From the NCBI GenBank assembly GCA_001899085.1, contig MKVB01000002.1, forward strand, positions 438,945 to 502,944: a stretch of 64,000 nucleotides of DNA, in the 5' to 3' direction. The translations under genes and the position numbers were made by a program. The notes below the pieces were generated by a model. It ran no database searches, had not been told where the DNA came from, and saw only the letters and a list, made by a program, of their open reading frames with translations. Shown one piece after another: positions 1 to 64,000 of this stretch (position 1 is its first letter; every line of letters starts with the position of its first letter). This stretch comes from Devosia sp. 66-14 (lineage in GTDB: Bacteria > Pseudomonadota > Alphaproteobacteria > Rhizobiales > Devosiaceae).

Positions 1-322
1 ACCCTACTGGATATGACCCAAACCTAAGCGCAATTAGTTAACAAAGTTTAATTCTGATCCGCAAGATGCAATGGGTCTCCCGTTAGTGATATGTTAAATC
101 GTTGAAAATGCTAATGAAATCGCATCTGTCGGACTTAATAAATTAGGTTAAGAAAGCTCTACAATCGACTCTGCGGACTCAAGGATTTGGGGCCCTTGAG
201 GGCTTGGAAAGCAGCGCGAGGCACGCCAGGCGGATGTGGGGGTAGGGGCCCATGGTTAACGCTTTTTGCTTAACGTTCGGTTACCGTGGTCGGCAGCGAT
301 TCGGGCAGCGTGAAAGAGGCCG
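1..322 (+). promoter_or_regulatory. Upstream region of fliI with CtrA-like half sites and GANTC sites
   Basis: This stretch has no gene and is far more AT-rich than its surroundings. It contains many TTAA words: a TTAA-N6-TTAA pair near 38-51, TTAA words near 135-150, and two TTAACG direct repeats starting at 256 and 270, followed by TTACC at 281. GANTC sites, the CcrM methylation target, occur at 167-171, 176-180 and 298-302. CtrA binds TTAA-N7-TTAA in alphaproteobacteria. The spacings here are off by one or more, so binding is an inference. A divergent gene to the left, perhaps ctrA itself, would lie outside the window. Confidence 0.4.
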
Positions 323-1663
323 ATGCAGTCCCTGAGAGCCGCAATTGACGCCATCGAGGACGTGGAAGTCTTCGGGCGCGTCAAAACCGTGCAGGGCCTG
401 CTCATCGAAGTGGTCGGGCCGGTGCGCGAATTGCGCGTCGGCGGCCGCGTCGAGATCGAAACCACCAATGGCGGCGTGCTGGGCGCGGAGATCATCGGTT
501 TCCGTGACGGCCATGCGCTGTGCCTGCCGTTCGGGGCGCTGAACGGGGTGCGGCTGGGCTGTCGGGCGCTGTTCAAGCGGCACGACGGGGCGGTGCAACC
601 GTCGGAAAGCTGGCTCGGCCGGGTGATCAACGCCGACGGCCAGCCGATCGACGGCAAGGGGCCGCTGCTGCCGGGCGCCTCGCCCTATCCGTTGCGGCAG
701 GTGCCGCTGCCGGCGCATGAGCGCATGCGGGTGGGCGATCCGCTGGATATGGGGGTGCGCACCCTCAACACCTTCACCACCATGTGCGAAGGTCAGCGCA
801 TGGGCATCTTCGCCGGCTCGGGCGTCGGCAAGTCGGTGCTGATGAGCATGCTGGCGCGCAACGCGCAGGTCGATGTGGCGGTGATCGGGCTGATCGGCGA
901 GCGCGGCCGCGAAGTGCAGGAATTCGTCACCGAGTACCTGGGCGAAGTCGGCATCCAGCAGGCGGTGGTGGTTGTCGCGACCTCCGACGAGGCGGCGCTG
1001 ATGCGGCGCCAGGCGGCCTACCTGACGCTGACCCTGAGCGAGTATTTCCGCGACCAGGGCAAGCGCGTGCTGTGCATGATGGACAGCCTCACTCGCTTTG
1101 CCCAGGCGCAGCGCGAGATCGGCCTAGCCATCGGCGAGCCGCCGACCGCCAAGGGCTATCCGCCGACGGTTTTCACCGAACTCCCCAGATTGCTGGAACG
1201 GGCGGGCCCGGGCCTCGCTGAATCGGGCTCCATTACCGGTCTATTTACCGTTTTGGTGGAAGGTGACGATCACAATGAGCCCATTGCGGACGCCGTTCGC
1301 GGTATTCTCGATGGGCACATCGTGATGGAGCGCTCGATCGCCGAGCGGGGACGCTATCCGGCGGTCAATGTGCTCCGGTCTATCTCGCGAACCATGCCTG
1401 GGTGTGTGCCGGCCAATGTGCGGCCGACCCTGCAGAAGGCGCGAGAGCTCATGTCGACATTTGCCGACATGGAGGAACTGATCCGGCTGGGGGCTTACCG
1501 GAAGGGATCGGATCCAGGCGTGGACCGTGCCATCGCGATCAACCCGGCGCTGGAGGCATTTCTGAGCCAGCAGCGGGAAGAGCGCACCTCGATTGCCGAC
1601 GGCTATGTCATGCTGGAAGCAATCCTGGACAAGGTGGGCGAGCAATCTGCGTCAGTGAAGTGA
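323..1663 (+). CDS. fliI: Flagellar type III export ATPase FliI
   Basis: FliI is the cytoplasmic ATPase of the flagellar export apparatus. It is related to the F1 beta subunit and forms a hexameric ring below the export gate that drives export of rod, hook and filament subunits. The 446-residue protein has the family length. A Walker A loop GSGVGKS lies at about residues 165-171, a Walker B strand ending CMMD near 251-254, and the export-ATPase signature region around residue 270-285 ([10 protein letters not shown]). The ATG at 323 gives the usual N-terminus. The gene is followed 28 bp later by fliJ, its usual partner, and probably forms an operon with it under the AT-rich upstream region. 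Confidence 0.96.
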
Positions 1664-1691
1664 ATGACTTGAGGTGTAAGGAGTACAAGTC

Positions 1692-2105
1692 ATGAAGTCG
1701 CGCAGCGAGAGCCTGATCCGGCTTAAGAAGTTTCAGGTCGACGAGAAGCGCCGGCAGGTGACGCAGATCGAGATGATGATCGCCGATTTCGAGCGGATGG
1801 CCGCCGAACTCGACCAGCAGATCGAAATCGAGCAGCAGAAGACCGGCATCTCGGATATCGCGCATTTCGCCTATTCCACCTTCGCCAAGGCGGCGATCGC
1901 CCGCAGGGACAACCTGCTGGCTTCCGCCAACGACATGAAGGGCAATCTCGAGGCGGCGCAGGACGCCCTCGCCGAGGCCGTGGAAGATCTGAAGAAGGTT
2001 GAACTGCTGGATCAGCGCGAGCATGGCCGCGAGGCCGCGGCGGACGCCAAGTCCGAGCAGGCCGAGTACGACGAGATCGGACGGCTGCGGCACATCCGCC
2101 GCTAG
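1692..2105 (+). CDS. fliJ: Flagellar export protein FliJ
   Basis: This 137-residue protein is short, charged and almost entirely alpha-helical, with long runs of Glu, Lys, Arg, Gln and Ala typical of the FliJ coiled coil. FliJ inserts into the FliI ring like the gamma stalk of F1 ATPase and recycles export chaperones. An AAGGAG ribosome site lies about 9 bp before the ATG. Identification rests mainly on position directly after fliI plus size and coiled-coil character, because FliJ sequences diverge strongly. The gene ends 22 bp before a perfect terminator hairpin. Confidence 0.88.
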   Translation: MKSRSESLIRLKKFQVDEKRRQVTQIEMMIADFERMAAELDQQIEIEQQKTGISDIAHFAYSTFAKAAIARRDNLLASANDMKGNLEAAQDALAEAVEDLKKVELLDQREHGREAAADAKSEQAEYDEIGRLRHIRR

Positions 2106-2126
2106 GTGCTTCGCATCAGGTTTGAA

Positions 2127-2150
2127 AAAGGCCCGCCGGAGCGGGCCTTT
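2127..2150. terminator. Bidirectional terminator between fliJ and the PRC-barrel gene
   Basis: A perfect 10-bp stem, AAAGGCCCGC with GCGGGCCTTT, surrounds a CGGA loop. It has A-runs on one side and T-runs on the other. It lies between the convergent fliJ and PRC-barrel genes and should end both transcripts. Confidence 0.9.
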
Positions 2151-2169
2151 CGTGCTTGCGACGGCAGAT

Positions 2170-3087
2170 TTACTGCATGGCTTCGGTCTTCAGCAGCTGG
2201 GTGTCGCGCTCGGCCTCCCAGGTGTCCTTGTTGTAGGCCACGGCCTTGTCGAGCTGGTCGCGCGTCACGTTGAGGAACAGGAACTTGTCGCCATTGGTGT
2301 TGGTGGCGAAGCGCAGGTTCTCAACCGCCACGGCCACCGGCTTGGTGCCGATGCCGAGGAAACCGCCGAAATCGATGATCACCGCATCGACGGCTTTGCC
2401 ATCGGCGCCGAGGATCACGTCGCCAATGGCGCCCAGGTGCTCGTCACCCGGTCCGTAGGCATTGGTGCCGATCAGTTCCTCGGCGGTGAGGGGCGCGTCG
2501 GTCAGCGTGGCTCGATCGATCGGGCCGGCTGCAGTGGTGGCTGCCGGCGCGGCGCTCTGATCAGCCGGCGCCATCGTGTCCGCCGGCTGGTCGGCGGGGG
2601 CCATGGCGCCCGCATCGGCAGCCGGGGCGGCCGCTGTCTCGGTGGTCTCGAAGTTCGGCGCAGTCTCCAGCGCCTCCTTGGTGGTGTTCAGCACGAAGCG
2701 CTTCGTGCCGTCTTCGGCGGTGACCCACTGCAGTTCGGAATAGTTCACCGCGACGTTCTTCTCGCCGATGCCAAGAAAGCCGCCGACGCCGATAACGACT
2801 GCGGCGACTTCGCCGCGCTCGCCGACCACCAGATTGTTGACGTCACCGATATGCTCGGCATCGGTCGCAGTGGAGGAGTAGACCTGCTTGCCGATAATCT
2901 CGGTGGCGAGATTGTCCTTGTCGGTCACCGAGTAGCCTGAAGCGAGGATCGAGGAGTCAAGCGGAGCGGCAGGCGCTTCGGTCGTGGTGGCCGGGGTGTC
3001 GCTGGCCGCGGGGGCTGCGTCCTGCGCCATGGCGCCTGCAGTCAGCAGGGCGACGATGGCAGTGGTGGTCATAAGGGTACGGAACAT
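2170..3087 (-). CDS. Exported protein with two PRC-barrel domains
   Basis: The 305-residue protein starts with a clear Sec signal peptide (about residues 1-21, hydrophobic stretch then AMA-Q). Two PRC-barrel repeats follow, at about residues 47-115 and 190-255. Each has the family's 'IG-V-DV-I/V-G--G---AVVI-VGGFLGIG-K-VAV' pattern. An Ala/Pro/Thr-rich linker of about 50 residues separates them, and a polar C-terminal tail follows. PRC-barrel domains are small beta barrels found in RNA maturation, photosynthetic reaction centres and many uncharacterised envelope proteins of Hyphomicrobiales. No enzymatic residues are evident. It is probably a periplasmic structural or stress protein. The start is supported by the signal peptide. 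A strong hairpin lies about 35 bp upstream. Confidence 0.85.
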   Translation of the reverse strand: MFRTLMTTTAIVALLTAGAMAQDAAPAASDTPATTTEAPAAPLDSSILASGYSVTDKDNLATEIIGKQVYSSTATDAEHIGDVNNLVVGERGEVAAVVIGVGGFLGIGEKNVAVNYSELQWVTAEDGTKRFVLNTTKEALETAPNFETTETAAAPAADAGAMAPADQPADTMAPADQSAAPAATTAAGPIDRATLTDAPLTAEELIGTNAYGPGDEHLGAIGDVILGADGKAVDAVIIDFGGFLGIGTKPVAVAVENLRFATNTNGDKFLFLNVTRDQLDKAVAYNKDTWEAERDTQLLKTEAMQ

Positions 3088-3120
3088 TTATGGTTCTCTC
3101 GTTCGTGGGTTCATGAACAA

Positions 3121-3162
3121 GGCCGTGCGGCACATCGCTTGGCGGTGGCGTGCCGCACGGCC
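3121..3162. promoter_or_regulatory. Perfect 13-bp hairpin in the PRC-barrel/DsbA-like divergent region
   Basis: GGCCGTGCGGCAC at 3121-3133 is the exact reverse complement of 3150-3162, with a 16-base spacer. It lies 34 bp upstream of the PRC-barrel start on the minus strand. A terminator is not expected between divergent genes, so it may be a 5' UTR structure or an operator. The rest of 3163-3349 shows no gene or clear site. Confidence 0.6.
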
Positions 3163-3349
3163 CGATGCATGGACAACGTGACCACGGCACGACCGTTCCG
3201 AGCCGATTGAAATCTATGGTCGACGCGTGGCCGGTACCCACCGCCGCCGCCCCCCGGGCCTGCAACCAATGTCCGATAGGCCTCGTCGCTGGGTAGGGTA
3301 GCGTGGCGCCGCAGTCTTGCCTGACGATGCGTGCGAGGAGGGTGTTGCC

Positions 3350-3898
3350 GTGGCTGAATTCCGGGTCGATCCATTGGTGTGGGGACATGGCCCCAGGGTG
3401 CTGGAGTTGTTTCTCGAGCCCACCTGTCCCTATTCGGGCAAGGCGTTCGGCAAGATCGAGCAGTTGCTCGAGGAGGTGGGCGAGGACAAGCTGACGGTGA
3501 AGATACGACTTCATTCGCAGCCCTGGCACATGTTCTCGCCGGTGATCGTCAGGGCCATCCATGCGGCGGCGAGCCTGCCCGAGGGCAAGGCGGCGGCGAA
3601 GCGGGTGCTGCAGGCGGTCTACGCGCATCGCGACGAGTTCGAGTTCGAACGGCATGCCACCGGACCGAACCGCGACGCCACGCCGAACGACCTGATCCGG
3701 CGCATCGAAGCCTATACCGGGCTCAAGTTGATGCAGGCGTTCGACGAGCCGCAGCTCGACAGATCGACCCGCTGGGACGCACGCTATGCGCGCCAGAACG
3801 GCATCCACGTGTCGCCGAGCTTCATGATCGACGGCATCGTCCAGGCCGATATGAGCAGCGGCGACGAGGTCTCGGCCTGGGCGAAGAAGCTGGGTTAG
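3350..3898 (+). CDS. DsbA-family thioredoxin-fold protein, monocysteine type, cytoplasmic
   Basis: This 182-residue protein has a thioredoxin fold of the DsbA/FrnE type. An N-terminal beta strand leads into C-P-Y-S, where the second cysteine of the usual CxxC is serine. A helical insertion follows, then a C-terminal 'VSPSF' loop matching the cis-proline loop, and a 'DG' turn. No signal peptide is seen, so it should act in the cytoplasm. The GTG at 3350 is chosen because GAGGAGG lies about 8 bp before it. An upstream in-frame TTG at 3317 has no comparable site. With one cysteine it may work as a glutathione-dependent or reductase-like protein rather than a disulfide oxidase. No operon partner is evident. 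Confidence 0.75.
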   Translation: MAEFRVDPLVWGHGPRVLELFLEPTCPYSGKAFGKIEQLLEEVGEDKLTVKIRLHSQPWHMFSPVIVRAIHAAASLPEGKAAAKRVLQAVYAHRDEFEFERHATGPNRDATPNDLIRRIEAYTGLKLMQAFDEPQLDRSTRWDARYARQNGIHVSPSFMIDGIVQADMSSGDEVSAWAKKLG

Positions 3899-3958
3899 AC
3901 TGGGCGGATCAGCGTAATGCCATCAGGCGAGGCGCAGCGCTCCTGGTTCACCACCGGT

Positions 3959-4049
3959 GTCATTCCCGCGAAGGCGGGAACCTGGTGGGATGCCGCCCCA
4001 CCAGCTACGCCTGAGAGATCCACTGGGTCCCCGCCTTCGCGGGGATGAC
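3959..4049. repeat. Intergenic palindromic repeat, short family, copy 1
   Basis: The outer arms (3959-3980 and 4028-4049, starting GTCATTCCC and ending GGGATGAC) match as inverted repeats at about 20 of 22 positions. Each arm is itself a small hairpin with a CCCGC-GAAG-GCGGG core. A second copy of the same design lies at 54326-54409. Similar 'GTCAT-CCCGCGAAGGCGGG' elements are common between genes in alphaproteobacteria. Confidence 0.8.
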
Positions 4050-4111
4050 GCCGTTGGGAGGCCCAAGATCGAACCCGGCCAGGCTTTTCGCGGTGACTTG
4101 CGCAAAAACAA

Positions 4112-4143
4112 AAGGCCGGCCCCGTTTCCCGAGGTCCGGCCTT
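4112..4143 (-). terminator. Intrinsic terminator downstream of the GNAT gene
   Basis: AAGGCCGG at 4112-4119 pairs with CCGGCCTT at 4136-4143. Read on the minus strand, the stem is followed by TTTTGTTTTTG, a classical U-tract. It lies about 120 bp beyond the stop of the minus-strand acetyltransferase gene. It could also slow read-through from the plus-strand DsbA-like gene. Confidence 0.75.
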
Positions 4144-4264
4144 CCACGCCTCCCAGCGTCTTGTCGGGGCGAGGCGCCCCACGTCCGGCAAGTTAGCGGA
4201 GAATTGACGGCGGCGCCCGGTTTGCCGGGTTAACCGGTAAAGTTTGAGTTAATCGGGTAAGGCC

Positions 4265-4717
4265 TCAGTAAGTCTTCATCTTGAGGTGGAGGATGCCGGA
4301 GCCATCGTCGAAGGGCTCGCCGAAGGCGACGAAACCGAGCTTCTCGTAGACGGCGAGCTTGTCGTGCTGGGCGGTGAGATAGAAGCGGGTCTCGCCCCTG
4401 GCGCGCGCCAGCTCCATGGCGTGGTGCAGCAGTTTGGTCGAGATGCCCTGGCCGCGCCAGAACTGCGAGACCACGACGCGGCCGATCTTGACGTGCTCGG
4501 CACCCCAGATGAGGCGCAGCGTGCCCACGACATTGCCGGCGCCGATCGCCACCACATGGGTGGCGGCGAGGTCGTCGGCATCGAACTCCTCGGCCTCGGG
4601 GATCTGCTGCTCGATGACGAAGGCCTCGCGGCGCAGCGCGAAGGCGGCGTTGGCGAGGGTGGAGAACACCGGGACGGTGAGAAGCGTGATGTCGGGCATG
4701 GCGGGAACTGAGCACAT
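4265..4717 (-). CDS. GNAT-family N-acetyltransferase
   Basis: The 150-residue protein has the GCN5 acetyltransferase layout. Motif A is 'VSQFWRGQGISTKLLHHAM', with the pyrophosphate-binding Q/R-x-x-G-x-G/A pattern near residues 80-90. The C-terminal 'YEKLGFVAFGEPF' is motif B. The reaction is acetyl transfer from acetyl-CoA to an amine, and the substrate is unknown. The resemblance to ElaA-like small GNATs is loose. An ATG at 4717 preceded by GGAGGG at 6-7 bp is preferred over the ATG at 4699, which has no ribosome site. The gene lies just downstream of the metallopeptidase gene on the same strand (33-bp gap), so co-transcription is likely. Confidence 0.8.
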   Translation of the reverse strand: MCSVPAMPDITLLTVPVFSTLANAAFALRREAFVIEQQIPEAEEFDADDLAATHVVAIGAGNVVGTLRLIWGAEHVKIGRVVVSQFWRGQGISTKLLHHAMELARARGETRFYLTAQHDKLAVYEKLGFVAFGEPFDDGSGILHLKMKTY

Positions 4718-4749
4718 TGCCGCGCCCTCCACCACCCCGTGGGGGACGT

Positions 4750-5865
4750 TCAGGCCGCGGGGGCGTTGATCGGGATCGGGCCGGCAGGGCCCGGAACGGT
4801 CCATTGCACGGCGCCGGCCTCGCGCACCAGGCGGGCGATGAAGCCCAGCTTGGCGATCACCTCGGGGGTGAGGACGAAGGGGTAGGCGTCATGCTGGCCC
4901 ACGGCGCGGTTGAGATTGTTCATCAGCGAGGCAAGCGGGATCCAGTTCTCGATCAGCTCGTCGATATCGGCGCTGCCATAGGGATCGTAGTCGAGCCGGG
5001 CGGTGAGTTCGCCGGTCCGGTCGACCGCCGGGCGGAGGTTCACTCCGAACGAGGCGGCCATCTCGGTGGTGTCGACGAGGTGCAGGTAATGCGCGAAGGT
5101 TTCGGCGAAATCCTCCCAGGGATGCGAGGTGGCATAGGCCGAGATGTAGGCCTGCTGCCAGCCGGCGGGGGCGCCATCGACATAGTGGGCCTGCAGCGCA
5201 CCGGCGTAGTCGGCGCTCTCGTCGCCGAACAGGGCGCGGAACTCCTCATGCGCCGGGCGGCCGCCGACCAGCAGGTCCCAGTAATAGTGGCCGATCTCGT
5301 GGCGGAAATGGCCGAGCAGCGTGCGGTAGGGCTCGTTGAACTGGGTGCGGCGATATTCGCGCGCCGCGTCGTCGGCTTCCTTCAACGCCAGCGTGATGAC
5401 GCCGCTATCGTGCCCGGTGAGCACCGGAGCCGGCGCGATCTCCTCGTTCAGGAACTGGAAGCTCAGGCCATGCACCGGGTCCTCGTTGCGGGTGGCGAGC
5501 GGCAGGTGCAGGCGCAGCAGCGAGTAGATCAGGCGTTTCTTGGCCCGTTCGATCACCTGCCAGCGGCCGAGATCGACCGGGTTCCGGATGTCGGGGATCA
5601 TGCCGTTATGCCGGCACGCGAGGCAATAGGGATCGCCGCCCGGGGCGTGCAGCAGCAGCCAGTTGCAGGCGCCGTGCGCGGCATTGGCGCAATAGACGAA
5701 GGAGCGGTTGGCGGCGGCCGGGGCCGTCCAGATACTCGGCCCGCCATCGAGCGAAAACAGGTTGTTGGTGAGCGGCCCATAGCCGAGCGCGCGCCCGCAG
5801 CGCTCGCAGCGGGTGTTCTCGAAATAGAGCAGGTGACCGCAATGGTCGCAGCGGAAGAGCTTCAT
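4750..5865 (-). CDS. Putative zinc-binding metallopeptidase with N-terminal zinc ribbon
   Basis: The 371-residue protein opens with two CxxC pairs (C-D-H-C and C-E-R-C within the first 25 residues), a zinc ribbon. Another Cys-rich segment (CNW, C-L-A-C) lies near residues 85-110. A zincin motif HEIGH is at about residue 189, followed downstream by 'WEDFAETFAHYLH', which probably supplies the third zinc ligand. This is the layout of the uncharacterised COG4307 family of putative zinc metallopeptidases, whose substrate is not known. No signal peptide is present, so it is cytoplasmic. The ATG at 5865 is chosen because the zinc ribbon begins there. The longer N-terminus up to 5958 shows no conserved character. 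Confidence 0.82.
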   Translation of the reverse strand: MKLFRCDHCGHLLYFENTRCERCGRALGYGPLTNNLFSLDGGPSIWTAPAAANRSFVYCANAAHGACNWLLLHAPGGDPYCLACRHNGMIPDIRNPVDLGRWQVIERAKKRLIYSLLRLHLPLATRNEDPVHGLSFQFLNEEIAPAPVLTGHDSGVITLALKEADDAAREYRRTQFNEPYRTLLGHFRHEIGHYYWDLLVGGRPAHEEFRALFGDESADYAGALQAHYVDGAPAGWQQAYISAYATSHPWEDFAETFAHYLHLVDTTEMAASFGVNLRPAVDRTGELTARLDYDPYGSADIDELIENWIPLASLMNNLNRAVGQHDAYPFVLTPEVIAKLGFIARLVREAGAVQWTVPGPAGPIPINAPAA

Positions 5866-5992
5866 GGGGGCTCGTGGGGAGTGACGCGGCTCAACAATGC
5901 CGCCCGATGCCGCGCGGTTCCGCGCGCCATCCCGGAAAATTAACGGCGGGGCGGGCATTGTTCACCCAGTTTCGTGGGACCTGCTGAAGACG

Positions 5993-7030
5993 ATGCGTAC
6001 GCGCCTCAACGAATTGCCGCGATGGCGGGCCTATATCGTCCTGGGGCTGACGCTGGCTGCATTCATAGGGCTGCTGATGCTGGCGCTCGGGCGCGCACCG
6101 GTGGTGCCGGCCGAGGCCGCGACGGCGGCGGCGCCGGAGGGCGATCTCGTCAGTTATCAGCGGATCATCGAGCGGCTGCGCGGCGGTGCCGATTACTACA
6201 CCGCGGCGCACGAGGTGCTGGTGGCCGACGGCTACGGCACGCGCTCGGTGTTCAACTGGCGCACCCCGGCCTGGCCGCTGCTGCTGGCGGCGCTGCCGCC
6301 CGGCGGCGGGCAGGGGGTGCTGGCGGCGCTGGCGCTGGTTGGCCTGCTGCTGGTCTATCGGATGCTGCGCGAGGAGGGCGGGGTGCTGGTCGCGGTGCTG
6401 TCGATGCTGGCGGCGGGCATCAGCCTGGGCGGCATCGTCGCGCCGGCGAGCGTGGTGTTCTCGGAAGTGGCGGCGGGAACGCTGATCCTGATCTCGGTCG
6501 CTGCCTACGGCAATGGCTGGCGGCTCGCCGGCCTCCTGGTGGGGCTGCTGGCGCTCTTCCTGCGCGAACTGGCGGCGCCCTATGTGGTCGTCGCGATCGT
6601 CCTGGCGCTGCGGCAGCGGCGCTGGAGCGAGGTGCGGCTCTGGGGGCTCGGGCTTGCTGCCTATGCCACCTATTTCGGCTGGCACTGGTGGATGGTGAGC
6701 CAGCAACTGGGGCCGATGGACCGCGCCTATGGCGATGGCTGGCTGCAGTTCGGCGGTGTCGGTTTCATCCTCGCGACCGCCGGTTTCAACGGGCTGTGGA
6801 GCCTGGGGCCGGTCTGGCTGCCGGCGCTGCTGCTGCCGCTCGGCGTGTTGGGGCTGTGGGCCTGGCCGAAGGGCACGCTGGCGCTGGCGACGGTGGTGGT
6901 GTTCGTCGTGCTGTTCGCCGCGGTGGGCAAACCGTTCAACTTCTACTGGGGCGCGCTCTATACGCCGCTGCTGATGCTCGGGCTGGGGTGGGCGGTGGCG
7001 GCGGTCTGGGAAACGCTGCGGCAACGCTAG
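5993..7030 (+). CDS. Polytopic membrane protein of unknown function
   Basis: This 345-residue protein is not recognised as a named family. It has about eight to nine hydrophobic segments, the first at residues 13-35. A polar periplasmic stretch follows at about residues 40-85, with 'VFNWRTPAWPLLLAAL' before the next segment. The overall pattern resembles GT-C type glycosyltransferases or DUF2029-like proteins that use lipid-linked sugars. No DxD-type loop can be named with confidence. The ATG at 5993 is preferred because the protein then begins with a short basic region and the first membrane helix. It is divergent from the metallopeptidase gene and ends at a large palindrome. Confidence 0.6.
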   Translation: MRTRLNELPRWRAYIVLGLTLAAFIGLLMLALGRAPVVPAEAATAAAPEGDLVSYQRIIERLRGGADYYTAAHEVLVADGYGTRSVFNWRTPAWPLLLAALPPGGGQGVLAALALVGLLLVYRMLREEGGVLVAVLSMLAAGISLGGIVAPASVVFSEVAAGTLILISVAAYGNGWRLAGLLVGLLALFLRELAAPYVVVAIVLALRQRRWSEVRLWGLGLAAYATYFGWHWWMVSQQLGPMDRAYGDGWLQFGGVGFILATAGFNGLWSLGPVWLPALLLPLGVLGLWAWPKGTLALATVVVFVVLFAAVGKPFNFYWGALYTPLLMLGLGWAVAAVWETLRQR

Positions 7031-7041
7031 CACCGAGCGTG

Positions 7042-7192
7042 GGGCCACCCCACCCTTAATCCCTCCCCACAAGGGGGAGGGAGACGCGAGAACCGAGACC
7101 GTGCGGCTGTCGCCTCCCTCTCCCTTGTGGGGAGGGCAGCAAAGCTTGCGAGCGAGGCGAGCTAGCGTCGCTGGGTGGGGCGCCCCCACGCT
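7042..7192. repeat. Large intergenic palindrome, copy A
   Basis: Inverted arms built around CCTCCCCACAAGGGGGAGG (7064-7082) and its complement (7115-7139) lie between outer GGGGTGG-type arms. The right flank adds a 'AGCAAAGCTTGCGAGCGAGGCG' type extension with minor symmetry. It sits between two convergent genes and could form a long hairpin. It is one of at least ten related copies in the window and closest to the copies at 15978 and 51075. Confidence 0.8.
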
Positions 7193-7198
7193 CCGTCC

Positions 7199-9334
7199 TC
7201 AAACACTCCCGATCGTCTTCAGCCGTACCCGCGGGTGCACTTCGTTCTGGCTCATGACCACGGTTTGCGGCCGGAAGCGTTCGATGATGGCGCGGACATG
7301 CGGGCGGATGCCGGGGCTGGTGATGAGGACGGGGATTTCGCCCATCTGGGCGGCGTTCTCGAACCCCTGCTGGATGCCGACGATGAACTGCTGCAGCCGC
7401 GACGGGGCCATGGCGAGATGGCGGTCATTGCCGTCGCCGACCAGCGCCTCGGCGAAATCACGCTCCCACTGTGGCGACAGGGTAAGCAGCGGCAGGTTGC
7501 CGTCGGGCCCGAGATTGGCGGCGCAGAGCTGGCGGGCGAGGCGCGAACGCACATGCTCGGCAATGGTCTGGGCGGTGCGGCCCGGCCCGGCGATCTCGGC
7601 GATGCCTTCGAGAATGGTGGGCAGGTCGCGGATCGAGATGCGCTCGATCAGCAGGGTCTGCAGCACGCGCTGCACGCCCGAGACCGAGATCTGGCTGGGG
7701 ATGATGTCCTCGACCAGTTTCTGCTGGTCCTTGGTGAGCCCGGCGAGCAGCGACTGCACGTTGGCGTAGCTGAGGAGGTCCGAGACATTGGCCTTCAGCA
7801 CTTCGGTGAGGTGGGTCGAGATCACCGTCGAGGGATCGATGATCGAGTAGCCGCGGAGCTCGGCTTCATCGCGCAAGGCCGGCTCGATCCAGGTGGCGGG
7901 CAGCCCGAAGGTCGGCTCGGTGGTGTGGACGCCGGGCAGGTTGATCTCCTTGCCCATCGGATCCATCACCATCAACTGGTGCGCGAAGATCTGGCCGCGG
8001 CCGGCATCGACCTCCTTGATCTTGACCTTGTAGTCGTTGGGCTCGAGCTGCATGTTGTCGAGGATGCGGACCGGCGGCATGATGAAGCCGAGCTCGGTGG
8101 CGAGCTGCCGGCGCAGGGCCTTGATCTGCTCGGTGAGCCGATCGGTGCCGGTATCGTCTTCCTTGACCAGCGACAGAAGGCCATAGCCGAGTTCGAGCTT
8201 GAGCTCGTCGATCTTGAGGCTGTCGGAAATCGGGGCTTCCTGCGACAGCGGGCTGCCGCCGGCCTGGGCCTGCGCCATGGCCGCCTCGACGATGGCCCGA
8301 TCCGCGGTTGCCGCATTGCGCTTGCCCGACTTGAAGGCGAGCCAGCCGACACCGCCGGCGAGCGCCAGGAACGGGATGATCGGCATGCCCGGCAGCAGCG
8401 CCAATGCGCCGATCACGGCAGCCGACATGCCGAGCGCCTTGGGATAGCCGGTGAACTGGGCGACCAGCGCCTTGTCGGCCGAACCGGTGACGCCGGCCTT
8501 GGAGACCAGGAGGCCCGCGGCGGTCGAGACGATCAGCGCCGGGATCTGGCTGACGAGGCCGTCGCCGACGGTGAGCAGGGTGTAGTTGTGGCCGGCTTCG
8601 GCGAAGCTCAGGCCTTCCTGCAGCATGCCGATGATGAGGCCGGCGATGATGTTGATGAAGGTGATCAGGAGGCCGGCAATGGCGTCGCCGCGCACGAACT
8701 TCGATGCACCATCCATGTTGCCGAAGAAGGCGCTCTCGGCTTCGAGGTTTTCGCGGCGCTTCCTGGCCGTGGTTTCGTCGATCAGGCCGGCCGAGAGGTC
8801 GGCGTCGATCGCCATCTGCTTGCCCGGCATGGCGTCGAGGTTGAAGCGCGCCGCGACTTCGGCGATGCGGCCCGAGCCCTTGGTGATGACGATGAAGTTG
8901 ACGATGATCAGGATGGCGAAGACGACGACGCCGATGACGAAGTTGCCGCGCATCACGAAATTGCCGAACGCCTCGATGACGTGACCGGCGGCATCGGTGC
9001 CGTTATGGCCCTCGGCGAGGATCAGGCGGGTGGTGGCGAGGTTCAGCGCCAATCGCAACATGGCGGCGATCAGCAGCACGGTTGGAAAGGCCGAGAATTC
9101 CAGCGGCGTCTGGATGAACAGCGCCGTCATCAGGATCAGCACCGAGAAGACGATCGAAATCGCCAGCAACAGGTCGAGCAGCAGCGGTGGCAGCGGCACG
9201 ATGAGGACGACGATGATCCCCATGATGCCGATGGCAAGCCCGATATCGGACGTGCCGAACGACTTCCACAGCCCCTGGATCGAGAAGGTCGGCAGCTTCA
9301 GGCCGGATGGGCCGGGGGCGGAGAGATCAGCCAC
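7199..9334 (-). CDS. flhA: Flagellar export gate protein FlhA
   Basis: FlhA is the large inner-membrane subunit of the flagellar type III export gate. Its membrane half conducts protons, and its cytoplasmic half forms a nonameric ring that docks chaperone-substrate complexes. The 711-residue length is right for the family. The first roughly 330 residues hold eight hydrophobic segments, including the FHIPEP-family signature 'RLALNLATTRLIL' near residues 93-105. A soluble domain of about 350 residues follows. It is the last gene of the minus-strand run fliF-fliG-fliH-fliN-flbD-flhA, separated from flbD by a 170-bp gap filled by a palindrome. It may therefore have reduced or separate expression. 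Confidence 0.97.
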   Translation of the reverse strand: MADLSAPGPSGLKLPTFSIQGLWKSFGTSDIGLAIGIMGIIVVLIVPLPPLLLDLLLAISIVFSVLILMTALFIQTPLEFSAFPTVLLIAAMLRLALNLATTRLILAEGHNGTDAAGHVIEAFGNFVMRGNFVIGVVVFAILIIVNFIVITKGSGRIAEVAARFNLDAMPGKQMAIDADLSAGLIDETTARKRRENLEAESAFFGNMDGASKFVRGDAIAGLLITFINIIAGLIIGMLQEGLSFAEAGHNYTLLTVGDGLVSQIPALIVSTAAGLLVSKAGVTGSADKALVAQFTGYPKALGMSAAVIGALALLPGMPIIPFLALAGGVGWLAFKSGKRNAATADRAIVEAAMAQAQAGGSPLSQEAPISDSLKIDELKLELGYGLLSLVKEDDTGTDRLTEQIKALRRQLATELGFIMPPVRILDNMQLEPNDYKVKIKEVDAGRGQIFAHQLMVMDPMGKEINLPGVHTTEPTFGLPATWIEPALRDEAELRGYSIIDPSTVISTHLTEVLKANVSDLLSYANVQSLLAGLTKDQQKLVEDIIPSQISVSGVQRVLQTLLIERISIRDLPTILEGIAEIAGPGRTAQTIAEHVRSRLARQLCAANLGPDGNLPLLTLSPQWERDFAEALVGDGNDRHLAMAPSRLQQFIVGIQQGFENAAQMGEIPVLITSPGIRPHVRAIIERFRPQTVVMSQNEVHPRVRLKTIGSV

Positions 9335-9365
9335 AGGTAGGCTCCGACATGAGGACTACTGATAG

Positions 9366-9489
9366 AGACGGCCCCCTCCCGGCCTCCCCCACAAGGGGGG
9401 AGGTGAAGAAAGGGCGTCGTGGCGCGATTGTGCCAGGCACTCGATGCGGCACCTCCCCCTTAAAGGGGGAGGATGGGAGGGGGCCGTCT
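9366..9489. repeat. Large intergenic palindrome, copy B
   Basis: Outer arms AGACGGCCCCCTCCC and GGGAGGGGGCCGTCT and inner arms CCTCCCCC/GGGGGAGG bracket a central spacer. The outer sequence is the same as in the copy at 49133-49258, so both belong to one subfamily. It lies in the gap between flbD and flhA, on the path of the flagellar operon transcript. Confidence 0.82.
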
Positions 9490-9505
9490 GCCAGCAGTTG
9501 CGCCC

Positions 9506-10876
9506 TCACGCTGCCGAGTTCCGCTGTTCGCCCGGACCGGGCACGGCCAAACCCTCATCGGCGTACTGATTGAGCTTGTTGCGCAGCGTGCGGATCGAGA
9601 TGCCGAGGATGTTGGCGGCGTGGGTGCGGTTCCCCAACACGTGATCGAGGGTATCGAGGATCAGGTCGCGCTCGACGTCGGCGACGGTGCGGCCGACCAT
9701 GGCGCGCGAGATGGTCTCGGCGGTCTGGGCGGCCTGGGTCGCGACCGAGGCCATGGCGACGACTTCGCTGAGGCCGGTGCCGTCGGGCATCGAGATGGCG
9801 TCGGGGCCGATGATCTCGCCGCCCGACAGCAGCACGGCGCGGTGCAGGGTGTTTTCGAGCTCGCGCACGTTGCCCGGCCAGGGGGCGCGGAGCAGCGCGT
9901 CGCGGGCTTCGCTGGAGAGCACCCGACGACCGAGGCCGTTGGCCTTGGCGTACTTCTCGACGAAGTGCTCGGCCAGCGCGGCGGTATCGCCGGGGCGTTC
10001 GCGCAGCGCCGGAAGCTTGAGGTTCACCACATTGAGGCGGAACAGCAGGTCTTCGCGGAAGCTGCCCTCCTTCACCGCTTCATTGAGGTTGCGGTTGGAG
10101 GTGGCGATGATGCGGATATCGACCGGCACCGGCTTGGTGCCGCCGACGCGGTCGATCAGCCGCTCCTGGATGGCGCGCAAGAGTTTGGCCTGCAGGCGGA
10201 CGTCCATCTCGGAAATTTCGTCGAGCAGCAGCGTGCCGCCCGAGGCTTCCTCGAACTTGCCGATGCGGCGGGCGACGGCACCGGTGAAGGCGCCCTTCTC
10301 ATGGCCGAACAGTTCGCTCTCGAGCAGCGCCTCGGGGATGGCGGCGCAGTTGATCGAGATGAAGGCACGGGAGGCACGCTTCGAACGGGAGTGGAGGTAC
10401 TTGGCCATCACCTCCTTGCCGGTGCCGCTCTCGCCGGTGATCAGCACCGAGGCCTCGGACGGGGCGACCTGCTCGGCGAGCTTGACCACGCGGGCCATCA
10501 CCGGGTCGCGATAGAGGAAATCGGAGGATTCGCGGGCGACCGCGGCGATGACTGCGGCGATCAGCTCGGCGTCGGGCGGCAACGGGATATATTCCTTGGC
10601 GCCGGCGCGGATGGCGTTCACCGCGGCGGCGGCGTTGCTCTCGGTGCCGCAGGCGACCACCGGGATGACGATGCGCTCGCCATCCAGCCCGGCGATCAGC
10701 CCGGCAATATCCATCATCACGTCGACCAGCAGCAGGTCGGCGCCGCGGCCGGCGCGCAGCGAGGCGAGCGCGATCTCGATCGAGGGGGCATGGGCCACCT
10801 TGGCGCCGCCATCCATGGCGAGCTTGGTGGCGGTGGTGAGCTGGCCTTCGAGGGCACCGACGATAAGAAGCCGCAT
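9506..10876 (-). CDS. flbD: Sigma-54-dependent flagellar regulator FlbD
   Basis: FlbD activates late flagellar genes from sigma-54 promoters and can repress early ones. The 456-residue protein has a receiver-like domain (about 1-120), an AAA+ domain (about 125-365) and a C-terminal Fis-type HTH ('THAANILGISIRTLRNKLNQY', near 415-435). The AAA+ part has a Walker A GESGTGKE, the sigma-54 contact loop GAFTGA after 'ELFGHEK', and Walker B LLLDE. The receiver has an Asp in 'LLLVDVMMD' but lacks the usual N-terminal acidic pair, as is known for FlbD proteins regulated without a classical kinase. It lies 2 bp after fliN in the fliFGHN-flbD order known from Caulobacter. Confidence 0.95.
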   Translation of the reverse strand: MRLLIVGALEGQLTTATKLAMDGGAKVAHAPSIEIALASLRAGRGADLLLVDVMMDIAGLIAGLDGERIVIPVVACGTESNAAAAVNAIRAGAKEYIPLPPDAELIAAVIAAVARESSDFLYRDPVMARVVKLAEQVAPSEASVLITGESGTGKEVMAKYLHSRSKRASRAFISINCAAIPEALLESELFGHEKGAFTGAVARRIGKFEEASGGTLLLDEISEMDVRLQAKLLRAIQERLIDRVGGTKPVPVDIRIIATSNRNLNEAVKEGSFREDLLFRLNVVNLKLPALRERPGDTAALAEHFVEKYAKANGLGRRVLSSEARDALLRAPWPGNVRELENTLHRAVLLSGGEIIGPDAISMPDGTGLSEVVAMASVATQAAQTAETISRAMVGRTVADVERDLILDTLDHVLGNRTHAANILGISIRTLRNKLNQYADEGLAVPGPGEQRNSAA

Positions 10877-10878
10877 GG

Positions 10879-11202
10879 TCAGGCTGCCTTGATGATTTCG
10901 GTCATGGTGACGCCGAGACGGTTCTCGACGAGGACGATTTCGCCACGCGCCACGAGGCGGTCATTGACGTAGATTTCGACGGCTTCGCCGACCTGGCGGT
11001 CGAGCTCGACCACAGTGCCGACATCCATCTTGAGCAGGTTCGCCACCGGCACCTTGGCGCGGCCCAGCACTACCGAGATGCGGACGGGAACGTCGAATAC
11101 GGCCTCGAGGTCGGCAGCGGTCTTCTCGCCGGGCGGGGTGTAGCCGTCGCGGCCGGGGGCCGCCATTTCCTCGAAGGTGACCCCGGTATCGCCGGTGCTC
11201 AT
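10879..11202 (-). CDS. fliN: Flagellar motor switch protein FliN
   Basis: FliN is a component of the C-ring that, with FliG and FliM, sets rotation direction and helps dock export cargo. The 107-residue protein has a short acidic and proline-containing N-terminus. The conserved SpoA/surface-presentation domain follows from about residue 30 ('VPVRISVVLGRAKVPVANLL') and ends 'VARGEIVLVENRLGVTMTEI'. Length and domain match the family. Its start overlaps the end of fliH by 4 bp and its stop lies 2 bp before flbD, so the genes are tightly coupled. Confidence 0.95.
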   Translation of the reverse strand: MSTGDTGVTFEEMAAPGRDGYTPPGEKTAADLEAVFDVPVRISVVLGRAKVPVANLLKMDVGTVVELDRQVGEAVEIYVNDRLVARGEIVLVENRLGVTMTEIIKAA

Positions 11203-11840
11203 TGCTCGGTCTCCTCGTTAAGTCGGATGCCGCGTGCGGCGAAATAGTCGGCGATGCGGGCGTCGATCTCGGCGCTGAGCTTCCGGATGTCGCGGACCAC
11301 GCCGCCATCGGCCCACTCGATCCGAGCGTCGCCGACGGCGATGTCGGGGTCGCCGAGAACGACCAGCCGGCCGGTAAAGCCCGAGGTGGTCATCCTTGAT
11401 GTCGCGATGTCGCGGACGGCGTCGGCGAGGGCAGGATCGCAGCGGATGACGAGGTGCGGCACGCCGTCGAGCGTCGCCATGCACTCGGCCACCAATTGCT
11501 CGATCTCCACCGTCGGCTGGCGAGCGATCAGGCCGCCGGCGAGTTTCCTCGCGATCGACAGTGACAGTTCGATCGCCTCGGCCATGGTCTGCTTTCTCGC
11601 ATCATCCATGCCGGCGGCCATGGCGGCCACCCGCACTGCCAGCGCCTCGGCGGCGGCGGCCTCGGCCTTGGCGGCCCTCGCGACGGCCGTGCGCTCGCCT
11701 TCGGCGAGGCCGGCCTCGCGGCCTTCGCGGCGGGCTTCTTCGATCAGCGCGGCCATAGCGGTCTCGGTGACCAGCGAGTTGCGCTCCTGGCGGCGGCCGA
11801 GGTCGAGGTCGAAGGTGAATTTGGCGGGCGCGGCGCTCAT
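11199..11840 (-). CDS. fliH: Flagellar assembly protein FliH (export ATPase regulator)
   Basis: This 213-residue protein occupies the fliH slot between fliG and fliN. FliH binds FliI as a dimer, holds it inactive and tethers it to FliN at the C-ring. The sequence is Ala/Glu-rich with a long helical, coiled-coil-like region at about residues 25-95 ('EEARREGREAGLAEGERTA' and following). A C-terminal alpha/beta region resembles the peripheral-stalk subunits of V/F ATPases. Sequence conservation in this family is low, so synteny carries much of the call. The start overlaps the fliG stop by one base. Confidence 0.85.
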   Translation of the reverse strand: MSAAPAKFTFDLDLGRRQERNSLVTETAMAALIEEARREGREAGLAEGERTAVARAAKAEAAAAEALAVRVAAMAAGMDDARKQTMAEAIELSLSIARKLAGGLIARQPTVEIEQLVAECMATLDGVPHLVIRCDPALADAVRDIATSRMTTSGFTGRLVVLGDPDIAVGDARIEWADGGVVRDIRKLSAEIDARIADYFAARGIRLNEETEQ

Positions 11841-12919
11841 CAGCCGATCATCTCCTCATCGGCCTTGCCCTTGGTGATGACGATCTCGCCCTTGGCGGCG
11901 AGGTCCTTGGCGGTGGCGACCATGCGGCCCTGCGCCTCGTCCACGTCCTTGAGGCGCACCGGACCCATGGCTTCCATGTCGTCCTTCAGCATCTTGCCGG
12001 CGCGGGCGGACATGTTGGCGAAGAACACCTCCTTCACCGTGTCGTTGGCGCCCTTCAGCGCCAGCGCCAGTTCCTTCTTGTCCATCTTCTGCACCAGCGT
12101 CTGGATCGCCGAGGCTTCCAGCCGCGCCAGGTCCTCGAAGGTGAACATCAGCGCCTTGATGCGGTCGGCGCCGTCGCGATCGCGTTCCTCGAGCGTGGTG
12201 ATGAAGCGCGCTTCGGTCTGGCGGTCGAACGAGTTGAAGATCTCGGCCATCTGCTCGTGGCTGTCGCGGCGCTTGGTGTGGCTGAGGGTCGACATGAACT
12301 CGGTGCGCAGCGTGGTCTCGATCTTTTCGAGGATTTCCTTCTGCACCGGATCGAGCGCCAGCATGCGCTGCACCACTTCCATCGCCAGCTCCTCGGGCAG
12401 GGCGGCCAGCACCTTGCCCGAATGGTCGGTGGCGATCTTACTGAGCACCACGGCGATGGTTTGCGGGTACTCGTTCTTCAGGTAGCTGGCGAGAATGTCT
12501 TCCTGAACGTTCGAGAGCTTCTCCCACATGTTGCGGCCGGCGGGGCCGCGGATCTCTTCCATGATCGAATCGACGCGCTCCTGCGGCAGGAAGCTCAGCA
12601 GCAGGCGTTCGGTGGTGTCGGAGTTGCCGGCGATGGTGCCGTTGGAGGAGACGCGGGTGACGAACTCGATCAGCAGCGAATCCAGCATGTCGGGGGTGAT
12701 CGGCCCGAGCTTCACCATGGCGCGCGACAGCTGGCGGATTTCCATCTCGTCCAGCTCTTCGAGGATCGGCTTGCCGAAATCCGGCCCGAGCGCCAGGAGC
12801 AGCACGGCGGCCTTTTCGTCGCCCGAAAGGGCTCGCTGGCTGGCATTGGCGCCGACGACCAGTTGCTTACTCAGCACCTGGTCGGTGGTCTGCTCGAGTG
12901 CGGCGGCTGCGGCGGCCAT
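11840..12919 (-). CDS. fliG: Flagellar motor switch protein FliG
   Basis: FliG links the MS-ring to the C-ring and provides the charged torque helix that interacts with MotA. The 359-residue protein begins with an Ala-rich N-terminus. The FliG N and middle domains follow, with the 'EHPQT/EYPQT' region at '[14 protein letters not shown]' near residue 150. The C-terminal torque domain ends with '[21 protein letters not shown]', which carries the conserved charged residues. It lies 11 bp downstream of fliF and overlaps fliH by one base. Start ATG at 12919. Confidence 0.97.
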
Positions 12920-12930
12920 CTAGTTCATCC

Positions 12931-14664
12931 TCACGTGGCGCTCGCCAGCCAGTCGCGCACGATCAGCGCGGCCTGCTTGGGGTTCTCGTCGACCAGTTCG
13001 CCGACAGTCTTCAAGGTATTGGCCTGGGTCTCGCCCATCGCCTTGGCGCTGTTCATCCAGGCGGGAACCCGCGCCTTGCGCGGCTGCTCGTCCTCATCGA
13101 CGTAACCGCCATTGAGGTTGGGGAGCGAGGAAACCATGGCGTTGGAGCCGAACTCGCCCGGGCCGTGATGGGCGGGGGCGGCGCCCAGTTCGGCGCTGGC
13201 GGGCAGGGCCAGCGGCTTGGCTTCGGGGGCGAGCACGCGCTTGAGTAGCGGGCGCAGCACGAAGAACACCAGCGCCAGGGCGATCAGCAGCGTCACCGCC
13301 ATCTCGGCGGCGTTCATCAGGTCGTCGCGTGTGAAGTCGAACAGACCAGGCTCGCTGGTGCCCTGCGCGGCCAGTTCCGGCCGGTCGGCGAATTGCAGGT
13401 TGGCGACCTGCACCTGGTCGCCGCGCGCGTCGGAAAAGCCGATGGCGGACTTCACCAGTGCGGTGATCTGGTCGATCTCGGGCTGGGCGCGCGGGGTATA
13501 GACCGAGTTGCCGTTGGCATCGGTGACATAGGTGCCGTCGACCACCACGGCGATCGACAGCCGCTTGATGCCGCCGGCCTCGGTCAGCGCCGTTTCGGTG
13601 ACCTTGGAAATCTCGAAATTGGTGGTCTCTTCCGTGGTCGAGCCCTGCTCGACGGTGGCGGCCCCACTGCCGGAACTGGCCGAAGCGCCGGGCAGTTCGT
13701 TGGAGACGCTGACCTGACCGCTATTGCCGTTCTGGGCGGAGTTGGAGAGGTCGCGGGTCTGGGTCGAGCGGATCACCTGGCCGTTCGGATCGAAGGTCTC
13801 GGAGGTCTTGCTCAGCCGGTTCATGTCGAGCTCGGCCGAGACCTGCACCCGGGCGCGACCGGAGCCGACGATATTGGCGAGCAGGTCCTCGACGCGGGCG
13901 CGCAGGCGATTCTCGACGTTGAGGGTGCGCTCCTCGGTCTCGCCGGCAATGACATCCTCGGGGCCGTTGCCGGCGCCGGAGGCGAGCAGGCGCCCGGTAT
14001 CATCGACCACCGAAACGCGGGCCGGGGTCAGGCCCTCGATGGCCGAGGCGGCGAGGTGCTGGATGGCGCGGATCTCTCCAGCCGACAGTTCACCGCGTAC
14101 CGACAGAACGATCGAAGCGGTGGGGTCCTTCTGCTCGCGGCTGAACAGGGCGCGTTCGGGCAGCACGAGATGGACACGGGCGCTCTTGATGCGGGCCAGC
14201 GACGAGATGGTGCGGGCCAGTTCGCCTTCGAGCGCCCGGACATTGTTGATGTTCTGGACGAAGCTGGTGGCGCCCAGGGTCGATTGCTGGTCGAAAATCT
14301 CGTAGCCGACCTGGCCCTTGTTGGGCAGGCCGTTCTGCGCCAGCGACATGCGGATTTGCGTGATCTGATCGCGCGGCACCAGTATGGTATCGCCTTCGCC
14401 GCGCAGCTCGTAATTGACGTTCTGAGTCTGGAGTTCGGAGACGATGGCCGCCGAATCCTCGAGCGACAGGCCCGAATAGAGCGGCGCCAATGGCGGCGTC
14501 GAAGCGCGCATGATGAGGAAGCCGAAGAACCCCAGCATCAGCACAGCGATAACGGCCATGGCGGCGACGCGCGCCAGACCGAGGCGGTTGAAGAACTGCA
14601 GCAACCCGTCCACGCGGACCGTACCCTTGTTATTCTTGGGTGCGCGCAAACGCACCGAGCCCAT
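12931..14664 (-). CDS. fliF: Flagellar MS-ring protein FliF
   Basis: FliF forms the membrane MS-ring on which the flagellum is assembled. The 577-residue protein has a first membrane helix near residues 33-55, ring-building motifs (including 'ELARTISSLARIKSARVHLVLP' in the YscJ-like region around 135-155), a second membrane helix near 445-465 ('MAVTLLIALALVFFVLRPLL') and a cytoplasmic FliG-binding tail. The ATG at 14664 is taken as start. A TTG six bases upstream is also in frame. It is the first gene of the fliFGHN-flbD-flhA run, and a CtrA-like box lies about 25 bp upstream, as for the Caulobacter fliF promoter. Confidence 0.96.
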   Translation of the reverse strand: MGSVRLRAPKNNKGTVRVDGLLQFFNRLGLARVAAMAVIAVLMLGFFGFLIMRASTPPLAPLYSGLSLEDSAAIVSELQTQNVNYELRGEGDTILVPRDQITQIRMSLAQNGLPNKGQVGYEIFDQQSTLGATSFVQNINNVRALEGELARTISSLARIKSARVHLVLPERALFSREQKDPTASIVLSVRGELSAGEIRAIQHLAASAIEGLTPARVSVVDDTGRLLASGAGNGPEDVIAGETEERTLNVENRLRARVEDLLANIVGSGRARVQVSAELDMNRLSKTSETFDPNGQVIRSTQTRDLSNSAQNGNSGQVSVSNELPGASASSGSGAATVEQGSTTEETTNFEISKVTETALTEAGGIKRLSIAVVVDGTYVTDANGNSVYTPRAQPEIDQITALVKSAIGFSDARGDQVQVANLQFADRPELAAQGTSEPGLFDFTRDDLMNAAEMAVTLLIALALVFFVLRPLLKRVLAPEAKPLALPASAELGAAPAHHGPGEFGSNAMVSSLPNLNGGYVDEDEQPRKARVPAWMNSAKAMGETQANTLKTVGELVDENPKQAALIVRDWLASAT

Positions 14665-14688
14665 AGGCAAAAATTACCCAGTGGATGG

Positions 14689-14703
14689 TAAACAAGTGAT
14701 TAA
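14689..14703 (-). promoter_or_regulatory. CtrA-like box upstream of fliF
   Basis: TAAA-N7-TTAA on the plus strand (TTAA-N7-TTTA on the minus strand) differs by one base from the CtrA consensus TTAA-N7-TTAA with the exact 7-base spacing. It lies 25-39 bp before the fliF start. CtrA control of the first flagellar operon is established in Caulobacter. Here it is an inference from the match. Confidence 0.55.
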
Positions 14704-14766
14704 CCGGCCGTTGCAGAATGCAAAAAGGCGGCAACGTTTGCCGGGTGAGGTTAAGGAGTGGTTGGT

Positions 14767-15393
14767 ATGGCGACGCTGGAAATCCTCGGTCGAGTGACCT
14801 CGATCAATGTGCGCAAGGTCATGTGGACCTGCGACCTGATCGGCATCGGCTACGCGCTCGAGGTGTGGGGCATGCCCAATCGGGACCCCAAAGTGCCGGA
14901 ATTCCTCAAGCTCAACCCCAATGCGCAGGTGCCGGTCATCATCGATGACGGCTTCGTCCTGTGGGAGAGCAACGCCATCATGCGCTACCTGTCGGAGTCG
15001 CGGCGCAGCGGATTGTGGCCGGTGGCGGTCAGGGAGCGGGCGCTGGTCGACCAGTGGCTGACCTGGCAGGTGGCAGAGCTCAACGCCCAATGGGGCTACG
15101 CAGTCTATGCGCTGATGCGCAAGCACCCGGCCTTTACCGACGAGACGCGCATCGCCGACTCGATCCGCAACTGGACGGCGCGTATGCGGATCCTCGAGGC
15201 GCAATTGCAGGCCGGCGGCGGCTTTGCCGCCAATGGCCGGCTGTCGATCGCCGATATCGGCCTCGCCGTCTCTTCGCACCGCTGGTTCTCGACGCCGTTC
15301 GACAGGCCGGAACTGCCCGCGGTGAGCGAACACTACGAGCGGCTGAAGGCGACGCCTGAGGGGCAGAAATATCTGGGCGAGGGGACGCCCTGA
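14767..15393 (+). CDS. Glutathione S-transferase family protein
   Basis: This 208-residue protein has the GST layout: a thioredoxin-like N-terminal domain (about 1-80), with 'QVPVIIDDGFVLWESNAIMRYL' carrying the cis-proline and the E-S motif that binds the glutathione gamma-glutamyl group, then an all-helical C-terminal domain. The N-terminal 'TSINVRKVMWT' replaces the usual CPF/S region. It would conjugate or reduce substrates with glutathione in the cytoplasm, and the substrate is unknown. The ATG at 14767 is preferred because TAAGGAG lies about 9 bp before it. An in-frame GTG at 14758 overlaps that site. It is divergent from fliF. Confidence 0.88.
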   Translation: MATLEILGRVTSINVRKVMWTCDLIGIGYALEVWGMPNRDPKVPEFLKLNPNAQVPVIIDDGFVLWESNAIMRYLSESRRSGLWPVAVRERALVDQWLTWQVAELNAQWGYAVYALMRKHPAFTDETRIADSIRNWTARMRILEAQLQAGGGFAANGRLSIADIGLAVSSHRWFSTPFDRPELPAVSEHYERLKATPEGQKYLGEGTP

Positions 15394-15446
15394 GGGCGCG
15401 CTGCGCCGGAGTTGGAGGCAAATCGAGTGGCGCCACAAACGACAAA

Positions 15447-15472
15447 ACCCGCCGCGGGTGTCCCGGGCGGGT
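15447..15472 (-). terminator. Terminator between GST gene and sciP
   Basis: ACCCGCC and GGCGGGT form an inverted pair around a GC-rich loop. Read on the minus strand, the stem is followed by TTTTGTCGTTT. It lies 23 bp past the sciP stop and serves the sciP transcript, and probably also ends the convergent GST transcript. Confidence 0.75.
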
Positions 15473-15494
15473 CGGTCGTCAGCACCGGATGGCC

Positions 15495-15773
15495 TCAGCC
15501 TTCGCGGTAGTGCTGGATCCAGGTCGTGCGCAGACCGGCAAGGCCATGCTTGTCGATGGCGGCCTGCCAGTTGAGGAATTCATCGACGGAAAGCGTGTAA
15601 CGCTGGCAGGCTTCCTCGAGGCTCAACAGTCCACCGCGCACGGCGGCAACCACCTCGGCCTTGCGGCGGATAACCCAACGACGAGTGTCTTTGGGAGGTA
15701 GATCGGCGATCGTCAGCGGACTTCCATCCGGGCCGATCACGTACTTTACACGCGGACGCATTTGTACGGTCAT
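15495..15773 (-). CDS. sciP: CtrA inhibitor SciP (DUF1153 family)
   Basis: SciP is a small helix-turn-helix protein that binds CtrA and blocks it from activating transcription in the early cell cycle of alphaproteobacteria. The 92-residue sequence carries the family's near-invariant start 'RPRVKYVIGPDGSPLT-ADLPP' and 'TRRWVIRRKAEVV'. The HTH-like 'LLSLEEACQRYTLSVDEFLNWQ' follows, ending at 'HGLAGLRTTWIQHY'. The ATG at 15773 is chosen; a GTG at 15782 is possible. Its position among flagellar genes fits its role in timing flagellar expression. TTAA-type CtrA half sites lie about 50-90 bp upstream, suggesting CtrA feedback. Confidence 0.93.
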   Translation of the reverse strand: MTVQMRPRVKYVIGPDGSPLTIADLPPKDTRRWVIRRKAEVVAAVRGGLLSLEEACQRYTLSVDEFLNWQAAIDKHGLAGLRTTWIQHYREG

Positions 15774-15824
15774 TGTACTCACTTACTCAACCTGACCACA
15801 TCCCGAACCCTAGCCTCATCGCAC

Positions 15825-15861
15825 TTAAAATTCGGCTAAGGCATTACTTAAAATGCGTTAA
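15825..15861. promoter_or_regulatory. CtrA-like sites upstream of sciP
   Basis: TTAA-N7-CTAA at 15825-15839 and TTAA-N6-TTAA at 15848-15861 lie upstream of sciP on the minus strand. The first has the correct CtrA spacing with one mismatch and the second has perfect half sites with spacing short by one. A GANTC site (GATTC) lies near 15916. The region is AT-richer than its flanks, as expected for a cell-cycle promoter. Confidence 0.5.
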
Positions 15862-15977
15862 AAGCCGGGGCTTTCAGGATGTCTCGCCATTAACATTTCC
15901 ACAGGTGGGCGCGATCGATTCCGCCCGCAAGGCTTCGGCGCAAGTTGCAGAAATATGTCTGTTTGTTGGGCGGGCAC

Positions 15978-16183
15978 CGCGAAATGGAGCGTGCAGCTCC
16001 ACCCCACCCAGCTGCGCTAAGCCCGCTACGCGAGCAAGCTTCGCTACCCTCCCCATCGAGGGGAGGGAGACTTGACTGCATGCTTCGGTTCTTTCGTCTC
16101 CCTCCCCCTTGTGGGGAGGGTAGCGTAGCTAGGCGCAGCCGTAGTGAAGCTGGGTGGGGGTGGGCCTCCACGCTCCACCTCAC
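15978..16183. repeat. Large intergenic palindrome, copy C
   Basis: Nested inverted arms: GGAGCGTG/CACGCTCC outermost, then CCACCCCACCCAGCT with AGCTGGGTGGGGG, CTACCCTCCCC with GGGGAGGGTAGCG, and a central spacer. It has the same design as the copies at 7042 and 51075. It lies between sciP and flgD, both on the minus strand. Confidence 0.82.
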
Positions 16184-16217
16184 CGATGCTCCGCGTTCGC
16201 GGGAACTGCCGTCTGGC

Positions 16218-16910
16218 TTACGTCGCGCTTTCCTCGGCCGGCGGCGTATCCGCTGCCGTCTTGGCCCTGACCGAGAGGATGGCCGAGAGGTTGACGCGGG
16301 CGGTGCCGACGATCAGCACCGGTTCGGAGCCGGAGAAGTCGACGCCGGTCACCTCACCGGTCATTTCGGTGGCGACGCCGACCAGCTTGCCGGTGGCGAC
16401 GTCGCGGGCCTCGATGCTGACCGAGTAGGTGCCGTTGGCCTTCTTGGTGCCGTCATTGCCGATGCCGTCCCAGGTGAAGACGCTTTCGCCTTTATCGACG
16501 GTGCCGGACTTGGTGTAGACGACATTGCCGTTGGCATCCTTCACCGTGGCGGTGATGTTGGCCTTGGCCGCGACGGCGAAGTTCCAGCGAGCGGAGCCAT
16601 CGACCAGCTCGGCCTTGGAGCCGGAGGCAGTGACCACCTTGCCGACATAGCTCACCGCCTGCGAGTTGTTGGCGGTCTGCGTCGAGGTCATCATGGCCTG
16701 GAGGAATTCATTGGTCTTGAGCTGCTGCTCGACCCCGGTGAACTGCACCAGCTGCTGGGTGAACTGGTTGGTGTCGAGCGGATCGAGCGGGTTCTGGTTC
16801 CGCAACTGGGTGGTCAGCAACTGCAGGAACGTGTCGAAGTTCTGCGCGATCGACTGCCGGCTGTTGTTGAGCGCATTGCTCGCGCTGGAATTCACACCGG
16901 AAACGGCCAT
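16218..16910 (-). CDS. flgD: Flagellar hook cap protein FlgD
   Basis: FlgD caps the growing hook and is needed for polymerisation of FlgE, after which it is discarded. The 230-residue protein has the diagnostic N-terminal region 'FLQLLTTQLRNQNPLDPLD' followed by 'FTQQLVQFTGVEQQ' (about residues 28-62), which is export and assembly specific. The FlgD Tudor-like and Ig-like domains follow, with 'FTWDGIGNDGTKKANGTYS' near 140-160 as the typical FlgD_ig signature. It is downstream of fliK on the same strand, with an 86-bp gap containing a strong hairpin. The C-terminal tail of about 20 residues is Ala/Glu rich. Confidence 0.95.
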   Translation of the reverse strand: MAVSGVNSSASNALNNSRQSIAQNFDTFLQLLTTQLRNQNPLDPLDTNQFTQQLVQFTGVEQQLKTNEFLQAMMTSTQTANNSQAVSYVGKVVTASGSKAELVDGSARWNFAVAAKANITATVKDANGNVVYTKSGTVDKGESVFTWDGIGNDGTKKANGTYSVSIEARDVATGKLVGVATEMTGEVTGVDFSGSEPVLIVGTARVNLSAILSVRAKTAADTPPAEESAT

Positions 16911-16927
16911 CTGGGCCTCCTTTGGGT

Positions 16928-16966
16928 GGGACCGGAAAAGCCCTCTGAGCTTTCCTCGTTCGGTCC
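16928..16966 (-). promoter_or_regulatory. Intercistronic hairpin between fliK and flgD
   Basis: GGGACCGGAAAAGC (16928-16941) and GCTTTCC plus CGGTCCC (16949-16966) form a two-step inverted repeat with a short bulge and a small loop. No U-tract follows. It may protect or separate the flgD part of the fliK-flgD message rather than terminate it. Confidence 0.55.
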
Positions 16967-16996
16967 CGCGACACGACTGACCAGGGCGGCGACGCC

Positions 16997-18766
16997 CTAG
17001 ACGAACAGGTTGAGGCCACTGGCCGAAGCCGAGCCGCGATAGGTGGTGGCGGCGGTTTCGGCCGCCGCATCTTCGCCGCCGGCAAAGCCATCGCCGCGGC
17101 CGCCGAAAGCCGATTGATCGCCGCGGCCGTCACCGGCGCCACCCTGCTGGGCGAACGGGTTCTGACGCAGCGAGAATTCGAGGTTGGTCTTGGTGCCATC
17201 GAGCCCGGCCTGCTGCAGCGCCTGCTGCAGGGCGCGCTGGTCGCGCTGCATCAGGTCGAGCGTTTCGGGGCGCTCGACGGTCAGGCGCGCATTGACCGTG
17301 CCGGATTTGTCGACATCGAGCTTCACATCGATGCGGCCGAGCTCGGGCGGATCGAGGCGGATCTGGAACCGGCTGTTGCCGGCCTCGAACTGGCGCACCA
17401 CCTCGAAGGCCACCTGCGGGACGTTCACCTGCTGCAGCGGCGCCTGGTAGGCGGCATGGATGGTGCGGGCGGCGGCGACCAGCGGCGCGGCCGGCGGGGG
17501 CGGTGTATTGGCGGCAGCGGCGGCGTCGGTCGCGCCGGCAACTGGCGGGGTGGCCTGGGCCGGGGCGGGCCGCGTCTCCGCCGGTTCGGGCTTTTCGAGG
17601 CGCACCGCAGCGGAGCCGGCGGTCGGTTTGGCGATCTCGGGCGCCGCGGCTTCGAGCTTCGGCGCTGGCGCCGAGGCCGGCGGCGGCGCAGGCGCCGGGC
17701 CGGCACCGGCGGGATCGGCTTTGGCCGCGGGCGCGGTCACGCTCTCCGGCAGCGCCAGCGCCGGGGCCGTGAAGGGTTTGGCTTCGGCGGCCCGCGAGAT
17801 CGGCCTTGCCGCGCCGAGGGCCGCGAGGATGCGTTCGAGCTCGGGTTCGGCCGCTGCATCGTCGAGCCCCAGAGCGGCTCTGGCGGTTTCGCCGGCGCCC
17901 GATTTCAAGCTCTCGGCGAGTGTTGCGAGCTTGCCGGCGAGTTCAGGGTTCTCGGCGGCGAGCTTGTCGACCAGCTTGCCGATTGCGAGACCCAGCTGGC
18001 GCAGGGCATCGGGCGCCGGCTGTGGCGGGGCCGCGTCGGATGTCGCTGCAGGCAAGGTCGCCGCGGGCGCGATCTCGGCGTTGGCGGCCACCTGCGGTGC
18101 GGGGATCGCCGCTTCGGGTGCCGCAGGTGCGGTGATGGCGGGCTCGCCCTCGGGCGCCGGCTGAGCGCCGGTTGCCGGTGGCGTTGCGATCGGGGCAGCG
18201 ACGGGCGCCGGCGCGGCAGGCAGCGGCGTCGTCGGCGCCGCGGTCGGCAGCACGTGCTCGCCGTTGGCCAGTGCGGTGAGGCGGGGATCGACAGCCGCCG
18301 GCGGAGTGAACACGCCAAGATAGACCGCGACCGCGTCGAGCGCTTCGCTCAGCTTCTTTTCCAGCGCCGGATCGACGGGCTTGCCGGCCTGCTGTGCATC
18401 GCTGAGCGCAATGAGCGCGTCGCCGAGCGTCTTGAGCAGCGACTTGCCTTGGGTCTCCTGCGGGTCGAGCTTGCCGTCGATCGAGGCGGTCTCGGAAGTT
18501 TCGTCGGCTTTGGCAACCGTCTCGTCCTCGAGCTCGGTCTGCGGTTCGGGGGCCGGCGAGGTCGCCTGTTCGAGCAGGGTCTGGATCAGCGCGCCGAACT
18601 CACCGGCAGAGATTTCATCGCCCGGTGCGGCGGCCGCATTGACGTCGAGGCGGGCCAGCAGGGCGGCGAACAGGCCTTCCGGCGCCTGTTCCTGCTGCGC
18701 AGCACCGGGCGTCCCGCTGATCAAGCCGGGCGTTGCCGATGGTGCAAATCCAACCGTAACCGTCAC
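16997..18766 (-). CDS. fliK: Flagellar hook-length control protein FliK
   Basis: FliK acts as a molecular ruler and switches export specificity from hook to filament subunits. The 589-residue protein has a very long Ala/Pro-rich, low-complexity central region (about 60-450). A conserved C-terminal Flg_hook domain follows, with 'IRLDPPELGRIDVKLDVDKSG' style residues near 480-505 and 'LQQALQQAGLDG' after it. A Gly/Gln-rich tail ends the protein. The GTG at 18766 is chosen because a sigma-54 promoter at 18804-18820 predicts transcription from about 18793, so the in-frame TTG at 18808 cannot be used. A GTG at 18784 is also possible. The gene would be activated by FlbD and leads into flgD. Confidence 0.88.
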   Translation of the reverse strand: MTVTVGFAPSATPGLISGTPGAAQQEQAPEGLFAALLARLDVNAAAAPGDEISAGEFGALIQTLLEQATSPAPEPQTELEDETVAKADETSETASIDGKLDPQETQGKSLLKTLGDALIALSDAQQAGKPVDPALEKKLSEALDAVAVYLGVFTPPAAVDPRLTALANGEHVLPTAAPTTPLPAAPAPVAAPIATPPATGAQPAPEGEPAITAPAAPEAAIPAPQVAANAEIAPAATLPAATSDAAPPQPAPDALRQLGLAIGKLVDKLAAENPELAGKLATLAESLKSGAGETARAALGLDDAAAEPELERILAALGAARPISRAAEAKPFTAPALALPESVTAPAAKADPAGAGPAPAPPPASAPAPKLEAAAPEIAKPTAGSAAVRLEKPEPAETRPAPAQATPPVAGATDAAAAANTPPPPAAPLVAAARTIHAAYQAPLQQVNVPQVAFEVVRQFEAGNSRFQIRLDPPELGRIDVKLDVDKSGTVNARLTVERPETLDLMQRDQRALQQALQQAGLDGTKTNLEFSLRQNPFAQQGGAGDGRGDQSAFGGRGDGFAGGEDAAAETAATTYRGSASASGLNLFV

Positions 18767-18803
18767 GAACGCCTCGCGAGACACACTGCTCCGGTGAGAG
18801 CAA

Positions 18804-18820
18804 TGCAAGGGCCGTGCCGG
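18804..18820 (-). promoter_or_regulatory. Sigma-54 promoter for fliK
   Basis: On the minus strand the sequence CGGCACG-GCCC-TTGCA matches the sigma-54 consensus TGGCACG-N4-TTGCA except for the first base. The GG and GC elements have correct 12-base spacing. The predicted start is about 18793, just before the fliK start codon. FlbD in this window is the likely activator. Confidence 0.75.
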
Positions 18821-19025
18821 ATCGGCGGGCGAGCATTTTCAAGGGGTTGCCCATGCGGAGGGGGCGAAGGCGGCGGCAGATTCGCGCCGCCTGCGGCAGA
18901 ATTTGCCGGGTGCGCCCGGGCCTCCGGCATGGCGCACAGGCGTTCCTCGGGCAGGTGACACCGGCGGACAGAACGATTATACCGCGCCGCATCCGTCGGA
19001 CCTTGACCCCTTCTGGATGAGAGAT

Positions 19026-20177
19026 ATGGACCTGAATTCGCTTGATCTGCCCAAGCGTCCCCAAGACACGCGCGTCGTGGTCGCGATGTCGGGGGGCGTC
19101 GATAGTTCGGTCGTTGCCGGGCTGCTGGCCCGCCAGGGCTATGATGTGGTGGGGGTAACCCTCCAGCTTTACGACCATGGCGAAGCGACGCATCGCAAGG
19201 GCGCCTGCTGCGCGGGACAGGATATCCATGATGCGCGGCGCGTGGCGCAGGCGCTCAATATCCCGCATTACGTGCTCGACTATGAAGAGCGCTTCAAGAA
19301 TGCGGTGATGGAGCCGTTCGCCAATGCCTATCGGCAGGGCGAGACACCGGTGCCGTGCATCGCCTGCAACCAGAGCGTCAAGTTCGTCGACCTGATGGAA
19401 GTGGCGAGGGACCTCGGCGCCGACGTGCTGGCGACCGGGCACTACGTGCAGTCGAGGCTCGTCGACGGCAAGCGCCGGCTCTATCGGCCGGTCGATGACT
19501 CGCGCGACCAGAGCTACTTCCTGTTCGCCACCACCGAAGAGCAGCTGGATTTCCTGCGCTTCCCGCTCGGCGGCATGACCAAGCCCGCAGTGCGCGAACT
19601 GGCGCGCGAGTTCGGGCTGGAGATCGCCGAAAAGCACGACAGCCAGGACATCTGTTTCGTGCCGCAGGGCAAATATGCCGACGTGATCCGCAAGATGCAC
19701 CCCGAAGCGCTGGCCGAGGGGGAGATCGTCCATCTCGATGGGCGGGTGCTGGGCAAGCACGAGGGGATCGTCAATTACACCATCGGGCAACGCAAGGGCC
19801 TCGGGGTTGCGGCGGGCGAGCCGCTCTATGTGGTCAAGCTCGAGCATCGCACCGGACGGGTGATCGTCGGCCCGCGCGAAGCGCTGATGACCAAGACGGT
19901 GAAGCTCAGGGACGTGAACTGGCTGGGTGAGCGGGAGCTCGCCTCGCTGGCGGCCGGCAACGGCATGCCGATCGAGGTGAAGGTGCGCTCGACGCGGCCG
20001 CCGCAGTCGGGCGCCGTGCACATGGCCGATGGCGAAGTGTTCGTCACGCTGTTCGCCGGCGAGTACGGCATTTCGCCGGGACAGGCCTGCGTGTTCTACG
20101 CCGATGAGAGCGAGACCAGCGAAGTGCTGGGCGGCGGCTTCATCGCCGAGGCAGTGCCGACGGCGCTGGTGGCTTAG
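19026..20177 (+). CDS. mnmA: tRNA-specific 2-thiouridylase MnmA
   Basis: MnmA adds sulfur to C2 of the wobble uridine of Glu, Gln and Lys tRNAs, using ATP and sulfur relayed from a cysteine desulfurase. The 383-residue protein has the PP-loop SGGVDSS at about residues 20-26, the first catalytic cysteine in '[13 protein letters not shown]' near 110 and the second in '[10 protein letters not shown]' near 210. The C-terminal beta barrel follows. The ATG at 19026 is used; ATG 19017 is also in frame. It is divergent from fliK and ends one base before a convergent small gene, so there is no room for a separate terminator. Confidence 0.96.
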
Positions 20178-20420
20178 CTACTTAAGCTGCCAATGTCGCT
20201 TGTCCGAAGCCGGGATCGATGCAAACGTGCCAGCGCGCCTGAGCTCTTGAGCCGCCCAGCGCATATCATACTGCCAAGTGTAGAATAAATCACCCGACGA
20301 GCGTAACTCTCCTTCATGGGTGTCCCATATGTATTTGCTGACCTCAACAATGGTGGCCTTGCCTCCATTGGATTTGACGGCTGCCAGCACCCACTGCTGT
20401 AAGTCTATCTTGCTAGGCAT
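20178..20420 (-). CDS. Stand-alone Mrr_N-like winged-helix protein
   Basis: This 80-residue protein is a single predicted winged-helix domain. Its pattern 'WVLAAVKSNGGKATIVEVSKYIW' followed by '--Y-MRWAAQELRRAGTF-----KRHWQL' closely resembles the N-terminal domain of Mrr-type restriction proteins. The nuclease domain is absent. It may bind DNA as a small regulator. A strong AAGGGGGA ribosome site precedes the ATG at 20420. The gene ends directly against the mnmA stop (convergent). No adjacent restriction gene is present, so a restriction role is not supported. Confidence 0.65.
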   Translation of the reverse strand: MPSKIDLQQWVLAAVKSNGGKATIVEVSKYIWDTHEGELRSSGDLFYTWQYDMRWAAQELRRAGTFASIPASDKRHWQLK

Positions 20421-20485
20421 GCGTTCCCCCTTCTGCTCGGTGCTTACCGTGTAGCGATTCGCGGGCGTGGGGGAAGGTCAGTAAC

Positions 20486-20674
20486 TTATGGAGTGTTCGC
20501 CGCCGCGCCAGTCGCAGGTTGCGTCGCCGATTCCTTGAGCTGCTGGTAGTTGCCGAGCCCGCCCAGCATCGCCGAGATGATGTAGGTCAGCAGCAGCGCC
20601 CCGAGCAGCAGCAGCACGATGCGCTGGCGGTTGAGGCGGAACGGGCTGTCGGGCTTTTTCGGGTCATCGGACAT
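20486..20674 (-). CDS. Small single-span membrane protein, unknown
   Basis: This 62-residue protein is not recognised. A charged, proline-containing N-terminus (about 1-18) is followed by one hydrophobic helix at about residues 19-40 ('IVLLLLGALLLTYIISAML'). A short Gln/Ala/Thr-rich C-terminal tail ends the protein. Positive residues before the helix suggest the N-terminus is cytoplasmic. It could be a short regulator of a membrane complex, but there is no direct evidence. It is on the same strand as the Mrr_N-like gene downstream and divergent from the ECF sigma gene. Confidence 0.55.
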   Translation of the reverse strand: MSDDPKKPDSPFRLNRQRIVLLLLGALLLTYIISAMLGGLGNYQQLKESATQPATGAAANTP

Positions 20675-20877
20675 GGCCGTGCCCTACGCCTGTACCGTGC
20701 TGAAGGCAAGGCGGACGGATGTCGCGGGTAGCGTTGGCGGAAGACACTGGTTGCCCGTTCTCACCGGGGTGGGCAGGTGGTCGTAGGCGCCCTCGCGAGA
20801 AAATCTTCACTCCGACCCCAAGGATCAGCCGGCGTTCATCGTCTCAGTTCTAGAACACCGGCTGAAAGCTCACACAG

Positions 20878-21447
20878 GTGCTACGGTCCTTGACGCCTGA
20901 ATTCATCAATAGCGGGGTGCTCGACGCCCCGGTGGCCGATGAAACGCTGATCGCTCGCGCGGTCGGCGGCGATCGGCGTGCGTTCGGCGAACTGGTCGAA
21001 CGGCACTACGATTTCATCTTCCGCACGGCGTGCAAATGGTGCGGCAAGGTGTCGGACGCCGAGGACGTGGCGCAGGACGTGTGCATCAAGCTCGCTTCGG
21101 TGCTGAAGAGCTTCGACGGGCGCTCGGCGTTCACCAGCTGGCTCTATCGCGTTACCCTCAATGCGGTGCGCGACATGCAGCGGGCGCGCAGCCGGCGGGG
21201 GCGCAACGCCGATCGCTATGCCGAAGTGGCGCCGGACGAATACCTGCCCGAGCAGGAAGACGCAGCGACCTCGCGGGAGCTGTGGAATGCAGTGCGCAAA
21301 CTTCCCGAACAGCAACGGGATGCGGTGCTGCTGATTTACGCGGAGGGGATGAGCCACGCCGAAGCCGGCGTGATCATGGGGTGCAAGGAGGCGACCGTCT
21401 CCTGGCATGTCCACGAAGCCAAAAAGACCCTGAGGGGGCTCCTATGA
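20878..21447 (+). CDS. ECF-type RNA polymerase sigma factor
   Basis: This 189-residue sigma-70 family protein has region 2 at about residues 25-95 ('VGGDRRAFGELVERHYDFIF', 'AEDVAQDVCIKL') and region 4 at about 130-185. Region 4 carries 'LPEQQRDAVLLIYAEGMSHAE' and the recognition helix 'VIMGCKEATVSWHVHEAKK'. It has only domains 2 and 4, as ECF factors do. The start is a GTG at 20878 with a weak ribosome site; a TTG at 20890 is an alternative. Its stop overlaps the start of the vWA gene (ATGA), so the two are translationally coupled. This suggests that the partner controls its activity. Confidence 0.9.
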   Translation: MLRSLTPEFINSGVLDAPVADETLIARAVGGDRRAFGELVERHYDFIFRTACKWCGKVSDAEDVAQDVCIKLASVLKSFDGRSAFTSWLYRVTLNAVRDMQRARSRRGRNADRYAEVAPDEYLPEQEDAATSRELWNAVRKLPEQQRDAVLLIYAEGMSHAEAGVIMGCKEATVSWHVHEAKKTLRGLL

Positions 21448-23621
21448 GCAACCACATGAACGACGACGACAAGCTCCAGGCGCTGCAGCAGGCGCAGACC
21501 CCGGCTCCCTCGGAGGCGGCGCGCCGCCGCGCGCTCGATGCGGCGCTCCTGGCCTTCGATGCCGAGCAGGCGAACGCAAAACAGCCCGCCCAAGGAAATC
21601 CGATCACCCAGCGTCTCAGGTCCATCTTCGCCAAAGCGAAAGGGACCTGGACCATGGATAACCGCCTCACTTACGGCCTCGGCACCGCAGCTGTCGCATT
21701 GCTGCTGCTGCCGCTCGGCTATCAGCTCTACACCACCGCGATCACTCCGGTCGGCGTGCCGCCGAGCACGGTCAGCACCGCCGAGGCGGAAAAGCCGGTG
21801 GCGCAGCCCGAGCCGGCGCCGATGGAAGTCGGCCGCGTCGACGAGCTGAAGCAGGAGGTCAACGGCAAGGCCGCGGCCGCCACCACCACGCAGCGGGCTC
21901 CAGTGGCGGCGGGAGCCGATGCCAGCACCTCGAACCTCGCGGCCGCCACGGCGGAGAGCGAGGCCGACGCGATGCTGCGCGACGAGCTCGCCCCGCAGAA
22001 CAGCATGGCGATGGACGCGGCACCTCCGGTTATGCCGGCCGCGCCGATGGCCGAGCTGCGGATGGCGGCGCCCAAGCAGATGGCGGCGCCGGGAGGCGTG
22101 GTCCAGAACGAAGCGTTCATGGCCGCGCCGTCGCCCGCCGATGCGATGGTGGCGCGGCCGACCGAGCCCAGCGGCGACGCGTTTTCGAAGTTCACCGAAT
22201 CGCCGGTCAAGGTGGTGAAGACCGACCCGGTCTCGACCTTCTCGATCGATGTCGATACGGCGTCCTATGCCTATGTGCGCCGCTCGCTGACCGAAGGCTG
22301 GGTGCCGGAGCCCGATGCGGTGAGGCTCGAGGAGCTGATCAACTATTTCAACTATGACTACCCGGCGCCGGCAGACGCTTCGGTGCCGTTCAAGCCGACG
22401 GTCTCGGTCTATCCGACGCCGTGGAACGGCAAGACGCAGATCGTCCAGATCGGCATCAAGGGCTATGTCCCCGCAGCCACCGAGGACAAGGCTTCGAACC
22501 TGGTGTTCCTGATCGACACGTCGGGGTCGATGGATGAGCCCGACAAGCTGCCGCTGTTGAAGCGGGCATTTGCCCTGCTGGTCGACCAACTCGGGGCCAA
22601 CGACACCATCTCGATCGTTGCCTATGCGGGGTCCGCCGGGGTGGTGCTGGAGCCAACCAAGGCGACCGAGAAGGCCAAGATCATCGGGGCGCTGGAGAAC
22701 CTCTCGGCCGGCGGCTCGACCGCGGGTGCCGAAGGGATCGAACTCGCCTATCGGCTGGCCGAGCAGAACAAGGTCGCCAATGGAGTCAACCGGGTGATCC
22801 TTGCCACCGATGGCGATTTCAATGTCGGGATCGACGATCCGGAAGACCTCAAGACCTACATCAAGTCGAAGCGCGACGGCGGGGTGTTCCTGTCGGTGCT
22901 CGGTTTCGGCCAGGGTAACCTCGGCGACGACACGATGCAGGCGCTGGCGCAGAACGGCAATGGCAATGCCAGCTACATCGACAGCTTCAAGGAAGCCCAG
23001 AAGGTGCTGGTGGAAGACGCCGGCGGCACGCTCGAAACCATCGCCAAGGATGTGAAGATCCAGGTGGAGTTCAACCCGGCGGTGGTCAGCGAGTACCGGC
23101 TGATCGGCTATGAGACCCGGGCGTTGAACCGCGAGGATTTCAACAACGACAAGGTCGATGCCGGCGAGATCGGGGCGGGCACCACGGTCACCGCGCTCTA
23201 CGAGATCACCCCGGTCGGTTCGGGCGCCGAACTCAACGACCGGCTACGTTACAGCTCTGACACGACCACCACAGGCGGGAATGGCGAGATCGGCTTCCTC
23301 AAGATGCGCTACAAGCTGCCCGACGAGGAGACCAGCAAGCTGATCGAGCAGGCCATCGGCAAGGACCAGGCGGTCTCCAGCCTGTCGGAAGCCTCAGAGG
23401 ACTCGCGCTTCGCCGCGGCGGTCGCCGCTTTCGGGCAGAAGCTCAAGGGCTCGAACTATGGCGAGATGAGCTGGGCCGACATCCGGGCGCTGGCCCAGGG
23501 AGCCCGCGGCGCGGACGAGAACGGCTACCGCGCCGAGTTCATGCAGCTGATCGACATGGCGCGCTCGCTGGTGCCGGAGCCGTTGTGCACGGCGCCGGAA
23601 GGCAACCGCAACTGCCGGTAA
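21444..23621 (+). CDS. Membrane-anchored vWA domain protein (YfbK-like) with putative anti-sigma N-terminus
   Basis: The 725-residue protein has a cytoplasmic N-terminal segment (about 1-75), one membrane helix (about 77-93) and a long Ala/Pro/Met-rich periplasmic linker (about 100-240). A YfbK-type module follows: a lead-in domain, a vWA domain with MIDAS motif DTSGSM near residues 356-362 and T and D ligands downstream, then the C-terminal DUF3520 region. The N-terminal segment sits where zinc-less anti-sigma factors carry their sigma-binding helices and is encoded directly after an ECF sigma gene with a 4-bp overlap. A sigma-sequestering role is therefore plausible but unproven. It resembles E. 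coli YfbK, whose function is not settled. Confidence 0.85.
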   Translation: MSNHMNDDDKLQALQQAQTPAPSEAARRRALDAALLAFDAEQANAKQPAQGNPITQRLRSIFAKAKGTWTMDNRLTYGLGTAAVALLLLPLGYQLYTTAITPVGVPPSTVSTAEAEKPVAQPEPAPMEVGRVDELKQEVNGKAAAATTTQRAPVAAGADASTSNLAAATAESEADAMLRDELAPQNSMAMDAAPPVMPAAPMAELRMAAPKQMAAPGGVVQNEAFMAAPSPADAMVARPTEPSGDAFSKFTESPVKVVKTDPVSTFSIDVDTASYAYVRRSLTEGWVPEPDAVRLEELINYFNYDYPAPADASVPFKPTVSVYPTPWNGKTQIVQIGIKGYVPAATEDKASNLVFLIDTSGSMDEPDKLPLLKRAFALLVDQLGANDTISIVAYAGSAGVVLEPTKATEKAKIIGALENLSAGGSTAGAEGIELAYRLAEQNKVANGVNRVILATDGDFNVGIDDPEDLKTYIKSKRDGGVFLSVLGFGQGNLGDDTMQALAQNGNGNASYIDSFKEAQKVLVEDAGGTLETIAKDVKIQVEFNPAVVSEYRLIGYETRALNREDFNNDKVDAGEIGAGTTVTALYEITPVGSGAELNDRLRYSSDTTTTGGNGEIGFLKMRYKLPDEETSKLIEQAIGKDQAVSSLSEASEDSRFAAAVAAFGQKLKGSNYGEMSWADIRALAQGARGADENGYRAEFMQLIDMARSLVPEPLCTAPEGNRNCR

Positions 23622-23650
23622 GGCGCAAGCGATAGCGCCGCTGCCCCCCA

Positions 23651-23696
23651 CGGCGCTAGAGAGCGCGGCCCCGCTGCTGTCGGAGCCGCGCTCGAC
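23651..23696. repeat. 46-bp direct repeat, copy 1 (hairpin-forming)
   Basis: The segment starting CGGCGCTAGAGAGC and ending GAGCCGCGCTCGAC is repeated at 24970-25015 with one mismatch and in the same orientation. In this copy GAGCGCGGC and GCCGCGCTC form a perfect 9-bp inverted pair. It lies between the convergent vWA and PIG-V genes, so it can serve as a terminator. Confidence 0.8.
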
Positions 23697-23701
23697 CCTG
23701 T

Positions 23702-24862
23702 TCAGACGAGCAGCGTCGAGCCGGCGAACCACGACATCGTGCCAAGAACGCCCAAGGCGGCGATGACCGGGTAGGCGGCGAAGCGGAGGCCGGGCCGGCC
23801 GGCGAGCAGCTCGCAAAGCTGCATTCCGAGCGGCGCCGCGCCGGCGACGAAGCGCAGCATGGAACCGCTGCCGGCGATCATCGAGATCAGGATCAGCGCA
23901 CCGCAGAACGCGGCCTCGGGTATCCGCCCGCGGCGCGCCAGCAACGCGGTGAGTCCGATGCCGAGCAGCAGCGCCCAGTGGGCGGCCACGTCGGTGAACT
24001 CGGCCAGATCGGTGGTCCACAGCCGGCTGACGGCGGCGACGAGGGTGCCGAGCGGCGATTGCAGATGCCGGTTCCACGAGGACTGGACATGCAGGAAGGC
24101 CAGCGGATCGCCGACATCGAGCGCCAGGAAGGCCATGTAGCCAAGGAGCCCGAGCGGCGCCACGAGGAGCCCCAAAAGCAGGCGCGGCGTGCGCAGCGCC
24201 GCCGGAATGAGCGTGCGGAAGTTGCCTTGGGCGGCCAGATGCGTGACGACGAAGCCGGCAACGATGGCGAGGCCCATCAGCACGCCGGTGACCCGCGTCG
24301 CCGACAGCAGCGCCACCCAGCAGCCGGCCGCCAGCCAGCGTTGCCGGTTGATGGCGTTCAGCGCCAGAATGCTCAGCAGAATGAACAGCGCCTCGGTGTA
24401 GAGGGTCGCCAGCAACACCGAGAACGGCCCCAGAAACAGCGAGAAAGCGAACAGCCACCAGGCGTGGCGATTGGCGCCGAACCAGTGGCGCGCGGCCAGC
24501 GCGGCAGCGAGGGTGAAGACGGTGGAGGCGGCAAAGCCCGATGCCGCGATGCTGAGGCCGGTGAGCTGGTGCAGGCCGCCGGCCAGCGCCGGGAACAGCG
24601 GGAAGAAGGCCCGGTTGACGTATACCGAGCTGCCGGGCTCGCCGTAACCATCGGCGATGATGCCCTTGTACCAGCCGCAATCCCAGGCGCAGGCCGCCTC
24701 GATGAAAGCGGCAGGGCTGCTTTCACCGGTGACAAGCAGGAAGATCAGGTAACGCGCCAGCGTTCCGGCGACCGCCAGGGCCAGCAGCGCGCCGCCAAGC
24801 TCGATGGCGGCGCGGCTGGGGTAGGGGGATGGCTGGCCGAGCGAAAGCGACTGATCCTGCAA
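23702..24862 (-). CDS. PIG-V-type mannosyltransferase-like membrane protein
   Basis: The 386-residue protein has about nine membrane helices. Between helices 1 and 2 it carries 'WDCGWYKGIIADGYG' at about residues 60-75. That is the W-D-x-x-W-Y-x-x-I-A-x-x-G-Y motif of bacterial relatives of the GPI mannosyltransferase PIG-V, a GT-C fold enzyme using a lipid-linked sugar. The acceptor in bacteria is unknown, and envelope glycans are likely. The ATG at 24862 follows no strong ribosome site. The gene is bracketed by 46-bp direct repeats at 23651 and 24970, hinting at past mobility or duplication of this segment. Confidence 0.78.
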   Translation of the reverse strand: MQDQSLSLGQPSPYPSRAAIELGGALLALAVAGTLARYLIFLLVTGESSPAAFIEAACAWDCGWYKGIIADGYGEPGSSVYVNRAFFPLFPALAGGLHQLTGLSIAASGFAASTVFTLAAALAARHWFGANRHAWWLFAFSLFLGPFSVLLATLYTEALFILLSILALNAINRQRWLAAGCWVALLSATRVTGVLMGLAIVAGFVVTHLAAQGNFRTLIPAALRTPRLLLGLLVAPLGLLGYMAFLALDVGDPLAFLHVQSSWNRHLQSPLGTLVAAVSRLWTTDLAEFTDVAAHWALLLGIGLTALLARRGRIPEAAFCGALILISMIAGSGSMLRFVAGAAPLGMQLCELLAGRPGLRFAAYPVIAALGVLGTMSWFAGSTLLV

Positions 24863-24937
24863 TTCCGTCAGACCGTTGGAAGCGCGAGCGGCGCGCCGGA
24901 TAGGCGCAACCTAACCCGCGCTTTCTTACGGTTCGGT

Positions 24938-24973
24938 TCAGGCGAGCGGCTTCAACCCCGCTTCGATTTCGGC
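24938..24973 (-). pseudogene. Remnant of the 3' end of a VOC dioxygenase gene
   Basis: Read on the minus strand this encodes A-E-I-E-A-G-L-K-P-L-A-stop, nearly the same as the end of the complete ring-cleaving dioxygenase at 25548 (A-E-I-E-A-G-L-K-P-L-stop). Upstream coding sequence is missing: the match stops where the 46-bp repeat begins. It is best read as the leftover of a deleted or interrupted paralogue or a partial duplication. Confidence 0.6.
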
Positions 24974-25015
24974 GCTAGAGAGCCCGGCCCCGCTGCTGTC
25001 GGAGCCGCGCTCGAC
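24970..25015. repeat. 46-bp direct repeat, copy 2
   Basis: This is the second copy of the repeat at 23651-23696, same orientation, one mismatch (GAGCCCGGC in place of GAGCGCGGC, which breaks the perfect hairpin). It lies upstream of the PIG-V gene and directly abuts the dioxygenase gene remnant. Confidence 0.8.
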
Positions 25016-25065
25016 TGTTGGGTGCTGTTGAACGTCAAACGATGTCCCGCCGTGTTCACGCGAAG

Positions 25066-25419
25066 CTAGACGATAACGCCTCCTTCGTCGCCTCCATCCT
25101 CGTTCCCATCGTCGTCGCCTCCGCCCTCGTCGGGACCGGACGGGGCGTCCACTCTCGACTTGCCACCATCGCCCGACCCGGTGTCCGGGTCGCGCGGCCA
25201 GACGTGGTTTGGCGGCGAGCAGTTAGCACTGTGCATTGCGGGGGCGGTGATCATCCAGCCGAAGCACTCGACGAAATGATCGATCTGCTTGGCCACGTCG
25301 GGCGTGAAGGCCTGGCTGCTGGCGGTGCTGCCAAAGAACAACAGCCCAGCAACGGGAATAGCGGCGAGTGCGAGACGCCGGCTAGACTTCGGATTCAAAC
25401 ATTTTCTGGGTTCCAGCAT
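25066..25419 (-). CDS. Small secreted protein with acidic Gly/Asp-rich tail, unknown
   Basis: This 117-residue protein is not recognised. An N-terminal basic segment with 'KSSRR' and a hydrophobic stretch ('LALAAIPVAGLLFF', about residues 14-28) ending near 'SSQAF' look like a Sec signal peptide. A short mature domain has two cysteines (in 'HFVECFGW' and 'HSANCSPP'), which could form one disulfide in the periplasm. The last 40 residues are Gly/Asp/Glu-rich, with runs such as GGGDDDGNEDGG, and could bind calcium or act as a flexible tail. GGAG lies 5 bp before the ATG at 25419. A large hairpin sits just upstream. Confidence 0.6.
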   Translation of the reverse strand: MLEPRKCLNPKSSRRLALAAIPVAGLLFFGSTASSQAFTPDVAKQIDHFVECFGWMITAPAMHSANCSPPNHVWPRDPDTGSGDGGKSRVDAPSGPDEGGGDDDGNEDGGDEGGVIV

Positions 25420-25428
25420 GGAAACTCC

Positions 25429-25489
25429 GTGACGCTGTACCGTGATGAAGCAGTGTACGAGGCCGTACACTGCTTCCCGGTAGCGTCAC
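25429..25489. promoter_or_regulatory. Long imperfect hairpin upstream of the secreted-protein gene
   Basis: The arms GTGACGCT...GAAGCAGTGTACG (25429-25459) and CGTACACTGCTTC...AGCGTCAC (25464-25489) pair over about 26 bp with small bulges and a 4-base loop. It lies 10 bp before the ATG of the minus-strand secreted-protein gene, so it would be in its 5' leader or promoter. It could also be a small mobile-element remnant. Confidence 0.6.
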
Positions 25490-25547
25490 AGGTAGCGAGG
25501 CGCCGGTGCGTCGGCAATCCTTCGCGTTCGATCTGGCAACTATATTG

Positions 25548-26498
25548 TTACAGCGGCTTCAGTCCCGCTTCGATCTCGGCGCGACGGCCTTCGAGGAAGG
25601 GCGGCAGCGCCAGGCGCTGGCCGAGAGTTTCGAGCGGTTCGTCGGCGGTGAAGCCGGGGCCGTCGGTGGCGATCTCGAACAGGATGCCGTTGGGCTCACG
25701 GAAGTACAGCGACTTGAAGTAGAAGCGCTCGACCTCGCCCGAGGAGCGGACGCCGAACTGAGCGGTGCGTTTCACCCACTCGTCGAACTCCTCCTTGTTG
25801 GGAGTGCGGAACGCCACGTGGTGCACGCCGCCGGCACCCTGGCGGGCCTGCGGCAGGTCGGGGTTCACCTCGACGTGCAGCTCGGCCGCAGCGCCGCCTT
25901 CACCCATCTCGAAGACGTGGATCTCGCCGTGCTTCTCGCGGGCCGGGTAGGAACGGACCTCGCGCAGGTTCATCACCTTGGTGAGCACCGGCTCGGAGCG
26001 GCGGAGATCGGGAACGGCGAGGGTAATCGGCCCCAGGCCGATGATCTGGTGCTCGGCCGGGATCGGGCTCTCGGCCCAGGGGTGGGCCGGCGCCGATTTC
26101 GGGTCGGCGATGAGCCGGAAGCGCTGGCCCTCGAAATCCTCGAAGTCGAGCGACAGGTGCCCGGCACGCTCCTTGATATTGCCCGAGGCGATGTCCTTTT
26201 CGGCAAGGTGTTCCTTCCACCAGCCGAGGTCGGCTTCGGAATGGACGCGCAAGCCGGTGCGGGAGACCTCGTGGTTGCCGCGCTTATTGGGCGCAGCCGG
26301 CCAATCGAAGAAGGTGAGGTCGGCACCGGGTGAGGCGATCGCGTCGCCATAGAACAGGTGGTAGGCGCTGACATCGTCCTGGTTGACGGTCTTCTTGATC
26401 AGCCTGAGGCCGAGCGTGCGGGTGTAGAACTCGACGTTGCGCTGTGCCGCGGCGGTGATGGCGGTGAGGTGGTGGATGCCTTTGAGTTCGAGGGTCAT
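25548..26498 (-). CDS. VOC-family ring-cleaving dioxygenase
   Basis: The 316-residue protein is built of two vicinal-oxygen-chelate modules. The N-terminal module starts 'IHHLTAITAAAQRNVEFYTRTLGL', with a His as first metal ligand. The C-terminal module has 'GVHHVAFRTPNKEEFDEW' and ends 'YFREPNGILFEIATDGPGF', with the last metal ligand Glu. This is the pattern of Fe(II) hydroquinone/catechol-type dioxygenases (MhqO/PcpA-like), commonly annotated as ring-cleaving dioxygenase. The natural substrate is unknown. The ATG at 26498 has an excellent AGGAGG ribosome site. It is divergent from the LexA-box gene. A remnant of a second 3' end lies at 24938. Confidence 0.88.
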   Translation of the reverse strand: MTLELKGIHHLTAITAAAQRNVEFYTRTLGLRLIKKTVNQDDVSAYHLFYGDAIASPGADLTFFDWPAAPNKRGNHEVSRTGLRVHSEADLGWWKEHLAEKDIASGNIKERAGHLSLDFEDFEGQRFRLIADPKSAPAHPWAESPIPAEHQIIGLGPITLAVPDLRRSEPVLTKVMNLREVRSYPAREKHGEIHVFEMGEGGAAAELHVEVNPDLPQARQGAGGVHHVAFRTPNKEEFDEWVKRTAQFGVRSSGEVERFYFKSLYFREPNGILFEIATDGPGFTADEPLETLGQRLALPPFLEGRRAEIEAGLKPL

Positions 26499-26692
26499 GT
26501 GGACCTCCTGATGAAGCGCTGATGAAAAGCCTGCCAACCAGATAGGCGGTCGCGCCGCCGCGAGATAGCCGCCCGGCGCCGACGCATTGTCCAGCAATAG
26601 TGAACGATGTCGTTCGAGGCGTTTCCACTTTCGGCCTAAGGCATGTCTTTTTGAGTTGATCGGCGGAAGGCCTCGGCGCCAGAGTTCGGCAT

Positions 26693-26707
26693 GAACATAA
26701 AGTGAAC
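26693..26707 (+). promoter_or_regulatory. LexA (SOS) box overlapping the start of the radical SAM/UDGX operon
   Basis: GAAC-ATAAAGT-GAAC is a perfect GAAC-N7-GAAC, the LexA operator of alphaproteobacteria (GTTC-N7-GTTC on the other strand). It ends 2 bp before the ATG at 26710. There is no ribosome site between them, so the transcript may be leaderless or nearly so. Repression by LexA would block initiation, linking the operon to DNA damage. Confidence 0.75.
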
Positions 26708-26709
26708 AC

Positions 26710-27951
26710 ATGACTCGCCTGACGCTCCAGCGAAAGCTGTCGATCCTTTCGGATGCGGCCAAATACGATGCCTCCTGCGCCTCCAGCGGTTCGGTGAAAC
26801 GCTCGAGCCTCGCAACCGGCGGCATCGGCTCGACCGAGGGCAGCGGCATCTGCCATTCCTATGCGCCGGATGGCCGCTGCATCTCGCTGCTGAAGCTGCT
26901 GCTGACCAATTTCTGCGTCTATGACTGCATCTACTGCGTCAACCGTTCGTCCTCGAACGTGCCGCGAGCCCGCTTTTCGGTGGAGGAAGTGGTCGGGCTG
27001 ACGCTCGATTTCTACAAGCGCAACTATATCGAGGGGCTGTTCCTGTCGTCGGGGATCATCCGCTCGCCCGACTACACCATGGAGGAGATGGTGCGGGTGG
27101 CGCGAACGCTGCGCGAGACGCACCGTTTCGGCGGCTATATCCACCTGAAGGTCATCCCCAACGCGTCCCCGGAACTGCTGGCCGAGGCGGGGCTCCATGC
27201 CGACCGGCTGTCGACCAATATCGAGCTGCCCACCGACGTGAGCCTCGAAGCGCTGGCGCCGGAGAAAAAGCCGAGCGCCATCCGCACGGCGATGGCGCAT
27301 ATCGAGGCAAAGCGCGAAGAGAGCCGGCCGGAGGGCAAGATCGAAGGCAAGCGCAAGCCGACCCGGCTGGCGCCGGCCGGGCAATCGACCCAGATGATCG
27401 TCGGCGCCGACCGGGCGACGGACGCCACCATCCTCGGCCGCAGCGCGGCGCTTTATTCGGGCTATGGGCTGAAGCGCGTCTACTACTCGGCGTTCTCGCC
27501 GATCCCCGATGCCAGCTCGAAACTGCCGCTGGCGCCGCCGCCGCTGCTGCGCGAGCACCGGCTGTACCAGGCGGATTGGCTGATCCGGTTCTACGGCTTC
27601 AATGTCGAGGAGATCGTTTCGGGCGGTGCAGACGGGCTGCTCGATTTGAAGCTCGATCCCAAACTCGCCTGGGCGCTGCGGCACCGGGGGGCGTTTCCGG
27701 TGGATGTGAACCGGGCGGCGCGCGAGACGCTGCTGCGGGTGCCGGGGCTGGGAGTGCGGGTGGTCGACCGCATTGTCACGTCGCGCCGGCATCACCGGCT
27801 GACGCTGGCGGACCTGGCCCGGATGGCCGGCTCGATCGACAAGGTCAGGCCGTTCGTCGAGGCCGCCGACTGGACGCCGGGCGGGCTGACCGACGATGCG
27901 GGATTGCGGCGCAAGCTCACCCCGGCGCCCCGGCAACTGGAACTGTTCTGA
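26710..27951 (+). CDS. Putative DNA modification/repair radical SAM protein
   Basis: The 413-residue protein matches the family known as putative DNA modification/repair radical SAM protein, usually paired with a UDG-family gene. The start has 'KLSILSDAAKYDASCASSGS'. The radical SAM cysteines are C69, C73 and C76 in 'CVYDCIYC'. 'GLFLSSGI' follows the cluster as the SAM-binding GGE-like region. The C-terminal part has a helix-hairpin-helix 'LLRVPGLGVRVVDRIV' near residue 340, which would bind DNA non-specifically. It would use SAM and a 4Fe-4S cluster to generate a radical on an unknown nucleic-acid substrate. Its stop overlaps the next ATG by one base, and a LexA box lies directly upstream. 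Confidence 0.87.
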   Translation: MTRLTLQRKLSILSDAAKYDASCASSGSVKRSSLATGGIGSTEGSGICHSYAPDGRCISLLKLLLTNFCVYDCIYCVNRSSSNVPRARFSVEEVVGLTLDFYKRNYIEGLFLSSGIIRSPDYTMEEMVRVARTLRETHRFGGYIHLKVIPNASPELLAEAGLHADRLSTNIELPTDVSLEALAPEKKPSAIRTAMAHIEAKREESRPEGKIEGKRKPTRLAPAGQSTQMIVGADRATDATILGRSAALYSGYGLKRVYYSAFSPIPDASSKLPLAPPPLLREHRLYQADWLIRFYGFNVEEIVSGGADGLLDLKLDPKLAWALRHRGAFPVDVNRAARETLLRVPGLGVRVVDRIVTSRRHHRLTLADLARMAGSIDKVRPFVEAADWTPGGLTDDAGLRRKLTPAPRQLELF

Positions 27952-29387
27952 TGCGCTCGGTGCGGCTCACCGCTCGCAACGATTTCGAGCAGTGGCGGGC
28001 GGCGGCGCGGCGGCTGCTGCTCGATGCGGTGCCGCCGGACGAAGTGGTGTGGCTCGACCCCTCGGCGCCGCATGATCTGTTCGTCACCGAGAGCGCCCTC
28101 GCCGAGGTCACCGAGCGCAAGGTCGGGGTGGTGCCGCAACGGTTCATCGACTGGGCCGAAGCGGGGATCTGCCACAGCGATCCGGAGCGTTTCGCGCTGC
28201 TCTATCGGCTGCTGTGGCGGCTGCAGAAGGACAGGGGGCTGATGGAGGCGCGGTCGGATCCGGATGTCGGCCGGCTCGACCGGCGGGTCGCGGCCGTGCG
28301 GCGCGACGCGCACAAGCTCAAGGCGTTCGTGCGGTTCAAGTCGATCGCCGACGATTCCGGGCTCGAGCGGTTCGTCGCCTGGTTCGAGCCGGAGCACTAC
28401 GTGCTGGAGCGGGTGGCGCCGTTCTTCGTCCGGCGCTTCACCGGCATGATGTGGGCGATCGTCACGCCGTATCGATCAGTGTTCTGGGATGGCGACAGCC
28501 TGGAGTTCGGACCGGGCGGGCACAAGGCCGATGTGCCGGCCGAGGACGCGATGGAGGCAGCATGGAAGAGCTATTTCGCGTCGATCTTCAATCCGGCGCG
28601 GCTCAAGGTGGCGATGATGAAATCGGAGATGCCGGTCAAATACTGGCGCAACCTGCCCGAGGCCGAACTCATTCCTTCGCTGATACGCGGCGCCAGGGCC
28701 GCGGAGGCGGAAATGATCGAGCGGCAGGCCAGTATCCCGCCATCACGGCACGTTCGGCAGGCCGAGCGACAAGCCGACGACGTGGCGCCCGAGGTCGAGA
28801 TCGGCTCGCTGAGCGCGGCGCGCGACGCGATCGAGGGGTGTCGGCGCTGCCCGCTTTACGAGATGGCGACGCAGGCGGTGTTCGGTGAGGGCCCCGCTCA
28901 TGCCGAGGTGATGTTCGTCGGCGAGCAACCGGGCGACCAGGAGGATCTGGCGGGCAAGCCGTTCGTCGGACCGGCCGGCAAGGTGTTCGATGCGGCAATG
29001 GCCGAGGCGGGGATCGACCGGGAGCGGGCCTATGTCACCAACGCGGTAAAGCACTTCAAGTTCGTGCCGCGCGGCAAGAAGCGGCTGCACCAGCGCCCCA
29101 ACATGGGTGAGGTGAAGGCGTGCCGGTTCTGGCTCGATCTCGAGCGGGAATTCGTCAAGCCGAGCCTGATCGTGGCGCTGGGCGCCACGGCGGTCGCGAG
29201 CCTCACGGGCAGCGGCACGGCGCTCAGCGCGGTACGCGGCAAGCTCACCGAGCTGGCCGACGGCACCCGCATGTTCGCCACGGTGCATCCGTCATACCTG
29301 CTGCGCATGCCGGACCGGGCGGAGGCCGAACGGGAGCGGGCGCGGTTCGTCGAAGACCTGCGACAGGTCGGACGGCTGCTGGGGTGA
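27951..29387 (+). CDS. DUF4130 domain fused to a UDGX-like uracil-DNA glycosylase
   Basis: The 478-residue protein has an N-terminal DUF4130-type domain (about 1-245) of unknown role, a short linker and a C-terminal uracil-DNA glycosylase domain (about 285-478). The latter has motif A GEQPGDQED (324-332) with 'PFVGPAGKVFD', Cys297/Cys300 and Cys391 as probable Fe-S ligands (a fourth was not identified), 'TNAVKHFKF' and the motif HPSYLL (446-451). At 376-381 it has KKRLHQ, matching the KRRIHQ-type R-loop of mycobacterial UDGX. In UDGX the histidine attacks the sugar after base removal and locks the enzyme covalently on DNA. His380 is the equivalent here. It is co-transcribed with the radical SAM gene (TGATG overlap) under a LexA box. 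Confidence 0.85.
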   Translation: MRSVRLTARNDFEQWRAAARRLLLDAVPPDEVVWLDPSAPHDLFVTESALAEVTERKVGVVPQRFIDWAEAGICHSDPERFALLYRLLWRLQKDRGLMEARSDPDVGRLDRRVAAVRRDAHKLKAFVRFKSIADDSGLERFVAWFEPEHYVLERVAPFFVRRFTGMMWAIVTPYRSVFWDGDSLEFGPGGHKADVPAEDAMEAAWKSYFASIFNPARLKVAMMKSEMPVKYWRNLPEAELIPSLIRGARAAEAEMIERQASIPPSRHVRQAERQADDVAPEVEIGSLSAARDAIEGCRRCPLYEMATQAVFGEGPAHAEVMFVGEQPGDQEDLAGKPFVGPAGKVFDAAMAEAGIDRERAYVTNAVKHFKFVPRGKKRLHQRPNMGEVKACRFWLDLEREFVKPSLIVALGATAVASLTGSGTALSAVRGKLTELADGTRMFATVHPSYLLRMPDRAEAERERARFVEDLRQVGRLLG

Positions 29388-29394
29388 CGCGCGC

Positions 29395-30801
29395 TCAGCC
29401 GGGTGCGCGCGGGCCGAAGATGTAGATGACCCCGTTGCTCACGACCCGGGTGGTCTGCAGCGGCCGCAGGCCGGCGAGCGGCGCTATGGCCGCTGCGGCC
29501 TCGTCGGCGGACTGCTTTGCGAGGTAGATGATCCGACTGGTGGCGGGAACGCCGGCCGTCGAGCCGGGGCTCAGGTCGCGGACGAAGCAAGGGCCGCGTT
29601 GCGGCGCGTAGTAATCGAGCACCACCTCGTCCCAGGGTGTCGACAGGGCGAGGCAATCGTCCGGCTCCATGAGCGCACGCAGCTCTGTCGTGATGGGGCG
29701 CCAGTCCTCGCGGGCAGCCTGGCTGGCAAATACCAGTGTGGCGAGGCCGACAAGCAGTCCGACGGCCCCGGCGATCGCCACGCCCCGTTTGGTCCGTGCC
29801 GGCATCAGCAGCGCCAAGGCGAACAGGATCAGAAAGCCCGGCAGCGAGCCGATCAGGTAGCGATCGAAAAACACCGGCTCGATCAGCACCGAGGCGATGA
29901 TGCCGAGCAGGCTCGGCAGCAGGGTCCAGCTGAGCAGCAGCGGCAACGACCAGGCGGCCGGGCCCGGACCATTGCGCCGGCGGAGGAAGATCAGGAACGG
30001 CAGCGCCAGCACCAGCACGATGAACATCGCACTGGTGACCTTGCGCCATTGCAGCAGGATGTAGGCGGGGGTCGGCTCGCCGATCCAGAACCCCTGGTCT
30101 GCGATGCTCTGGGCGCGGCCGATGAGAATCAGGCCCCAGGGCACGAAGCTCAGGGCGACCAGCAGCTCGGCCAGCACCAGCGACAGCAGGGCGGGCCAGT
30201 CACGGCGCAGCACAATGGTGCAGAGCGCGCCAAAACCGATGCCGATCCAGGTCAGCGCGCCATAGGGGTGGGCGTAGATCAGCGGGATGCCGCTGAGGCC
30301 GAGCAGCAGGGCGCGTGCGGCGCGCGGCCGATCGAGGAAATGCACCATGGCCCAGGCATGCGCGGTGGCAGTACACGCCAGCAGCGCGTACATGCGCGCC
30401 TCCTGGGAGTACCAGACGTGGTAGCCCGACAGTGCCAGCAGCGCTGCCGCAACCAGGCCGACGCCACGCCCGCCGATGCGGGCGCCCAGGCCATAGAGCA
30501 GCGCGACGTTCAATACGCCCAGCGCCGCCGAGGGGAGGCGCAGCACCCATTCGGCGCCGCCGAACAGCTGCACCGAGGCCCAGGCCAGCAGGTTGTAGAG
30601 CGGTGGGTAATTGTCGGTCGCGGTGCGGGAGATCACCTCGCCGAGCGAACCGTTGACCTGCAGCCAGGTTGCCGCCTCGTCGCGCCACAGGCCCTGTTCG
30701 CCGAGGCTCGGAAAGCGCAACAGGGCTGCGGCCACAACGACCAGAGCCAGCACGGCCAGCGCCACCGCCCGCGGTGGTTCGTAACGGATCTGGTTCACCA
30801 A
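29395..30801 (-). CDS. GT-C family glycosyltransferase (ArnT/PMT-like)
   Basis: The 468-residue polytopic protein has a first helix at about residues 12-30, then an extracytoplasmic loop with 'GLWRDEAATWL' (about 37-47). Its D-E pair matches the catalytic acidic motif of the PMT/ArnT glycosyltransferases. 'YHVWYSQEARMYALL' near residues 125-140 is another family hallmark. About ten further helices and a soluble C-terminal domain follow. It should transfer a sugar from an undecaprenyl- or dolichyl-type lipid carrier to an envelope acceptor. The acceptor is unknown. It is convergent with the UDGX-like gene (7-bp gap) and divergent from nothing nearby; efp lies upstream on the same strand. Confidence 0.82.
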   Translation of the reverse strand: MVNQIRYEPPRAVALAVLALVVVAAALLRFPSLGEQGLWRDEAATWLQVNGSLGEVISRTATDNYPPLYNLLAWASVQLFGGAEWVLRLPSAALGVLNVALLYGLGARIGGRGVGLVAAALLALSGYHVWYSQEARMYALLACTATAHAWAMVHFLDRPRAARALLLGLSGIPLIYAHPYGALTWIGIGFGALCTIVLRRDWPALLSLVLAELLVALSFVPWGLILIGRAQSIADQGFWIGEPTPAYILLQWRKVTSAMFIVLVLALPFLIFLRRRNGPGPAAWSLPLLLSWTLLPSLLGIIASVLIEPVFFDRYLIGSLPGFLILFALALLMPARTKRGVAIAGAVGLLVGLATLVFASQAAREDWRPITTELRALMEPDDCLALSTPWDEVVLDYYAPQRGPCFVRDLSPGSTAGVPATSRIIYLAKQSADEAAAAIAPLAGLRPLQTTRVVSNGVIYIFGPRAPG

Positions 30802-30933
30802 ACCTCCGAAGGGGGCATGAGCCTACGAACAGCCATCCCCGGGAGGCCGCGTGAGGCCCACGCCCTTAGGTGTGAGCCTGAGATGCATCGACATCCCAGC
30901 CCTGCGAGCGTCGCTCTCCGGGCCTGGCGTCCT

Positions 30934-30956
30934 AAATCGTTCCGCTGGAGCGATTT
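30934..30956 (-). terminator. Terminator-like hairpin after efp
   Basis: AAATCGTTCC and GGAGCGATTT pair with one wobble around a GCT loop, 20 bp past the efp stop on the minus strand. The U-tract is only three bases, so efficiency is uncertain. The rest of 30802-30975 shows nothing recognisable. Confidence 0.55.
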
Positions 30957-30975
30957 GCCGCTTCGGGGCCGGAGG

Positions 30976-31548
30976 TCAGTCCTTGGCGCGTTCGACGTAG
31001 CTGCCGTCGGCGGTCATCACCACGACCTTGGTGCCGACGCCGATATGGGGCGGAACCATGGTCTTGACGCCGTTGTTGAGCGTCGCCGGCTTGAACGAGG
31101 AAGAGGCGGTCTGGCCCTTCACCACCGGCTCGGTCTCGACGATCTCGAGGGTGACGCGCTGCGGCAGTTCGATCGAGAGCGCCACGCCCTCGAAGGTGCG
31201 GATATAGACTTCCATGCCGTCGGTGAGGTAGGCGGCCTGGTCGCTGACCACGTCTTCGGAGACGGCGATCTGCTCGTAGGTGGTGGGCTCCATGAAGTGG
31301 TAGCCCTCGCCGTCGTGGTAGAGGAACTGGTAGGCACGCTCGTCGACGTCGGCCTTTTCGACCATCTCGACGGTGCGCCAGCTGGCGGCAACCTTCACGC
31401 CGTCCGAGATGCGGCGCATGTCGACCTTGGTCACCGAGTTGCCCTTGCCGGGATGGATATTCTCGGCGACCAGCACGATATAGAGCTTGCCGTCGTCGTG
31501 TTCCACGACGTTGCCCTTGCGCAGCGACGAGGCGATGACCTTGACCAT
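30976..31548 (-). CDS. efp: Translation elongation factor P
   Basis: EF-P enters the ribosomal E site and rescues ribosomes stalled at polyproline. The 190-residue protein has the three-domain layout: KOW-like domain 1 with the modification loop '[11 protein letters not shown]' (target Lys at residue 35), then two OB domains ending '[26 protein letters not shown]'. AAGGAAG precedes the ATG at 31548 by about 8 bp. It is divergent from epmA and epmB, which install (R)-beta-lysine on this lysine. The whole modification system is therefore present except EpmC, which is not in this window. Confidence 0.97.
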
Positions 31549-31690
31549 TAGTTCTTCCTTGTTCAACGGTTGGCGAGGGCCTAGAGAGCGGCAGCAAAAG
31601 GCCGGGCCGAACGCGCTAATCTGATGTATCGGTGCCGCCGATACCCTAATTCCGCGAAAACCGCCAGTCCCGAGCCGAAAGACGTAAGCC

Positions 31691-32761
31691 TTGCCCGCCT
31701 CCCCACCAGTCCCGCCGGTTTCGCCATGGTGGACGCCCTCGGTGCATGCCGACCGGCGCCCGGCGCTGCTGGCGCGCAACCGGATCGAGCTGGCGGTGCG
31801 CAACTACCTCGCAAGCCGCGATTTTCTGTTGGTCGACCCGCCGGGGCTGCAGCGCAGCCCGGGCAACGAAACGCACCTGCATGCCTTTGCCACCACGGCG
31901 ATCGGCAATGACGGGGTGGGCGAGACGCTTTATCTCCACACCTCGCCGGAATTCTCGATGAAGAAGCTCCTCGCGGCGGGCGAGCGGCGGATCGCCAGTT
32001 TCGGCCATGTCTGGCGCAATCGCGAGCGGAGCGCACTGCATCACCCAGAGTTCACCATGCTCGAGTGGTACCGGGCGGGCGAGCCGTACGACGCGGTGAT
32101 CGCCGACTGCGTGGCGCTGCTGCGGCTCGCGGCCGAGACGACAGGGGTCGCGATGCTCAGGTTTCGCGATCGGGAATGCGATCCGTTCGCCGCGCCCGAG
32201 CGGCTGGGTGTGGTCGAGGCGTTTCGGCGCTTTGCCGGGATCGACCTGTTGGCGACGATGGACGCCGAGGGCGAGACCGATGCCGAGGCCCTGGCCGTTG
32301 CGATGCGAGCGGTGGGGCTCGAGGTTCCCAGGGACTATACCTGGTCCTACCTGTTCAGCCGGGTGCTGGTGGAAAAGGTCGAACCTAACCTGGGGCTAGG
32401 GCGGGTGACGGTGCTCGATCGCTACCCGGCGGCCGAAGCGGCGCTGGCGCGGCGGACCCGCGACGATCGGCGGCTGACGGAGCGGTTCGAGCTTTATGGC
32501 TGCGGGGTCGAACTGGCGAACGGCTTCGGCGAGCTCACCGATGCGGCAGAGCAGCGCCGCCGTTTTGCCGCCGAGATGGATGAGAAGCAGCGGCTTTACG
32601 GCGAAGCCTATCCGCTCGATGAAGAACTGCTGGCGGCGCTGCCGCTGATGGACGAAACCAGCGGCGTGGCGCTGGGGTTCGACCGGCTGGTGATGCTGGC
32701 GGTCGGCGCCCGGCGGATCGAGGATGTGCTGTGGGTGCCGGTGGTCGGAGGCGACAGATGA
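31691..32761 (+). CDS. epmA: EF-P--(R)-beta-lysine ligase EpmA
   Basis: EpmA (GenX/PoxA) is a class II lysyl-tRNA synthetase homologue that activates (R)-beta-lysine with ATP and attaches it to the conserved lysine of EF-P. The 356-residue protein consists of the catalytic domain only, lacking the anticodon-binding OB domain, which separates EpmA from LysRS. Motif 2 is seen in '[23 protein letters not shown]' (about 108-130) and motif 3 in '[16 protein letters not shown]' near the end. The TTG at 31691 is the only long start; the ribosome site is weak. Its end overlaps epmB (ATGA). Confidence 0.93.
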
Positions 32762-33816
32762 AGCAGGATCGTGCGCTGCGGACGGCGAAGGACCTGGTTG
32801 CAGCCGGGCTGCTCGATGCCGGGCGACTGGGCGAGGCGGAAGCGGTGGCGAAGCAATACGCCATTGCCGTAACCCCCACCGTGGCCGGGCTGATCGACCG
32901 GGATGACCCGAACGATCCGATTGCGCGGCAGTTCGTGCCTGACCTTGCCGAACTCAGCACGACGCCGGAGGAGCGGGCCGACCCGATCGGCGACCTCTCC
33001 CACTCGCCCGTCGAGGGGATCGTGCATCGCTATCCCGACCGGGTGCTGCTGAAGGCGGTGCATGTCTGCCCGGTCTATTGCCGGTTCTGTTTCCGCCGCG
33101 AGATGGTGGGGCCGGAAGGGCTGGGGACCTTGTCGGCCGAGGCGATGGATGTCGCGATCGGCTATATCGCCACTCATCCCGAAATCTGGGAGGTGATCCT
33201 CACCGGCGGCGATCCGCTGGTGCTGTCGGCGCGGCGGCTCGAGGAGATGATGCTGCGGTTGCGCGACATCGCGCACGTGAAGATCGTGCGCTTCCACAGC
33301 CGGGTGCCGGTGGTGGAGCCCGAGCGGGTCGATGACAAGCTGATTGCGGCGCTCAAGGCCAGCGGCAAGACCACCTATGTGGCGCTGCATGCCAACCACC
33401 CGCGCGAGCTGACGCCGGCGGCGCGGGCGGGGGCGGGGCGGCTGGTCGATGCCGGCGTGGTGATGCTCAGCCAGTCGGTGCTGCTGCGCGGCATCAACGA
33501 CGATCCGGACGTGCTGGCCGAGCTGATGCGGAGCTTCGTCGAGATGCGGGTCAAGCCCTACTACCTGCACCATCCGGACCTGGCGCCGGGCACGGCGCAT
33601 TTCCGGCTGTCGATCGCCGAGGGGCAGGCGCTGGTTCGCGGCCTGCGCGGCCGGGTGTCGGGCCTCTGCCAGCCGACCTATGTGCTCGATATTCCCGGCG
33701 GCTACGGCAAGGCGCCGATCGCGGCGAGCAATGTCGAGGCGACGGGCGAGGGTGAATATGCCGTGTCGGACTGGCAGGGCGGGGTACACCAGTATCCTCC
33801 GGCGGGGAGCTACTAG
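32758..33816 (+). CDS. epmB: L-lysine 2,3-aminomutase EpmB (EF-P beta-lysylation)
   Basis: EpmB is a radical SAM, PLP-dependent enzyme that converts (S)-alpha-lysine to (R)-beta-lysine for EpmA. The 352-residue protein has the cluster motif C-P-V-Y-C-R-F-C at about residues 104-111. 'EVILTGGDPLVLS' follows as the GGE-like SAM region, with the PLP-lysine region in the C-terminal third ('GGYGKAPI', the lysine within G-x-G-K). The length fits the short EpmB type rather than catabolic KamA. Translation is coupled to epmA through a 4-bp overlap. It ends just before a large palindrome. Confidence 0.94.
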   Translation: MKQDRALRTAKDLVAAGLLDAGRLGEAEAVAKQYAIAVTPTVAGLIDRDDPNDPIARQFVPDLAELSTTPEERADPIGDLSHSPVEGIVHRYPDRVLLKAVHVCPVYCRFCFRREMVGPEGLGTLSAEAMDVAIGYIATHPEIWEVILTGGDPLVLSARRLEEMMLRLRDIAHVKIVRFHSRVPVVEPERVDDKLIAALKASGKTTYVALHANHPRELTPAARAGAGRLVDAGVVMLSQSVLLRGINDDPDVLAELMRSFVEMRVKPYYLHHPDLAPGTAHFRLSIAEGQALVRGLRGRVSGLCQPTYVLDIPGGYGKAPIAASNVEATGEGEYAVSDWQGGVHQYPPAGSY

Positions 33817-33835
33817 CGCGCGGCGCACGCCCTCG

Positions 33836-34016
33836 TTCAGCCGGCGCGTGGGGCTCCCCCCTCCACCAGCTTCGCTGGTCCCCCTCCCCCGCAAGCGGGA
33901 GAGGTTCGCCGACTGCATGCTCCGTGTGCCCGAAAGGTGCAGTCGGGAGTCCTCTCCCGCTTGCGGGGGAGGGGGACCACGCGAAGGCGCGGTGGAGGGG
34001 GGGCCCCACGCACCGA
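33836..34016. repeat. Large intergenic palindrome, copy D
   Basis: The outer arms are near GCGTGGGGC/GGGGCCCCACGC. The inner arms are CCTCCCCCGCAAGCGGGAGAGG and its complement CCTCTCCCGCTTGCGGGGGAGG split around a spacer with TGCATGCTC/AGTCGGGAGT type sequence. It is the same subfamily as the copy at 56424. It fills the gap between epmB and the second GST gene, both on the plus strand. Confidence 0.8.
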
Positions 34017-34126
34017 CGGTCGCTGCCAAAAAACTTCTGCCCGCCTGTCGAATCCCGCTCTCGCGGTTCGATTAACCAGCGAAGGGCAGGACGGAGCGCT
34101 TGCCCACACAACGCGTGGAGCTTGTC

Positions 34127-34780
34127 ATGATCCCGACCATCACCGCCTTCGCAGATTCGCCCGACCAGGGCGCCGGCCAGGCCCGCGACATGCGGGTGCG
34201 CTGGGCGCTCGAAGAAGTCGGCCAGCCCTATGATGTGCGGCTGGTGTCGTTTGCCGAGATGAAGCAGCCGGAGCATCTGGCCCTGCACCCTTTCGGGCAG
34301 ATCCCGACCTATGAGGCGGGCGATGTCGGGCTGTTCGAGTCCGGGTCGATCGTGCTCCACATCGCCCAGCAGCATCCCGGCCTGCTGCCCGAGGACAAAG
34401 CCGCGCGGGCCCGCGCCATCACCTGGATGTTTGCGGCGCTCAGCACCATCGAGCCGCCGATTCTCGATCGCGAGGCGGCCGAGTATCTGGAAGGCGACAA
34501 GCCCTGGTACGCGGAACGCCTGGCGGTGGTGGAGGAGCGGATCCGGAGCCGGCTGGAGGCGCTCGCCAGCCGACTTGGCGACAGCGAGTGGCTGGATGGG
34601 GCGTTCAGCGCCGGCGACCTGGTGCTGGTCGGGGTGCTTCGCAGGCTGAAGGGCTCGGAGCTGCTGGCCGCCCATCCGAATCTTCTGGCCTATGTGGCGC
34701 GCGCCGAGGCCCGGCCGGCATTCCGACGGGCTTTCTCTGCCCAGCTGGCGGTTTTCACCGACGCTCATGCGTCGGCCTGA
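34127..34780 (+). CDS. Glutathione S-transferase family protein
   Basis: This 217-residue protein has an N-terminal thioredoxin-like domain with 'HPFGQIPTYEAGDVGLFESGSIVLHIA' (about 52-80), carrying the cis-proline and the E-S pair that contacts glutathione. A helical C-terminal domain with 'AGDLVLVGVLRRL' follows. It differs from the GST at 14767 and belongs to a different subgroup. The ATG at 34127 has GGAG about 7 bp upstream; the in-frame ATG at 34100 has no such site. The substrate is unknown. The 124-bp gap after it holds no clear signal. Confidence 0.87.
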   Translation: MIPTITAFADSPDQGAGQARDMRVRWALEEVGQPYDVRLVSFAEMKQPEHLALHPFGQIPTYEAGDVGLFESGSIVLHIAQQHPGLLPEDKAARARAITWMFAALSTIEPPILDREAAEYLEGDKPWYAERLAVVEERIRSRLEALASRLGDSEWLDGAFSAGDLVLVGVLRRLKGSELLAAHPNLLAYVARAEARPAFRRAFSAQLAVFTDAHASA

Positions 34781-34904
34781 GCGGCGCTTAAGGGTGAGGT
34801 AACCTCGTCCCCACAGGATGCGGGCAGCGTCGTTCGAACCGGCGACGCTGCCAGCTGCCCGGAGCGTTCCCGCGTCGGGCTTCGTCGCGTTTCAGGGGAT
34901 GTGC

Positions 34905-35399
34905 ATGCTCAAGCTCTTTTCGGCGTTCGTCATGGTGCTGCTGGCGACAGCGGCGAACGCCCAGGAATGGCTGTATGAGGACGCGAGCGTGCCGATCGCC
35001 TATTTCGACAATGGCGAGGCGCAGTTCCAGTTCGCCTGCCGCGGCGGCGACCTGGCCATGGGCTTCTGGGTGCGGGCGCCGCACCGGCAGGTGGCCGGGG
35101 CGGGCGCGATGAACCTGGCGATCACGCCCGATGCCGCGGAAGGCTCGGCCATCTCGGCGGCCGGCGGCAGCAGCTTCGCCCAGGATATTCCGCTGATCCA
35201 CAGCGATGGCAGTTCGATGATCGTGCGCGGCCCGGTGGCCCGGCAATGGGCCCGCATAGCGCAGCAGGCCCGCACTGCGATCCGGGTTGCCTATGTGCGG
35301 TCGAAAGCCGGGGGCGGGCTCGAGGTCTTCGACAGCAACATGTTCGGCGCCAAGGGATCGTCGGCGGCGATCAAGAAGCTGCTCGACCGCTGCCGCTAG
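34905..35399 (+). CDS. Exported protein of unknown function
   Basis: This 164-residue protein is not recognised. It begins with a signal peptide (about residues 1-17, hydrophobic, ending ATAANAQ). A mature domain with two widely spaced cysteines ('FQFACRGGD' near 36-44 and the C-terminal 'LLDRCR') follows and could form one disulfide. The mature part alternates strands and turns, like small periplasmic beta proteins often seen in Hyphomicrobiales. The ATG at 34905 is chosen because AGGGG lies 7 bp upstream and the signal peptide begins there. It is followed by the convergent iron transporter operon. Confidence 0.6.
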   Translation: MLKLFSAFVMVLLATAANAQEWLYEDASVPIAYFDNGEAQFQFACRGGDLAMGFWVRAPHRQVAGAGAMNLAITPDAAEGSAISAAGGSSFAQDIPLIHSDGSSMIVRGPVARQWARIAQQARTAIRVAYVRSKAGGGLEVFDSNMFGAKGSSAAIKKLLDRCR

Positions 35400-35441
35400 G
35401 CGCAGGTCGGTGGGTGGGCAGCAGGGCCGCGGCGCAGGTGA

Positions 35442-36215
35442 TCAAGCCGCGACGCGCGCCGCCTCGACCGTGCCGTCGACGATGACGTGCGGCAGGCCGC
35501 GCGAGCAGGTCTCGATGCGGGCCTCGACGCGATAGACATCGCGCAGCAGCTCGACGGTGATCACGTCGGTGGATTTGCCGCAGGCGATCATCCGGCCATT
35601 GACGATCACCATTGTCTGGTCGGCGAAGCGCAGCGCCTGGTTGAGGTCGTGCAGCGCGATCAGCACGATCATGCCGCGGGCCCGGGCGGTCTGCTGCATG
35701 AAGCCGAGCACTTCCACCTGGCGATGCAGGTCGAGGGCCGACGTCGGTTCGTCCATCAGGAGAATTTCCGGCTCGCGCACCAGCGACTGGGCGATGCTCA
35801 CCAGCTGGCGCTGGCCGCCGCTCAACTCGCCCAGGTCGCGGAAGGCGATCGGCCTGATGCCGAGCGCTGCGATCACGGCGTCGATGGCCTTGAGGTCGCC
35901 ATCCTCGACGCCCCAGCCGGAACCCTGCTTGCGGGCGAGAAGGATGGATTCGTACACCGTGAGCACGGCATTGGCCGACGTATCCTGCGGCATGTAGCTC
36001 AGCGCCCGGCCGGCGCGTCTCGCATCCGCGACCTCGACCGTGCCGGCACCCTGGATCAGGCCGGCGATGCGCTTGAACAACGTCGACTTGCCGGCGGCGT
36101 TGGGGCCGATGACGGCGACGATCTCGCCGGCGGTGAAGGCGGGGGTGGTGACGCCGCTGACTACGGTCTTGCGGCCATAGCCCGCCGCCACGTCATCGAG
36201 CCGGAGGCTTACCAT
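35442..36215 (-). CDS. Iron-siderophore type ABC transporter, ATP-binding protein
   Basis: This 257-residue ATPase has Walker A 'GPNAAGKST' (about 37-45), the signature 'LSGGQRQ' near 130, Walker B 'ILLMDEPTSAL' near 155 and the switch His in 'VLIALHDLNQAL'. The sequence style (FecE/FepC-like) and neighbours identify an importer for Fe(III)-siderophore or haem-like chelates. Its start overlaps the end of the permease gene by 7 bp. It is the last gene of the operon binding protein, permease, ATPase. It ends 43 bp from a convergent gene, with no obvious terminator. Confidence 0.9.
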   Translation of the reverse strand: MVSLRLDDVAAGYGRKTVVSGVTTPAFTAGEIVAVIGPNAAGKSTLFKRIAGLIQGAGTVEVADARRAGRALSYMPQDTSANAVLTVYESILLARKQGSGWGVEDGDLKAIDAVIAALGIRPIAFRDLGELSGGQRQLVSIAQSLVREPEILLMDEPTSALDLHRQVEVLGFMQQTARARGMIVLIALHDLNQALRFADQTMVIVNGRMIACGKSTDVITVELLRDVYRVEARIETCSRGLPHVIVDGTVEAARVAA

Positions 36216-37276
36216 GACTTCCTCATGTTGCTGATGATGAGCGAGAAGAAGAAGGGCACGCCGACCAGCGCGGTGATGATGCCGATCGGGAACACCACGC
36301 CGGGGACGATCGACTTCGAGACGATCGAGGTGACCGACAGCAGCAGCGCGCCGCACAGCACCGAGCCGGGGAGGAAGAAGCGCTGGTCTTCGCCTAGGAT
36401 CATGCGGGCGATGTGTGGGCCGACGAGCCCGATAAAGCCAATGGTGCCGACGAAGCTGACCGGAATGGAGGCGAGCAGCGCGACGATCAGCATGGTCTCG
36501 AGCCGGATGTAGCGGACATTGACGCCGAAGCTCGCGGCCTTGTCCTCGCCCAGCCGCAGCGCGGTCAGGGCCCAGGCATGGCGAGCGAACAGCGGCAGGG
36601 CCACCACGACCACCAGCGCGGTGATGCCGACTTTCTCCCAGGTCGCCTTGGTGAGGCTGCCCATGGTCCAGAACACCACGGTGGCGAGTGCCTGCTCGGA
36701 GGCGAGATATTGCAGGAACGCCAGCAGCGCGTTGAAGGTGAAGACCAGCGCGATGCCGAGCAGCACCACTGTCTGCACGGTGACGCCGCGGGCCTGCGAG
36801 ATGAAGTGGATGAACATCGTCGCGACCAGCGCCATCAGGAAGGCATTGACCGGCACGGCATAGCCGGCGGGCACCGGCAGGAACGGGACGCCGATGACGA
36901 TGGCGAGAGCGGCGCCGAAGCTGGCGGCGGCGGAAATGCCGAGGGTGAAGGGGCTCGCCAGCGGGTTGGCGAGGATGGTCTGCATCTGCGCGCCGGCGGC
37001 CGAAAGCGCGGCGCCGACAACGATCGCCATGACGGCGACGGGCATGCGGATATCCCAGACCACGACGCGGATCTGGTCGGGCGCCGAGGCGGGGTTGAGG
37101 ATGGCGGCGACGACCTCGAGGATGTCGTACTTGGCCGGCCCCCAGGCGATATCGACGGCGAAGCTGACGACGAGTGCAACGGTCAGCCCGGCGAGGATCA
37201 GGATGCGCTTATAGGCAAGGGCACGGTATTGACCGTGCCCTGCCAGTTCCGCGCCTTGTGCGACCACGGTGCTCAT
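36209..37276 (-). CDS. Iron-siderophore type ABC transporter, FecCD-family permease
   Basis: This 355-residue protein has about nine to ten membrane helices and the FecCD/BtuC hallmark 'GAALSAAGAQMQTILANPLASP' near residues 87-108. 'GFIGLVGPHIARMILGEDQR' follows near 275-295, the coupling region contacting the ATPase. A single permease gene suggests a homodimeric channel. Its start overlaps the stop of the binding-protein gene by one base and its end overlaps the ATPase gene by 7 bp, so the three genes are translated as a unit. Confidence 0.93.
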   Translation of the reverse strand: MSTVVAQGAELAGHGQYRALAYKRILILAGLTVALVVSFAVDIAWGPAKYDILEVVAAILNPASAPDQIRVVVWDIRMPVAVMAIVVGAALSAAGAQMQTILANPLASPFTLGISAAASFGAALAIVIGVPFLPVPAGYAVPVNAFLMALVATMFIHFISQARGVTVQTVVLLGIALVFTFNALLAFLQYLASEQALATVVFWTMGSLTKATWEKVGITALVVVVALPLFARHAWALTALRLGEDKAASFGVNVRYIRLETMLIVALLASIPVSFVGTIGFIGLVGPHIARMILGEDQRFFLPGSVLCGALLLSVTSIVSKSIVPGVVFPIGIITALVGVPFFFSLIISNMRKSW

Positions 37277-38409
37277 CAGTCGTTCAACGAAACCCAGTAG
37301 CCGGGCTTGTAGGCGATCGGCAGGAAGCGCTCATGCAGCTCCTTGAAGGTCGCATCGGGATCGAGGTCGGCGAACAGCTCGGGGTGCAGCCACTTGGCGA
37401 TCTGCTGGATGGCCACGAACTGGAACGGGTTGGTGTAGAACTGGTGCCAGATGGCGTGGACGTTGCCGGTCTCCTTGGCCTTGACGCCGGTGAAGGCCGG
37501 GCGGTCCATCAGGGCGGCGAGCTTCACCTTGGCGGCGGCGAGGTCGGCGCCGGCGCCGACGCCGACCCAGATGCCGTCGGGCTTGGCGCTCTGGCTCCAG
37601 TTCGAGCCGGTGGAGATGTAGACGTCCGGGTTGGCGGCAATGATCTGCTCGCCGCTGACCATGCCCTGGGCGCCCGGCAGGATGTCGGTGCCGAGGTTAT
37701 GGCCGCCGGCGAGCTTCACCATGCGGCCGAAATTCTCGTCGCCGAAGGTGGCGCAGCATTCATCGAAGAAGCCCGGGGCGCGCTCGAGGAAGACCAGCGG
37801 TTCGGTCGGCTCTTTCGCCTCGATCACGTCTGTGACGCGCTTGATCTCTGCGCTGCGGAAGGCGTTGAACTCGGCGGCGCGCTGCTCCTTGCCGAACAAC
37901 TGGCCCAGGATGTTCATGCTGGCTTCGGTGTTCTTGAAGGCCTCGAGACGGAAGTCGATGAACACCACCTTCACGCCGATCGAGTCGAGCGTGTCGAAGA
38001 GCTTGGACTCCTCGGCCGGGGTCTTGGATTCGAGCGGCAGCAGCAGCACGTCGGGCTTGAGGCTGACCGCGAGCTCGGTCTGGAAGGTGCCGTCGGTCAG
38101 GTTGCCGAAGACCGGGATGTCGGCCATTTTCGGGAACTTGGCGAGATACTCGTTCCAGGTGTCGAGATCGGCGGTGCGCACGTCGTCGCGCCAGCCCACC
38201 ACCCGCTTGAACGGGTCCTCGGTGTCGAGCACCGAAACGAAATAGATCTGGCGGCCTTCGCCCAGGATGACGCGCTCGACCGGCTTGTCGAAGCTGACCT
38301 CACGTCCGGCGACGTCGGTGACGGTGAAGGCCTGGGCCTCGGCGGCGGCCGTGCCGACAAGCGCCGAGAGCGTCGCGATGGCGACAGCGAAGAAAGTTCT
38401 GCGAAGCAT
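37276..38409 (-). CDS. Iron-siderophore type ABC transporter, periplasmic binding protein
   Basis: The 377-residue protein has a Sec signal peptide (about 1-24, ending AAAEAQA). It then has the FepB/TroA fold start 'VTDVAGREVSFDKPVERVIL', with the typical 'DxxGRxVxxPxxxxRVV' pattern of iron-chelate binding proteins. The mature protein has adjacent cysteines in 'FFDECCATFG' near residue 205. It should deliver the ferric chelate to the downstream permease. The upstream region contains a 31-bp operator-like inverted repeat and is shared with a divergent methyltransferase gene. Iron-responsive control is likely but not proven by sequence. Confidence 0.9.
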   Translation of the reverse strand: MLRRTFFAVAIATLSALVGTAAAEAQAFTVTDVAGREVSFDKPVERVILGEGRQIYFVSVLDTEDPFKRVVGWRDDVRTADLDTWNEYLAKFPKMADIPVFGNLTDGTFQTELAVSLKPDVLLLPLESKTPAEESKLFDTLDSIGVKVVFIDFRLEAFKNTEASMNILGQLFGKEQRAAEFNAFRSAEIKRVTDVIEAKEPTEPLVFLERAPGFFDECCATFGDENFGRMVKLAGGHNLGTDILPGAQGMVSGEQIIAANPDVYISTGSNWSQSAKPDGIWVGVGAGADLAAAKVKLAALMDRPAFTGVKAKETGNVHAIWHQFYTNPFQFVAIQQIAKWLHPELFADLDPDATFKELHERFLPIAYKPGYWVSLND

Positions 38410-38446
38410 ATTGCATCTCGCTCGTTGGGGTGCGAGACCAGCCGGT

Positions 38447-38477
38447 ATAAAACATGATCACGCAAATCAAGTTTTAT
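38447..38477. promoter_or_regulatory. Operator-like inverted repeat in the iron transporter/methyltransferase divergent region
   Basis: ATAAAAC at 38447-38453 and GTTTTAT at 38471-38477 are perfect inverted halves with a 17-base spacer. They lie between the two divergent genes. The AT-rich palindrome would suit a Fur, Irr or RirA-type regulator, but it does not match one consensus exactly. A second small hairpin, TCTCGC/GCGAGA, lies at 38416-38437 in the transporter leader. Confidence 0.5.
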
Positions 38478-38523
38478 CTTCTGGAGTCATTCCAAACTGG
38501 CAGCCTCCCCCATGGGGAGCGGT

Positions 38524-39324
38524 ATGAGGACGTGCATGACGGCGGGAACCAATTACTCGGTACGCGACGAGATCCGCGACTACTGGTCGATGCGGGCGGA
38601 GAGCTTCGACCTCAGCCCCGGCCACGAGATTTTTTCCGAGACTGAACGCAGCGCCTGGCACCGGCTGATCAGGAAGCACCTCGGCGCGGGCGAAGGCCGT
38701 CGGGCGCTCGACCTCGCCTGCGGCACCGGCGTGGTGTCGCACCTGATGCATGACCTCGGCTACGAGGTCACCGGGCTCGACTGGTCCGAAGCCATGCTCG
38801 ACAAGGCGCGGGCGAAATCGAAGACGCGCGGGTCCTCCATCCGCTTCCTGATGCGCGATGCCGAGGCGACGGGCGAGGACGAAGCCAGCTACGATGTGAT
38901 CGTCACCCGGCACCTGGTGTGGACGCTGGTCGATCCCGCCGCCGCCTTCGCGCACTGGTTCAAGCTGCTGAAGCCGGGCGGACGGGTGCTGATCGTCGAT
39001 GGCGACTTCGTCACCCAGACCTGGTTCCGCAAGCTGCGCCGCTGGATCGACGCGGCGGTGAGCCGGTTCCGTCCGGCCAAGCCCGATCCGCGCGGCGATT
39101 TCCGCACTCAGTACCAATCGATCATGTCGCAGATCTATTTCCGCGACGGCGCCAAGGCGCCCGAAGTGGTGCGGCTGCTCGAGAGCGCCGGGTTCCGGCC
39201 GGTGATCGTCGACACCTCGCTGGGAGAGATCCATCGGGCGCAGGGCCGCAATATGCCGATCGCGCAGTTTCTCGACCGGGCGACGCAGCATCGCTATGCC
39301 ATCTGCGCGGTGCGGCCGGAATAG
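38524..39324 (+). CDS. Class I SAM-dependent methyltransferase
   Basis: This 266-residue protein has the Rossmann methyltransferase motif I 'ALDLACGTGVVSHLM' (about 61-75), motif II 'VTGLDWSEAMLDKA' and 'LKPGGRVLIVDGDF' as motif III. The substrate is not evident. Methyltransferases of this type often sit beside iron-chelate transporters, suggesting modification of a chelator or cofactor, but this is only association. ATGs at 38512, 38524 and 38536 are in frame. 38524 is chosen because GGGGAG lies just upstream. It is divergent from the iron transporter and shares its control region. Confidence 0.82.
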   Translation: MRTCMTAGTNYSVRDEIRDYWSMRAESFDLSPGHEIFSETERSAWHRLIRKHLGAGEGRRALDLACGTGVVSHLMHDLGYEVTGLDWSEAMLDKARAKSKTRGSSIRFLMRDAEATGEDEASYDVIVTRHLVWTLVDPAAAFAHWFKLLKPGGRVLIVDGDFVTQTWFRKLRRWIDAAVSRFRPAKPDPRGDFRTQYQSIMSQIYFRDGAKAPEVVRLLESAGFRPVIVDTSLGEIHRAQGRNMPIAQFLDRATQHRYAICAVRPE

Positions 39325-39382
39325 CTGGCGCCGCGGCACGGCGGACCATAGTGTCCGCCCGATAGTTTCGACAGGCAGCCCG

Positions 39383-40219
39383 ATGACCACCGCACCGACC
39401 TGGCCGTTCCCATGGCCCGAAGAGCAGATCGTGCACTATACCGCCTACCGCGTCGCCGAACCCCTCGCCATCGACGGTCGGCTCGATGCAGCGAGCTGGC
39501 GGCTGGCCCCGCGCTCGCCGCGCTTCGTCGACCTGATCAGCGGGCAGCCGACCGTGCACGACACCCGCGCCGCGGTGTTGTGGGACGATACGCACCTCTA
39601 TGTCGGCTTCTGGGTGGAGGAGCCGTTCGTCGAAGCCAAGCTCACCGAGCGTGACGCGCTGATCTGGAGCGAGAACGATATCGAGCTGTTCGTCGCCGGC
39701 GCCGATGCCTATTACGAGCTGGAGCTCAATGCGCTGGGGACGATCTACGAGGCGTTCTTCGTCTGGGACGATGCCTATGAGCGGCGTGGGTTCAGCAAAG
39801 CGGCGGAGTTCTCGCGCATTGCACCGGGAGCGAAGCCGTGGAACGGGGTGGGGTTCGACAAGCATCCCAGAGGGACGCGGCTGGGGCTGTTCCACTGGGA
39901 CATGCCGGGGCTCAGGGCCGCCGCCGCGATCGACGGCACGCTCAATGACAATGCCGACAGGGATCGCGGCTGGACGGCGGAGATCGCCATCCCCTGGGCC
40001 AGCATGGGCTGGCTCGCCACCGATGGCCGCGCCTTGCCGCCGCGCGACGGCGACACCTGGCGGATGGATTTCTCGCGCTTCAACACCTACCGCGCGGCCA
40101 AGCCGGCCGAGGATTCCGGCGGCTGGGCGCTCAGTGCGCACGGGGTGTGGGATTCGCACGTGCCCGAGCTGTTCCCGCATGTGCATTTTTCGACGAAGGT
40201 GGTGGGGAGCGCGGGGTAG
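39383..40219 (+). CDS. CBM9-like carbohydrate-binding family protein
   Basis: The 278-residue protein resembles the carbohydrate-binding module family 9-like proteins. It has 'IDGRLDAASWRLAPRSPRFVDL' near residue 30-50, 'VLWDDTHLYVGFWVEEPFV' near 65-85 and 'IWSENDIELFVAG' near 95-108. 'GWTAEIAIPWASMGWLA' appears further on. No signal peptide is seen, which is unusual for a glycan-binding domain, so it is probably cytoplasmic or its start is misplaced. The ATG at 39383 has a weak ribosome site. No glycosidase domain is fused. Function beyond probable sugar binding is unknown. Confidence 0.75.
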   Translation: MTTAPTWPFPWPEEQIVHYTAYRVAEPLAIDGRLDAASWRLAPRSPRFVDLISGQPTVHDTRAAVLWDDTHLYVGFWVEEPFVEAKLTERDALIWSENDIELFVAGADAYYELELNALGTIYEAFFVWDDAYERRGFSKAAEFSRIAPGAKPWNGVGFDKHPRGTRLGLFHWDMPGLRAAAAIDGTLNDNADRDRGWTAEIAIPWASMGWLATDGRALPPRDGDTWRMDFSRFNTYRAAKPAEDSGGWALSAHGVWDSHVPELFPHVHFSTKVVGSAG

Positions 40220-40265
40220 GGCTTCCCTCATGGAAATCGCATGTGGCGGGGATAGTTCGGTGTGT

Positions 40266-40406
40266 GAAGAGTACCCCCCACCCTGTCCCTCCCCCGCAAG
40301 GGGGGAGGAGACCTGCGCTTGCAGGTCATCGTCCCACGGACATCGGAGCTGCTGAGAGGGTCTCCCTCCCCCTTGCGGGGAGGGGACAGGGGTGGGGGTA
40401 CTCTTC
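40266..40406. repeat. Large intergenic palindrome, copy E
   Basis: The outer arms GAAGAGTACCCCC (40266-40278) and GGGGGTACTCTTC (40394-40406) are perfect. Inside are CCCTGTCCCTCCCC and GGGGAGGGGACAGGG, then CTCCTCCC-type inner arms. It lies between the convergent CBM9-like and nudC genes. Confidence 0.85.
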
Positions 40407-40439
40407 CCGCACCGCCCCATCAGCAGCACGGAACACCGC

Positions 40440-41399
40440 TCAATTCCCCCAATACTCCGCATCGAGCAGCTTGCCGTGGGCCCAGGCTTCGATCAGCGCG
40501 CCGGCGATGGCGCCGGGACGGGGGCGGTTGATCTCAGAGTGGGTGCCGGCGAGGATTTCCAGCACTTCGGCGCGCGTCACCCAGCGGGCATCGGACAGCT
40601 CGACCGGATCGACGGTGATCGCCTCGCTCAGCGCATCGCCCTGGCAGCCGAACATCAGCGACATCGGGAACGGCCAGGGCTGCGAGGAGACGTAGCGCAC
40701 CGGGCCGACCTTGATGGCGCTCTCTTCGAGGGTCTCGCGGCGCACCGCCGCCTCGATGGTTTCGCCCGGCTCGACGAAGCCGGCGAGCAGCGAATACATG
40801 CGCTCGGGCCAGCTGGGGCTGCGGCCGAGCAGCAGCAGGTCACCGCGGGTGATGGCCATGATCACCACCGGGTCGGTGCGAGGGAAATGCTGCACACCGC
40901 ATTGCGGGCACTTGCGCACCCAGCCACTGCTTTCGACGGCGCTCGGCGCGCCGCAATTGGCGCAGAAGCGGTGGCTCGAATGCCAGCTGATCAAGGCCCG
41001 CCCGGTGGCGACGGTCTCGCCGTCGAGCCGGGTAAGCGTCGGCATCAGGCCGCGGATTTCCATAAACTTGAGATCGGGAAAACCGGGGTGAATCTGCTGC
41101 GTCTGGTCGATGAACTGGCCGATGGTGGTGGCGTCTTCGGGCGGCGACCACAGCGGCAGGTCGGCGGCGAAGCGCGGGCCGTCCGGCGTCAGGCCGACAA
41201 ACAGCGGCGCCTCGCGGCTGTCGGCGAGGGCAGGGTGATCGAGCGGCACGGCCGCCGGCCGCGCCTCGGCATCGGCGAGCAGCTTGCCGCGCCAGAACAC
41301 CAACGTCCTGGCACGCGGATCGTTGCGGGTGTCGTCGCTGGTGCGCAGATGCGCGACGCGGTCGAGCTCACCCGGCTTGAATGCAAACGCGTAGTCCAC
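40440..41399 (-). CDS. nudC: NAD(H) diphosphatase NudC
   Basis: NudC hydrolyses NAD(H) to NMN(H) and AMP and removes NAD caps from RNA. The 319-residue protein has an N-terminal domain, then a zinc ribbon with two CxxC pairs ('FCANCGAPS' and 'KCPQCGVQHFPRTDP', about 143-175). The Nudix box 'GFVEPGETIEAAVRRETLEES' follows at about 200-222. 'SQPWPFPMSLM', the SQPWPFPxS signature that separates NudC from other Nudix enzymes, lies near 235-245. The GTG at 41399 is chosen because GAGGGGG lies about 5 bp before it. The in-frame sequence further upstream is not conserved in character. Confidence 0.94.
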   Translation of the reverse strand: MDYAFAFKPGELDRVAHLRTSDDTRNDPRARTLVFWRGKLLADAEARPAAVPLDHPALADSREAPLFVGLTPDGPRFAADLPLWSPPEDATTIGQFIDQTQQIHPGFPDLKFMEIRGLMPTLTRLDGETVATGRALISWHSSHRFCANCGAPSAVESSGWVRKCPQCGVQHFPRTDPVVIMAITRGDLLLLGRSPSWPERMYSLLAGFVEPGETIEAAVRRETLEESAIKVGPVRYVSSQPWPFPMSLMFGCQGDALSEAITVDPVELSDARWVTRAEVLEILAGTHSEINRPRPGAIAGALIEAWAHGKLLDAEYWGN

Positions 41400-41483
41400 G
41401 GCTACCCCCTCGAATTGATCGGGGAGGTGTAGGGGGATGCGGGGCGGGCTGCAAGCGTGGGCGTGGGCGCTGACCTTTCGGCT

Positions 41484-41510
41484 ATCCTCCCCCGCCACGC
41501 GGGGGAGGAT
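41484..41510 (-). terminator. Perfect hairpin after the OmdA-like gene
   Basis: ATCCTCCCCCGC at 41484-41495 and GCGGGGGAGGAT at 41499-41510 form a perfect 12-bp stem with a CAC loop, 17 bp past the stop of the minus-strand gene at 41527. There is no U-tract, so it may be a 3' stabiliser rather than a strict terminator. Confidence 0.6.
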
Positions 41511-41526
41511 CACCGGGAGCCCCCGC

Positions 41527-41766
41527 TCACCCGTTCCACTTCATCCCCATGTACACGCCGCCGACCTCCAGTTCCTCGAGCATCTGGGCGAGGTGCTTGT
41601 ACTTGGTGGACTCGCGTTTCACCTTGTTGATCCAGAGCAGGTAGTCGTTGCGCTGGTAGGGCGGGCGGGCGTCGTAGGCGGCGCGCAGGCCCGTGCGCTC
41701 GAGCGCTTCGCGAACGAAGTCGGGCATCTCCTCGCGCTTGCGCAATGGCCTGAGCGCCGGGCTCAT
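41527..41766 (-). CDS. YdeI/OmdA-type small protein
   Basis: The 79-residue protein resembles the C-terminal OmdA domain of YdeI/OmpD-associated proteins ('bacteriocin protection' family). It has '--DF-REALERTGLRAAYDARPPYQRNDYLLWINKVK' followed by '-ES-KY-HLAQMLEEL', where the Y-x-x-W-I-x-x-x-K pattern is typical. It is a helical protein without catalytic motif. In other bacteria the family is linked to resistance to cationic peptides. That role here is unproven. Its start overlaps the RidA gene stop by 4 bp, so both are co-translated. Confidence 0.72.
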   Translation of the reverse strand: MSPALRPLRKREEMPDFVREALERTGLRAAYDARPPYQRNDYLLWINKVKRESTKYKHLAQMLEELEVGGVYMGMKWNG

Positions 41767-42161
41767 GTCAGCACCGCCTGGGCCTCGATTTCGATCAGGT
41801 AATCGGGGTTGGCGAGGCCGGCGACACGCAGCACGGTGACCGTGGGCGGGTTGCCGCGCGCGCCCCAGAAGCTCATCCAGGCGCCGAACGCGGCGCGCAG
41901 ATCCGCCGTGTGGTCGATGACGACAGTCACTTTCACGAGGTCCTCCAGTCTGGCCCCGGCGGCGTCGAGCACCGCCCCGAGGTTGGCGAGCGCCTGCGCC
42001 GACTGGGCGACGACATCGCCCTTGCCGACCAGCTGGCCATGCCGATCGACGGCGTTCTGCCCCCCGACCAGCAGGGTGCGGCCGCCTGGCGGCACGATGA
42101 TAGCCTGGGTGAAGGCCGGGTTGGAATGGAGGGTCTTGGGGTTGAGGTGCTCAATGGACAT
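41763..42161 (-). CDS. RidA/YjgF-family protein
   Basis: RidA proteins hydrolyse reactive enamine/imine intermediates to keto acids, or have diverged to related amidohydrolase roles. The 132-residue protein has the family length and pattern: 'GRTLLVGGQNAVDRHGQLVGKGDVVAQSAQALANL' in the middle and 'LANPDYLIEIEAQAVL' at the end. The arginine that defines RidA proper, expected near residue 105 in 'R-x-x-V-x-V-x-x-L', is not obvious; the region reads 'TVTVLRVAGLANPDYLIE'. A RidA-related subfamily (Rid1-7) is therefore more likely. GGGAG lies 6 bp before the ATG at 42161. Confidence 0.85.
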   Translation of the reverse strand: MSIEHLNPKTLHSNPAFTQAIIVPPGGRTLLVGGQNAVDRHGQLVGKGDVVAQSAQALANLGAVLDAAGARLEDLVKVTVVIDHTADLRAAFGAWMSFWGARGNPPTVTVLRVAGLANPDYLIEIEAQAVLT

Positions 42162-42290
42162 GGACGGCTCCCTGGTTGCGTCCAGTCCACCCTGCAGGCC
42201 GTCTGCTGACACCGCCCGTCAGCAGCGTTCGCGGTATTCTATTACCGACCCAGATAAGTCGAGGCTGTAGAGTCGCCTGCCCGGACGACC

Positions 42291-43028
42291 CTACAGCCCC
42301 CTGATCCGCGATTGCCACCGGCGGATCATTTCCTCTGCAGCGGCTTCGGCGCCCTGCATGTTTGCACTTTGATAGACATCGACTGTGACACCGCGGCGCG
42401 ACAGCTGGTCGACGGCCTCGGCGAGAATGGCGTTGAGGATGAACACCCCCGAAATGGTCGAGGTGGGCCCCATGCGGATGTCCTCGCCGACGCTGAGCGC
42501 GGCGTCGCCGTACTCGCCGCCATTGTCGAGCACCAGGTCCGTCACCTGGTAGAGGAGCTTGCCCGACTGGTGGCGCGAGGTGATGGCGCGGGCATGCCGC
42601 AGCGAGGTGATGGCGATGGTGGTGGCGCCACGCGCCTTGCAGGCCAGCGCCATCTCGATCGGGTAGGCGTTGCGGCCCGAGTTGGAGGCGATGAAAACCA
42701 CGTCGCCCGGCTCGACCGGATAGTCGGCGAGGGCACGGGCGGCACGGCCTTCCTCGCGCTCCAGCAGGGTGGAGCGCTCGGCGCCCAGGTGCAGCATCAG
42801 GTCGGGATCGAGGATCGCCTGCGCCGCGGCAATGCCGCCGGCGCGGTAGAAGGCTTCCTCGGCGACGAGGTGCGAGTGGCCGGACCCGGCGACATAGACC
42901 AGGTGATCGGCGCCCAGCGCCGTCGCCACCGCGTCGCGCGCCGCATCGAAGGCTGCCGGCTGCTCGGTGAGCACACGGTCGAGGATGGAGGCCACCTGGT
43001 CGCGGTAGCGCTGACGCGGGATGGTCAT
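42291..43028 (-). CDS. SIS-domain sugar isomerase-like protein
   Basis: This 245-residue protein has a single SIS (sugar isomerase) domain with 'HLVYVAGSGHSHLVAEEAFYRAGG' (about 41-64) and 'PGDVVFIASNSGRNAYPIEMAL' (about 100-122), the phosphosugar-binding S-x-S/N-S-G-x loop. It belongs with the uncharacterised SIS proteins of the COG4821 type. Its gene follows the GntR regulator by one base. The context, opposite a GlcNAc-type importer and GH84 gene, suggests action on an amino-sugar phosphate, such as an isomerase, epimerase or etherase-like step. That is inference from neighbours. Confidence 0.82.
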   Translation of the reverse strand: MTIPRQRYRDQVASILDRVLTEQPAAFDAARDAVATALGADHLVYVAGSGHSHLVAEEAFYRAGGIAAAQAILDPDLMLHLGAERSTLLEREEGRAARALADYPVEPGDVVFIASNSGRNAYPIEMALACKARGATTIAITSLRHARAITSRHQSGKLLYQVTDLVLDNGGEYGDAALSVGEDIRMGPTSTISGVFILNAILAEAVDQLSRRGVTVDVYQSANMQGAEAAAEEMIRRWQSRIRGL

Positions 43029-43029
43029 T

Positions 43030-43764
43030 CTAACCCCTGATCTCGCCGACATACTTGTAGCGGTCGCCGCGGTACCAACTGATGGCGTCCTCGACGACAT
43101 TGCCGTTGGCGCCGTAGCCCAACTGCGTGATTTCCAGCACCGCGGCGCCGGGGCGGATGCCCAGATGCGCGGCGAGTGCGGCGTCGGCCTCGGTCGCCTG
43201 CAGGCTCTGCAGCACGCGCTGGGGCCGGGCGTTGCGGGCGTCCATCCGGTCATAGAGCGAACCGGTGCCGTCGTAATCGGCGCCCACCGCTTCGACCGGC
43301 ATCACGGCGCGCTCATAGGCAATCGGCTCGCCGCCGGCGAGGCGCAGCCGCACCAGGGTCAGGATGGGCGAGCCGAGCGGCAGGCCGGTGCGGAACGCCG
43401 CATCGGCGCCGACCCGGCCGATCGAGCATTCGAGCACCTGCGAGCCGGGCTCGAGCCCACGCAGGCGCATGTCTTCGGAAAAGCCCGAGAGGCGCGACAG
43501 CGCCTTGGGAATGCGGCCGACCACCACCGTGCCGGCGCCCGGCCGGGTGGTGACGATGCCGAGCTGGGCCAGTTCCTTCAGCCCCTGGCGCAGCGTCGAG
43601 CGCGACACGTTGAGCGCCTCGGCCATCTCGCGCTCGGAGGGCAGCGAGCCGCCGGCAGCAATGCCGCCGGAATCGAGCACAGCGGTCAACGCATTGCGCA
43701 GCCGCTCGCCCAAGGGGCCGTGCTGCGCCTCCATCCGTTCCCGTACCGCTGCGTAGAAGTCCAA
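43030..43764 (-). CDS. GntR-family (HutC/UTRA) transcription regulator
   Basis: The 244-residue protein has an N-terminal winged helix 'LPSEREMAEALNVSRSTLRQGLKELAQLGIV' (about 35-66), followed by a UTRA ligand domain (about 85-244), as in DasR, NagR and PhnF. NagR/DasR relatives bind GlcN-6-P or GlcNAc-6-P and release DNA. The TTG at 43764 is preferred: GGAGG lies 4 bp before it, and longer starts (to ATG 43836) would place ACTGGT operator half sites inside the gene. It is divergent from the importer genes and followed at once by the SIS gene. Confidence 0.88.
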   Translation of the reverse strand: MDFYAAVRERMEAQHGPLGERLRNALTAVLDSGGIAAGGSLPSEREMAEALNVSRSTLRQGLKELAQLGIVTTRPGAGTVVVGRIPKALSRLSGFSEDMRLRGLEPGSQVLECSIGRVGADAAFRTGLPLGSPILTLVRLRLAGGEPIAYERAVMPVEAVGADYDGTGSLYDRMDARNARPQRVLQSLQATEADAALAAHLGIRPGAAVLEITQLGYGANGNVVEDAISWYRGDRYKYVGEIRG

Positions 43765-43777
43765 GGCTCCTCCGGCC

Positions 43778-43914
43778 ACTGGTTCGTATCTGCTCTTGCG
43801 CAACTGGTATGATTTTGGACTGGAAATTGCAAGCATATTGCCAAGGGTATTGCATCGAATGTCGCAGGAGTTTTGAGTGCTGGACAAACTGGTTTAAACC
43901 AATAACATACCAGT
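43778..43914. promoter_or_regulatory. DasR/NagR-like operator cluster between gntR and the sugar importer
   Basis: The palindrome ACTGGTTTAAACCAAT at 43888-43903 closely matches the DasR-type consensus ACTGGTCTAGACCACT. Further ACTGGT half sites lie at 43778-43783 and 43803-43808 and an inverted ACCAGT at 43909-43914. CAACTGGTATG (43801) and CATACCAGTTG (43906) are perfect inverted copies 105 bp apart. They flank both promoters and fit autoregulation plus control of the importer operon, possibly by looping. Confidence 0.75.
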
Positions 43915-43968
43915 TGGCAGGGGAGATTGCTGCCGAGGGATTTGGGGCAAACAGGGGTGTTACCGAGC

Positions 43969-45276
43969 ATGGCCAAGAAATTTACGCTGGCGACCAAAAG
44001 GTTGGCGCCGACGACCAGGGGATTGGCGCTGACGGCGGCGACAGCAGTGCTGCTGCTGACGACGGCGGCGATGGCTCAGACCGAGGTGCGGTTCACGCAT
44101 TCGATCACCGGCGGGTCGAGCCGGGCGGCGCTGGATGCGATCATCGCCGATTTCGAAGCGGCCAACCCCGACATCAAGATCAAGGAGATCGTCTTCGACG
44201 ACGATCAGTATTCCAACCAGGGCCTGATCACCCAGCTCAAGAGCAATGAAGTTCCCGACATCTTCTTCGAGTGGGCCGGCTATCCGGTGCAGCGCGACGT
44301 CGCGGCCGGCTATGCCTACGACCTGAGCGAGGCGATGGCGGCTGACGGCTGGAAGGACAGTTTCTCGCCGGCGGTGTGGACCGATGGCGCCGGTACGATG
44401 GTCGATGGCAAGCCGTATCTGGTGCCGCTGTCGCTCGATCTGACCAACACCATCTGGTACAACAAGAAGATCTTCGCCGAGCACAACCTGACGCCGCCCA
44501 AGACCTGGGACGAGTTCGTCGCGCTGACCAAGACGCTGGCCGATGCGGGCGAAACGCCGATCGTCGAGGGCAATAACGAGTTCTGGCCCCTGGGCAACTG
44601 GGCCGGCCATATCGCCGCAATGGTGGTGCCGCCGGACGAGTATGTCGCGGCGTTCAAGCAGGAAGCCAAGTTCGACACGCCGGCCTTCGAGAAGGCGCTG
44701 AACCTCTTGGTCGACCTGCACAATGTCGGTGCGTTCAACAAGGACATGCAGGCGCTGGGCGCCGATCCGGCAATGGCGACGTTCTTCCAGGAGGGTGCGG
44801 TGATGCACCCGATCGGCTCGTGGCTGGTGTCGGAAACCGGCAACCTCGCCGATGAAGGCTTCGAGTACGGCCAGTTCAACACGCCGACCATCGACCCCGC
44901 GCACCCGCTCGCCAACAGCGTGATCGGCACGATCACCGGCCTCGTGGTGCACAAGAACGCGCCGCACGCGGCCGAGGCGATCAAGTTCCTCAAGTTCCTC
45001 ACCTCGGAACCGAGCCAGGTCAAATGGGCCGAGAGCGGGCAGATGAGCCCGGTGCAGGGGGTGAGCGACAAGGCCAAGCTCGACGAGCAGACCGAGGCCA
45101 TGCTGGCGCTGATGAGCAGCGCCTCGGCCATCGTGCCGCCGCCGGACAACAAGTACCCGGTGCCGGTCGCCGAGGCTTTCTACCAGGCTGCCGCGTTTGC
45201 GGCATCGGGTGAAAAGAACGCCAAGGATGCGCTGGTCTGGCTCGACGAGACGCTCGCCGCCATGGGCAAGCAGTAA
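43969..45276 (+). CDS. Sugar ABC transporter substrate-binding protein (GlcNAc-type locus)
   Basis: The 435-residue extracellular solute-binding protein family 1 member has an N-terminal signal peptide (basic start, hydrophobic stretch near residues 18-32, ending AAMAQ). The mature start is 'TEVRFTHSITGGSSRAALDAIIADFEAANPDIKI'. It delivers a sugar or oligosaccharide to the two permeases encoded next. An ATP-binding subunit is not encoded in this operon, so a shared MsmK/UgpC-type ATPase elsewhere is probably used. The substrate is inferred as GlcNAc or chito-oligosaccharide-like from the GH84 gene and UTRA operators. The ATG at 43969 follows the operator region. Confidence 0.88.
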   Translation: MAKKFTLATKRLAPTTRGLALTAATAVLLLTTAAMAQTEVRFTHSITGGSSRAALDAIIADFEAANPDIKIKEIVFDDDQYSNQGLITQLKSNEVPDIFFEWAGYPVQRDVAAGYAYDLSEAMAADGWKDSFSPAVWTDGAGTMVDGKPYLVPLSLDLTNTIWYNKKIFAEHNLTPPKTWDEFVALTKTLADAGETPIVEGNNEFWPLGNWAGHIAAMVVPPDEYVAAFKQEAKFDTPAFEKALNLLVDLHNVGAFNKDMQALGADPAMATFFQEGAVMHPIGSWLVSETGNLADEGFEYGQFNTPTIDPAHPLANSVIGTITGLVVHKNAPHAAEAIKFLKFLTSEPSQVKWAESGQMSPVQGVSDKAKLDEQTEAMLALMSSASAIVPPPDNKYPVPVAEAFYQAAAFAASGEKNAKDALVWLDETLAAMGKQ

Positions 45277-45290
45277 GCCGGCGCCCTCCG

Positions 45291-46184
45291 TTGCAAGACC
45301 GTTCCGCCCCCATCAGCACCGGCGCCGCGAACCTGTTGTTCGCGGCGCCGGCGATGCTGCTTTTCGCGACCTTCGTACTGCTGCCGCTGGGCGCGTCGGT
45401 CTATTACGCCTTCACCTTCTGGGATGGGTTCAGCGCGCCGCGCTGGGCCGGGCTGGCCAACTTCATCAGGGCGCTGACCGACACGACGTTCCTGATGTCG
45501 TTCGTGCATGTGGTGCTCTACATCGCCGCGACGCTCGTCTTCGAAGTAACGTTCGGGCTGGTGATGGCGGTGCTGCTCAACTCCGATCGGCGCGGCTTCT
45601 CGCTGATGCGCGGCATGTTCTTTGCGCCGGTGGTGCTGTCGATGTCGGCGGCGGGCGTGTTGTGGAAGTTCGTGCTCGATTACCGCACGGGGCTGCTCAA
45701 CTCGACGCTGCGGTCGGTGGGCCTGGGCGACTGGGCGCAGCCCTGGCTGGCGCAGCCGGAGACGGCGCTGCTGTTCATCTGCATCGTCTCGGGCTGGAAA
45801 TATGCCGGCTTCTACATGGTGATCTTCTTTGCCGCGCTCCGGCGCATTCCGCGCAACCTTTACGAAGCGGCGCGGCTCGATGGCGCCAATGGGGTGCAGC
45901 AGTTCACCGCCATCACCCTGCCGATGCTGAAGCAGAACGTCATCGTCTGCATCCTGCTGGCGGTCACCGGCGGCTTTGCCGGGTTCGACCTGTTCTTCAC
46001 CATGACCAACGGGCAGCCGTTCGGGGCGACGGAAGTGCCGGCGACCTGGATCATCAAGCAGGCTTTCGACCAGAACCAGATCGGCTATGGCGTGGCGCTC
46101 ACGGTGGTGCTGACGCTGGTGGTGTCGCTGATCTCGATCGGTTACCTCAAGATCTCGGAGCGCGGCAATGTCACGCGCTACTGA
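45291..46184 (+). CDS. Sugar ABC transporter permease, MalF/UgpA type
   Basis: The 297-residue protein has six membrane helices and the permease EAA loop 'LYEAARLDGANGVQQFTAITLPML' near residues 190-213, which docks the ATPase. The start is a TTG at 45291 without a clear ribosome site, 14 bp after the binding-protein stop, so it may rely on coupling. The 3' end overlaps the second permease gene by 17 bp. It forms a heterodimer with the next gene product. Confidence 0.9.
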   Translation: MQDRSAPISTGAANLLFAAPAMLLFATFVLLPLGASVYYAFTFWDGFSAPRWAGLANFIRALTDTTFLMSFVHVVLYIAATLVFEVTFGLVMAVLLNSDRRGFSLMRGMFFAPVVLSMSAAGVLWKFVLDYRTGLLNSTLRSVGLGDWAQPWLAQPETALLFICIVSGWKYAGFYMVIFFAALRRIPRNLYEAARLDGANGVQQFTAITLPMLKQNVIVCILLAVTGGFAGFDLFFTMTNGQPFGATEVPATWIIKQAFDQNQIGYGVALTVVLTLVVSLISIGYLKISERGNVTRY

Positions 46185-47007
46185 ACGGCGGCGCAGCACA
46201 GCCGAATGGCTGCAGTTCGGGGTGGCCGGCGCCATCGTCCTGGTGATGTTCTATCCGGCGATCTGGATGGTCTACTCGTCGTTCAAATCGAACCGCGAGA
46301 TCTTCCGTTCGCCCTTCGCGCTGCCGGCGCAGTGGCGCTGGGAGAACCTGATCGAAGCCTGGCAGGTGGGCGGGCTCGGCACGCTCTACTTCAACTCGGT
46401 ATTCGTGACGCTGGTCGCGGTCAGCATGTGCGTGCTGTTCGCCACCGCCGCCGCCTTCGCCTTCACCCGGCTGGAGTTTCCGGGCCGGAAGCTGATGTAC
46501 CGGATCCTCTTGATCGGGCTGCTGCTGCCGCCGCCTTCGGTCGCCATCGCGCTGTTCACGCAGCTGCGCGACATGCACCTGCTCAATACCCCCTGGGCGC
46601 TGATCCTGCCGGGGGCGGCCTGGCAGCTGGCGTTCACGGTGTTTCTGATGCGGGCCTATTTCATCTCGATCCGGCCCGACATGGAAGAAGCGGCGCGGCT
46701 CGACGGCGCCAATACCTGGGAAATCTTCTGGCACGTGTCGGTGCCGATGGTGTGGCCGGCCATGCTGACCATGGTGGTGCTCAACACCATCAGCGTGTGG
46801 AACGAGTTGCTGTTCGCCCTGCTGTTCATCACCGACGATGCGCAGCGCACCCTGCCGGTCGGTCTGGTGCGGTTCTCGGGCTACCACAGCACCGACTATT
46901 CGCTGGTGTTCGCCGCCCTGACCATCACCACCGTACCGATCCTGATCCTCTACTTCATCCTGCAACGCCATGTGATCGCCGGCCTGACTGCAACAGCTAT
47001 GGACTGA
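46168..47007 (+). CDS. Sugar ABC transporter permease, MalG/UgpE type
   Basis: The 279-residue protein has six membrane helices and the EAA loop 'DMEEAARLDGANTWEIFWHVSVPMVWP' near residues 170-195. It is the MalG-type partner of the upstream permease. The start overlaps the preceding gene by 17 bp, and the stop lies 4 bp before the GH84 start, so importer and glycosidase are co-expressed. Transported sugar would enter the cytoplasm directly where the GH84 enzyme acts. Confidence 0.92.
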   Translation: MSRATERRRSTAEWLQFGVAGAIVLVMFYPAIWMVYSSFKSNREIFRSPFALPAQWRWENLIEAWQVGGLGTLYFNSVFVTLVAVSMCVLFATAAAFAFTRLEFPGRKLMYRILLIGLLLPPPSVAIALFTQLRDMHLLNTPWALILPGAAWQLAFTVFLMRAYFISIRPDMEEAARLDGANTWEIFWHVSVPMVWPAMLTMVVLNTISVWNELLFALLFITDDAQRTLPVGLVRFSGYHSTDYSLVFAALTITTVPILILYFILQRHVIAGLTATAMD

Positions 47008-47011
47008 ACCG

Positions 47012-49115
<2,104 letters not shown>

Positions 49116-49132
49116 GGGGGCTGAGCCGATAG

Positions 49133-49258
49133 AGACGGCCCCCTCCCATCCTCCCCCATGAAGGGGGAGGTGCCCCGCTGGTTCACTCGGCACGATCGAA
49201 GACAGGGCCTCGACTCTTCACCTCCCCCTTCATGGGGGAGGCCGGGAGGGGGCCGTCT
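49133..49258. repeat. Large intergenic palindrome, copy F
   Basis: Outer arms AGACGGCCCCCTCCC and GGGAGGGGGCCGTCT, inner arms CCTCCCCCATGAAGGGGGAGG type on both sides. The outer arms are the same as in the copy at 9366-9489. It separates the convergent GNAT and SDR genes. Confidence 0.85.
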
Positions 49259-49270
49259 GCTTCAGTCTGC

Positions 49271-50047
49271 TCACGCCCGATCCGGCATGATCCTGAAGTC
49301 GTTCCCCTCCGGCAGCAACTGGCCGCCATCCACCACGATCGTCGTGCCGGTGATGTAGCTGGCTTCGTCCGAGGCGAGGAACAGGAAGGCGTTGGCGACG
49401 TCGCGGGTGCTGCCGAGGCGGCCGAGCGGGATGGCGTCTTCCATCGACTTGAGGAATTCGGGCGAGCGGTGCTGCTGCACCGCCTCGGTGAGGATGTTGC
49501 CCGGTTCGACCCCGTTGACGGTGATGCCGTAGCCGGAGAACTCGAGCGCGGCGGCGCGGATCAGCCCGTTGATGCCGGCTTTGGTGGCCGAGTAATGGCC
49601 ATGGCCGGGGCTGGTGACATGCGGGCCGGTGATCGAGGAGGTGAAGAGGATGCGGCCATAGCCCTGCGCCTTCATCGGGGCGAGCGCGGCACGGGCGGCG
49701 ATGAAGCTGCCGCGCAGGTTCACCCCCATGACGCGGTCCCAATCGTCGACGCTGGTCTGCTCAAGCAACTGCCAGGGATAGATGCCGGCATTCTGCACCA
49801 GGATATCGAGCCGGCCATAGGTCGAGAGCGCCAGGGCGACGGCGGCCTCGGCATCGGCGAGTTTCGAGATATCGGTAAAAATGAAGGGCGCGCCGAGCTC
49901 GGCGGCGGTGGCCGTGCCGGCCTCGCGTTCGGTGTCGGCGATGACGAGGTTGGCGCCTTCTTCGGCGAAGCGGACGGCAATGGCCTTGCCGATGCCGCGC
50001 GCCGCGCCGATGATGAGCGCGGTCTTGCCCTGAAGTCGTTTGCTCAT
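49271..50047 (-). CDS. Short-chain dehydrogenase/reductase
   Basis: The 258-residue SDR has the NAD(P)-binding 'IIGAARGIGKAIAVRFAEEGA' (about 12-32), 'VQNAGIYPW' near 85-93 as the N-A-G motif, and catalytic Ser, Tyr and Lys in 'SSITGPHVTSPGHGHYSATKAG' (about 138-160). An acidic residue after beta-2 ('VIADTERE') suggests NAD preference. It probably oxidises the imported sugar or polyol. It is the last gene of the ROK-regulated operon, and its start overlaps the permease stop by 4 bp. Confidence 0.9.
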   Translation of the reverse strand: MSKRLQGKTALIIGAARGIGKAIAVRFAEEGANLVIADTEREAGTATAAELGAPFIFTDISKLADAEAAVALALSTYGRLDILVQNAGIYPWQLLEQTSVDDWDRVMGVNLRGSFIAARAALAPMKAQGYGRILFTSSITGPHVTSPGHGHYSATKAGINGLIRAAALEFSGYGITVNGVEPGNILTEAVQQHRSPEFLKSMEDAIPLGRLGSTRDVANAFLFLASDEASYITGTTIVVDGGQLLPEGNDFRIMPDRA

Positions 50048-51039
50048 GCGAGTTTCTGCCTGATCGAAAGTTTCAGTGTGTCGAGGAGCACGGCGGCGAG
50101 CACCAGCAGGCCATGGATCACCTGGGTGGAGGTGGCGGGCAGGCCCATCAGGTTGATGGCGGTGTTGATGGCCGAGAGCAGCAGCACGCCGGCATAGACG
50201 CCGGGCAGGGCGCCGACCCCGCCCTTCAAACTGACGCCACCGATCACCACCGCGGCAAAGGCGTTGAACAGCAGGCCCATGCCCAGATTGGCGGTGGCGC
50301 CCGAGGTGCGGATGGCGAGCAGCCAGCCGGCGAGCGCGGCGATGGCGCCGGCGAGCACGAACGAGGTGATGAGAATGCGGTCGACCTTGATGCCGGCGCG
50401 GAAGGCGGCGTTCTGGTTGCCGCCGATGATGATCAGGTGCCGGCCGAAGCGCGACTTGGCCATGATCAGCGAGAACACCACGAAGCAGAGGATGGCGATC
50501 CAGGCGGTCAGCGGCAGCCCGAGCAGGCGCTGCACCCCGAACCAGCGGATGGCCGGCGCCAGGTCCTGCGCCGAGCGGCCGCCGGACAGCGCCAGCACCA
50601 CGCCGCGCACCCAGATGTAGGAGGCGAGGGTAACGATGAAGGCGTTCATCTTCAGCTTGACGATGAGCAGGCCATTGAATGCGCCGATGGCGCTGCCGAC
50701 GGCGAGCGCGATGATGAGCGAGACCGGCACGCCCAGCCAGTCGGGCGACAGCTGCACACCCATGCCGATACCGGCCGAGCAGAAGACGATGCCGACCGCC
50801 ATGGCGGAGAGCGCGGCGACGGACTCGACCGAAAGGTCCATGTGACCGGCGATGATCACCAGCGCGAGGCCGATCGACATGACGCCCAGCACCGAGGAGG
50901 CCTCGATGATGTTGGCGAAGATGCCGGGCTGGAAATAGTTCGGCACGAAGAGTGAGAACACCAGCAGCACGAACAGCAGCATGAACCAGACGAGGTTATC
51001 GAGGACGAACTCGAGAGTGCGGCGGGTGTTGGGGTTCAT
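50044..51039 (-). CDS. Ribose-type (CUT2) sugar ABC transporter permease
   Basis: The 331-residue protein has about nine to ten membrane helices and the RbsC/BPD_transp_2 pattern: 'ANIIEASSVLGVMSIGLALVIIAGHMDLSVESV' near residues 38-70 and 'GGVSLKGGVGALPGVYAGVLLL' near the end. It forms the channel of a CUT2 importer with the ATPase at 52354 and binding protein at 51271. A large palindrome sits between it and the binding-protein gene. The SDR gene is coupled downstream. Confidence 0.92.
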   Translation of the reverse strand: MNPNTRRTLEFVLDNLVWFMLLFVLLVFSLFVPNYFQPGIFANIIEASSVLGVMSIGLALVIIAGHMDLSVESVAALSAMAVGIVFCSAGIGMGVQLSPDWLGVPVSLIIALAVGSAIGAFNGLLIVKLKMNAFIVTLASYIWVRGVVLALSGGRSAQDLAPAIRWFGVQRLLGLPLTAWIAILCFVVFSLIMAKSRFGRHLIIIGGNQNAAFRAGIKVDRILITSFVLAGAIAALAGWLLAIRTSGATANLGMGLLFNAFAAVVIGGVSLKGGVGALPGVYAGVLLLSAINTAINLMGLPATSTQVIHGLLVLAAVLLDTLKLSIRQKLA

Positions 51040-51074
51040 GCTGGGATCGTCCGGTTTCGAACTGATGTTGCAGT

Positions 51075-51262
51075 CGGGCTACCCTCCCCTGGACGGGGAG
51101 GGTAGCGGAGCTTGGCCGCTTTGCGGGCTAGCGCAGCTTGGGTGGGGTGCGAGGCCGGCACGGTCCCGGCGTGGGGCTCCCCCCACCCGAGTTCCGCTAG
51201 GTCGCTTCGCTCCCAGCTTCACTACCCTCCCCGCGAGGGGGAGGGTGCCCGACTGCTGCCTT
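51075..51262. repeat. Large intergenic palindrome, copy G (inside an operon)
   Basis: Outer GCAGTCGGGC/GCCCGACTGC arms lie near 51068-51079 and 51247-51257. Inside are GCTACCCTCCCC/GGGGAGGGTAGCG and GGGTGGGG type arms. It lies between the binding-protein and permease genes of one importer operon, so a transcript crossing it would carry a long hairpin. Confidence 0.82.
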
Positions 51263-51270
51263 TTGCAGGC

Positions 51271-52311
51271 CTATTCCACCGACTTGATGGTTTCGGTCGG
51301 GGGCTTCATGTTGCCCCAGAAGGCGGGGTTGTCGACGTTCTCGAGGGTAATCGCGGCGCCCGGAATCTTGATGTTGGGGCCCCAGGCTTCGATCGTCAGG
51401 GTCGACTTCAGGCCGAGCACGTCATACTCGCCGGCCTTGATCTCCTGGTGGTTGACGATCTTGTCCATGAACATGGCGACGGCGGCGGCCTGGGCGTAGA
51501 GCGGCTGCTCGACTTCGGCCTGCATCCAGCCCTTGCGGATCAGGTCGAGGCCGACCGGGGCGCCGTTCGAGGACAGCATCAGGATGTCGCCCGGCTTCTT
51601 GCCGGCCGCTTCGAGCGAGGCGGCCGCGGCCACCGACAGGTGGGCGGCGTGGTTGAAGATCAGGTCGATATCGGGGTTGGCGAGCAACTGGTCGGAGACG
51701 ATGGTGCCGGCATTGCTGGCTTCCCACTGCATGGCGGGCAGCGAGATGATCTTGACGTCGGGGTAAGCCGCCATCTTCTCTTCAAAACCCTTCTGGATAT
51801 CGAGGGTGTAGGGGTCGCCGGGGTCGCCGAGCACCTGCAGGATCTTGCCCTTCACCGAGCCGTATTTCTTGGTCAGCAGCCCCTCGACCACATCGGCGGC
51901 GACATGGCCGATCTCTATGGTGCCGGCGACCGAGGTGAAAGATGAGGGCGTCGAGGTGATCTGGCGGTCGAATTCGACCACCGGGATGCCGGCAGCCATG
52001 GCAGCTTCGATCGAGGGTTTCAGGGCGTTGAAATCGACGGCGGCGAGGATGATCGCTGCCGGCTTCAGCGCGATGACGTCGTTCATCTGCGATTGCTGCA
52101 CGTCGGTCTTGTTGTCGGCGTTCAGCGTCTGCATCTCGTAGCCGACCTGCTTCAAGAACATTTCAAGCGCCGAAACCGAGCCGGTCTGGAACTCGTCGAG
52201 CAGGGTCGGCACGAGGTAGTAGACCTTGCCTTTGGTTTGGGCGAAGGCCGGCGTCAGCAGGGCGAGCGCCACTGCCAGAACGCCGAGGAGGGATAGAAGT
52301 ATTCGCTTCAT
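51271..52311 (-). CDS. Ribose-type sugar ABC transporter substrate-binding protein
   Basis: The 346-residue periplasmic binding protein (peripla_BP_4 type) has a signal peptide (about 1-24, ending PAFAQ). It then has '[34 protein letters not shown]' and '[34 protein letters not shown]', the typical ribose/galactose-binding fold of CUT2 systems. The substrate cannot be read from sequence. The SDR and ROK neighbours suggest a sugar or polyol. A palindrome between this gene and the permease gene may allow excess synthesis of the binding protein. Confidence 0.92.
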
Positions 52312-52353
52312 TTTCGTTCGCTCCTTGGTGCCGGATTGTGCGTGTTCTGCCCC

Positions 52354-53124
52354 TCAGCCAGCCGCTCCGGCAGCGGCCAGGGTTTCCCCGGTGATCATGT
52401 TGACCACCGCATCGGGGCTCGTGTCCTTGGTTGCAACATCGCCGGCTACGACGCCCTGGCGGATCACCACGATCCGGTCGGCGACCTGGAAGGCCTGCTG
52501 CATGATGTGGGTGATGATGACGACGCCGATGCCCTGGTTGGCGACGGCGCGGATCATCTCGAGGCCGCGGCGGGTCTGCTCGACCCCGAGCGCCGCGAAG
52601 GGTTCGTCGAGCAGAACGAGTTTGCCGCCCCAGTGCACGAACCGGTTGAGCTCGATGGCCTGGCGCTGGCCGCCCGACAGGTGCTCGACCTTGGTGCGGA
52701 GCGACGGGATTCTGGTGCCGGCGCTGGCCAGCGCCTTGGCGACCACGGCTTCCATCGCCTTTTCGTCGAGCACCGGCATGCCGAGCACGCGCCTGGTGAG
52801 TTCGCGGCCCATGAAGAAGTTGGCGACGACATCGACATTGGTGGCGAGCGACAGGTCCTGGTAGACCGTCTCGATGCCGGCGGCCTTGGCCTCGGAGGGC
52901 GAGCGGGCGAGGAACTCGCGGCCCTCGAACAGCATCCGCCCGCCGCTCGGCTCGAGCCCGCCGGCGATGATCTTGACGAGGGTCGACTTGCCGGCGCCGT
53001 TGTCGCCGAGCAGCGCCACCACCTCGCCCTTGCCGATGGTGAAGCTGATGCCCTTCAGCGCTTCGATGGCGCCGTAGTTCTTCTTGATGTCGTCGAGGAC
53101 GAGCAGGGGTTCGAAGCGGGTCAT
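52354..53124 (-). CDS. Ribose-type sugar ABC transporter ATP-binding protein (single domain)
   Basis: The 256-residue ATPase has Walker A 'LLGDNGAGKSTLVK' (about 36-49), signature 'LSGGQRQAIELNR' near 143 and Walker B 'LVLLDEPFAAL' near 165, followed by 'ITHIMQQAF' with the switch His. Most CUT2 ATPases are double-length (about 500 residues). This one has a single nucleotide domain, as in the FrcA-type subgroup. It starts at the ATG 53124, which overlaps the ROK gene stop by 4 bp, so the regulator and importer are one operon. Confidence 0.92.
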   Translation of the reverse strand: MTRFEPLLVLDDIKKNYGAIEALKGISFTIGKGEVVALLGDNGAGKSTLVKIIAGGLEPSGGRMLFEGREFLARSPSEAKAAGIETVYQDLSLATNVDVVANFFMGRELTRRVLGMPVLDEKAMEAVVAKALASAGTRIPSLRTKVEHLSGGQRQAIELNRFVHWGGKLVLLDEPFAALGVEQTRRGLEMIRAVANQGIGVVIITHIMQQAFQVADRIVVIRQGVVAGDVATKDTSPDAVVNMITGETLAAAGAAG

Positions 53125-54269
53125 GCGGCAAGTCCCTTGAGCTGGGTGTGCCCGGGGGCGAAGAGCTGGCCGAAGCGGGGCGAGAGCACTCCGGCCACGG
53201 CGAGCGCCGCGGCGCCGCGCAGCACGGTGTGCGGGCCGCCATTGGAGATGATCAGCCGCGGCGCCTTGCGGTCGCGGCGGGCGGCGACCGAGTTGGGCAG
53301 GTCGGCGGCGGCGCGCGCCAGTTCGGCGGCCAGCGGGGGCGGGGCGAGGCCGCCGAGAATGACGGTCTCGGGGTCGAACAGGTTCTCGATGGTGATCAGC
53401 GCGGCGCGCAGCTGCGGGCGGATGGCGTCGGCATAGGCGGCCTCGTCGAGGCCGCGGCGGCCGAAGGCTTCGAGCGACACGTAGCGCTCGAGGCAGCCGG
53501 CATTGCCGCACGGGCAGGGCTCGCCGTCGGGCACCACGGGCATGTGGCCGATCTCGCCGGCATTGCCCCAGGCGCCGCGCAGGGCCGCGCCGTCATGCAC
53601 CATGATGCCGCCAAGGCCGACGCCGAAGAACAGGTAGTAGAAATCGGCGAACTCGGCGCCGTGGCCATAGAGCCGTTCACCATGGGCGGCGGCAGCCATG
53701 TCGGCCTCGATGAAGGCGGGCATGCCGCTCACTTCGGCCAGCCGCTCGCGCAGGCGGACATTGCCCCAGCCGGCCATGGTGGTGGGGCCGACGAAGCTCA
53801 TCGAGTCCACATCGAACGGGCCGGGCAGCGCCAGGCCGACGCCGAGCATGCGCACATCGGGCCGCAGGGCGCGGAGTTCGGCGAGCATGGCGCCGATCAG
53901 CGCAAAAGCCCGGTCGGGGGTGGCATGCGAGACATCGCGATGGGTCGCCCCGATGACATCGCCGGCCAGGTTGATCAGTGCGGCATCGAGGCCGAGCGGG
54001 GTGAGGTGGATGCCGATGGCATAACCGCCCTCGGGGTTGAGCCGCAGCGTGGTCGGCGGCAGGCCGCGGCCGCGCGGTTCCTCGCGGTTGGAGAGGATAT
54101 AGCCCTGCTCCTCGAGCTCGCGGATGATGGTGGAGACGGTCTGCACGGTGAGGCCGACCTCCGCCGCAATGCGGCCACGGGTGGTCGGGCCGGTCGCGCG
54201 GATGGCTTCAAGGACGATGCGCCGGTTGTACGGCCGTCCGAATTCCTGGTTCGTCCCCCTGAGGCCCAA
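53121..54269 (-). CDS. ROK-family transcription regulator
   Basis: The 382-residue protein has an N-terminal MarR-like winged helix ('GRIAAEVGLTVQTVSTIIRELEEQG', about 32-56). A ROK sugar-kinase-like domain follows, with the zinc motif 'CPCGNAGCLERYVS' near 262-275 and 'GVGLGGIMVHDG' in the glucose-binding region. ROK repressors of the NagC/XylR type bind a sugar or sugar phosphate as inducer. The TTG at 54269 is chosen because AGGAGG lies 6 bp upstream; a TTG at 54287 would overlap that site. It is the first gene of the importer operon and probably autoregulates. Confidence 0.9.
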   Translation of the reverse strand: MGLRGTNQEFGRPYNRRIVLEAIRATGPTTRGRIAAEVGLTVQTVSTIIRELEEQGYILSNREEPRGRGLPPTTLRLNPEGGYAIGIHLTPLGLDAALINLAGDVIGATHRDVSHATPDRAFALIGAMLAELRALRPDVRMLGVGLALPGPFDVDSMSFVGPTTMAGWGNVRLRERLAEVSGMPAFIEADMAAAAHGERLYGHGAEFADFYYLFFGVGLGGIMVHDGAALRGAWGNAGEIGHMPVVPDGEPCPCGNAGCLERYVSLEAFGRRGLDEAAYADAIRPQLRAALITIENLFDPETVILGGLAPPPLAAELARAAADLPNSVAARRDRKAPRLIISNGGPHTVLRGAAALAVAGVLSPRFGQLFAPGHTQLKGLAA

Positions 54270-54325
54270 GGCGTCCCTCCTAGGCAACGGATCGAAACTG
54301 GGACCGCTACGTCCGCCCCTCCACC

Positions 54326-54409
54326 GATGTCATCCCTGCGAAAGCAGGGATCCATTTCACAGCCCGCGCCAGCGGAGAGTTGGGTCCCTGCTTTCGCAGG
54401 GATGACATC
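54326..54409. repeat. Intergenic palindromic repeat, short family, copy 2
   Basis: Arms of 29 bp at 54326-54354 and 54381-54409 are inverted repeats with one mismatch. Each arm is itself a hairpin, CCCTGC-GAAA-GCAGGG. It has the same architecture as 3959-4049 with compensatory stem changes. It lies between divergent ROK and nasT genes. The rest of 54270-54574 shows no gene or clear promoter motif. Confidence 0.85.
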
Positions 54410-54574
54410 GAGTGGGAGGTGGGCGAGGTGGCTACCCCAAACTCCGATCCTAAGAAGAGACTGTGACGGCGGATTTATTAAGTCAAATGGAATTCAGAAA
54501 TGGCGCTGAAATGATGGGCAGGGTTGCGAAAGCGGCGCTTGATTGTGCAGATCGAACGCGTCGATAACTTCGCC

Positions 54575-55171
54575 ATGCCGCTGCAGGACCTTGCCATTCT
54601 GGTGATCGACGAGAACCGCATCCGTGCCTCGATCATCGAGGACGGGTTGCGCGAGGCCGGGCATTTGAGGGTCACCGTGGTCAACGAGATCAACGAGGTA
54701 GCGCGGGTGATCGAGCGCGACATGCCCGACGTGGTGGTGATCGATCTCGAAAACCCCAATCGGGACCGGCTGGAACACTTCTTCAGCCTGAGCCGGGCGC
54801 TGCGGAAGCCGATCGCCATGTTCGTCGATCGCTCCGACGCTGCGGCCATCGAGGCGGCGGTGGAGGCGGGGGTGTCGGCCTATGTGGTCGACGGGCTGAA
54901 GAAGGAGCGCGTGAAGCCGATCCTCGACATGGCGGTGAGCCGCTTCAATGCCTTTGCCCGGCTGACGCGGGAGCTGGAGCAGGCGCGCAGCGAACTCGAG
55001 GACAGGAAGGTCATCGATCAGGCCAAGGCGATCCTCAACCGCACGCGCGGGCTGGGCGAGGCGGCTGCCTATGCGCTGCTGCGCAAGACCGCGATGAACC
55101 AGAACCGCCGCATCGTCGATATCGCCCAGAGCCTGGTGACGGCCGACAGCCTGCTCGGCCCGGAGGAATAA
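54575..55171 (+). CDS. nasT: ANTAR-domain nitrate antiterminator NasT
   Basis: The 198-residue protein has a receiver-like domain ('LAILVIDENRIRASIIEDGLREAG', Asp in 'DVVVIDLEN'). A coiled-coil linker and a C-terminal ANTAR RNA-binding domain follow ('ELEDRKVIDQAKAILNRTRGLGEAAAYALLRKTAMNQNRRIVDIAQSL' covers it in about 48 residues, with the usual A-K-x-I-L and A-Y-x-x-L-R positions). NasT binds paired hexaloop hairpins in the nas leader and prevents termination. Without nitrate it is held by NasS. The ATG at 54575 is chosen; a TTG at 54524 is possible. nasS starts 2 bp after its stop, and a matching leader lies at 56855. Confidence 0.93.
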   Translation: MPLQDLAILVIDENRIRASIIEDGLREAGHLRVTVVNEINEVARVIERDMPDVVVIDLENPNRDRLEHFFSLSRALRKPIAMFVDRSDAAAIEAAVEAGVSAYVVDGLKKERVKPILDMAVSRFNAFARLTRELEQARSELEDRKVIDQAKAILNRTRGLGEAAAYALLRKTAMNQNRRIVDIAQSLVTADSLLGPEE

Positions 55172-55173
55172 TC

Positions 55174-56382
55174 ATGTCGCTCATTGCCCTCTCCGCCGGT
55201 TTCCTGCCGCTGCTCGACAGCGTGCTGCTGGTGCTGGCGCGCGAGAAAGGCTTCGCGGCGGCCGAAGGGCTGGACCTGCACCTGGTGAAAGAGAGCTCGT
55301 GGGCCAATATCCGCGATCGCGCGGCTTTGGGGCATTTCGATTTCGCGCAGATGCTGGCGCCGATGCCGATCGCGGCGACGCTGGGGCTGAACCCGCTCTC
55401 GGTGCCGATGATCACCCCGATGATGCTGGGGCTGGGCAATAACGGGGTGACGGTGAGCGCGGAGCTCAGGGCGCGAATGGCCGATGCAGGAGCGCCGACG
55501 ACATTGGAGGCGGGACCGGTCGGGGCAGCGCTGGCCAAGGTGGTGCGGGCCGCCGAGCGCAAGCTCCGCTTCGGCGTGGTGCACCAGACCTCGTCGCATA
55601 ATTACGAGCTGCGTTACTGGCTCATGGCCAGCGGCATCGTGCCGGATCGCGACATCGAGATCGTGGTGCTGCCGCCGCCGCTGCTGCCCGAGGCGCTGGG
55701 GTCGGGCGGCATCGACGGCTATTGCGTCGGCGAGCCGTGGAACACCGTCGGGGTGAAGACGGCCGGGGCGCACATCGCTACGGTGAAGGCCTCGATCTGG
55801 CGCTCGAGCCCGGACAAGGTGATCGGCATGCGGGCGCACTGGGCCGAGGCCAATAGCGAGATCGTCGCCGGGCTGATCCGGGCCGTGCACCACGCCGCAG
55901 TGTGGTGCGGCGAGAGGGACAACCATCAAGAGATCGCCGATATCATGGCGGCGCCGCATTATCTGGGGCTGCCGGCGGAACGGATCCTGCCGGCGCTGAG
56001 CGGGCAGTTCGACATTGGCGGCGGGGTCGCGGCGCGCGTGCCGGATCACTTCGTGCCCTATGCCGGGGCGGCGAACTTCCCGTGGACCAGCCACGCGGCG
56101 TGGTTCTACAGCCAGATGGTGCGCTGGGGCGAAGTCGAGCACATCCCGGAGCGGGCGCGCGCTGCGGCGATGACGTTTCGGCCGGATGTCTATCGCTCGG
56201 CGCTGACCCCGCTCGGGGTGCCGATGCCGCTCGCCGACAGCAAGGTCGAGGGACTGCTGGCGGCGCCGACCGAGGTGGCGTCGACATCGAGGACGCTGGT
56301 CATGGGGCCGGACGGGTTCTTCGATGGGGTGCGGTTCGATCCGGAGCAGATCGAGGCGTATATCGCGGCGCAGCGCGGGTAA
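55174..56382 (+). CDS. nasS: Nitrate sensor NasS
   Basis: NasS is a cytoplasmic nitrate/nitrite-binding protein of the NrtA/CmpA fold that sequesters NasT until nitrate binds. The 402-residue protein starts directly with the binding fold ('LIALSAGFLPLLDSVLLVLAREKGFAAAEGLDL') and has no signal peptide, which distinguishes it from the transporter subunit at 57009. 'GYCVGEPWNTVGVKTAGAHIA' near 180-200 is the conserved loop of nitrate-binding relatives. The gene follows nasT by 2 bp and must be translated with it in fixed ratio. Confidence 0.92.
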   Translation: MSLIALSAGFLPLLDSVLLVLAREKGFAAAEGLDLHLVKESSWANIRDRAALGHFDFAQMLAPMPIAATLGLNPLSVPMITPMMLGLGNNGVTVSAELRARMADAGAPTTLEAGPVGAALAKVVRAAERKLRFGVVHQTSSHNYELRYWLMASGIVPDRDIEIVVLPPPLLPEALGSGGIDGYCVGEPWNTVGVKTAGAHIATVKASIWRSSPDKVIGMRAHWAEANSEIVAGLIRAVHHAAVWCGERDNHQEIADIMAAPHYLGLPAERILPALSGQFDIGGGVAARVPDHFVPYAGAANFPWTSHAAWFYSQMVRWGEVEHIPERARAAAMTFRPDVYRSALTPLGVPMPLADSKVEGLLAAPTEVASTSRTLVMGPDGFFDGVRFDPEQIEAYIAAQRG

Positions 56383-56423
56383 TCGGGCGGCGCCAGCAGG
56401 ACTAGCCACTGAGCCAACAGTCG

Positions 56424-56645
56424 GCGGCCCTCTCCCGCTTGCGGGGGAGGGGGAACCACGCGAAAGCGTGGTGGGGGGGGGGGCGCCCCACGCGCTGAAT
56501 GTGGGCTGGCCGCGCACGGCATTTCGGTCGTGCCCCACTCAACTATCGTGTTCGGCTGGCGCAGGGGCCAGCGTCTGCGGCACCCCCCTCCCACCAGCCT
56601 TTCGGCTGGTCCCTCCTCCCCCGCAAGCGGGAGAGGTACGCCGAC
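56424..56645. repeat. Large intergenic palindrome, copy H
   Basis: Outer GTCGGCG.../...CGCCGAC arms and inner CCTCTCCCGCTTGCGGGGGAGG with its complement bracket a long spacer containing a second small palindrome and a G-run at 56472-56484. It belongs to the same subfamily as 33836. It follows nasS and precedes the nrt control region. Confidence 0.8.
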
Positions 56646-56803
56646 TGATGGCTTTGCTTGCTGATCAAGCAAGTGAAAATCTGCCCATGATTCATGCATC
56701 CATGTGGAAAATGAATGCAGATTAGGCAGAGTCTTAGCCTGCACAATTTTCGATCAAAGCCATAACCATCTGAAATAGCTTCACTTATCACCGCCGTTCA
56801 ATC

Positions 56804-56819
56804 TGGCACGGCGCGTGCA
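56804..56819 (+). promoter_or_regulatory. Sigma-54 promoter of the nrt-nir-nas operon
   Basis: TGGCACG-GCGC-GTGCA matches TGGCACG-N4-TTGCA with a single mismatch and correct GG/GC spacing. The predicted start is about 56830, giving a leader of about 180 nt before nrtA. An NtrC-like half site TGCAC with an A/T-rich spacer lies at 56740-56750. Nitrogen control by NtrC is the expected activator. Confidence 0.75.
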
Positions 56820-56854
56820 TTGCTCTTTCCGACACGCGAAATCGCGATCAACCG

Positions 56855-56948
56855 GCGTCCAACGGTGGGCGCTCCCAGACAGGCAAGGCTGCCAACAGGA
56901 ACGCCACTGGTCTTCGGACCAGCGCGCATCTCCTGCTGGCAGCTTTTT
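56855..56948 (+). promoter_or_regulatory. NasT-responsive ANTAR leader with intrinsic terminator
   Basis: Hairpin P1 is GCGTCC-AACGGT-GGGCGC at 56855-56872. Hairpin P2 is GGC-AAGGCT-GCC at 56882-56893. Both have six-base loops with A at position 1 and G at 4, the ANTAR recognition pattern. The 3' arm of P2 is part of a larger stem, GCTGCCAACAGGA (56888-56900) with TCCTGCTGGCAGC (56931-56943), 12 of 13 paired. It encloses CTGGTC-TTCG-GACCAG and is followed by TTTTT at 56944-56948. P2 and the terminator are thus mutually exclusive, so NasT binding should allow read-through into nrtA. Confidence 0.88.
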
Positions 56949-57008
56949 CGTTCTGGGACCGAGGGGCACTTCGGGGCGCCGGCGGATCGCATCATTCGGA
57001 GAGACTTG

Positions 57009-58313
57009 ATGACCAAAGCGACCACCACCTCCCTCCTCAACCGCCGGGCGTTCCTCGCCGGCACCACGGCCGCCGCGGCAACGCTCGTCGCGGCGAGGAC
57101 CTTGTTGCCGTCCGGCGCCTTCGCCCAGGGCGCCGGTCCCGAAGTCACCGGCGCCAAGCTGGGCTTCATCGCGCTGACCGATGCTTCGGCGCTGATCATC
57201 GCCAAGGAGAAGGGGCTGTTCGCCAAGCACGGGGTGCCCGATGTCGAGGTGCTGAAGCAGGCCAGCTGGGGCGCGACGCGCGACAACCTGGTGCTGGGCG
57301 GCGCCGCCAACGGCATTGACGGGGCGCATATCCTGACGCCGATGCCCTACCTGATCTCGACCGGCAAGGTCACGCAGAACAACGTGCCGCTGCCGATGTC
57401 GATCGTGGCGCGGCTCAACCTCGACAGCCAGGCGATCTCGGTGGCGCAGGCCTACAAGGATGTCGGCGTGGGGCTCGACTCTTCGCCGCTCAAGGACGTG
57501 TTCGCCAAGCGCAAGGCCGAGGGCAAGGAGGTCACCGTGGCGATGACCTTCCCGGGCGGCACGCATGACCTGTGGATCCGCTACTGGCTGGCCGCCGGCG
57601 GCATCAACCCCAATACCGAGGTGTCGACCATCACCGTGCCGCCGCCGCAGATGGTGGCGAACATGAAGGTCGGCAACATGGACGCCTTCTGTGTCGGCGA
57701 GCCGTGGAACGAGCAACTGGTCAACCAGGGGATCGGCTTTACCGCGGCGACGACCGGCGAGCTGTGGAAGGGCCACCCGGAAAAGGCGCTGGGGCTCCGC
57801 AGTGATTTCATCGAGAAGAACCCCATCGCCACCCGCGCCATCCTGATGGCGGTGATGGAGGCGGCGCAGTGGGCCGACGACATGGCCAACAAGGAGGAAC
57901 TGAGCCAGATCCTCGGCAAGCGCGGCTGGTTCAACGTGCCGCCGGCCGATGTGCTGGGGCGGCTGAAGGGCGACATCAATTACGGCAACGGGCGCGTCGC
58001 CACCGCCACCGGGCTCGAGATGAAGTTCTGGAAGGACCACGCGTCCTATCCGTTCAAGAGCCACGATGCATGGTTCCTCACCGAGGATATTCGCTGGGGG
58101 TACCTGCCGGCCGAAACCGACGTGACGGCGCTGGTCGACCAGGTGAACCGCGAGGACCTGTGGCGCGACGCCGCCAAGACGCTCGGTGTCGCCGCGGCCG
58201 ACATCCCGGCGTCGAGCTCACGCGGGCCGGAGACCTTCTTCGACGGCAAGGTGTTCGATCCCGAAAACCCGTCGGCCTATCTCGAGAGCCTCGCCATCAC
58301 GGCTCTCGGTTGA
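57009..58313 (+). CDS. nrtA: Nitrate ABC transporter substrate-binding protein NrtA
   Basis: The 434-residue protein has a twin-arginine type leader ('LLNRRAFLAGTTAAAATLVAA', about 9-29, cut near 'SGAFAQG'), so it is exported folded. The mature part has the NrtA fold: 'KLGFIALTDASALIIAKEKGLFAKHG', 'MTFPGGTHDLWIRYWLAAGGI' and 'MDAFCVGEPWNEQLVNQG' (about 205-240), which bind nitrate or nitrite. It is homologous to NasS but longer and exported. It is the first gene after the NasT-controlled leader. Confidence 0.94.
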   Translation: MTKATTTSLLNRRAFLAGTTAAAATLVAARTLLPSGAFAQGAGPEVTGAKLGFIALTDASALIIAKEKGLFAKHGVPDVEVLKQASWGATRDNLVLGGAANGIDGAHILTPMPYLISTGKVTQNNVPLPMSIVARLNLDSQAISVAQAYKDVGVGLDSSPLKDVFAKRKAEGKEVTVAMTFPGGTHDLWIRYWLAAGGINPNTEVSTITVPPPQMVANMKVGNMDAFCVGEPWNEQLVNQGIGFTAATTGELWKGHPEKALGLRSDFIEKNPIATRAILMAVMEAAQWADDMANKEELSQILGKRGWFNVPPADVLGRLKGDINYGNGRVATATGLEMKFWKDHASYPFKSHDAWFLTEDIRWGYLPAETDVTALVDQVNREDLWRDAAKTLGVAAADIPASSSRGPETFFDGKVFDPENPSAYLESLAITALG

Positions 58314-58386
58314 TGTCCCCTGATTGGCGCCGGGCTCACCCCGGCTCGGCGCCACCTTTTTTCTCTTTCAGTACGGACCCGTGATC

Positions 58387-59271
58387 ATGAGTGCCGAGGC
58401 CCAGTTCGAAACCGCCGTGCCGAGCAAGAAGGCGAAGGTGTTCGCCTTTCCGGCGCCATCCAGCAACCGCAGGGTCGACTTCAGCAAGCTGGCTGCGGGC
58501 GCCGCGCGCTCGGTGATACCGCCGCTGGTGGTCGTCCTGTTGCTGCTGCTGATCTGGCAGATCGCCTGTTCGACCCCGGGGTCGTCGCTGCCGCCGCCCT
58601 CGGTGGTGTGGGAGCAGGCGGGTGAACTTATCTGGAACCCGTTCTTCGACTATGGCAATGGCGATATCGGGCTCGCCTGGCGGGTATTCGCCTCGCTGCA
58701 GCGGGTCGCGGTCGGCTTCGGCCTTGCAGCCCTCGTGGGTGTGGCGGTCGGGGCGTTCATCGGGCAGTCGGTATGGGCGATGCGCGGGCTCGACCCGATC
58801 TTCCAGATTCTCCGCACCGTGCCGCCGCTGGCCTGGCTGCCGCTGTCGCTGGCGGCGTTCCGCGACAGCCACCCTTCGGCGATCTTCGTGATCTTCATCA
58901 CCGCCGTATGGCCGGTGATCATCAACACCGCCGTGGGCGTCCGCAACATTCCGAACGACTACCGCAATGTCGCGGCGATCCTCAGGCTCAACCCGATCGA
59001 GTTTTTCTTCAAGGTCATGGTGCCGGCAGCGGCGCCGTACATCTTCACCGGTTTGCGGATCGGCATCGGGCTCAGCTGGCTAGCCATCGTCGCGGCGGAA
59101 ATGCTCACCGGCGGGGTCGGCATCGGCTTCTTCATCTGGGACGCGTGGAACTCGTCGCGCCTGCCCGATATCATCGTGGCGCTGGTCTATATCGGCGTGG
59201 TCGGCTTCATGCTCGACCGCCTGGTTGCCGGCTTCGGCGCCTTCATCACCCGCGGCACGGCCGCGAACTGA
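58387..59271 (+). CDS. nrtB: Nitrate ABC transporter permease NrtB
   Basis: The 294-residue protein has a cytoplasmic N-terminus of about 40 residues and about six membrane helices. It carries the EAA-type loop of the nitrate/taurine/sulfonate permease family ('DYRNVAAILRLNPIEFFFKVMVPAAAPYIFTGLRIGIGLSW', about 195-235, the docking site for the ATPase). 'TVPPLAWLPLSLAAFRDS' is also typical. The ATG at 58387 is used. The gene lies 73 bp after nrtA and 11 bp before the ATPase gene. Confidence 0.93.
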   Translation: MSAEAQFETAVPSKKAKVFAFPAPSSNRRVDFSKLAAGAARSVIPPLVVVLLLLLIWQIACSTPGSSLPPPSVVWEQAGELIWNPFFDYGNGDIGLAWRVFASLQRVAVGFGLAALVGVAVGAFIGQSVWAMRGLDPIFQILRTVPPLAWLPLSLAAFRDSHPSAIFVIFITAVWPVIINTAVGVRNIPNDYRNVAAILRLNPIEFFFKVMVPAAAPYIFTGLRIGIGLSWLAIVAAEMLTGGVGIGFFIWDAWNSSRLPDIIVALVYIGVVGFMLDRLVAGFGAFITRGTAAN

Positions 59272-59282
59272 GGAGGGGCTCC

Positions 59283-60077
59283 ATGGCTGGCTATCTCAAG
59301 ATCGATCACGTCGACAAAAGCTTCGAGCGCAACGGGGTGACCTCGGAGGTGCTCAAGGACATCTCGCTGGAGATCGAACAGGGTGAGGTGATCTCGATCA
59401 TCGGTCACTCGGGGTGCGGCAAGTCGACCTTGCTCAACCTGATCGCCGGACTGACCGAGGTCACTTCGGGCGCCATCTTCCTCGAGGACAAGACCGTGTC
59501 GGAGCCCGGACCGGAACGGGCGGTGGTGTTCCAGAACCATTCGCTGCTGCCCTGGCTGACGGTCTACGAGAACGTCAATCTGGCGGTCAGCAAGGTGTTC
59601 GGGGCGAAGAAGTCGAAACCCGAGCGGCACGCCTGGATCATGCACAATCTCGACCTGGTGCAGATGGGCCATGCCCGGGACAAGCGGCCGGCGGAAATCT
59701 CAGGCGGCATGAAGCAGCGCGTCGGCATTGCCCGGGCGCTGGCCATGGAGCCCAAGATCCTGCTGCTCGACGAACCGTTCGGGGCGCTCGACGCGCTGAC
59801 CCGGGCGCATCTGCAGGATGCGGTGATGGAGATCCATCAGCGGCTCAACAACACCATGATCATGATCACCCACGACGTGGACGAGGCGGTGCTGCTTTCC
59901 GACCGCATCGTGATGATGACCAACGGGCCGGCAGCACGGATCGGCGAAGTGCTGGAGGTGCCGCTCGGCCGGCCGCGCCGGCGCCTCGAGCTGGCGGGTG
60001 ACCGGACCTACCTCAAGTGCCGCGAGGCGGTGCTCAAATTCCTCTACGAGCGGCACCGCTTCGTGGAGGCGGCATGA
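59283..60077 (+). CDS. nrtD: Nitrate ABC transporter ATP-binding protein
   Basis: The 264-residue ATPase has Walker A 'GHSGCGKSTLLN' (about 42-53), Q-loop 'VVFQNHSLLPWLTVYENV', signature 'ISGGMKQRVGIARALAMEPKIL' (about 140-161), Walker B 'LLLDEPFGALDALT' and switch 'MITHDVDEAVLLSDRI'. This is the nitrate/sulfonate importer subgroup. It has a single nucleotide domain without the NrtA-like C-terminal domain of cyanobacterial NrtC, so it corresponds to NrtD. GAGGAGG lies about 7 bp before the ATG at 59283. The next gene, nirB, is separated by a palindrome. Confidence 0.92.
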   Translation: MAGYLKIDHVDKSFERNGVTSEVLKDISLEIEQGEVISIIGHSGCGKSTLLNLIAGLTEVTSGAIFLEDKTVSEPGPERAVVFQNHSLLPWLTVYENVNLAVSKVFGAKKSKPERHAWIMHNLDLVQMGHARDKRPAEISGGMKQRVGIARALAMEPKILLLDEPFGALDALTRAHLQDAVMEIHQRLNNTMIMITHDVDEAVLLSDRIVMMTNGPAARIGEVLEVPLGRPRRRLELAGDRTYLKCREAVLKFLYERHRFVEAA

Positions 60078-60109
60078 TGGGGGCGGCGATGACGGAGACC
60101 CATGTGAAA

Positions 60110-60305
60110 AGCCGCCAGCCTCTCGTTGGTCCTCCACCGCGCAGCGGGGGGCGGATGAGGGCAAACGACCTCACCGCGGGGGGACCAGTGAAGCTGGTGG
60201 AGGGGGCGACCCCAAACGCCGGCGCTTCCCGCCGCCCCCTCCACCGCCTCCGGCGGTCCCCCTCCCCCGTTTCACGGTGGAGGAGCAACGAGAGGCCGGT
60301 GTTTC
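60110..60305. repeat. Large intergenic palindrome, copy I (inside the nitrate operon)
   Basis: Outer arms GCCTCTCGTTGGTCCTCCACC and the inverted GGTGGAGGAGCAACGAGAGGC, then GGGGGCGG/CCGCCCCC type inner arms, enclose the spacer. It lies between the nitrate ATPase gene and nirB on the same transcript. The reading frame of nirB happens to be open through it, which creates a false longer nirB. Confidence 0.85.
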
Positions 60306-60321
60306 AACTGGAGACGGTTCA

Positions 60322-62772
60322 GTGAAAGAAAAGCTCGTCATCATCGGCAATGGCATGGCGCCCGGGCGGGCGCTGGAGAAGCTGTTCGAGACCGATCCGG
60401 ATCGCTACGAGGTGGTGATCTTCAACGCCGAGCCGCGGGTCAATTACGACCGCATCATGCTCAGCCCGGTGCTCTCGGGCGAGAAGAGCTTTGACGACAT
60501 CGTCATCCATGGCGACGCCTGGTACATCCAGCACGGCATCACGCTCTACAAGGGCTGCAAGGTCGAGACGATCGACCGGGTCAACAAGACCGTCTCCTCG
60601 GTCAATGGCATCACCGAGAGCTATGACAGACTGGTGATCGCCACCGGCTCGGTGCCGTTCATCATTCCGGTGCCGGGGGCGAACCTGGCCGGTGTCGTCA
60701 CCTACCGCGACCTCGATGACGTCAACACCATGATGATCGCCGCCAAGTCGAAGGGCAGGGCGGTGGTGATCGGTGGCGGCCTCCTCGGCCTCGAGGCGGC
60801 GGCGGGGCTCAACGAGCAGGGCATGGACGTCACCGTGGTGCACGTGCAGCCGACGCTGATGGAGCGCCAGCTCGATCCGGCGGCCGGGTACCTCCTGGGG
60901 GAATCGATGAAGGCGCGGGGCATCAAGGTGATGACTTCGGCCAACACCCGGCAGATCCTCGGCGACAAGCGCGTCACCGGCGTCGAATTCGCCGATGGTT
61001 CGACGATCCCGGCAGATCTGGTGGTGATGGCGGTGGGCATCCGGCCGAACGTGGCGCTGGCCAAGACCGCCGAGCTCGCCGTCAATCGCGGCATCGTGGT
61101 CGACGCGCAGATGCGCACCTCGGACGCTTCGATCTATGCCCTGGGGGAATGCGTCGAGGTGAACGGAGCGACTTTCGGCCTCGTCGCGCCGCTCTACGAC
61201 ATGGCCAATGTGCTGGCGGCGCAGCTCTGCGGTGACGACAAGGCGACCTTCACCCCGGTGGCCACGGCGACCCGGCTCAAGGTCACCGGCGTCAATCTCT
61301 ACTCGGCGGGGGATTTCGCCGAAGGGGACGACCGCGAGGAGATCGTGCTGCGCGACGCCTCGGCCGGCGTCTACAAGCGGCTGATCCTCAAGGACGACCG
61401 GATCATAGGCACGGTGCTCTACGGCGATACCGGGGATGGGCCGTGGTTCTACGACATGCTGAAGCGCAGCGTCGACACGCGCGAAATGCGCGACACGCTG
61501 ATCTTCGGCCAGAACTACCAGGGTGGTGCTCCGCTGGACCCTACGGCGGCCGTTGCAGCCTTGCCGGATGAGGCAGAGGTCTGCGGCTGCAACGGCATAT
61601 GCAAGTCGAAGATCACCGGCGCCATCACCGCCAAGGGCCTGACCTCGCTCGACGATGTCCGCGCCCATACCAAGGCCTCGGCGAGCTGCGGTTCGTGCAC
61701 CGGCCTCGTCGAAAAGCTGCTGCTGCTGACGCTGGGCGACAGCTACAACCCCGCCGCCGTGCAGCCGATGTGCAAATGCACCGATCTCGGCCATGACGAT
61801 GTGCGCCGGCTGATCATCGCGAGGGAGCTGCGCTCGATCCCGCAGCTGATGCAGGAGCTGGAGTGGAAGACCTCGTGCGGCTGCGCCAAGTGCCGGCCGG
61901 CGCTGAACTACTACATGATCGCCACCTGGCCGGGCGAATACGAGGATGACGGGCAGTCGCGCTTCATCAACGAACGGGTGCACGCCAATATCCAGAAGGA
62001 TGGCACCTACTCGGTGGTGCCGCGCATGTGGGGTGGGATGACCAGCCCGAACGAGCTGCGCGCCATTGCCGATGTTGCGGACAAGTTCCGGATTCCGGCG
62101 GTCAAGGTCACCGGCGGGCAGCGCATCGACCTGCTCGGGGTGAAGAAGGAGGACCTGCCCGGCGTGTGGGCCGACCTCAACGCCGCCGGCATGGTTTCGG
62201 GTGCTGCCTATGCCAAGGGGCTGAGGACGGTGAAGACCTGCGTCGGCTCGGACTGGTGCCGGTTCGGCACCCAGGATTCGACCGGGCTCGGCATCAGGCT
62301 CGAAAAGTTCATGTGGGGCAGCTGGACCCCGGCCAAGGTGAAGATGGCGGTCTCGGGCTGCCCGCGAAACTGCGCCGAGGCGACCTGCAAGGACGTCGGG
62401 GTGATCTGCGTCGACTCGGGCTACGACATCGTCTTTGCCGGCGCCGCCGGCCTCGACATCAAGGGCACCGAGCCGCTCTGCCACGCGGACAGCGAGGACG
62501 AGGCGATCGAGATCATCGCGGCGCTGACCCAGCTCTATCGCGAGCAGGGGCGCTATCTCGAGCGCATGTACAAGTGGCTGAAGCGGGTGGGGATGGAGTC
62601 GATCCAGGCCGCCATCGTCCGCGACCTCACGAAGCGCCGCTTCTACTACGACCGGTTCGTCTTCAGCCAGAAATTCGCCCAGGTCGATCCGTGGCAGGAG
62701 CGGGTCAACGGCAAGGACGCGCATGAGTTCGCCGCGCTGGCGGAATTCGGCGTGCCGCAGGCGGCGGAGTGA
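60322..62772 (+). CDS. nirB: NADH-dependent nitrite reductase large subunit NirB
   Basis: NirB reduces nitrite to ammonium with six electrons from NAD(P)H. The 816-residue protein has an FAD/NAD-binding pyridine nucleotide-disulfide domain (about 1-330, 'KLVIIGNGMAPGRAL'). Two BFD-type [2Fe-2S] regions follow ('CGCNGICKSKI' with 'SCGSCTG' near 420-460, and 'CKCTDLG' with 'CGCAKCRP' near 483-530). The sirohaem/4Fe-4S half domains have cysteines in 'TCVGSDWCRFGTQ' (about 638) and 'SGCPRNCAEATC' (about 678). The GTG at 60322 with GGAGA upstream is taken as start. nirD overlaps its stop. Confidence 0.95.
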   Translation: MKEKLVIIGNGMAPGRALEKLFETDPDRYEVVIFNAEPRVNYDRIMLSPVLSGEKSFDDIVIHGDAWYIQHGITLYKGCKVETIDRVNKTVSSVNGITESYDRLVIATGSVPFIIPVPGANLAGVVTYRDLDDVNTMMIAAKSKGRAVVIGGGLLGLEAAAGLNEQGMDVTVVHVQPTLMERQLDPAAGYLLGESMKARGIKVMTSANTRQILGDKRVTGVEFADGSTIPADLVVMAVGIRPNVALAKTAELAVNRGIVVDAQMRTSDASIYALGECVEVNGATFGLVAPLYDMANVLAAQLCGDDKATFTPVATATRLKVTGVNLYSAGDFAEGDDREEIVLRDASAGVYKRLILKDDRIIGTVLYGDTGDGPWFYDMLKRSVDTREMRDTLIFGQNYQGGAPLDPTAAVAALPDEAEVCGCNGICKSKITGAITAKGLTSLDDVRAHTKASASCGSCTGLVEKLLLLTLGDSYNPAAVQPMCKCTDLGHDDVRRLIIARELRSIPQLMQELEWKTSCGCAKCRPALNYYMIATWPGEYEDDGQSRFINERVHANIQKDGTYSVVPRMWGGMTSPNELRAIADVADKFRIPAVKVTGGQRIDLLGVKKEDLPGVWADLNAAGMVSGAAYAKGLRTVKTCVGSDWCRFGTQDSTGLGIRLEKFMWGSWTPAKVKMAVSGCPRNCAEATCKDVGVICVDSGYDIVFAGAAGLDIKGTEPLCHADSEDEAIEIIAALTQLYREQGRYLERMYKWLKRVGMESIQAAIVRDLTKRRFYYDRFVFSQKFAQVDPWQERVNGKDAHEFAALAEFGVPQAAE

Positions 62773-63110
62773 GCCTGATGGAAGACTGGGTCGAGATTGG
62801 TCGCATCGAGCAGATCCCGCGTCGCGGGGCGCGCTGCGTGACTACGCCGGTGGGCAGGATCGCAGTGTTCCGCACCGCCGAGGATAAGCTCTATGCCATC
62901 GAGGATCGCTGTCCGCACAAGGGCGGGCCACTGAGCCAGGGGATCGTCCATGGCGCGCAGGTGACCTGTCCGCTGCACAACTGGGTGTTCTCGCTGGAGA
63001 CCGGCGAAGCGCAGGGCGCCGACGAGGGCCGGGTGCGCACGGTGCCGCTCAACGTGATCGACGGGCGCATCTACATGGCGGCAGTGGCGATGCTGGCGGC
63101 GGCGGAGTAG
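62769..63110 (+). CDS. nirD: Nitrite reductase small subunit NirD (Rieske-type)
   Basis: The 113-residue protein has a Rieske-type fold with both cluster motifs, 'C-P-H-K-G-G-P-L' (about 47-54) and 'C-P-L-H-N-W' (about 67-72), so a [2Fe-2S] cluster is likely. Many enterobacterial NirD proteins have lost these ligands, so the intact motif is worth noting. It helps electron transfer or assembly of NirB. The GTG at 62769 overlaps the nirB stop (GTGA); ATG 62778 is an alternative. Confidence 0.94.
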   Translation: MSLMEDWVEIGRIEQIPRRGARCVTTPVGRIAVFRTAEDKLYAIEDRCPHKGGPLSQGIVHGAQVTCPLHNWVFSLETGEAQGADEGRVRTVPLNVIDGRIYMAAVAMLAAAE

Positions 63111-63117
63111 GGCTCGT

Positions 63118-63262
63118 GGCTCCCACCCCTCATCCGGCGCTACGCGCCACCTTCTCCCCGACGGGGAGAAGAACAGAGCGCCGACTGCCGCAGTCGGGCA
63201 TTCCTCTCCCCGTCGGGGAGAGGGTGGATCGCGCGCAGCGCGAGACGGGTGAGGGGTTCTAG
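63118..63262. repeat. Large intergenic palindrome, copy J
   Basis: Outer arms CCCTCATCC/CGGGTGAGGGG and inner TCTCCCCGACGGGGAGAAG with CTCTCCCCGTCGGGGAGAGG lie around a short spacer. The arms near 'GCGCTACGCGCCACC' and 'GGTGGATCGCGCGCAGCGCG' are loosely symmetric. It sits between nirD and nasA on the operon transcript. Confidence 0.82.
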
Positions 63263-63267
63263 CCACG

Positions 63268-64000
63268 ATGCCTGATCCCATCCGCACCACCTGCCCCTAT
63301 TGCGGTGTCGGCTGCGGGGTGCTGGCGACGCCGCAGCCGGATGGCTCGGTGACGATATCAGGCGATCCCGAGCATCCGGCCAATTTCGGGCGGCTCTGCT
63401 CGAAGGGCTCGGCGCTGGGTGAGACGCTGTCGCTGGATGGGCGGCTGCTCTACCCCGAGATCGGCACCGAGCGGGCGAGCTGGGACCAGGCGCTCGACCT
63501 CGTGGCGAAGACCTTCGCCACGACCATCGCTCAGGATGGGCCGGACTCGGTGGCCATCTACGGCTCCGGCCAGCTGCTCACCGAGGACTATTACGTCGCC
63601 AACAAGCTGATGAAGGGCTTTATCGGCTCGGGCAATATCGACACCAACTCGCGGCTCTGCATGGCCTCGTCGGTGGCCGGGCACAAGCGGGCCTTCGGCT
63701 CGGACACGGTGCCGGGCAACTACGAGGATCTCGAGCTCGCCGACCTGATCATCCTCGTCGGCTCCAACCTCAGCTGGTGCCACCCCGTGCTGTACCAGCG
63801 GATCATCAAGGCCAAGGCCGAGCGTCCGGGCATGCGGATCGTGCTGATCGACCCCAGGCGCACGACGACCGCCGACCAGGCCGACCTGCACCTCGCGATC
63901 AGGCCGGATGGCGATACCGCGCTGTTTGTCGGACTGCTCAAATCGCTGGCCGAGCGGAACGCCGTCGATGCCGAGTTCATCGCCGAGAGCAGCAACGGGT
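63268..64000 (+). CDS. nasA: Assimilatory nitrate reductase catalytic subunit NasA (N-terminal part)
   Basis: Only the first 244 codons are in the window; the gene runs off the right edge. NasA is a cytoplasmic bis-MGD molybdoenzyme that reduces nitrate to nitrite. The N-terminal 4Fe-4S motif is complete: C9, C12 and C16 in 'CPYCGVGCGV' and C44 in 'GRLCSKG'. Next come 'IYGSGQLLTEDYYVANKLMKGFIGSGNIDTNSRLCMASSV' (about 92-131), carrying the Cys that may ligate molybdenum in this family, and 'LIILVGSNLSWCHPVLYQRI' in the cofactor domain. ATG 63268 gives the normal start. It follows nirD in the usual nrt-nirBD-nasA order. Confidence 0.93.
   Translation, partial: MPDPIRTTCPYCGVGCGVLATPQPDGSVTISGDPEHPANFGRLCSKGSALGETLSLDGRLLYPEIGTERASWDQALDLVAKTFATTIAQDGPDSVAIYGSGQLLTEDYYVANKLMKGFIGSGNIDTNSRLCMASSVAGHKRAFGSDTVPGNYEDLELADLIILVGSNLSWCHPVLYQRIIKAKAERPGMRIVLIDPRRTTTADQADLHLAIRPDGDTALFVGLLKSLAERNAVDAEFIAESSNG

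Follow-up and report, generated by a model that had tools for sequence, protein, structure and literature searches.

A two-gene locus of Devosia with a LexA box, a radical SAM protein and a DUF4130–UdgX-like fusion protein

Related systems and layout of the locus

UdgX excises uracil from DNA and then bonds covalently to the site. The matched text of PMC10359453 gives R107 plus H109 as the UdgX signature, describes UdgX as a 4Fe-4S protein and cites a report of an active UdgX from B. diazoefficiens, and roles of E52, Q53, D56 and D59 in M. smegmatis UdgX are found in the matched text of PMC10359453 and PMC10776899. The M. smegmatis crystal chain (6AIL, 6AJO) is UdgX alone (229 aa), whereas the UdgX-like domain described here forms the C-terminal half of a fusion protein, accompanied by a radical SAM (rSAM) gene and a LexA box. 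In the matched text of PMC3765255, DUF4130 is referred to as a 'predicted mutagenesis-related enzyme' linked to both radical SAM proteins and uracil DNA glycosylases. The matched text of PMC8565304 assigns a COG1573-COG4277 operon for a uracil-DNA glycosylase (UDG) to SOS regulons predicted in Bacteroidetes, and cites it as SOS-regulated in Verrucomicrobia and Alphaproteobacteria. This operon resembles the present locus as a two-gene UDG operon under LexA, Alphaproteobacteria being mentioned, but UdgX-type crosslinking and DUF4130 are absent from that matched text.

The three families concerned, TIGR03914, TIGR03915 and TIGR03916, are already linked in NCBIfam by their names (UDG_fam_dom, SAM_7_link_chp and rSAM_link_UDG), and no difference from this trio was found here. 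In public plasmid records both names already stand side by side. With the trio curated, the names on record and an SOS-regulated UDG operon in print (matched text of PMC8565304), the architecture cannot be called new. Among open-licence papers, no link of UdgX to a radical SAM partner was found; one of the family names occurs in PMC10776899 and PMC13212565. New here are the inference of crosslinking by the fusion, the probable histidine ligand, the conservation of the LexA box and the coupling of DUF4130 to the rSAM protein.

The window, that is the whole 64-kb stretch of DNA analysed, carries the features listed in Table 1. The fusion ORF occupies exactly positions 27951-29387 (+), as first annotated, and codes from an ATG start for 478 aa. 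The reading of its product as DUF4130 fused to a UdgX-like domain, adjoining an rSAM gene, agrees with three NCBIfam models, all over their cut-offs. The closest named relatives among the matches listed belong to Devosia, at 97% for DUF4130 as the query. For wider comparison, genome contigs were scanned with a profile, by which 377 stretches were confirmed as relatives, and the best 80 of these 377 were analysed. The stop codon of the rSAM gene overlaps the start codon of the fusion gene (TGATG), and an overlap of this class is present at 32 of 79 loci among the best 80 of 377. As to spacers between the two genes, two sphingomonad loci carry ORFs there, unlike each other, and one Xanthomonas spacer holds short ORFs only. 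In the AlphaFold2 model of the fusion, pLDDT falls below 50 at residues 261-264 and 276-278, within the linker between the two halves.

Table 1. Features of the rSAM-fusion locus (positions in the window)
Feature	Position	Strand	Basis or remark
LexA (SOS) box GAACATAAAGTGAAC	26693..26707	+	2 nt before rSAM start codon (ATG)
Radical SAM protein TIGR03916, 413 aa	26710..27951	+	Family model, Pfam
Fusion N-terminal half, residues 1-238, TIGR03915/DUF4130	27951..28664	+	Family models, co-occurrence, decay
Long helix plus linker of low confidence, about residues 239-282	28665..28796	+	AlphaFold2 model
Fusion C-terminal half, about residues 283-478, UdgX-type uracil-DNA glycosylase	28797..29384	+	Family model, PDB match, fold
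Motif A GEQPGDQED, residues 324-332	28920..28946	+	Alignment to M. smegmatis UdgX
H368, probable fourth Fe-S ligand with C297, C300 and C391	29052..29054	+	Inference
R-loop KKRLH, residues 376-380	29076..29090	+	H380 equivalent to crosslinking H109, alignment
Motif B HPSYLLR, residues 446-452	29286..29306	+	Sequence

The UdgX-like half and its Fe-S ligands

The C-terminal half of the fusion is UdgX-like by motif, family model and predicted fold. Residues 240-473 match the NCBIfam model TIGR03914 ('UdgX family uracil-DNA binding protein') with 333.2 bits against a cut-off of 189.95, Pfam identifies DUF4130 and UDG on the fusion, and a PDB sequence search returned M. smegmatis UdgX with an E value of 1e-49, KKRLH being placed under KRRIH. 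Because the family models are over cut-off and the PDB match is of this strength, the motifs GEQPGDQED (324-332), KKRLHQ (376-381, including H380) and HPSYLL (446-451), all present as initially annotated, are not products of chance. The domain shares 46-51% identity with M. smegmatis UdgX in structural alignments and has in common with it GEQPG, the R-loop Arg and His, motif B HPSxLLR and the same three Cys. Motif B (HPSYLLR) fits HPS(S/A)(L/V)(L/V)R except for Tyr in place of Ser/Ala at one position. By alignment, E325 and Q326 are equivalent to E52 and Q53, D329 and D332 to D56 and D59, and R378 in the R-loop to R107, while H380 aligns with the crosslinking H109. The predicted fold of this half is the UdgX fold, with H380 in the R-loop, where the initial annotation had expected it.

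The catalytic residues E325, Q326, N364, R378, H380 and H446 are each conserved in 79 of 79 UDGX-bearing relatives among the best 80 of 377, the 80th relative (L063) being DUF4130 without UDGX; the survey of the histidine in DUF4130 fusions, suggested together with its role, thus gave H380 throughout this set. When fused and free domains were aligned in 69 rows, 67 of 67 UDGX rows had H380 together with R378, and the two UDG rows of family 4 type (L192 and L001, assigned by motif) had neither residue. By analogy with the characterised UdgX, from which we infer uracil excision and covalent capture, covalent crosslinking of the fusion to uracil DNA is likely.

The three cysteines named as Fe-S ligands in the initial annotation, C297, C300 and C391, are present in the fusion, and as a candidate for the fourth ligand of a [4Fe-4S] cluster, which had then escaped notice, H368 is also present. 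This histidine, in NAVKHFKF, is most likely the fourth ligand, as judged from three lines of comparison. A genomic family-4-like UDG (L192) has NxxKC where UDGX has NAVKH, an equivalence set by eye at a place where the aligner gapped. The M. smegmatis UdgX crystal chain contains three Cys in the 199 residues displayed. Among the 79 fused relatives (best 80 of 377), five (L053, L054, L056, L079 and L088) have lost all three Cys, and H368 is replaced by Arg in two of these five versus none of the 74 others. At the H368 position, a Cys is lacking in L001, the family-4-like UDG encoded by the Devosia genome itself. The six catalytic positions tested are invariant also in the five Cys-less relatives.

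Coupling of DUF4130 to the radical SAM protein

The rSAM protein, which we take to be of the COG4277 type, matches TIGR03916 ('putative DNA modification/repair radical SAM protein') with 552.7 bits against a cut-off of 343.5, and Pfam identifies Radical_SAM plus a sub-threshold helix-hairpin-helix at the C-terminus. The CxxxCxxC cysteines (C69, C73 and C76) are found in every one of the 53 aligned rows, divergent ones included, and so are C23, C48, C57 and H49, the invariance of which suggests an auxiliary Fe-S cluster; the structure model is poor at residues 24-58. Fold searches with the rSAM model were led by HydE, LipA and BioB, and SPL (SplB) was not among the 50 matches listed by each search, whereas the rSAM protein is called SplB-like in the matched text of PMC3765255.

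DUF4130 was identified by TIGR03915 (residues 8-238, 206.7 bits against a cut-off of 112.25) and PF13566 (129.6 against 27). A PDB sequence search with DUF4130 gave nothing useful (best E 0.11), and in two fold searches with the whole fusion model the 50 matches listed by each were UDG-type chains, those of one search spanning residues 277-478. In one Acinetobacter record (L195) and one gut record (L197), the rSAM gene is followed by a free-standing DUF4130, and in another gut record (L196) by a 239-aa ORF resembling DUF4130 by look. A candidate for a natural triple fusion (L058) was rejected, because its single open frame, inspected by eye, leaves the coding frame beyond the rSAM core.

The distribution of the three families was examined in 200 Pseudomonadota genomes, using both matches at E 0.001 and the curated cut-offs. 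The rSAM protein was detected in 37 genomes at E 0.001 and in 31 over cut-off, and DUF4130 in 32 and 31, respectively; over cut-off, the two occupy an identical set of 31 genomes. The 32nd match to DUF4130, in G131, comes from a remnant that contains a stop. UDGX passes its cut-off in 29 of the 200 genomes, 23 of which belong to the 31 with the pair. In 21 of these 23 it shares one open frame with DUF4130, and in the other two the fusion is split over contigs (G254) or shifted in frame (G215). UDGX occurs without the pair in the six other genomes (G111, G115, G131, G231, G199 and G214), and the pair without UDGX over cut-off in eight of 31 (G083, G106, G134, G142, G159, G243, G250 and G256). 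In a family sample of 61 genomes, rSAM was present over its cut-off in 17, DUF4130 in 18 and UDGX in 24, all 17 rSAM genomes containing the other two; in the remaining DUF4130 genome (G020), the DUF4130 copy is truncated and rSAM is reduced to a remnant of 24 residues. In a class sample of 289 genomes, rSAM and DUF4130 were each present over cut-off in 18 and shared by 17, the exceptions being G297 (85% complete), with a partial rSAM without DUF4130, and G427, with DUF4130 adjoining a truncated rSAM. The samples overlap, G000 being in all three and seven of the class positives recurring among the phylum genomes. Bacteroides ihuae, a named control, gave matches to rSAM and DUF4130 and none to UDGX, and the Caulobacter control genome gave matches to all three.

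Natural knock-outs are provided by four genomes without an rSAM match (G011, G111, G115 and G131). In G011 the fusion frame is intact, and of the 49 near-invariant residues of DUF4130 only 26 remain, the losses including H121, E146, N214 and R217, against 39 of 39 for UDGX. A residue was called near-invariant if no more than one of the 50 aligned relatives departs from it, so that the scores of these 50 rows themselves (48-49 and 37-39) are bound to be high and the contrast within G011 is what counts. The other three carry a full UDGX behind DUF4130 remnants, G111 and G131 being near-identical in this region. In these four genomes without rSAM, DUF4130 is thus decayed or truncated and UDGX intact, indicating that DUF4130 follows the radical enzyme. 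In addition, the UDGX tree (69 rows) contains at least four changes between the fused and the free state forced by well-supported branches. The co-occurrence, the natural knock-outs and the UDGX tree altogether indicate that DUF4130 is selected with rSAM and that UDGX stands alone. DUF4130 is apparently the dedicated partner of rSAM, while UDGX is optional to the rSAM-DUF4130 pair and the modules are separable.

LexA box and possible modes of action

The exact LexA pattern occurs at two sites in the window against 1.26 expected, and it is therefore the position of the box, and not the count, that is informative. Among the best 80 of 377 relatives, 51 of the 79 readable rSAM loci have a LexA-type box in the 200 nt before the gene, against a background of 16 sites in about 769 kb, or 0.0046 expected per stretch. 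Outside the gamma- and betaproteobacteria, a group of loci sorted by hand on record titles, the box is present in 51 of 53, and the two boxless loci (L097 and L102) each have, by eye, a version with one mismatch. Loci of Woeseiaceae (gammaproteobacteria) carry the other LexA-box type, CTGTN8ACAG, in two of two cases (background two in 769 kb), and 23 loci of Lysobacterales have neither type. Two such boxes occur at the lexA locus of the Devosia genome itself; at its recA locus the exact box was looked for and none was found. Because the box is located at the promoter, the rSAM-fusion operon is predicted to be induced in the SOS response. As a separate observation, an inverted repeat, TCTCAN5TGAGA at -29, is common to 16 of the 23 Lysobacterales loci.

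The locus is probably an SOS-inducible two-gene operon for DNA damage, in which two modules, UdgX on one side and rSAM plus DUF4130 on the other, cooperate and yet are separable. In the first module, the C-terminal UdgX domain would excise uracil from DNA, after which H380, activated by E325, would attack C1' so that the protein covalently caps the abasic site. In the second, rSAM and DUF4130 would work jointly as a single enzyme whose most likely target is damaged DNA, DUF4130 being the dedicated substrate-handling or partner domain of rSAM; a physical complex of the two and a DNA substrate are presumed. Fusion and LexA control would bring both modules together upon DNA damage, each being able to exist without the other.

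The initial annotation instead proposed a covalent tether, in which H380 would fix the protein, once only, to a uracil or abasic site in order to bring rSAM-DUF4130 there. The fusion itself speaks for it, since UDGX is found over cut-off in 23 of the 31 pair genomes and in 21 of them in one frame with DUF4130, and so do the stop-start overlap of the two genes (32 of 79 loci, best 80 of 377) and the LexA box that they share. The eight pairs of 31 without UDGX and the six genomes of 200 with UDGX and no pair count against it, however, as does the full retention of UDGX after loss of rSAM; because the modules are independent, DUF4130 decaying without rSAM while UDGX stays, covalent delivery is weakened and this reading is doubtful. 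The fuller form of the idea, that under SOS the fusion plants itself via H380 at uracil or abasic sites and holds rSAM-DUF4130 there for a new radical DNA repair or modification, is unlikely; the held enzyme would possibly have its auxiliary Fe-S cluster on C23, C48 and C57, and, if true, a suicidal DNA anchor would serve as a landing pad for an enzyme. It is quite improbable that the pair acts after UdgX, by resolving or repairing its crosslink to DNA or the abasic site that it caps: such adducts need a release route, for which RecA or proteases are only proposed in the matched text of PMC10359453, but the same eight and six exceptions indicate that the pair is not dedicated to this task.

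Two other readings concern the glycosylase itself, and both are far less probable than the tether. That the domain is an ordinary family 4 UDG with turnover, its R-loop histidine not being a nucleophile, agrees with the broader family 4 test TIGR00758, which is also passed (132.4 against 125.3 bits), and with a fold close to family 4 (Thermus, Thermotoga), in which CxxC and the later Cys are shared. Family 4 UDG has GE(A/G)PG and no R-loop, however, with Ala/Gly for Q326 in the two genomic rows and Cys for H368 in L192 only, whereas the fusion has GEQPG and an R-loop, and R378 and H380, the counterparts of the R107 and H109 signature (matched text of PMC10359453), are present in 79 of 79 UDGX-bearing relatives (best 80 of 377); this makes turnover of the ordinary kind highly improbable. 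Equally hard to credit is a UDGX half that merely binds DNA for its partner, uracil excision being lost in vivo. The loss of the Fe-S cysteines in five of 79 relatives would fit such a role, but the six catalytic positions tested are invariant even in these five, and free UDGX persists without the pair.

With UdgX domains widely wired into a LexA-boxed rSAM operon, crosslinking, SOS dependence and the rSAM partner become jointly testable in a harmless alphaproteobacterium, and the decay of DUF4130 without rSAM recommends purification of DUF4130 together with rSAM, besides the glycosylase. The fusion may also serve as a ready-made self-labelling reagent for uracil DNA.

Among viral contigs, none of 47 stretches was confirmed with the fusion profile and two of 28 were confirmed with the rSAM profile. 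A tblastn search of phage records gave 10 records for rSAM and four for DUF4130. An 'Acinetobacter phage' contig was rejected as a phage-borne copy, since it has the genes glyQ and glyS and appears to be bacterial DNA. Of the records with a match, two from the gut, titled 'Bacteriophage sp.', are unverified and unannotated, and in that of Bacteroides phage BKO1-TP1 an annotated DUF4130 lies close to the record end.

The UDGX domain among fused relatives

The Fe-S cysteines, which are C297, C300 and C391 in the Devosia protein, were missing from five of the 79 UDGX domains fused to DUF4130 (loci L053, L054, L056, L079, and L088), while the six catalytic positions tested (E325, Q326, N364, R378, H380, and H446) were all retained despite this loss, and therefore the Fe-S cluster may be dispensable in these five domains, as judged from sequence. 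Four of the five were placed in the UDGX tree, and were found to form one group (support 90/80). A divergent UDGX was observed in genome G114 (locus L190), of which the R-loop carries a six-residue insertion and ends in TRKH. The Arg and His columns of the R-loop are still present in its alignment.

The radical SAM gene and its upstream region

Besides the CxxxCxxC motif, three additional invariant cysteines, C23, C48, and C57, are located on its N-terminal side in the radical SAM protein encoded upstream of the fusion, hinting at an auxiliary Fe-S cluster. The inverted repeat TCTCAN5TGAGA is conserved at -29 of the start of this gene in 16 of 23 Lysobacterales loci (for instance, L062, L066, and L070), and is possibly a site for another regulator. 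In locus L058, the radical SAM gene seems to be interrupted by a frameshift, the reading frame staying open into DUF4130-UDGX; this break is either a sequencing error or decay.

Gut and phage-filed records

In the gut record L196, a DinG/Rad3-like helicase follows the radical SAM gene and a DUF4130-like ORF, and is a possible additional partner. Housekeeping genes, among them glyQ and glyS, are found in the contig L195, filed as "Acinetobacter phage MD-2021a", which appears to be a piece of bacterial chromosome. A DUF4130 protein is annotated at the end of the Bacteroides phage BKO1-TP1 record (PQ571268.1; hit H51), for which prophage junction and cargo are the candidate readings.

Other genes of the Devosia genome

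Two more genes of the UDG superfamily (L001 and L003) are located on a different contig of the same Devosia genome, and thus the fusion is not its sole uracil enzyme. The group including elongation factor P within the window looks, from its predicted gene content, like an EF-P modification cluster, its radical SAM ORF giving a sub-threshold match to lysine-2,3-aminomutase.

Positions of the features described in the text
Feature	Sequence	Positions	Identification
Radical SAM gene	window	26710-27951	
Elongation factor P, lysyl-tRNA-synthetase-like ORF and radical SAM ORF (group)	window	30979-33816	
Lysyl-tRNA-synthetase-like ORF	window	31691-32761	by eye
Apparently interrupted radical SAM frame, with frame open into DUF4130-UDGX	L058	3549-6227	
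DinG/Rad3-like helicase	L196	6094-8475	by eye
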